From: a virus
DNA length: 21,694 nt
Reading direction: 5' to 3' (one strand)
Virus record (IMG/VR): IMGVR_UViG_3300030419_001957
Span: 1 to 21,694 of that record
Shown: positions 1 to 21,694 of the stretch, in pieces
Layout: every line of letters starts with the position of its first letter
Position numbering within the stretch: position 1 is the first letter of the stretch
Notes under the pieces: generated by a model
What the model was told of the DNA's origin: nothing
Seen by the model: the letters and a program-made list of their open reading frames with translations, nothing else
Database searches by the model: none
Position numbers and translations under genes: made by a program

Positions 1-43
1 AAATAGTATATATAGTTAAGCGAATATAGTATAAAGGAATTGT

Positions 44-1072
44 ATGATATTAGAATATGTCTGGTTGGATGGGTATTCTCCTGTCCCTAATCTCCGTAGT
101 AAAATTAAAGTAAAGAATAATGTCGAAAAGGCGTATGGTATGATGGATGCGCCATTATGGTCATTTGATGGTTCCTCTACGAAACAAGCAGAGGGGGAAG
201 CGTCTGATTGTATATTGGTTCCTGTCCGTGAATATAAATCATATGATGGGAAAAAAATCGTCTTTTGTCAAGTCTATGATTCTGCGAATAAAGCTCATAT
301 AACGAATAAACGGGAAGCGCTAAACGAATTAGTGAATGCCGAAGAGGATTGGTGGTTTTCCTTTGAACAGGAATACTTTCTGTTTCAGAACGAAATGCCG
401 TTAGGTTGGCCTCAACCAAGAGATGATGATAATGACTTATCGGTGACACAAATATACCCACGCCCACAAGGTGAATACTATTGTGGTGTTGGTAGTAATA
501 ATGTTGTTGGTCGTCAAATCGCTGAAGAACATTTGAATGCTTGTTTGAATGTGGGTATTGACATACGAGGCATTAATGCCGAAGTAGCATTGGGTCAATG
601 GGAATATCAGATATTAGGTAAAGGCATACAAGCGGCCGATGACTTATGGGTGAGTAGATACTTATTGCATAGAATAGCAGAAAAGCATTGTGTCAGTATT
701 GACTTTAGCCCTAAACCCATACCAGGTGATTGGAATGGTTCAGGTATGCACATTAACTTTAGTAATGATAAAATGCGAAACAATGGCAGTAAGTCCTATT
801 TGTATGGCATTTGTGATTCCATTGGTAAACACCATAATGCTCAACGAGTTGCAAGTGATTATGGTCCAGACAATGACAAACGCTTAACAGGATTACACGA
901 AACACAATCCATTGATAAGTTCAGTTATGGTGAAGGTGATAGAGGTGCAAGTATTCGCATACCAATTAAAACGATAGACAATGATTACAATGGTTATCTG
1001 GAAGACAGACGACCTGCTGCTAATGCGGATCCATATCGAGTGATACATTATTTGATGGAGGCAATTGGATGA
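44..1072 (+). CDS. glnII: Type II (eukaryote-like) glutamine synthetase
   Basis: The gene predicts ATP-dependent ligation of ammonia to glutamate, giving glutamine, in the cytoplasm. At 342 residues it has near full GSII length. Motifs lie in GSII order: the N-terminal beta-grasp domain (WLDG at 8-10, FDGSST at 41-46), then the catalytic barrel with metal-binding FEQE (E108, E110), NAEV (E180), QWE (E187), KPIPGDWNGSGMH (H236), RLTGLHET (R280, E286), R300, RIP (R305) and the closing EDRRP (E320, R322). These match the human-type GS residues I can align from memory, so it should be catalytically competent. AAGGA sits 5 nt before the ATG. The stop overlaps the next gene by 4 nt (ATGA). The type is unlike the GSI dodecamer usual in bacteria. 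Capture from a host or another virus is inferred. Placement beside late genes suggests expression during virion production. Confidence 0.95.
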   Translation: MILEYVWLDGYSPVPNLRSKIKVKNNVEKAYGMMDAPLWSFDGSSTKQAEGEASDCILVPVREYKSYDGKKIVFCQVYDSANKAHITNKREALNELVNAEEDWWFSFEQEYFLFQNEMPLGWPQPRDDDNDLSVTQIYPRPQGEYYCGVGSNNVVGRQIAEEHLNACLNVGIDIRGINAEVALGQWEYQILGKGIQAADDLWVSRYLLHRIAEKHCVSIDFSPKPIPGDWNGSGMHINFSNDKMRNNGSKSYLYGICDSIGKHHNAQRVASDYGPDNDKRLTGLHETQSIDKFSYGEGDRGASIRIPIKTIDNDYNGYLEDRRPAANADPYRVIHYLMEAIG

Positions 1073-1344
1073 AACAATTTACATTTGAAACATTAGATGG
1101 TTCAGAAATTGAATCAAAAGAATATAAAGGCTTGAAACAAGCTTTATATGATGTTCAGAAGAGCATTAAAGGTCATTATGTTCGAGTGCAATACAAGAAT
1201 AAAAAAGGTAATGACATTGACCGTTGGGTGAAGATACCTATTGGTCGAAAGAAAAAAGGCTTTCAGGTGCCTGAACCTTATATGACACCCAAAATGAAAA
1301 AAGCTTTGGAAGAAAAGCAAGCAAACAAGGGTATGAGAAGGTAA
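1069..1344 (+). CDS. Small basic protein coupled to glutamine synthetase
   Basis: I do not recognise this 91-residue protein. It is rich in lysine and arginine, with a short beta-like region (residues 1-60) containing HYVRVQYKNKKGND, then a strongly basic segment (IPIGRKKKGF) and a lysine-rich helical tail. There is no signal peptide or membrane segment. The start codon overlaps the glutamine synthetase stop (ATGA), so translation is probably coupled and the two proteins made in fixed ratio. A late-type promoter for the porin follows its stop within 10 nt, so it ends the first unit. A nucleic-acid-binding or GS-associated role is possible, but nothing in the sequence proves either. Confidence 0.75.
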   Translation: MKQFTFETLDGSEIESKEYKGLKQALYDVQKSIKGHYVRVQYKNKKGNDIDRWVKIPIGRKKKGFQVPEPYMTPKMKKALEEKQANKGMRR

Positions 1345-1348
1345 AAAC

Positions 1349-1356
1349 CATAAATA
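1349..1356 (+). promoter_or_regulatory. T4-type late promoter before porin
   Basis: The octamer is CATAAATA followed by G, one base off the T4 late consensus TATAAATA and matching the TATAAATAG seen at other sites in this window. It lies 68 nt before the porin ATG. The leader contains three TTTGA/TCAAA arms at 1376-1394 and ends in AAGGAG at 1412-1417. Confidence 0.65.
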
Positions 1357-1423
1357 GTTATTATATAATGTGAAGTTTGAGATATCAAATTTGAAACCCT
1401 CTTAAAATAAAAAGGAGTCCTTA

Positions 1424-2308
1424 ATGATTAAAAGCAAACAAATACTAGCAATAATTGCTGGTGTTTTTTTATTTACAGGTACGGCAGTTGCTGCTGATGT
1501 GGATGTTTACGGTGCATTTAACTATAAATTATCCAATGACGAAAACACATCAGGAACTTCGTATTCTAAATTAGAAGATAACGGATCCAAAATTGGTTTA
1601 GATATTTCTTCTCCAGTTGAAGGTTCGAGCTTAAGTGGATTTGCAAAATTAGAAGTAGGTATTGATTCAGACGATTCAGGTAGCGATACATTTGATTCAA
1701 GATTAGCATATGTTGGTCTTGATACAGGTCAAATACAAGCGTCTGTGGGTCGTCAATCACACCCTTTTACAGATAACATTGGTGGTAAGTCAGGCGTGTT
1801 TAATGTCTATGGCGGTTCTGCTGATTTCAGTTATGCAAGTAGAAGTTCTAATAGTATAGCATTAAGTTCATCAAATGGTCCTCTTACATTAGATTCATTA
1901 GCAATAGTTGATGGTTCTTCTGGAGAAGATGGTATTGATGAATATGAAATTACTTTATCAGCGAACATTAGTGGTTCAGATATATCAGTAGGTTATGCTG
2001 ATGATGTGGTGAACGATATTTCCTATTGGGGTGCAGGTAGTTCAACTGACCTGGGTCCATTAAATATTGCAACATCATATACGATTAAAGATGCTGCTAC
2101 TGACCTAACAGGTTGGGAAGTTGCAGGAACTTATTCTATATTCTCATTGGGATATGGTGATAAGGAAGGAACTGCAAATTATACAACCGTGGGTGTTTCT
2201 AAAGAAGTGGCAACTGGTTTGACACTTTATGCTGAAGCAGAACAAGTTGATAACGATACTGGTACCGACCAAGATAAATGGTCACTAGGTACAAAGTATA
2301 GTTTCTAA
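1424..2308 (+). CDS. Phage-encoded outer-membrane porin
   Basis: This is a 294-residue beta-barrel porin of the Gram-negative general-porin type. Residues 1-23 form a Sec signal peptide: K3 and K5, a hydrophobic core, and a cleavage site after AVA at 21-23. The mature protein opens with a porin-like first strand (DVDVYGAFNYKL). It continues as alternating amphipathic strands rich in Ser, Gly and Asp, and ends in WSLGTKYSF, with the C-terminal Phe that marks BAM-dependent outer-membrane proteins. Many periodic strands and a lack of hydrophobic helices support a barrel. About 271 mature residues is short for classical 16-strand porins (around 340), suggesting short loops or fewer strands. AAGGAG precedes the ATG by 6 nt. 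It has its own late-type promoter and terminator, so it is a single-gene late unit. Loops are acidic. Substrate and host origin cannot be read from sequence alone. Confidence 0.88.
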   Translation: MIKSKQILAIIAGVFLFTGTAVAADVDVYGAFNYKLSNDENTSGTSYSKLEDNGSKIGLDISSPVEGSSLSGFAKLEVGIDSDDSGSDTFDSRLAYVGLDTGQIQASVGRQSHPFTDNIGGKSGVFNVYGGSADFSYASRSSNSIALSSSNGPLTLDSLAIVDGSSGEDGIDEYEITLSANISGSDISVGYADDVVNDISYWGAGSSTDLGPLNIATSYTIKDAATDLTGWEVAGTYSIFSLGYGDKEGTANYTTVGVSKEVATGLTLYAEAEQVDNDTGTDQDKWSLGTKYSF

Positions 2309-2330
2309 AAGTCGGGCATTTCCAGCCCAT

Positions 2331-2357
2331 AAGGGAGGCTTCGGTCTCCCTTTTTTT
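2331..2357 (+). terminator. Rho-independent terminator with UUCG tetraloop
   Basis: GGGAGGC and GTCTCCC pair (one G-T wobble) around a TTCG loop closed by C-G, the very stable cUUCGg fold. Seven T residues follow (2351-2357). It begins 23 nt after the porin stop. The T-run is on the plus strand only, so it should stop porin transcripts but not the leftward operon converging on it. Confidence 0.9.
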
Positions 2358-2368
2358 ATATTTGGAAT

Positions 2369-2482
2369 TTATTGCTTTTCGTGCCAACTAGGACAACCAT
2401 CATCGGTGCATTGTTTTTCCTTATGATGGTCGGTTGTTGAATAAATTGCTATTGCAATTATGATTGCTGCTATAAGATTCAT
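2369..2482 (-). CDS. 37-aa single-pass membrane peptide with two cysteines
   Basis: This short gene ends the leftward operon. Its ATG overlaps the stop of the upstream gene by one base (TAATG), a translational-coupling junction. The 37 residues start MNLIAAIIIAIAIYSTTDHH: a 14-residue hydrophobic helix, too short to be confident of full membrane spanning, followed by a polar tail with two histidines and two cysteines (CTDDGC) and a Trp near the end. It could be a small membrane anchor, an uncleaved signal-like peptide or a holin-like accessory. Function is unknown. The coupling junction, hydrophobic start and operon position support it as real. Confidence 0.6.
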   Translation of the reverse strand: MNLIAAIIIAIAIYSTTDHHKEKQCTDDGCPSWHEKQ

Positions 2483-2805
2483 TATTCTAACTCTCCAATT
2501 CCGATAGTATTATCATCTATCATTTGTTGAGTAGGACCACTAGGTGTATAATGGTCTTGTGATAATTGTATAATCGCATAATGAATAACTTTTAATAGGT
2601 CTTTTTTATTGCGACCTTCTTTTTTGCCGTATCGTTGAGCATACTTTAATATATTGCCCATACAGAAACCAGTTCCGTGTCCTTGGTCAATAATTATTTC
2701 AGTTGCTTGTTTAGTAGATTTGGCATAATGTGATGAATATGTTTCATCAATATATTTTTTAATATCATTTAATATTTCATTTTCTTTAAATTTATAATCA
2801 ATCAT
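2482..2805 (-). CDS. DUF3310-like small phage protein
   Basis: The gene encodes 107 residues. The central part (about 35-85) has the pattern of the DUF3310 family: a histidine-containing helix, then GFCMGNILKYAQRYGKK, then KKDLLKVIHYAIIQLSQDH. The family is common in phages, often annotated as nucleotide kinase without biochemical proof. The start overlaps the preceding gene by 8 nt, so coupling is likely. A charged helical N-terminus precedes the family core. Cytoplasmic; no membrane segment. The family assignment is from memory of the motif, and a profile search would settle it. Confidence 0.75.
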   Translation of the reverse strand: MIDYKFKENEILNDIKKYIDETYSSHYAKSTKQATEIIIDQGHGTGFCMGNILKYAQRYGKKEGRNKKDLLKVIHYAIIQLSQDHYTPSGPTQQMIDDNTIGIGELE

Positions 2806-3025
2806 AATGTATATGGTCCTTTCCTTTTTTTACTATGTATCTAGGCATAGAATCTTTTTTTGGTTTATTAGTTTTTGTTTCTTTTTCTTTAAACGGTTTA
2901 TTTAATTCGTTTCTTTTTACTTTAGCAGATTTTTTATCTTTAAATCCTTCTTCTACAATTTTATTTGTTTTACTATCTACAACTGCAAATAGATTTTGGG
3001 GTGTTTCTGTTAAATTTACTGGCAT
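2798..3025 (-). CDS. Conserved T4-like marine phage hypothetical protein
   Basis: This 75-residue protein has an N-terminal beta-type core (NLFAVVDSKTNKIVEEGFKD), then a lysine-rich region (KKSAKVKRNELN, KEKETKTNKPKK), then a short C-terminal strand (RYIVKKGKDHIH). I recall similar short proteins in T4-like cyanophages, but no function is known to me. GAGGA lies 6 nt before the ATG. The gene overlaps its neighbours on both sides (10 nt upstream, 8 nt downstream), as is usual in this operon. Confidence 0.75.
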   Translation of the reverse strand: MPVNLTETPQNLFAVVDSKTNKIVEEGFKDKKSAKVKRNELNKPFKEKETKTNKPKKDSMPRYIVKKGKDHIHYD

Positions 3026-3189
3026 TGTTTCCTCATTTTTTCTTTTTCTTCTATTTCTTTTAAAGCTTGCAAATCGTCTATAGCGTCATATCCATTTCCA
3101 TCTTGGCATTTATCAATTATATTTTGTATAACATCTATTTTGTTTGTAAAGCCGTTTATATAAATGTCTAGTTCTAAATTATTTTCCAT
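3016..3189 (-). CDS. 57-aa acidic helical protein
   Basis: This small gene fills an otherwise empty stretch of the leftward operon. The 57 residues begin MENNLELDIYINGFTNKIDV and end in a charged helix (ALKEIEEKEKMRKQC). The ATG overlaps the end of the upstream gene by 11 nt, and its TAA lies 10 nt inside the downstream gene, in different frames. A purine-rich AGAGGA is placed about 5 nt before the ATG. There is no membrane segment. Likely a soluble two-helix protein; function unknown. Support comes from the good ribosome site, exact fit between neighbours and the absence of another gene here. Confidence 0.7.
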   Translation of the reverse strand: MENNLELDIYINGFTNKIDVIQNIIDKCQDGNGYDAIDDLQALKEIEEKEKMRKQCQ

Positions 3190-3442
3190 TATTATCCTCT
3201 CTCTTTATTTGTCCAAAATATGCCCAATGCATATTGCCGTTTTGGTCAAAGGTAACATCTTCGTATGTTATCGAACCTGAATAGTTTAAACTTAAATCTA
3301 ATTCTTTTACACTTGGACCATTTTCCCCAGCAGGGTCGGTTTCTGCATTTGTTGAAATATTAATATCTGTAATTATACCATCCCTTAAAAGAGGATTAAA
3401 TCCTCTTTTAATTTCCACTTTATCACCTACTTTAATTATCAT
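3179..3442 (-). CDS. Hypothetical protein with KVGDKVEIKRG beta-barrel start
   Basis: The protein starts MIIKVGDKVEIKRGFNPLLR and is 87 residues long. The GDKVEIKRG strand followed by GIITDINIS resembles small SH3-like or KOW-type beta-barrels, and the rest is also strand-rich and acidic. I chose this ATG because it overlaps the stop of the 25-aa gene upstream (ATGA). A longer reading from a TTG at 3496 would add 18 residues with no ribosome site. Its partner at 3516-3785 has a similar barrel pattern, so the two may be related or act together. Function unknown. Confidence 0.75.
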   Translation of the reverse strand: MIIKVGDKVEIKRGFNPLLRDGIITDINISTNAETDPAGENGPSVKELDLSLNYSGSITYEDVTFDQNGNMHWAYFGQIKREDNNGK

Positions 3443-3516
3443 CTCGTTAATAACCATACCGTTGATACAATGCAATACATAATTACTGCAATACAATATA
3501 AAATATCATAACTCAT
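3439..3516 (-). CDS. 25-aa transmembrane peptide coupled at both ends
   Basis: This is a 26-codon reading frame whose ATG overlaps the upstream stop by one base (TAATG) and whose TGA overlaps the next start (ATGA). It therefore bridges two genes with no spare bases. The product is almost wholly hydrophobic after the first few residues (LYCIAVIMYCIVSTVWLL at 6-23) and ends in Thr-Arg, so a single membrane helix with a positive end is expected. Two cysteines lie eight residues apart (8 and 15). No Shine-Dalgarno is evident, so expression would depend on coupling. It could be a membrane effector of host takeover or superinfection exclusion. No function can be assigned. Confidence 0.6.
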   Translation of the reverse strand: MSYDILYCIAVIMYCIVSTVWLLTR

Positions 3517-3785
3517 TAGGCAGCCTCTAATAGAGTCATTGATACTTTCCATTGTCCCATTGTATCAGTTGAAACAATAGCAGTTTTCATATTAATTTTA
3601 CTAATTACACCTTTTACAAGTCCTCTACGACCTGAAAATTGAACCTTTTGGCCAATATGTAATTTTGAACCAGCATTCATACTTAATTCACTTCTACGAT
3701 TTTTAATCATACTAACAACAGCATTGATTTCATCATTATTCAACAATGAAATTTTTTTATTAATAGACACTAAAATATTACTCAT
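3516..3785 (-). CDS. Hypothetical protein with C-terminal SH3-like barrel
   Basis: The 89 residues divide into an N-terminal helical part (1-36, SLLNNDEINAVVSMIKNRRSE) and a C-terminal beta part with IGQKVQFSGRRGLVKGVISK, then INMKTAIVSTDTMGQWKV. The second part looks like the small SH3-like or KOW barrels common in T4-like cyanophage hypothetical proteins. AAAGGA lies about 11 nt upstream of the ATG. The stop overlaps the start of the 25-aa membrane peptide. No catalytic motif is visible. Nucleic-acid or protein binding is plausible from the fold only. Confidence 0.75.
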   Translation of the reverse strand: MSNILVSINKKISLLNNDEINAVVSMIKNRRSELSMNAGSKLHIGQKVQFSGRRGLVKGVISKINMKTAIVSTDTMGQWKVSMTLLEAA

Positions 3786-3805
3786 AATATAAATTTTCCT
3801 TTCAA

Positions 3806-4018
3806 TTAAACTTGTCTTAAATTAATACCGCCGATGGAATCAACAAATTCCTCGGCGTCATCAGCATTATTAATACCTTCAAGGTATAATGCTTCATCTG
3901 AATTTTGCATTTTTGCAAGTGCTTCAGATTTAGTTAAGATACCTTTTTCGATATCCAATTGGATATTTTCTAAAAATTTAGAGGCACTATCCCACGCCAT
4001 ATTTTTCACTTTACCCAT
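3806..4018 (-). CDS. Small acidic hypothetical protein
   Basis: The predicted protein is 70 residues (MGKVKNMAWDSASKFLENIQ onwards), with a helical middle (DIEKGILTKSEALAKM) and an acidic C-terminal half (NNADDAEEFVDSIGG). I chose the ATG at 4018: the AAGGAG at 4029-4034 lies 10 nt before it but only 1 nt before the earlier in-frame ATG at 4027. With this start the gene begins just after the stop of the upstream gene instead of overlapping it. No recognisable domain or membrane segment. Confidence 0.7.
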   Translation of the reverse strand: MGKVKNMAWDSASKFLENIQLDIEKGILTKSEALAKMQNSDEALYLEGINNADDAEEFVDSIGGINLRQV

Positions 4019-4019
4019 A

Positions 4020-4256
4020 TTATACATTCTCCTTTACAAAATGGTAAAAATCAAAGTCATTTGTCGGTGACACTACAACTTTGTTTTCTAAATTACTTCT
4101 TAAATATGATTCTTTAGAAAAAACACAATCTATTGAATCGGTTTGTATCAATTTATTAATAAGAACATCAATTTTACAATTCACAATATTATTAGTATGT
4201 GGATTTTTTTGAATATTCATTAAATCTTTGATTATTTGGCTTTTTTCGATTTTCAT
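4020..4256 (-). CDS. Hypothetical protein behind second early promoter
   Basis: The 78-residue product is mostly helical (MKIEKSQIIKDLMN, IDVLINKLIQ) with a beta-like C-terminus (KVVVSPTNDFDFYHF). I do not recognise it. There is no Shine-Dalgarno before the ATG. Instead a sigma-70-like -10 hexamer ends 6 nt upstream, so the predicted transcription start falls on the start codon and the message would be leaderless. The last codons contain the AAGGAG used by the next gene. Confidence 0.7.
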   Translation of the reverse strand: MKIEKSQIIKDLMNIQKNPHTNNIVNCKIDVLINKLIQTDSIDCVFSKESYLRSNLENKVVVSPTNDFDFYHFVKENV

Positions 4257-4262
4257 ACTTAT

Positions 4263-4290
4263 AGTATATACTATTTGGGGTCGATTGCAA
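4263..4290 (-). promoter_or_regulatory. Internal sigma-70-like promoter with palindromic -10 region
   Basis: On the minus strand TTGCAA (4285-4290) is followed by 16 bp and TATACT (4263-4268), with the ATG at 4256. The -10 region lies in a perfect 14-bp palindrome, ATAGTATATACTAT (4261-4274). The -35 lies inside an inverted repeat, CGATT (4282-4286) with AATCG (4295-4299). These symmetrical sites could be operators or incidental AT-rich sequence. Confidence 0.6.
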
Positions 4291-4306
4291 GCGAAATCGG
4301 ACTTAA

Positions 4307-4404
4307 AAAACCCTTATTTTCTGCGAAATATCCATTTTTTTCCAATTATTCCAGAAAACCCTTATTTTCTGCGATTTTTAGAGAAAAACCCTTATTTTAT
4401 GCGA
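4307..4404 (-). repeat. Three 20-bp direct repeats upstream of internal promoter
   Basis: The plus-strand unit AAAACCCTTATTTTCTGCGA occurs at 4307-4326 and 4355-4374, and with one mismatch at 4385-4404. Gaps are 28 and 10 bp. The last copy abuts the stop codon of the gene at 4405. Together with the promoter just downstream (minus-strand sense) they fill the 148-bp gap between the first two leftward genes. They may bind a regulator or act as iterons. Confidence 0.85.
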
Positions 4405-4644
4405 CTAATTTATTGTATTTTTCGGCATTTCGCCCAAAAAATGACTATGTTTTCCGTCATTTATCGAATCGATGGCAGTTTCCAATATTTTCGTTGCACC
4501 TTCTTCGCCTAATTTTATCACATAACAATCCACAACGGTTTTTAGAACCATTGCCAACGATTGTAAACCGTGATTCGGGTATTTTGCCAAAAGATTAATT
4601 AAATCTGTTTGGGTTTCTATCATTATTTTTGTATCTTCATCCAT
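4405..4644 (-). CDS. First gene of leftward operon, hypothetical
   Basis: The protein is 79 residues and mainly helical: an acidic start (MDEDTKIMIETQTDLINLLA), then SLAMVLKTVVDCYVIKLGEEGATKILETAI, then a polar tail. No family is recognised and no membrane helix is convincing. The first ATG has no ribosome site. The consensus sigma-70 promoter just upstream places the transcription start within a base of this ATG, so the message is probably leaderless. An alternative start at Met8 also lacks a Shine-Dalgarno. As the promoter-proximal gene of a host-polymerase-driven operon it is likely expressed very early. Confidence 0.7.
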   Translation of the reverse strand: MDEDTKIMIETQTDLINLLAKYPNHGLQSLAMVLKTVVDCYVIKLGEEGATKILETAIDSINDGKHSHFLGEMPKNTIN

Positions 4645-4650
4645 AATACT

Positions 4651-4679
4651 ATTATACTATATTTTAAGGCGGCTGTCAA
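4651..4679 (-). promoter_or_regulatory. Perfect-consensus sigma-70 early promoter
   Basis: On the minus strand TTGACA (4674-4679) is followed by 17 bp and TATAAT (4651-4656), a full consensus match at the optimal spacing. It should be recognised directly by unmodified host RNA polymerase. The predicted start is at 4644-4645, at the first base of the ATG. It drives the leftward ten-gene operon. Confidence 0.9.
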
Positions 4680-4684
4680 CCCTT

Positions 4685-4692
4685 TATAAATA
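4685..4692 (+). promoter_or_regulatory. T4-type late promoter before nuclease gene
   Basis: Exact TATAAATA, followed by G. With the T4 late element at -13 to -6, the predicted start is 4698, which is the A of the nuclease ATG. There is no Shine-Dalgarno. It lies 5 bp behind the -35 of the divergent early promoter. Confidence 0.85.
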
Positions 4693-4697
4693 GTTCT

Positions 4698-5135
4698 ATG
4701 TATGAATATAGAGTAAAAATCTTAAAAGTAGTTGATGGAGATACCGTGGATGTTGATATTGACCTAGGATTCGGAGTTTGGTTAAGAAATGAAAGAGTCC
4801 GAATTATGGGTATAGATACTCCGGAGTCCAGAACAAGAGATTTAATAGAAAAGAAATTTGGATTAGCGTCAAAAGCACGATTAACAGAATTATTAGGTTC
4901 CGATGCTATTCTGAAAACCCAAGTGTCAAAAAGTGGTGAAGATATGAAAGGTAAATTTGGTCGTATTCTTGGTGATTTTAAGACTAATGATGGTCGCAAA
5001 TGTGCTGAAGTTCTTTGTGAAGAAGGTCACGCTGTTCCATATTTTGGTGGCAGTAAAGATGATGTTCAAGCTAAACATATGTCAAATAGACAAAATTTAG
5101 TAAAACAAGGAGTTGTGGAAGGACCTATTGAATAA
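4698..5135 (+). CDS. Staphylococcal-nuclease-like (thermonuclease) protein
   Basis: This 145-residue protein has the SNase OB-fold and should cleave DNA or RNA phosphodiester bonds with calcium. Motifs: VVDGDTVDVDIDLG (D13, D15), RVRIMGIDTPES (R35, D40, T41, E43) and GKFGRILGDF (R89). These correspond to staphylococcal nuclease D21, R35, D40, T41, E43 and R87, so the active site is complete. The C-terminus carries the family's usual small helical part (AEVLCEEGHAVPYFGG). There is no signal peptide, so it acts in the infected cell or virion. Related genes occur in T4-like marine phages. No Shine-Dalgarno is present, and the late promoter 5 bp upstream suggests a leaderless message. Likely roles are host-DNA or RNA degradation or DNA processing late in infection; the choice is inference. 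Confidence 0.92.
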   Translation: MYEYRVKILKVVDGDTVDVDIDLGFGVWLRNERVRIMGIDTPESRTRDLIEKKFGLASKARLTELLGSDAILKTQVSKSGEDMKGKFGRILGDFKTNDGRKCAEVLCEEGHAVPYFGGSKDDVQAKHMSNRQNLVKQGVVEGPIE

Positions 5136-5155
5136 TTTAATAAAGGAGAAAACAA

Positions 5156-5290
5156 ATGGGATTTTTTGATTCACTTTGGAAAAATTGGGGTAAGAAAGAT
5201 GTTAAAGGTTGGTCTAAAAAAACAACTAAAACAAAACCTGCCTCTAAAGTAAAAAAGACTATAAAGAAAAAAAAGAAAAGTAAAAAATAG
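5156..5290 (+). CDS. 44-aa lysine-rich peptide
   Basis: This short gene has a strong ribosome site (AAAGGAG, 7 nt before the ATG). It encodes 44 residues, 18 of them lysine. It begins with an aromatic amphipathic stretch (MGFFDSLWKNWGKK, Trp 8, 11 and 19) and ends in an almost pure lysine tail. The stop codon supplies part of the next gene's ribosome site. The composition suggests binding to nucleic acid or to anionic membranes. No family is known to me. It lies in the late unit between the nuclease and the PAAR gene. Confidence 0.8.
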   Translation: MGFFDSLWKNWGKKDVKGWSKKTTKTKPASKVKKTIKKKKKSKK

Positions 5291-5301
5291 GAGACTTACT
5301 A

Positions 5302-5535
5302 ATGGCTAAGAAAACTAGTAAAATTGCTAAATCGGTTAAAAGTGCGGTTAAAAAAGTTCTTCCGAAAAAGGCAGTTAAAAAAGAAGTTAAAAAGGCAGCA
5401 GATCCTGATTGGAAAAAATATTTCAAAGAAGTTAAAGAAGTTGGTGATAGAATTGAAATTAAATCACACAATGGTAGAACAATGGACTTCAAAGATATGG
5501 ATTCTGCAATAAGTTGGGCAATAGATAATCTGTAA
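5302..5535 (+). CDS. Small protein with histone H1-like lysine tail
   Basis: The 77-residue protein has two parts. Residues 1-33 are a Lys/Ala/Val/Pro-rich tail (KSAVKKVLPKKAVKKEVKKA) like histone H1 or bacterial H1-like tails. Residues 34-77 form a compact acidic-basic domain (DPDWKKYFKEVKEVGDRIEI, then a helix DMDSAISWAIDNL). AGGAG precedes the ATG by about 7 nt. The TAA overlaps the ATG of the PAAR gene by one base (TAATG), linking it to a virion component. DNA binding or packaging is plausible from the tail, but no direct evidence exists here. Confidence 0.8.
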   Translation: MAKKTSKIAKSVKSAVKKVLPKKAVKKEVKKAADPDWKKYFKEVKEVGDRIEIKSHNGRTMDFKDMDSAISWAIDNL

Positions 5536-5813
5536 TGGGTAATAAAGCTCACAGAATGAGTGACGCTAATACAGCTGGAGGAACAATTACTACAATACCT
5601 CAAGATAATGTTTATTGTAATAGTAAATTGCTTGCTGTTGATGGTTCTAAAGGAACAGGACACGGTGTAGGAATACACGCTGTAAATGCTTGGGATACCG
5701 CTAACGGCAGTTCAACGGTGAAATGCAACGGTATTCCTGTTAATAGAGAAGGTGACGCTGATACTTGCACACATCCAAGGACTGGTGGTTCTTCGGATGT
5801 AAATATTGGATAA
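5535..5813 (+). CDS. PAAR-like baseplate spike-tip protein (gp5.4-like)
   Basis: The 92-residue protein has PAAR features: an N-terminal glycine-rich start (KAHRMSDANTAGGTI), a middle with repeated short turns (GHGVGIHAV), NGIPVNREGDADTC, and a closing GGSSDVNIG. H6, H43, H48, C78 and H80 are candidates for the metal site at the cone tip. PAAR proteins cap the trimeric spike of contractile tails (T4 gp5.4) and sharpen it for membrane piercing. The gene lies just before gp25 and gp6, as expected for a baseplate cluster. Translation is coupled to the upstream gene (TAATG). Confidence 0.88.
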   Translation: MGNKAHRMSDANTAGGTITTIPQDNVYCNSKLLAVDGSKGTGHGVGIHAVNAWDTANGSSTVKCNGIPVNREGDADTCTHPRTGGSSDVNIG

Positions 5814-5818
5814 TCCAG

Positions 5819-5826
5819 TATAAATA
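5819..5826 (+). promoter_or_regulatory. T4-type late promoter before gp25
   Basis: Exact TATAAATA followed by G, 18 nt before the gp25 ATG. The predicted start is about 5832, leaving a short leader with AGGGAGA as ribosome site. It likely drives gp25, gp6 and the gp7-like gene. Confidence 0.85.
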
Positions 5827-5844
5827 GTAGTAGGGAGAGATTAA

Positions 5845-6270
5845 ATGTCAAGGTATGACGCTACACAAACAAATGAAAGCACAAGAAGTTCTAGGATTTA
5901 CAAGGACTTAAATCTTGATTTTTCATATAATACGGTTACTAAAGATGTTAATAAGCTTACAGACATTGAAGCCGTAAAAAGAAGTGTCAAAAACCTTATT
6001 AATTTAAATCATTATGAAAAACCTTTCCATCCCGAAATAGGGTCTAATTTGAGAGCGATGTTATTTGAAAATTTAACGCCTCAAATGAATCATCTTATTT
6101 CAAAACAGATTCATTTATTAATAAAGAATCACGAGCCTAGAGTTCGATTGGTCCAAGTGAATAGTCAACCATCATATGATAGAAATGGTTATATGGCTAC
6201 AATTTCTTTTTATGTATTAAATTATCCTGAACCAGTAGTAGTAGAAAATTTTTTAGAGAGATTAAGATAA
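5845..6270 (+). CDS. 25: Baseplate wedge protein gp25
   Basis: The 141-residue protein matches the gp25-like (lysozyme-fold) baseplate wedge family: IYKDLNLDFSYNTVTKDVNK, then AVKRSVKNLINLNHYEKPFH, then PEIGSNLRAMLFENLTP and a final strand pair ending in ENFLERLR. In T4, gp25 joins the wedge to the inner baseplate and to the first sheath ring and helps trigger contraction. Length is close to T4 gp25 (132). The conserved EKPFHPEIGS segment (58-67) is intact. gp6 starts 2 nt after its stop, the same order as in related phages. Confidence 0.95.
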   Translation: MSRYDATQTNESTRSSRIYKDLNLDFSYNTVTKDVNKLTDIEAVKRSVKNLINLNHYEKPFHPEIGSNLRAMLFENLTPQMNHLISKQIHLLIKNHEPRVRLVQVNSQPSYDRNGYMATISFYVLNYPEPVVVENFLERLR

Positions 6271-6271
6271 A

Positions 6272-8134
6272 ATGGCAACAAAGTTAGATATATCACAATT
6301 AGATTTTGATAGTATTAAAGCAAATTTAAAAGCATACCTTTCAAATCAAACAGAATTTAGAGATTATGATTTTGAGGGTTCAGGTATGTCCGTTCTCCTA
6401 GATTTACTTGCTTATAATACTCACTATCTCGGTTATAATGCTAATATGTTGGCCAATGAAATGTTTATGGATAGTGCTGATATGCGCTCAAGTGTGGTTT
6501 CATTAGCAAAGGCAGTTGGTTATACACCAACAAGTTCTAAATCAGCAACAGCAACTATTAATGTTGTAGTTGGTGACGCTACTGGTTCTACTTTAACAAT
6601 GACAAGAGGAACAAAATTTACAACTACATTAAATAGTCAATCTTATACTTTTGTTAATAATGCTGATGTGAGTATTCAACCTGTTGATGGTGTTTATACA
6701 TTTAGCAATTTAAAAATTTATGAAGGAACATTAATAACATACAAATATACGGTTGATACTACGGATACTGAGCAACGATTTGTTATTCCTAGTGTTAGTG
6801 CTGATACATCTACATTAACGGTCCAAATCCAAAATTCTGCTTCAGATTCAACAACTAACACTTATACAAAAGCAGCAGGTATTACAGAATTAACAAGTAC
6901 CTCTAAATCTTATTTTTTACAAGAAATTGAAAATGGAAAATTTGAAGTTTATTTTGGTGATGGTGTTTTAGGTAAAGCAGTTGAAGATGGTAATATAATT
7001 ATTTTAAAATATATTGTCACTAATAGAAATGCTGCTAATGGTGCAACAACTTTTGCTTTGTCAGGAAATATTGGTGGATTTTCAGATACAACAATAACAA
7101 CGGTTGGTAATGCAAGTGGCGGAACAGGACCAGAAAGTATTACTTCTATAAAATACAATGCACCAAGAGATTATTCTGCTCAAGATAGAGCGGTTACATC
7201 AGACGATTATAAAACTAGAGTGAAAGCTTTATATGCAAATGCTGACGCTGTTCAAGTGTGGGGTGGGGAAGACCATTCAACACCTAATTATGGAAAAGTT
7301 TATATTTCTATTAAAGCAAAGTCAGGTGCAAACTTAACAACAGCAACTAAAAATTCTATTGTGACAGATTTAGGAAGATATTCAGTTGCTTCGGTGACAC
7401 CAATAATTGTGGATCCAGAAACAACTTATTTAACACTTAATAGTAATTTTAAATATAATTCTTCTTTAACCACAAAGGATGTTACCACACTTCAAACAAA
7501 TATTTTAACTACTATTTCAAATTATAGTGTAGATACACTACAAAATTTTACTGGTGTTTTTAGACATTCAGAATTAAGTAAAAAGATTGATGATACTGAT
7601 ACATCCGTTTTATCAAATATAACTACGGTTAAATTGTATAAGTATTTCACACCGACTTTAAATTCTGCATTAAAATATACAATTTCATATAATAATAAAT
7701 TTTATAACCCACATAGCGGTCATAATGCAAGTGGCGGTGGTATTGTTTCTTCAACTGGATTTAAAATTAATGATGATAGTTCTGCAAATGAACATTTCCT
7801 TGATGATGATGGTGAAGGAAATATCCGTGCATATTATTTAAGTGGCACAACAAGAGTCTATACAAGTTCAACTTATGGTACAATTGATTATACTAATGGA
7901 GAAATTGTTTTAACATCGGCTCATTTAACAAGTATTTCAAATGTTGATGGTGCAACTAGCACAAAAGTAAGAGTGTTTGTAATACCAAATTCTAATGATA
8001 TTGTGCCTGTAAGAAATCAAATTTTAGAAATAGATACAACTAACTCAACGGTTACTGGTGAAGTAGATACAATAGCAAGTGGCTCTGCTCAGGCAGGAAC
8101 ATCATACACAACTAGTAGCAGTTATTCATCATAA
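6272..8134 (+). CDS. 6: Baseplate wedge protein gp6 (gpJ-like)
   Basis: At 620 residues it is close to T4 gp6 (660). The N-terminus (LDFDSIKANLKAYLSNQTEF, then DYDFEGSGMSVLLDLLAYNT, then GYNANMLANEMFMDSADMRS) is typical of the baseplate_J/gp6 family. The middle (GKFEVYFGDGVLGK, about 220-240) and the DDYKTRVKALYANADAV section (about 310-325) are also family marks. gp6 forms the inner iris ring of the baseplate that holds the wedges together. The C-terminal 100 residues are Ser/Thr-rich and end in a low-complexity SYTTSSSYSS-like tail, probably phage-specific. The ribosome site is weak, so translation is probably coupled to gp25. Confidence 0.95.
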   Translation: MATKLDISQLDFDSIKANLKAYLSNQTEFRDYDFEGSGMSVLLDLLAYNTHYLGYNANMLANEMFMDSADMRSSVVSLAKAVGYTPTSSKSATATINVVVGDATGSTLTMTRGTKFTTTLNSQSYTFVNNADVSIQPVDGVYTFSNLKIYEGTLITYKYTVDTTDTEQRFVIPSVSADTSTLTVQIQNSASDSTTNTYTKAAGITELTSTSKSYFLQEIENGKFEVYFGDGVLGKAVEDGNIIILKYIVTNRNAANGATTFALSGNIGGFSDTTITTVGNASGGTGPESITSIKYNAPRDYSAQDRAVTSDDYKTRVKALYANADAVQVWGGEDHSTPNYGKVYISIKAKSGANLTTATKNSIVTDLGRYSVASVTPIIVDPETTYLTLNSNFKYNSSLTTKDVTTLQTNILTTISNYSVDTLQNFTGVFRHSELSKKIDDTDTSVLSNITTVKLYKYFTPTLNSALKYTISYNNKFYNPHSGHNASGGGIVSSTGFKINDDSSANEHFLDDDGEGNIRAYYLSGTTRVYTSSTYGTIDYTNGEIVLTSAHLTSISNVDGATSTKVRVFVIPNSNDIVPVRNQILEIDTTNSTVTGEVDTIASGSAQAGTSYTTSSSYSS

Positions 8135-8143
8135 TGGATAACC

Positions 8144-11100
8144 ATGGCAACTTATAAAAAGACAAACAAAAGAAAACTATCCTCCCTAGTCAAACAGCAG
8201 GCTCCTGAATTTGTTTTAGCGGACCATCCAAAGTTTTTAGAGTTCATTAAACATTATTACTTGTTTATGGAATCTGCTGAATTGCAATTAGACACAATTA
8301 CTGCAATTGACCAAATTTTATTAGAAACAGAAACCGATACAGAAAGTTTCCTTTTATTAGATGGTACGGATGTTAATAAAAGTGATACAGGCTCAAAAAT
8401 AGTTCAAGAAGAAAATACTTTTGGTTCTTCATTTCAAAAAGACGAAACAATTACTGGCGGAACATCAGGTGCAACAGCAACCGTTTTAGCTGAAGATATT
8501 AATGGCAATTCAAGATTGTTTATTTCTGCAAATAATGGATTTATTACTGGTGAAACAATTACTGGCGGAACATCAGGTGCAACAGCAAAAGTTTCCAAGT
8601 ATAGAGCTAATCCTGTAGAGAATATCCAACAACTTACAAATTATTCTGACCCTGACCATACGATTGAAGATTTCCTTACACAAATGAGGAATGAATTTTT
8701 ACAAACAATTCCAAAAGATACAGATGATTCGTTAGATAATAGAAAATTAATTAAAAATATTAAATCACTTTATAGAGCAAAAGGAACAGCAAGAGGACAT
8801 AAAACATTTTTCAGAATGTTGTTAAATGAAAGTGCTGATGTATATTTACCAACAAAAGATATGCTTCGGGTTTCTGATGGAAATTGGTCCAGCGATACTT
8901 TTATTCGTTGCACACAAACAGCTGCTCAATCAGTAGATGACCCAAATGAATTAATTGGTCAAGAAGTTTCACAAGCAAATGACCCTTCGGATGATGATAT
9001 TAATTTAGCAACAGCAATTGTAGAAAATGTTACCAAGTTTCAAGAAGGTGCAGTTGAGGTTATTGAAATTGCAATTAATAAGGATACAACAACAGGAACT
9101 TTTGTAAGGGGTGAAGTTTTAAGTGGTGTAAGTAATGCTGATTCAACTCGTAAAGTAAAATTAACTATTGCTTCTGTTCCTTCATCTACAACAATTACAA
9201 ATGATGGAAATACATTAACCGTTGGTGATGAAGCAACAATTAGTGGCGGTGCAGGTTCAGGTGCTCGTGTTCAAGTTGGAGATATTAAAGAAGGTGGCGT
9301 TGATGAGGTTATTGTTAATGCTGCTGGAACAGCATATGCTGCTGGCGATACATTAACATTTAGTTCAGGAACTGCTGAGGCAAAAGTTTCAGTTGTTGGT
9401 GGTGGATTTGCTCCTGAAACTGGTAGTTTAGCAGTTCATACAGAATTAGAAACAGGAACAATAGATAATGGTGGAACAGGTGATTTACTTTTAGAAACGG
9501 CTGTTGATGGTGGTGCAGGAGGAAAACTTTTAGATGAAAGCACGGTTGACCAACTATTAAGAAGTGAAATACAATTAGAAGATGATAGTGGACAATTATT
9601 ATCTGAATCAGATGAAAGCACATCAGCAACAAGGTCATATATTTTATTACAAGATTCTGCTGTAGATTTACCTTATGATATGGAAGCAACTGACCATATT
9701 GTTTTAGAGGATGCTACAACAAGAAATGACCCTTATGATGGAAATAAAATTGTTCAAGAAATAGGAAATCATAACGGTGAAATTACGGATGTTAGAATGA
9801 TTGCAAGTGGGTCTGGTTATACAACTTTACCAACAGCAACAATTTCTGGCGATAGATATATTGAATTACAGGATGCAACCGATGATGGTAACGATGGTGC
9901 AGGTCGTATTGAATTAGAGGCAGGTGGTTTATTAGTAGATGAAGCTGCATTTCCTGGTTCGAGTGGTACCGTAATACCTTTTGGTGCAGAAATAGGTGCT
10001 GCTACATCATTAAAAATTATTGAACATGGAATTAATTATACATCAGCGCCAACTTTGGCATTTCCAAAATATGCGGTTCTTAAATCTGCTTCAGGTAGTA
10101 TAAGTGCTGATGAAACATTTACAAGTAATGTAAGTGGTGCAACTGGTACGGTAACATCTTATTCAGCTCCTCTTTTAAAATATACAGCAACAACAGATGA
10201 ATTAGAAGTTGGAGATACGGTTACATTTTCTGGAAGCACAACAGCGGTTGTAGCAAAAGCAGATACATTAACAGCAACAACAGCAATTGATACAAAGGTT
10301 ACTACATCAGGAAAATATATTAATCAAGATGGATGGATTTCTGAAAGTTCTAAAAAAGTTCAAGATAGTTTATATTATCAAGATTATTCTTATGTAATAA
10401 AGGTTGGTGAAAGTATTACTAAATGGAGAGATTCATTTAAACGAGCTATGCACCCATCTGGTTTCTATGTGACTGGAGAGGTTAATATTGCAACACAAGT
10501 ATCGGCTCAAATATCAACTCCAGTATCAGGAATTACATCTGGCGTTTCTGATAGTCCAATCTTTAGTGTTGTTAATACTTTATTCCAGACAATCTTCGGA
10601 AGACGATTAGGAACAACTACTGACGGAACTACTAAACGAACATCTTTACAAGTTAGAACAGGTGAAGATGGAGATATGACAACGGCAACTCATACAGCAC
10701 CGTTCTCAGCGTCAACTAGAGATTTAGATTTAAAACAAGAAATTCAATTAAAAATGCAGGCTGGTTCTAGGTCAATAGGATTGACGGCAAGAGGAACTTC
10801 TGTAAATCAAGGGTATGCATATGTTGGTCCTAGTTTTAAAACAATCAATAAATTTGCTCTTTCTGCATATGTTCCAACAGACGGAATTCAATTAGAAAAA
10901 GGAACTCAAGCAGGTAAGGGTGAAATTGAATTGGAACACGGAACAAGTCAAGGATTACTACAATTAGAAGAAGGCGAATCTTTCCCAACTCAACAAACTG
11001 ATTGGGATACTTTAAGATTTATAGGTACAGGTAGCACAAGTGTAGATGGTGAAACCGTAAGATTTGGGGATATTGAAGGTTCTTTATCAACTGATAGGAT

Positions 11101-11149
11101 GAAAACAAATTTAGCATTTCCATGCGAGGTTACCTCAACACCTACATAA
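8144..11149 (+). CDS. 7: gp7-like baseplate wedge initiator with repeat insertions
   Basis: The 1001-residue protein carries the blocks typical of the C-terminal part of T4 gp7. The N-terminus has LVKQQAPEFVLADHPKFLEF and IKHYYLFMES. At about 195-235 come LDNRKLIKNIKSLYRAKGTA and the FFRMLLNE block, then the MLRVSDGNWS motif. At about 740-782 come LYYQDYSYVIKVGESITKWR and the MHPSGFY motif, comparable to the T4 VHPVGF segment. Between these lie about 500 residues of Gly/Thr/Asp-rich beta sequence, including recurring short acidic LE motifs. Two 36-residue GETITGGTSGATA units lie at about 100-150. T4's long N-terminal region is missing while total length is similar. In T4, gp7 nucleates wedge assembly. 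The gp7 name rests on motif order and position between gp6 and gp8. Confidence 0.8.
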   Translation: MATYKKTNKRKLSSLVKQQAPEFVLADHPKFLEFIKHYYLFMESAELQLDTITAIDQILLETETDTESFLLLDGTDVNKSDTGSKIVQEENTFGSSFQKDETITGGTSGATATVLAEDINGNSRLFISANNGFITGETITGGTSGATAKVSKYRANPVENIQQLTNYSDPDHTIEDFLTQMRNEFLQTIPKDTDDSLDNRKLIKNIKSLYRAKGTARGHKTFFRMLLNESADVYLPTKDMLRVSDGNWSSDTFIRCTQTAAQSVDDPNELIGQEVSQANDPSDDDINLATAIVENVTKFQEGAVEVIEIAINKDTTTGTFVRGEVLSGVSNADSTRKVKLTIASVPSSTTITNDGNTLTVGDEATISGGAGSGARVQVGDIKEGGVDEVIVNAAGTAYAAGDTLTFSSGTAEAKVSVVGGGFAPETGSLAVHTELETGTIDNGGTGDLLLETAVDGGAGGKLLDESTVDQLLRSEIQLEDDSGQLLSESDESTSATRSYILLQDSAVDLPYDMEATDHIVLEDATTRNDPYDGNKIVQEIGNHNGEITDVRMIASGSGYTTLPTATISGDRYIELQDATDDGNDGAGRIELEAGGLLVDEAAFPGSSGTVIPFGAEIGAATSLKIIEHGINYTSAPTLAFPKYAVLKSASGSISADETFTSNVSGATGTVTSYSAPLLKYTATTDELEVGDTVTFSGSTTAVVAKADTLTATTAIDTKVTTSGKYINQDGWISESSKKVQDSLYYQDYSYVIKVGESITKWRDSFKRAMHPSGFYVTGEVNIATQVSAQISTPVSGITSGVSDSPIFSVVNTLFQTIFGRRLGTTTDGTTKRTSLQVRTGEDGDMTTATHTAPFSASTRDLDLKQEIQLKMQAGSRSIGLTARGTSVNQGYAYVGPSFKTINKFALSAYVPTDGIQLEKGTQAGKGEIELEHGTSQGLLQLEEGESFPTQQTDWDTLRFIGTGSTSVDGETVRFGDIEGSLSTDRMKTNLAFPCEVTSTPT
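8444..8588 (+). repeat. Identical 37-bp repeat pair encoding ITGGTSGATA units
   Basis: A 37-bp segment at 8444-8480 (starting GAAACAATTACTGGCGGAAC) recurs without change at 8552-8588, offset 108 bp (36 codons, in frame). The first 17 bp recur at 14504-14520 in the 2042-residue gene. Confidence 0.9.
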
Positions 11150-11153
11150 TGTT

Positions 11154-11172
11154 TATAAATAGTTTATAAATA
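11154..11172 (+). promoter_or_regulatory. Tandem T4-type late promoters before gp8
   Basis: Two exact TATAAATA octamers, at 11154-11161 and 11165-11172, lie 11 bp apart, about one helical turn. Predicted starts are about 11167 and 11178. The second falls inside AAGGAG (11175-11180), so only the first transcript would keep the whole Shine-Dalgarno. The gp8 ATG is 37 nt beyond that AAGGAG. Confidence 0.85.
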
Positions 11173-11217
11173 ATAAGGAGAAACATTAAAAAACTCTAAA
11201 TTAATGGGATTAAAACA

Positions 11218-12672
11218 ATGGCAGCAATAATAACAAACAAATTCAGGATAAATAATGCTGAGCAGTTCTACGAATCATTTTCGGAATCTGCAAAAACGAC
11301 ATATTATTTATTCATAGGTCGACCACACGCTTGGGCGACTGACGCCGATCCCCAAGGACAATCAATAAATGAAGGAACTGATACAGCTCCTCCTACACCT
11401 AATGATGATATGGGTGCAGAATTTTATTCTTGGGATGATATGATTGGCTTAAAACTAATAGCTTCAACTGATGTATCATATGTAATACCTAGAAGGGACT
11501 GGACTACAGGAACCGTTTATGATTATTACAGACACGATATTTCATCAGGAACAACTTCAACTAGTGGTGCAACAAATTTATTTGACGCTACTTATTTTGT
11601 AATTAACAGCAACAATGATGTTTATAAATGTATATGGAATAATAGTGGGGCCGCTTCAACAACTGAACCGACTTCAACTTCAAGTGCTATACATTCAACT
11701 GCTGATAGTTATAAATGGAAATATATGTATTCATTAACTGCTTCTGAAGCAATTAATTTCAAATCAACAGATTTCCACCATGTTTCTACTGACTCTACCG
11801 TTTCTGCTGCTGCCGTAGATGGTGCGTTAGATACAATAGTGGTTACAGCTGGTGGTTCAAGTTTTAATACATCTTCAGGTTCAACAATTAGTGCAATCCC
11901 AATTCGTGGTGATGGTTCTGGCGGAGTATGTTCGGTAACAATTTCTGGTGGTGCTGTTGCTACTGCAACGGTTACAACTGCAGGAACAGGATATACTTTT
12001 GCATATATTAGGGATGCTGATATCATCGCTGCTACAAATGCTGGTGGTGCTGGTTCGGGTTCAAACTTAACGGTTATTATTCCACCAAAAGGTGGTCACG
12101 GTAAAGATGCCGTAAAAGAATTAGGCGGATATTATGTAATGTTAAATAAATCACTTGTTGGTTTAGAAGGAACATCCGACATAACCGTATCAAATGATTT
12201 TAGAAGAATTGGTTTAGTAAGAGATTGTACCAACTATGGAACATCAACCGTTTCAACAGCTTCAACTTTAAGAGCTGTGAAAGTGGTTCACGGTTCTGCT
12301 TCGTCAGGAACATTTACCGTAGATGAAGAAATTAATCAAGCATCCACAGGCGCTGTTGGTAAAGTAGTAGAGTGGGATTCAACAAACAAATTACTTCATT
12401 ATGTTCAAACTAGATTCCCGGATGTAGGGACAGATAGTAATGGTAATTTAACAGCATTTTCTGGTACAAATACTATAACAGGTCAAAGTTCAAGTGCAAC
12501 TTTAACACCTGCTTCTAGTTCGGGTACCACTAATGGTGTTGCAACAACTTCGGGTTATGCAAATCCGGAAGTTCAACCAGATTCAGGAGATATAATTTAT
12601 ATCGAACAAAGAAGTCCTATAACAAGGGCGGCTGACCAAACAGAAAATATAAAATTGATTATTGAATTTTAA
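11218..12672 (+). CDS. 8: Baseplate wedge protein gp8
   Basis: The 484-residue protein matches T4 gp8 at both ends: an N-terminal ITNKFRINNAEQFYESF, the VIPRRDW motif (about 93-99), YKWKYMYSLT (about 165-174), and a C-terminus DIIYIEQRSPITRAADQTEN that aligns with T4's IYMENRPPI..DQTE ending. T4 gp8 is 334 residues. The extra 150 are Gly/Ser/Thr-rich beta sequence in the middle (about 190-290, 350-450). gp8 forms part of the peripheral wedge with gp7 and gp10. The start has no nearby Shine-Dalgarno: the AAGGAG is 37 nt upstream. An 8-codon frame (11204-11230) overlaps the start. Confidence 0.92.
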   Translation: MAAIITNKFRINNAEQFYESFSESAKTTYYLFIGRPHAWATDADPQGQSINEGTDTAPPTPNDDMGAEFYSWDDMIGLKLIASTDVSYVIPRRDWTTGTVYDYYRHDISSGTTSTSGATNLFDATYFVINSNNDVYKCIWNNSGAASTTEPTSTSSAIHSTADSYKWKYMYSLTASEAINFKSTDFHHVSTDSTVSAAAVDGALDTIVVTAGGSSFNTSSGSTISAIPIRGDGSGGVCSVTISGGAVATATVTTAGTGYTFAYIRDADIIAATNAGGAGSGSNLTVIIPPKGGHGKDAVKELGGYYVMLNKSLVGLEGTSDITVSNDFRRIGLVRDCTNYGTSTVSTASTLRAVKVVHGSASSGTFTVDEEINQASTGAVGKVVEWDSTNKLLHYVQTRFPDVGTDSNGNLTAFSGTNTITGQSSSATLTPASSSGTTNGVATTSGYANPEVQPDSGDIIYIEQRSPITRAADQTENIKLIIEF

Positions 12673-12685
12673 ATAGAGGAAAATA

Positions 12686-15600
12686 ATGCCATCAAAAACT
12701 GATTTTAATGTTAGTCCATATTATGATGATTATACTGAAAGTAAAAAATTTCATAGAGTCTTATATAGACCTGGATATGCAGTTCAGGCAAGGGAACTAA
12801 CAACTCAACAAAGTATATTACAAAATCAACTTGAAAAAATAGGAGACCATCTTTTCGAGCATGGTGCTATGGTTATACCTGGAAATGTTTCTTATGATCC
12901 TCACTATTATGCAGTAAAATTAACTTCCTTCACAGGAACATTAGCGAATTTTAATGGCAATACTTTAACAGGCGGAACATCTGGTGTTAAAGCTGAGGTT
13001 GTAAATTTTGTTGCTACTGATGGAACAGACCCTGATACTTTATTTGTTAAATATAATGACGCTGGTACTGATAATGTAAGTGAAACATTTACTGATGGTG
13101 AAACATTAACAAGTGGTCACGCTGATGCTATGACTGCTGTTTGTGATACAACAGCAGTAGGTTCTGCTGTCCATGTGGATGCTGGAACATATTATGTTAA
13201 TGGGTTTTTTGTTAATAACGACCAACAAACCGTAATATTAGACAAATATACATCAACAGCAAGTTTTAGAGTTGGATTTACCATTGTAGAAACTTTTGAA
13301 ACATCTTCGGATGATACAAGTTTATTAGATAATGCAACTGGCTCATCAAATGCCAATGCAACTGGCTCACATAGATTTAAAATAGATTTAACACTTGCTA
13401 AATTAGCATTAACATCAACTGCTGATTCTAGTTTTGTTGAATTGATGAGAATAGATGGTGGTCAAGTTATTGAAAAGGTTTACAAAACTGAATATTCAAT
13501 TGTAGAAGATACTTTAGCAAGAAGAACATTTGACGAAAGTGGTGATTATGCTGTAAGAAGATTTGATTTGGATGTAAGAGAACATTTATTATCTGGAACA
13601 AACCGTGGTATAAATGCAAGTGGCGAAACATCATCAGATGGTAATGAAGCTTCAGAAGCTATGTTAGCATTAGGTCTTTCACAAGGTAAAGCTTATGTTA
13701 AAGGATATGAAATTGAAAAACACGGCACAACTTATATTGACCTTGATAAAGCAAGAGATTTTAATACAGCAAGTGGCTCGATAACAAGATTTGAAAAAGT
13801 TCCTTATGTTAATATTACTTCACTTTATAATATGCCTGATGTTGGGTTTGTTAGTGGAGAAACTGAAGCATATAAAACATTAAAATTACAAGATACACTT
13901 CATACAAGAGGAACTGCTCATACTGATAGTGGTGCAACCGTTTATCAAATTGGTCGTGCAAAATCAAGAGCAATAGAATACAACGCTGGTACAGCGTCAA
14001 CCGTTTTCTTATCAAATTCAGGAACAACAAGTAATACATTTAAACATTATTTGTTTGATGTAGAAATGTTTGCTCATATCAGTACCGTAGGTGCTGCTTC
14101 AGGTTCTTGGACAAATGGAGAAATAGTGACTGGAGGAACTTCAGGTGCAACTGGTATTTTAGAAAGTATATCGTCTGCTGGTTCAGCAACGGTTACTGGT
14201 GCAACACAAGCTAATCCTGTAGTAGTGACTTGTTCAGGTGGTCATAAATTTAAAGATGGACAACAAGTAACCATTTCAGGTGTTTCTGGTATAACAGATA
14301 TTAACGCTACTTGGACTTGCACGGATCCTACTGCCACAACATTTAAATTATTCCAAGCTTCAAGTGCAACCATAGGAGATACAGCAGGAACACAACCTGC
14401 AACCGTTAATGGTTCTGGTTATAGTGCTTATTCAGGTTCTGGTGGTCTTGCAAAATCAGATATAGTAGTTCTTTCAAATGTAAAAGGAACTTTTGCTGAA
14501 GGCGAAACAATTACTGGCGGATCTTCAAGTGTAACCGCAACGGTAGCATATAGTGCATACAATCAAAAATCATTCCAACAAAAGAAATTTAATCAAGTAA
14601 AAGGTATTTCAATGGCAGGAAGTCCTATCTTTACTTCCGATGTTGATTTAACTTCAACTTATGGTGTCCATAAGACATTGACTGGAACGATTACAATAGC
14701 AAATAGTGTAACCGTTTTATATGGTAATGGAACAAAATTTCAAAGTGAATTATTAATAGGTGATTCAATCCAATGGATAGATGACGCTAATACAACAAAT
14801 ACTGCTATAGTTGAGAGTATTAAATCAGATACAGAATTAGAATTAACAGCTGCTGTTGGTGGTTCAGATGTTAGCACAAAAGCAATTGCTACTCGAAGAA
14901 GAACCAAAATGCAGGATTCAACAAATGATAGAGCATTATATAAAATGCCTTATGATGTTGTTAAAACTTTACTAACAACAGACAATAGTGGTGCTAGTGA
15001 TTCAAGTTTAAAAATTCGTAGGCAATTTGTCACAACCCTTTCAAGTTCTGGAACTGCAACATTAACTGCAGGAACAAATGAAGTTTTTGTTGCACATTCA
15101 GATACAGACTTTATTGCTTCAATTATGTCCACAGGTTCTGGTGGTACTGGTGCTGTTGGAGATGTTTTAACTTTAGGAAGTTCAGGTGATTATACGCTTG
15201 GCGGTTCACCTACTGGTAAAACCGTAGCATTAGATTTAGGAAGTGGTTTCAATGGACATAAGATAAAGGTTACAGCAACTATTTCTGCTTCAGTTCAAAG
15301 TCAGAAAACAAAAACTGCAAATACTTCACAAACAGCAACCGTAAATACTCAAGCACTTGCAACAGCAACAACCGTTAGTATTGGAGTAGCAGATGTGTAT
15401 TCATTAGATTCGGTTTATATGGCACCTGACTTTAGCACGGCTGCAACAACAAGTCATACAGATATTACAAATAGATTTGATTTAGATACAGGACAAAGAG
15501 ATAACTTTTATGATATTTCAAGACTTGTAAGAAAACCAGGTGCTCAAGCTCCAACAGGAAGATTATTAATTACATATAGTTATTTTTCACACGGTACTGG

Positions 15601-18600
15601 AAACTTCTTTAGTGTAGATAGTTATTCAGGTATTGATTATGGAGATATTCCATCTTATACTTCGGATGTGACTGGTGAAAAATTTGAATTAAGAGATTGT
15701 TTAGATTTCAGACCAAGAGTAGATGACGCTTCAACAATTAATTCTGGTGGAGTAGATAGGTCATTTGATGGCTCTGGTGCTTCAACTATTGAGGTAATGA
15801 AAATTAATTCCGATTTAACTGCTGATTTAGAATATTATTTAAGTCGTAGAGATAAAATATATTTATCATCTACTGGAAGTTTTAATGTTGTTAAAGGTTC
15901 TTCAGCTCTTGAACCTAGTGAACCTGAAGGCATAAAAGACGCTATGCTGTTGTATAGACTATTTACTCCTGCATATACTTTTAAAACTAGCGATGTTGAA
16001 ATAACACCTATCGATAATAGACGATATACAATGAGAGATATTGGTCGTTTAGAAAGACGATTAGAAAGTATTGAATATTATACTCAATTATCTTTATTAG
16101 AATCAGAAGCACAAAATATGCAAATACAAGACGCTGATGGTATGGATAGATTTAAAAATGGAATTATTGTAGATAACTTTACAGGACACGGAATTGCTGA
16201 TGTCACCGATAACGATTATTCAGTTTCAATGGATATGTCTGAAGGAGAATTAAGACCTGCATTTCATCAAGACAATGCAGCTTTAGTTGAATCAACTTCA
16301 GCATTAAGCACAACGGTTACAGACGCTGTTAGAACAACAAATGGTTATCAAAAAACTGGTGATTTAATTACTTTACCATATACAAGTGCTAGCTTTATTG
16401 AACAACCATATGCAAGCACTACGGTTAATTTGCAACCATATAATGTTATAGATTATATTGGAACAATTACATTGACACCAGAAATAGATGAATGGATGGA
16501 AACTGAAGAACAACCTGATATGCAAGTTAATTTGCCAGGAACATTTGATACATTAACATCCCTTGCTTCTGCAGGTGTATTAGATTTAAACCTTGGTACC
16601 GTTTGGGGCAACTGGAATGATACTTGGGCAGGTTCAGTTAGAGAAACTAGCAGACGAGTGGATGCATGGAGGGCTGGTAATAGAAGAATAGTCCAAACAA
16701 CAATTAATACAGAACAAAGAGTAGGTCAACAGCGTTCAGGTGTTCGTACCGCTATGGTTCCTAATGCTGTAAGAACAAGTCTAGGTGATAGAGTAGTTAG
16801 TGTGGCATTTGCACCATTTATCAGGTCAAGAGATGTTGCCTTTACTGCTCAAGATATGAAACCAAATACAAGACTTTATCCTTTCTTTGATGGAGTAGAT
16901 GTTTCAACTTATGTCACTCCAACAGGTTCAACAGCAGGTGCAGCTTTAACAACTGACTCTAAAGGAGAGTGTTCAGGAACTTTTGCAATACCTGACCCTA
17001 CTAATACAAGTAATCCTAAATGGAGAACAGGAAGTCGAACATTTAGATTGACAACTAGTTCAACAAATACTATGACAGGAGATGTTTTTAGTTCTGGTGA
17101 AGCAAATTATAATGCAAAAGGAATGGTTCAAAATGTTCAGGAAACAATTCTTTCAACTAGAGAGGCACAAGTTCAAAGGCAAAATGTTCAACAAACACAA
17201 ACAATTACAAGGACAGCTCAAAGGGTTTCATCAATCACACAACAAAATGTGCATGGACATATGCACCACAATCCAGATCCAGTGGCACAATCATTCACCG
17301 TTAATCAAGAAGATGGTGTATTTATTAATAGTGTTACCTTATATTTTTCTAGTAAGGCAACTAATACACCAGTTCAAGTTCAAATACGAACAATGAATAA
17401 TGGTTATCCAACTGATACAATTGTACCATTTGGTCAAGTTTTTATAAACGCTTCAAGTGTAAACACTTCAACGGATGGTAGTTCGGGTACCACATTTACT
17501 TTCCCAAGTCCAGTATTCTTAAAAGATAAAACTGAATATTGTTTTGTTGCAAAAAGTAATTCACCTGATTACACAATTTATACTGCTAGACTAGGACAAA
17601 AAACTTTAGATGGTAATAGATTGATTTCAAAACAACCTGTATTTGGTGGTATGTTTAAGTCACAAAATGGTGGAACTTGGACAGCAGAACAAATGGAAGA
17701 TATTAAATTTATTATTAATCGTTGTAGTTTTACAACTGATACAACAGGAAATGTTTATCTTGTTAATGATGAATTGCCAGTAAAAACTTTAAGTAAGACT
17801 AATCCAATTACAACAACAAGTGGGTCAGCTTCATTAACCGTTTATCATAAAAATCACGGTATGCATAGCACATCAGCAAATGTGACTATTGCAGGAGTGG
17901 CGTCTGGTTCACATAATGGAATTGCACATTCAAATATTAATGGAACATATACAACAATTGGAAATATTAAATTAGATTCATATACAATAACTGCTCAAAG
18001 TTCGGATACTGCAAGTTCTTCAGGAGATATTGGTTCAACAACGGTAACTGCAACAAGAAATATCTTGTATGATGTAATACAACCTTGTGTTGGTAATATG
18101 CTTCCACCAGGAACTACATTAACTTCAACTATGAGAACAACTGGAGGAAGAACACTTGAATCTTCAGAAACAGAATATAGTTTAGAGGCTGCGGCTAAGG
18201 CAAGAGCAATAAATCTTAATGAAGATTATTATATGGAAGCACCTGGTATGGTTGCTTCTGCAATTAATGAAACAAATGAAATGTCAGGAAGTAAATCTTT
18301 CACAATGACTATATCAATGTCATCACCAGTAAATAATTTATCACCTGTTATTGATACAAAAAGAATGAGTTTATTTTTAATTCAAAATAGATTAAATAAT
18401 CCTGTTTCAGGAACAACACCAGATTATACAGCAGAAACAGCAAATAGTGGTGGAAGTGCAGCTGCAAAATATATAACTAGACCTGTCATTTTAACAAATA
18501 ATGCTACAGCTTTAGATATTAGGATGTCTGCAAGTATTCCTTCAACTTCTGCTTGTAAAATGTATTATAGGGTGACAAGTGCTGAGGATGCTAGAAAGTT

Positions 18601-18814
18601 AGGAGATGTTGCTTGGACAGCATTTAATTCTGACGGAACTCCAGATAGTGCTGTGGTACCATCGGATGATAGATTTACATTTAAAGAGCATCAATGGAGT
18701 GATAGTGGTATAGCAGAATTTACAGCATTTCAATTAAAAGTTGTTATGACAGGAACAAATAGTTCATATCCTCCTTTATTAAAAGATATGAGAGGAATTG
18801 CATTGGCGGTATAA
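12686..18814 (+). CDS. Giant virion structural protein, DUF4815-like N-terminus
   Basis: This 2042-residue protein is the largest in the window. Residues 7-66 (FNVSPYYDDYTESKKFHRVL, YRPGYAVQARELTTQQSILQ, HGAMVIPG) match the DUF4815-type start of tail proteins in T4-like marine phages. Further on are GGTSG-type modules near 92-110, 482 and 607, a GHKFKDGQQVTISGVSG module (about 505-575) and a similar module at about 1705-1792 (NHGM...VTIAGV). A Gln/Arg-rich probable coiled coil lies at about 1480-1537, with HGHMHHNPDP at its end, then a DPVAQSF-led beta domain (about 1532-1700). Position after gp8 suggests a peripheral baseplate or proximal tail-fibre protein, possibly taking the place of T4 gp9-gp12. 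That role is inference. AGAGG precedes the ATG. Confidence 0.85.
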   Translation: MPSKTDFNVSPYYDDYTESKKFHRVLYRPGYAVQARELTTQQSILQNQLEKIGDHLFEHGAMVIPGNVSYDPHYYAVKLTSFTGTLANFNGNTLTGGTSGVKAEVVNFVATDGTDPDTLFVKYNDAGTDNVSETFTDGETLTSGHADAMTAVCDTTAVGSAVHVDAGTYYVNGFFVNNDQQTVILDKYTSTASFRVGFTIVETFETSSDDTSLLDNATGSSNANATGSHRFKIDLTLAKLALTSTADSSFVELMRIDGGQVIEKVYKTEYSIVEDTLARRTFDESGDYAVRRFDLDVREHLLSGTNRGINASGETSSDGNEASEAMLALGLSQGKAYVKGYEIEKHGTTYIDLDKARDFNTASGSITRFEKVPYVNITSLYNMPDVGFVSGETEAYKTLKLQDTLHTRGTAHTDSGATVYQIGRAKSRAIEYNAGTASTVFLSNSGTTSNTFKHYLFDVEMFAHISTVGAASGSWTNGEIVTGGTSGATGILESISSAGSATVTGATQANPVVVTCSGGHKFKDGQQVTISGVSGITDINATWTCTDPTATTFKLFQASSATIGDTAGTQPATVNGSGYSAYSGSGGLAKSDIVVLSNVKGTFAEGETITGGSSSVTATVAYSAYNQKSFQQKKFNQVKGISMAGSPIFTSDVDLTSTYGVHKTLTGTITIANSVTVLYGNGTKFQSELLIGDSIQWIDDANTTNTAIVESIKSDTELELTAAVGGSDVSTKAIATRRRTKMQDSTNDRALYKMPYDVVKTLLTTDNSGASDSSLKIRRQFVTTLSSSGTATLTAGTNEVFVAHSDTDFIASIMSTGSGGTGAVGDVLTLGSSGDYTLGGSPTGKTVALDLGSGFNGHKIKVTATISASVQSQKTKTANTSQTATVNTQALATATTVSIGVADVYSLDSVYMAPDFSTAATTSHTDITNRFDLDTGQRDNFYDISRLVRKPGAQAPTGRLLITYSYFSHGTGNFFSVDSYSGIDYGDIPSYTSDVTGEKFELRDCLDFRPRVDDASTINSGGVDRSFDGSGASTIEVMKINSDLTADLEYYLSRRDKIYLSSTGSFNVVKGSSALEPSEPEGIKDAMLLYRLFTPAYTFKTSDVEITPIDNRRYTMRDIGRLERRLESIEYYTQLSLLESEAQNMQIQDADGMDRFKNGIIVDNFTGHGIADVTDNDYSVSMDMSEGELRPAFHQDNAALVESTSALSTTVTDAVRTTNGYQKTGDLITLPYTSASFIEQPYASTTVNLQPYNVIDYIGTITLTPEIDEWMETEEQPDMQVNLPGTFDTLTSLASAGVLDLNLGTVWGNWNDTWAGSVRETSRRVDAWRAGNRRIVQTTINTEQRVGQQRSGVRTAMVPNAVRTSLGDRVVSVAFAPFIRSRDVAFTAQDMKPNTRLYPFFDGVDVSTYVTPTGSTAGAALTTDSKGECSGTFAIPDPTNTSNPKWRTGSRTFRLTTSSTNTMTGDVFSSGEANYNAKGMVQNVQETILSTREAQVQRQNVQQTQTITRTAQRVSSITQQNVHGHMHHNPDPVAQSFTVNQEDGVFINSVTLYFSSKATNTPVQVQIRTMNNGYPTDTIVPFGQVFINASSVNTSTDGSSGTTFTFPSPVFLKDKTEYCFVAKSNSPDYTIYTARLGQKTLDGNRLISKQPVFGGMFKSQNGGTWTAEQMEDIKFIINRCSFTTDTTGNVYLVNDELPVKTLSKTNPITTTSGSASLTVYHKNHGMHSTSANVTIAGVASGSHNGIAHSNINGTYTTIGNIKLDSYTITAQSSDTASSSGDIGSTTVTATRNILYDVIQPCVGNMLPPGTTLTSTMRTTGGRTLESSETEYSLEAAAKARAINLNEDYYMEAPGMVASAINETNEMSGSKSFTMTISMSSPVNNLSPVIDTKRMSLFLIQNRLNNPVSGTTPDYTAETANSGGSAAAKYITRPVILTNNATALDIRMSASIPSTSACKMYYRVTSAEDARKLGDVAWTAFNSDGTPDSAVVPSDDRFTFKEHQWSDSGIAEFTAFQLKVVMTGTNSSYPPLLKDMRGIALAV

Positions 18815-18815
18815 A

Positions 18816-19049
18816 ATGAGTGTAGATAAAATAGCAAGAGTAGAAGGACATTCAAATTTAGTTAGAGATTTAAAGACTCAAGCAATTGTAAATGTTGATT
18901 CGGATGCTTATGCTCGTTATATGGCAAGAAAACAAAGACAAGCTAAAAAAGATGATGAATTAAGAGGTGTAGTAAGAGAAATAAATACTTTAAAAGCAGA
19001 AATGATAGAAATTAAAAATTTAATTAAGGAAAATTTAAATGGCAGATAG
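18816..19049 (+). CDS. Small protein with C-terminal coiled coil
   Basis: The predicted protein is 77 residues. I use the ATG at 18816, one base after the stop of the large structural gene; a start at 18798 would overlap it. It opens with MSVDKIARVEGHSNLVRDLK, a short pattern seen in small proteins of T4-like marine phages. It then has a basic segment (RYMARKQRQAKK) and a heptad-like helix (LRGVVREINTLKAEMIEIKN LIKENL). It is probably a chaperone, adaptor or minor virion part for the neighbouring fibres. The stop overlaps the next gene by 11 nt. Confidence 0.8.
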   Translation: MSVDKIARVEGHSNLVRDLKTQAIVNVDSDAYARYMARKQRQAKKDDELRGVVREINTLKAEMIEIKNLIKENLNGR

Positions 19050-19722
19050 AAGTGTAGCAACAACGGATACATTAGGCACATTAAGGACTACATTTAATAG
19101 TCTTGCAACTGATGTCGGTGATATTGCGAGTATTACTGGTGCTTCAGGCACTATTGCATCCGCTACGGATTTAATAGAAGCTGTCGTATTATTAAATACG
19201 GAAGTTGGCGCTATTTCTGCAGGAACTTCTGTATTTACAGGTTCTATTGTTTTTGAGGGTGCAACTGCTGACGCTTACGAAACAACTTTAGCAGTAGTAG
19301 ACCCAACAGCAGATAGAACGATAACTTTACCGAATTTAACTGGTACGGTTTCATTACTTGACGCTACTGAAACGCTTTCAAATAAAACTTTAACAAGTCC
19401 AACAATTAACACAGGTGCCGCTTTAAAAAATGCGGATACAAGTGCAGGTTATTTAGAATTTTATGAAGATTCTGATAATGGAACGAATAAAGTCACATTA
19501 ATAGGACCTGCTGCTACTGGTGATGTGACGGTAACACTTCCAGCTGCAACAGGAACGATATTAACTACTGGAAATTCGGATGCACCTGCAACAACTACGA
19601 CTTCTACCGATGTTGATTTTATTTTAATTGATGATGGTGGAACAATGAAGAAAATAACAACTGCTAATGTAGGTTTAGCAACAAACGCTTTCGCAATTGC
19701 TCAGGCAGTTGCGCTAGGATAA
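19039..19722 (+). CDS. Tail-fibre-like structural protein
   Basis: The 227 residues are rich in Thr, Ala and Gly, with modules seen in many phage fibre shafts: DRTITLPNLTGTVSLL (about 92-107), TETLSNKTLTSPTINTG (about 110-126) and a second TLPAATGTILTTG (about 168-180). The start has a helical region (LGTLRTTFNSLATDVGDIAS) that may trimerise. AAGGA lies about 7 nt upstream. It is probably a fibre or collar subunit. It lacks an obvious receptor-binding tip, which may lie in the large gene at the right edge. Confidence 0.8.
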   Translation: MADRSVATTDTLGTLRTTFNSLATDVGDIASITGASGTIASATDLIEAVVLLNTEVGAISAGTSVFTGSIVFEGATADAYETTLAVVDPTADRTITLPNLTGTVSLLDATETLSNKTLTSPTINTGAALKNADTSAGYLEFYEDSDNGTNKVTLIGPAATGDVTVTLPAATGTILTTGNSDAPATTTTSTDVDFILIDDGGTMKKITTANVGLATNAFAIAQAVALG

Positions 19723-19725
19723 TAT

Positions 19726-19733
19726 TATAAATA
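19726..19733 (+). promoter_or_regulatory. T4-type late promoter before fibre-associated gene
   Basis: Exact TATAAATA followed by G, 20 nt before the ATG at 19754. A partial second element, AATAAATA, follows at 19736-19743. AAGGAG is the ribosome site. Confidence 0.85.
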
Positions 19734-19753
19734 GTAATAAATAAGGAGACAAA

Positions 19754-20113
19754 ATGGCTAACGATTTCAAAAGAATATGTACCCCAAATGTCAGTAATAG
19801 CAGTAATTCAACGATTTACGCTGTTCCTGCAGGTAGTGGGTCAGCAGCTCTTGAGTCAATCGTTATTGGTATAACAATGTGTAATAAATCATCTGCTGGT
19901 ATAACAGCAAGTGTATTTTTAGACAATGAAGATGGATCAAATGATGTCTATATCGTTAAGGATGCAAGTATCCCTGCCGGCTCATCATTAGAAATTATGT
20001 CTGGTAATAAGTTGGTACTAATGAACGATGGTTCAAATGCGGATAATTTAGAAGCTCTAGCAAGTGCTGCTAGTGCCCTAGATGTAACCGTTTCAGTTTT
20101 AGAGGATGTGTAA
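19754..20113 (+). CDS. Small beta-rich fibre-associated protein
   Basis: The 119-residue protein is beta-rich with pattern STIYAVPAGSGSAALESIVI, ITASVFLDNEDGSNDVYIVK, IPAGSSLEIMSGNKLVL, and ends VTVSVLEDV. I recall small proteins of this pattern beside tail-fibre genes in marine phages; their exact role is not known to me. A beta-sandwich head or fibre decoration subunit is likely. It is the first gene of the last late unit here. The stop lies within TAAGGAG, the ribosome site of the next gene. Confidence 0.8.
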   Translation: MANDFKRICTPNVSNSSNSTIYAVPAGSGSAALESIVIGITMCNKSSAGITASVFLDNEDGSNDVYIVKDASIPAGSSLEIMSGNKLVLMNDGSNADNLEALASAASALDVTVSVLEDV

Positions 20114-20124
20114 GGAGTAATTAA

Positions 20125-21694
20125 ATGGCATATATTGGCGCAAAACCTAATACGGTATTTAGAAGGGCACCTACAAAAGATTCTTTTACTGGTGACGGTT
20201 CTACAACTACATTCGATTTAGCAAACATAGTTCCTGCAGGCGGCGAAAATGCTTTGCAGGTGTTTATAGACAATGTAAGACAAGAACCAGGTTCAGGAAA
20301 AGCTTATACCCTAGGTAACGATGGTTCAGGTGATTTAAAAAGAATTACATTTTCAGCTGCACCAGCAAGTTCAGCTGCAATATATGTAATTACTTCATTT
20401 AGTAATGAAGCTTTTGCTAAACAAACAGATTTAAAAGGTTCTGAATTAGCACTTGACGCTGATGGCGATACAACAATTACTGCCGATACAGACGACCAAA
20501 TAGATATTAAGATTGCAGGTGCTGATGATTTTCAGTTTACTGCAAATACATTAACAGCACAATCTGGTAGCACAATCGCTGCTCAGGCATTAACTGCTAC
20601 TACCATTTCAGCAAGTTCTACAATAGATATGAATGGTGTTGCTGATGGTTTAATTATAGACGCTGATGGCGATACAACAATTTCTGCACCAACGGATGAC
20701 CAAATAGATATTGAGATTTCTGGTGCTGATGATTTTACATTTACAGCAAATACATTTACTGCTTTAGCAGGTTCACATATTGTTGATACTGATGGAGGAG
20801 GGTCTGTTAGAAATAGACCTAATGCAAAACCAATAATTATAAATGGTGATATGGCCATATCTCAAAGAGCCACTTCATTTACATCCAATGGTTACACTCT
20901 TGATAGATGGACGATGGATGAAAGCACCGATGGTGCAGTCACGGTTACACAAGATACTGATGTTCCAAGTGGATATAACTTTACTAAATCATTAAAAATT
21001 GATTGCACAACCGCAGATGCTTCAATAGGAGCAGCTCAATATGCTGCCCTGATTGGGTTTTTTGAAGGTCAAGATTTACAAATATTAAAATATGGTACTT
21101 CAAATGCTGAAAATTTAACTTTATCTTTTTGGGTTAAAGCAGTTAAAACTGGCACATATTGTATTCGTTTTGTTAAAGAAGCAGGTAGTGAAACAAGATA
21201 TGAAACACCAATAGAATACACAATTTCATCAGCTAGTACCTGGGAGAAAAAAGTAATAAATTTATCTCCAACAGCAGGAAGCACTTCTCTAATAACTAGT
21301 TCAGCAGGTGCAATCGTTAATTCAAATGCTGCTGGTTTTAGAATTGGATTTACTTTAACGGCAGGAAGTAATTTTCACGCTACTAATAATACTTGGGTTG
21401 CTGGAAGTGATAAAATGTCAACATCAAATCAAGTTAATGGGTTAGATAGCACATCAAATAATTTTTGGATTACAGGTGTTCAATTAGAAGTAGGCGAATA
21501 TTCATCTACAACTTTACCGCCTTTCCAGCACGAAAGTTATGGAGATAATTTATTAAGATGTCAAAGATATTATCAAGAAGGAAACAATGTAGATGGAGGA
21601 TCATCAATTATTTCTGGTGGTAGTGGTTTAGGATTTATTGCAGTTAATGCTGGTGAAGCATTCGGCAGTAATCAATGGGTAGTTCAAATGAGAG
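20125..21694 (+). CDS. Tail fibre/adhesin, open at right edge
   Basis: The frame is open for at least 523 codons and runs off the window, so the C-terminus is missing. TAAGGAG precedes the ATG by 6 nt. The N-terminus (MAYIGAKPNTVFRRAPTKDS, then FTGDGSTTTFDL) is a common start of marine phage fibres, probably the attachment domain. A shaft follows with two 68-codon-spaced copies of DADGDTTI..TDDQIDI.I.GADDF. From about residue 235 a module appears with IINGDMAISQRATS, YTLDRW, LSFWVKAVKTGTYCIRF, GVQLEVGEYSSTTLPPF and LLRCQRYYQEG. This is the carbohydrate-binding-like fibre module known from several phage adhesins. It is the likely host-recognition protein. Confidence 0.85.
   Translation, partial: MAYIGAKPNTVFRRAPTKDSFTGDGSTTTFDLANIVPAGGENALQVFIDNVRQEPGSGKAYTLGNDGSGDLKRITFSAAPASSAAIYVITSFSNEAFAKQTDLKGSELALDADGDTTITADTDDQIDIKIAGADDFQFTANTLTAQSGSTIAAQALTATTISASSTIDMNGVADGLIIDADGDTTISAPTDDQIDIEISGADDFTFTANTFTALAGSHIVDTDGGGSVRNRPNAKPIIINGDMAISQRATSFTSNGYTLDRWTMDESTDGAVTVTQDTDVPSGYNFTKSLKIDCTTADASIGAAQYAALIGFFEGQDLQILKYGTSNAENLTLSFWVKAVKTGTYCIRFVKEAGSETRYETPIEYTISSASTWEKKVINLSPTAGSTSLITSSAGAIVNSNAAGFRIGFTLTAGSNFHATNNTWVAGSDKMSTSNQVNGLDSTSNNFWITGVQLEVGEYSSTTLPPFQHESYGDNLLRCQRYYQEGNNVDGGSSIISGGSGLGFIAVNAGEAFGSNQWVVQMR
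20455..20754 (+). repeat. Two-copy in-frame repeat in fibre gene
   Basis: Segments at about 20455-20550 and 20659-20754 share GACGCTGATGGCGATACAAC at the start and the coded pattern DADGDTTI..TDDQIDI.I.GADDF.FTANT. The offset is 204 bp (68 codons). They form a duplicated shaft unit. Confidence 0.85.

Follow-up and report, generated by a model that had tools for sequence, protein, structure and literature searches.

The window analysed here, an IMG/VR record taken at its full length of 21,694 bases, is a fragment of a marine T4-like phage genome without gp55 in the window. Comparison with PHROGs places a gp25-like gene, a gp6-like gene and further baseplate genes on the plus strand, and a block of small genes on the minus strand extends from 2482 to 4644. 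The early block of the minus strand and the late baseplate block of the plus strand meet at a short junction delimited by the start codons at 4644 and 4698 (Table 1). The first gene of the baseplate block encodes a nuclease, as indicated by matches of its product to PF00565 (E 2.5e-9) and to the endonuclease family phrog_452 (E 3e-30). On the far side of the early block, the plus strand carries a phage-encoded glutamine synthetase (44-1072; PF00120 and PF03951), an enzyme whose gene, glnA, is said to be missing from phage Melnitz and from its OM43 host (PMC9004378), and a Gram-negative porin (1424-2308; PF13609) with its own Shine-Dalgarno (SD) sequence and a strong terminator-like hairpin downstream (2331-2352).

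Table 1. Promoter elements and genes of the junction, with the other sites of the window used for comparison.
Feature	Coordinates	Strand	Remarks
Early sigma-70 promoter, TTGACA-17-TATAAT	4651..4679	-	12/12 consensus match; predicted +1 at 4644
T4-type late element, TATAAATA	4685..4692	+	exact octamer; predicted +1 at 4698
Early 79-aa ORF, ATG 4644	4405..4644	-	predicted leaderless
Staphylococcal-nuclease-fold endonuclease gene, 145 aa, ATG 4698	4698..5135	+	predicted leaderless
Second early promoter-like site, TTGCAA-16-TATACT	4263..4290	-	ATG 4256 lies 6 nt on
Second early ORF, 78 aa, ATG 4256	4020..4256	-	predicted leaderless
Late element, gp25-like baseplate wedge gene downstream	5819..5826	+	18-nt spacing, SD present; contrast site
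Tandem pair of TATAAATA, 11 nt apart, baseplate wedge gene 11218 downstream	11154..11172	+	leader-type contrast site
Late element, ORF 19754 downstream	19726..19733	+	20-nt spacing, SD present; contrast site

Read along the minus strand, the junction consists of TTGACA (4679-4674), a 17-nt spacer, TATAAT (4656-4651), the hexanucleotide AGTATT and the ATG of the early ORF; along the plus strand, the late octamer is followed by GTTCT and the ATG of the nuclease gene. Exactly 5 bp (4680-4684) separate the sigma-70 promoter from the late octamer. This arrangement bears out what the first-pass annotation, made from the sequence alone, had described, namely a perfect sigma-70 promoter and an exact late element on opposite strands, 5 bp apart, serving two genes that both lack an SD sequence. 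Indeed, no SD is found at either ATG, the upstream bases being occupied by the promoters themselves. Elsewhere in the window, start codons are mostly preceded by SD-like leaders, with the exception of the minus-strand ATG at 4256, whose site repeats the leaderless layout of the ATG at 4644 and has a homologous counterpart in L003 (TATAGT-ATAGTC-ATG). The window has five copies of TATAAATA, each on the plus strand and just upstream of a gene.

In T4 late promoters, the octamer spans positions -13 to -6 (PMC1524935), a geometry that would place the late +1 on the A of the ATG at 4698. The usual sigma-70 spacing, with 7 nt from the -10 element, would likewise place the early +1 on the A of the ATG at 4644, the two predicted start points being 54 bp apart. 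Furthermore, both messages begin with 30 nt that are predicted to be unstructured, a feature that leaderless initiation would favour.

Relatives of the locus were collected by searches with the nuclease, which gave 80 relatives, and with the 79-aa early protein, which gave 34 loci, and by a pattern search for an alternative early product, a structured RNA, which returned 31 contigs. Among 78 relative loci, the divergent pair is present at 51 distinct sites, which are homologous through shared descent, so that their count is not independent evidence. The sigma-70 spacer is 17 nt long in 50 of the 51 sites, and the gap between the promoters measures 5 bp in 38 of them, with differing gap bases; gaps of 6-14 bp also occur. 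The bases between and around the two elements have diverged among relatives, and the pair is kept with protein and RNA early products alike. The divergent promoter pair is a conserved junction.

On the late side, the octamer is exactly 5 nt from the start codon in the clade of the window (the window, L001, L003, L094 and L098) and in L088-L090. Within these leaderless relatives the bases of the 5-nt spacer vary (GTTCT, GTTTT or GTCAT), and L089 has a GTG start. In most other relatives, the same late promoter is followed by a leader of 26-43 nt, usually with an SD of the AAGGA type. The start codon of the nuclease aligns with that of its homologs, and those whose start at this codon is served by an SD share the conserved N-terminus. 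In a tree of the nuclease, the leaderless state occurs in three separate groups, with the reservation that L088-L090 sit on a very long branch and their placement is unsure. Their nuclease is very divergent (branch of 2.1), yet the promoter pair and the 5-nt leaderless spacing are kept; a gene replacement behind a kept promoter is possible in this group. The octamer TATAAATA is also found 5-6 nt before the ATG of other small genes (L138:1006 +, L145:7051 -, L092:4604 - and L113:4421 -).

The same spacing was examined across genomes. In nine T4-like records, we measured how far TATAAATA lies from the ATG of an ORF of at least 60 aa: 13 of the 132 sites lie at exactly 5 nt and none at 6-7 or 9-15 nt, after which come spacings of 16-43 nt, mostly with an SD. 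Seven control octamers gave no spike at 5 nt. A broader count was made with duplicates removed, any first base allowed and distances of 0-15 nt considered. In HTVC008M, Melnitz, C48C1 and environmental relatives, 27 of 41 distances are exactly 5 nt, without an SD (P about 5e-23, a value overstated by a uniform null that assumes unrelated sites), as against 1 of 11 in T4, RB49, Syn9, S-PM2 and S-TIM5. The held-out cultured Pelagibacter phage Mosig has 6 of 11 distances at 5 nt (P 2e-5, overstated under the same uniform null), and the cyanophage ACG-2014a none of three. Starts of this class match the public annotation for the DNA end protector of Mosig (106670) and for gp25 of HTVC008M (31132). 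The genes concerned encode the DNA end protector, baseplate wedge, baseplate initiator or fibre, tape measure, tube cap and portal proteins, and are late by function. Homologs of gp55 are encoded in HTVC008M, Melnitz, G013, G014 and C48C1.

Given the spike and the controls, there is little doubt that the fixed-spacing class is real, and a spacing of 5 nt is what the T4 start rule would predict for a message beginning on its AUG. We predict that leaderless late mRNAs form a recurrent class in T4-like phages of marine heterotrophs. Such a class is apparently undescribed: our literature search, with subscription papers outside its coverage, found no report of leaderless late messages as a class in T4-like phages, and no published 5'-end map for the source phage or any relative. 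A transcriptome paper on pelagiphages covers HTVC022P and HTVC027P, and the word promoter does not occur in its text. Comparison lends good support to the earlier proposal that each message starts on or near its ATG, both starts being predicted ones. The first-pass annotation had also called two leaderless messages in so short a space striking; the word suits the divergent pair, and is too strong for the late side, where leaderlessness appears as a class in such phages.

The early ORF belongs to a family of 79-82 aa, whose homologs align at about 25% identity and which has neither a Pfam nor a PHROGs match. Substitutions amount to 777/535/1373 at codon positions 1/2/3, a pattern indicating that the ORF is under coding constraint. 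In all 34 loci of this family, 5-8 nt separate the -10 element from the ATG, too short a distance to hold an SD. A general enrichment of leaderless starts on the early side was considered and rejected: counted genome-wide in the reference phages, such starts at strong sigma-70 promoters number 1-4 in each genome, a figure that scrambled controls also reach. The layout is conserved at the junction locus.

Our preferred reading, to which we assign a probability of roughly 0.8, includes the late class described above and runs as follows. Host polymerase with sigma-70 would start the leftward early message on the A of the ATG at 4644, and polymerase carrying a phage gp55-type sigma would start the late nuclease message on the A of the ATG at 4698, this transcript continuing into the baseplate genes, each of which has its own SD. 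Both leaderless mRNAs would be translated through recognition of their 5'-terminal AUG and not through SD pairing. The late side would be one member of a leaderless class of the SAR11/OM43 type, with the form [N]ATAAATA-N5-ATG. If this class is borne out, core virion genes would be translated without SD sequences, and the rule would serve to locate both late promoters and gene starts in such phages, whose hosts are among the most abundant bacteria of the sea. A stronger version, improbable in our view, is that SAR11/OM43-type phages run a dedicated leaderless late programme in which gp55 promoters start the messages of core virion genes on their AUG. Late messages would in that case be translated by another route than the early operons with their SDs, and a late shift in the translation apparatus of the host may favour this route.

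Several other explanations of the junction deserve consideration. AT-rich DNA may produce hexamers and octamers by accident, and the copy number of TATAAATA in the window is no higher than in shuffles (5 found vs 3.85 expected); since the octamer is not enriched by itself, it is conservation that carries the argument. By chance, 0.01 perfect sigma-70 sites would be expected per window and 0.08 copies of TATAAATA-N5-ATG in this one, and conservation together with the genome-wide spacing test constitutes the main, and strong, evidence against chance. With the pair kept across its relatives and the exact spacing recurring in independent genomes, an accidental origin has a negligible probability and was rejected. 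Another reading holds that neither message is leaderless, the nuclease mRNA starting further upstream or the gene further downstream. The spacing between a -10 element and its +1 may indeed shift by a base or two, but no good plus-strand promoter lies upstream (the best, at 4236, matches 9/12), the DNA before the nuclease gene lies antisense to the early genes, and the porin gene is followed by the terminator-like hairpin at 2331. The N-terminal conservation of the nuclease speaks against this reading as well, and we hold it to be unlikely.

Greater weight is due to two readings concerned with why the promoters lie so close. One of them invokes compaction only: in a compact genome the leader was lost, and the overlap serves no purpose in itself. 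Leader loss may well describe the state of the window, as the same late promoter is followed by a long SD leader in most relatives, and streamlined types of phage and host have been described (PMC9004378). However, loss of a leader would be expected to yield varied short spacings rather than exactly 5 nt both within the clade and across other gene families; the exact spacing implies a constraint holding the ATG at +1, even if this state first arose by compaction. Compaction as the sole explanation is credible, at somewhat less than an even chance. The other reading is the built-in switch put forward in the first-pass annotation, in which the overlap itself is selected and the late polymerase displaces the sigma-70 polymerase, ending transcription of the early block, or the reverse. 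With the two predicted start points so close, the footprints of the bound polymerases must overlap, and binding of one should preclude that of the other. The persistence of the pair in relatives, largely at an unchanged gap despite differing gap bases and with either kind of early product, would be expected of such a device. Against it, shared descent of the sites explains much of this persistence, wider gaps do exist, early infection offers no gp55, and T4-like phages can end early transcription by other means; moreover, compact divergent promoters exclude each other, selected or not. An early/late switch is a sterically plausible hypothesis, and selection for it appears doubtful to us.

Neither T4 late promoters nor leaderless mRNAs are new in themselves. 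The gp55/gp33/gp45-dependent late promoters of T4 share with the sites described here the octamer, the predicted geometry and the placement at late and virion genes. T4 and RB49 differ in that no TATAAATA stands 5 nt before an ATG, their leaders being at least 16 nt long and mostly provided with an SD. The predicted messages resemble the leaderless mRNAs of bacteria and phages by a predicted 5' end on the start codon, the absence of an SD and an unstructured 5' end; unlike these, the class found here would be tied to a phage late sigma, and it has a fixed 5-nt spacer and recurs across core structural genes. In RB49 and S-PM2, overlapping early and late promoters have been reported, with a proposed middle mode (PMC2984593). 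Early and late promoters also share one short region there, but they point in the same direction and serve the same genes, whereas those of the window diverge and serve different blocks. The closest likeness is to HTVC008M, Mosig and the methylophage Melnitz, T4-like marine phages that share the ATAAATA-N5-ATG class. For Melnitz, 15 late promoters have been listed (PMC9004378), and in pelagimyophages late promoters were not found with methods made for cyanophages (PMC7029224); in the texts searched, neither analysis reports a leaderless class.

In other relatives (L122-L152, L032, L034, L036, L040, L044 and L052), the same early promoter precedes an RNA of ~76 nt with two covarying hairpins (e.g. 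L127:4312-4339), and early genes usually come next. All 240 of the 240 cells of its 15 pairs are paired, with 10 pairs changing on both sides, and the RNA has an invariant TGATGGAGACGGA loop and a GGACGCA linker. A search of Rfam with this RNA gave no family, the sole match being a chance snoRNA below threshold, and its model has no match in the window or in the searched stretches of HTVC008M, Melnitz and Mosig. Its location at the very start of the early transcript is reminiscent of antiterminator RNAs such as put of HK022, to which it may be analogous. Two further repeats were noticed around early genes: in the window, three copies of GCA[GT]AAAATAAGGGTTTT lie between the first two early genes (4300-4410, minus strand), and stretches resembling AAATAAGGGTTTTT are found repeatedly close to early promoters, in relatives as well as in Mosig (L255:1420-1440).
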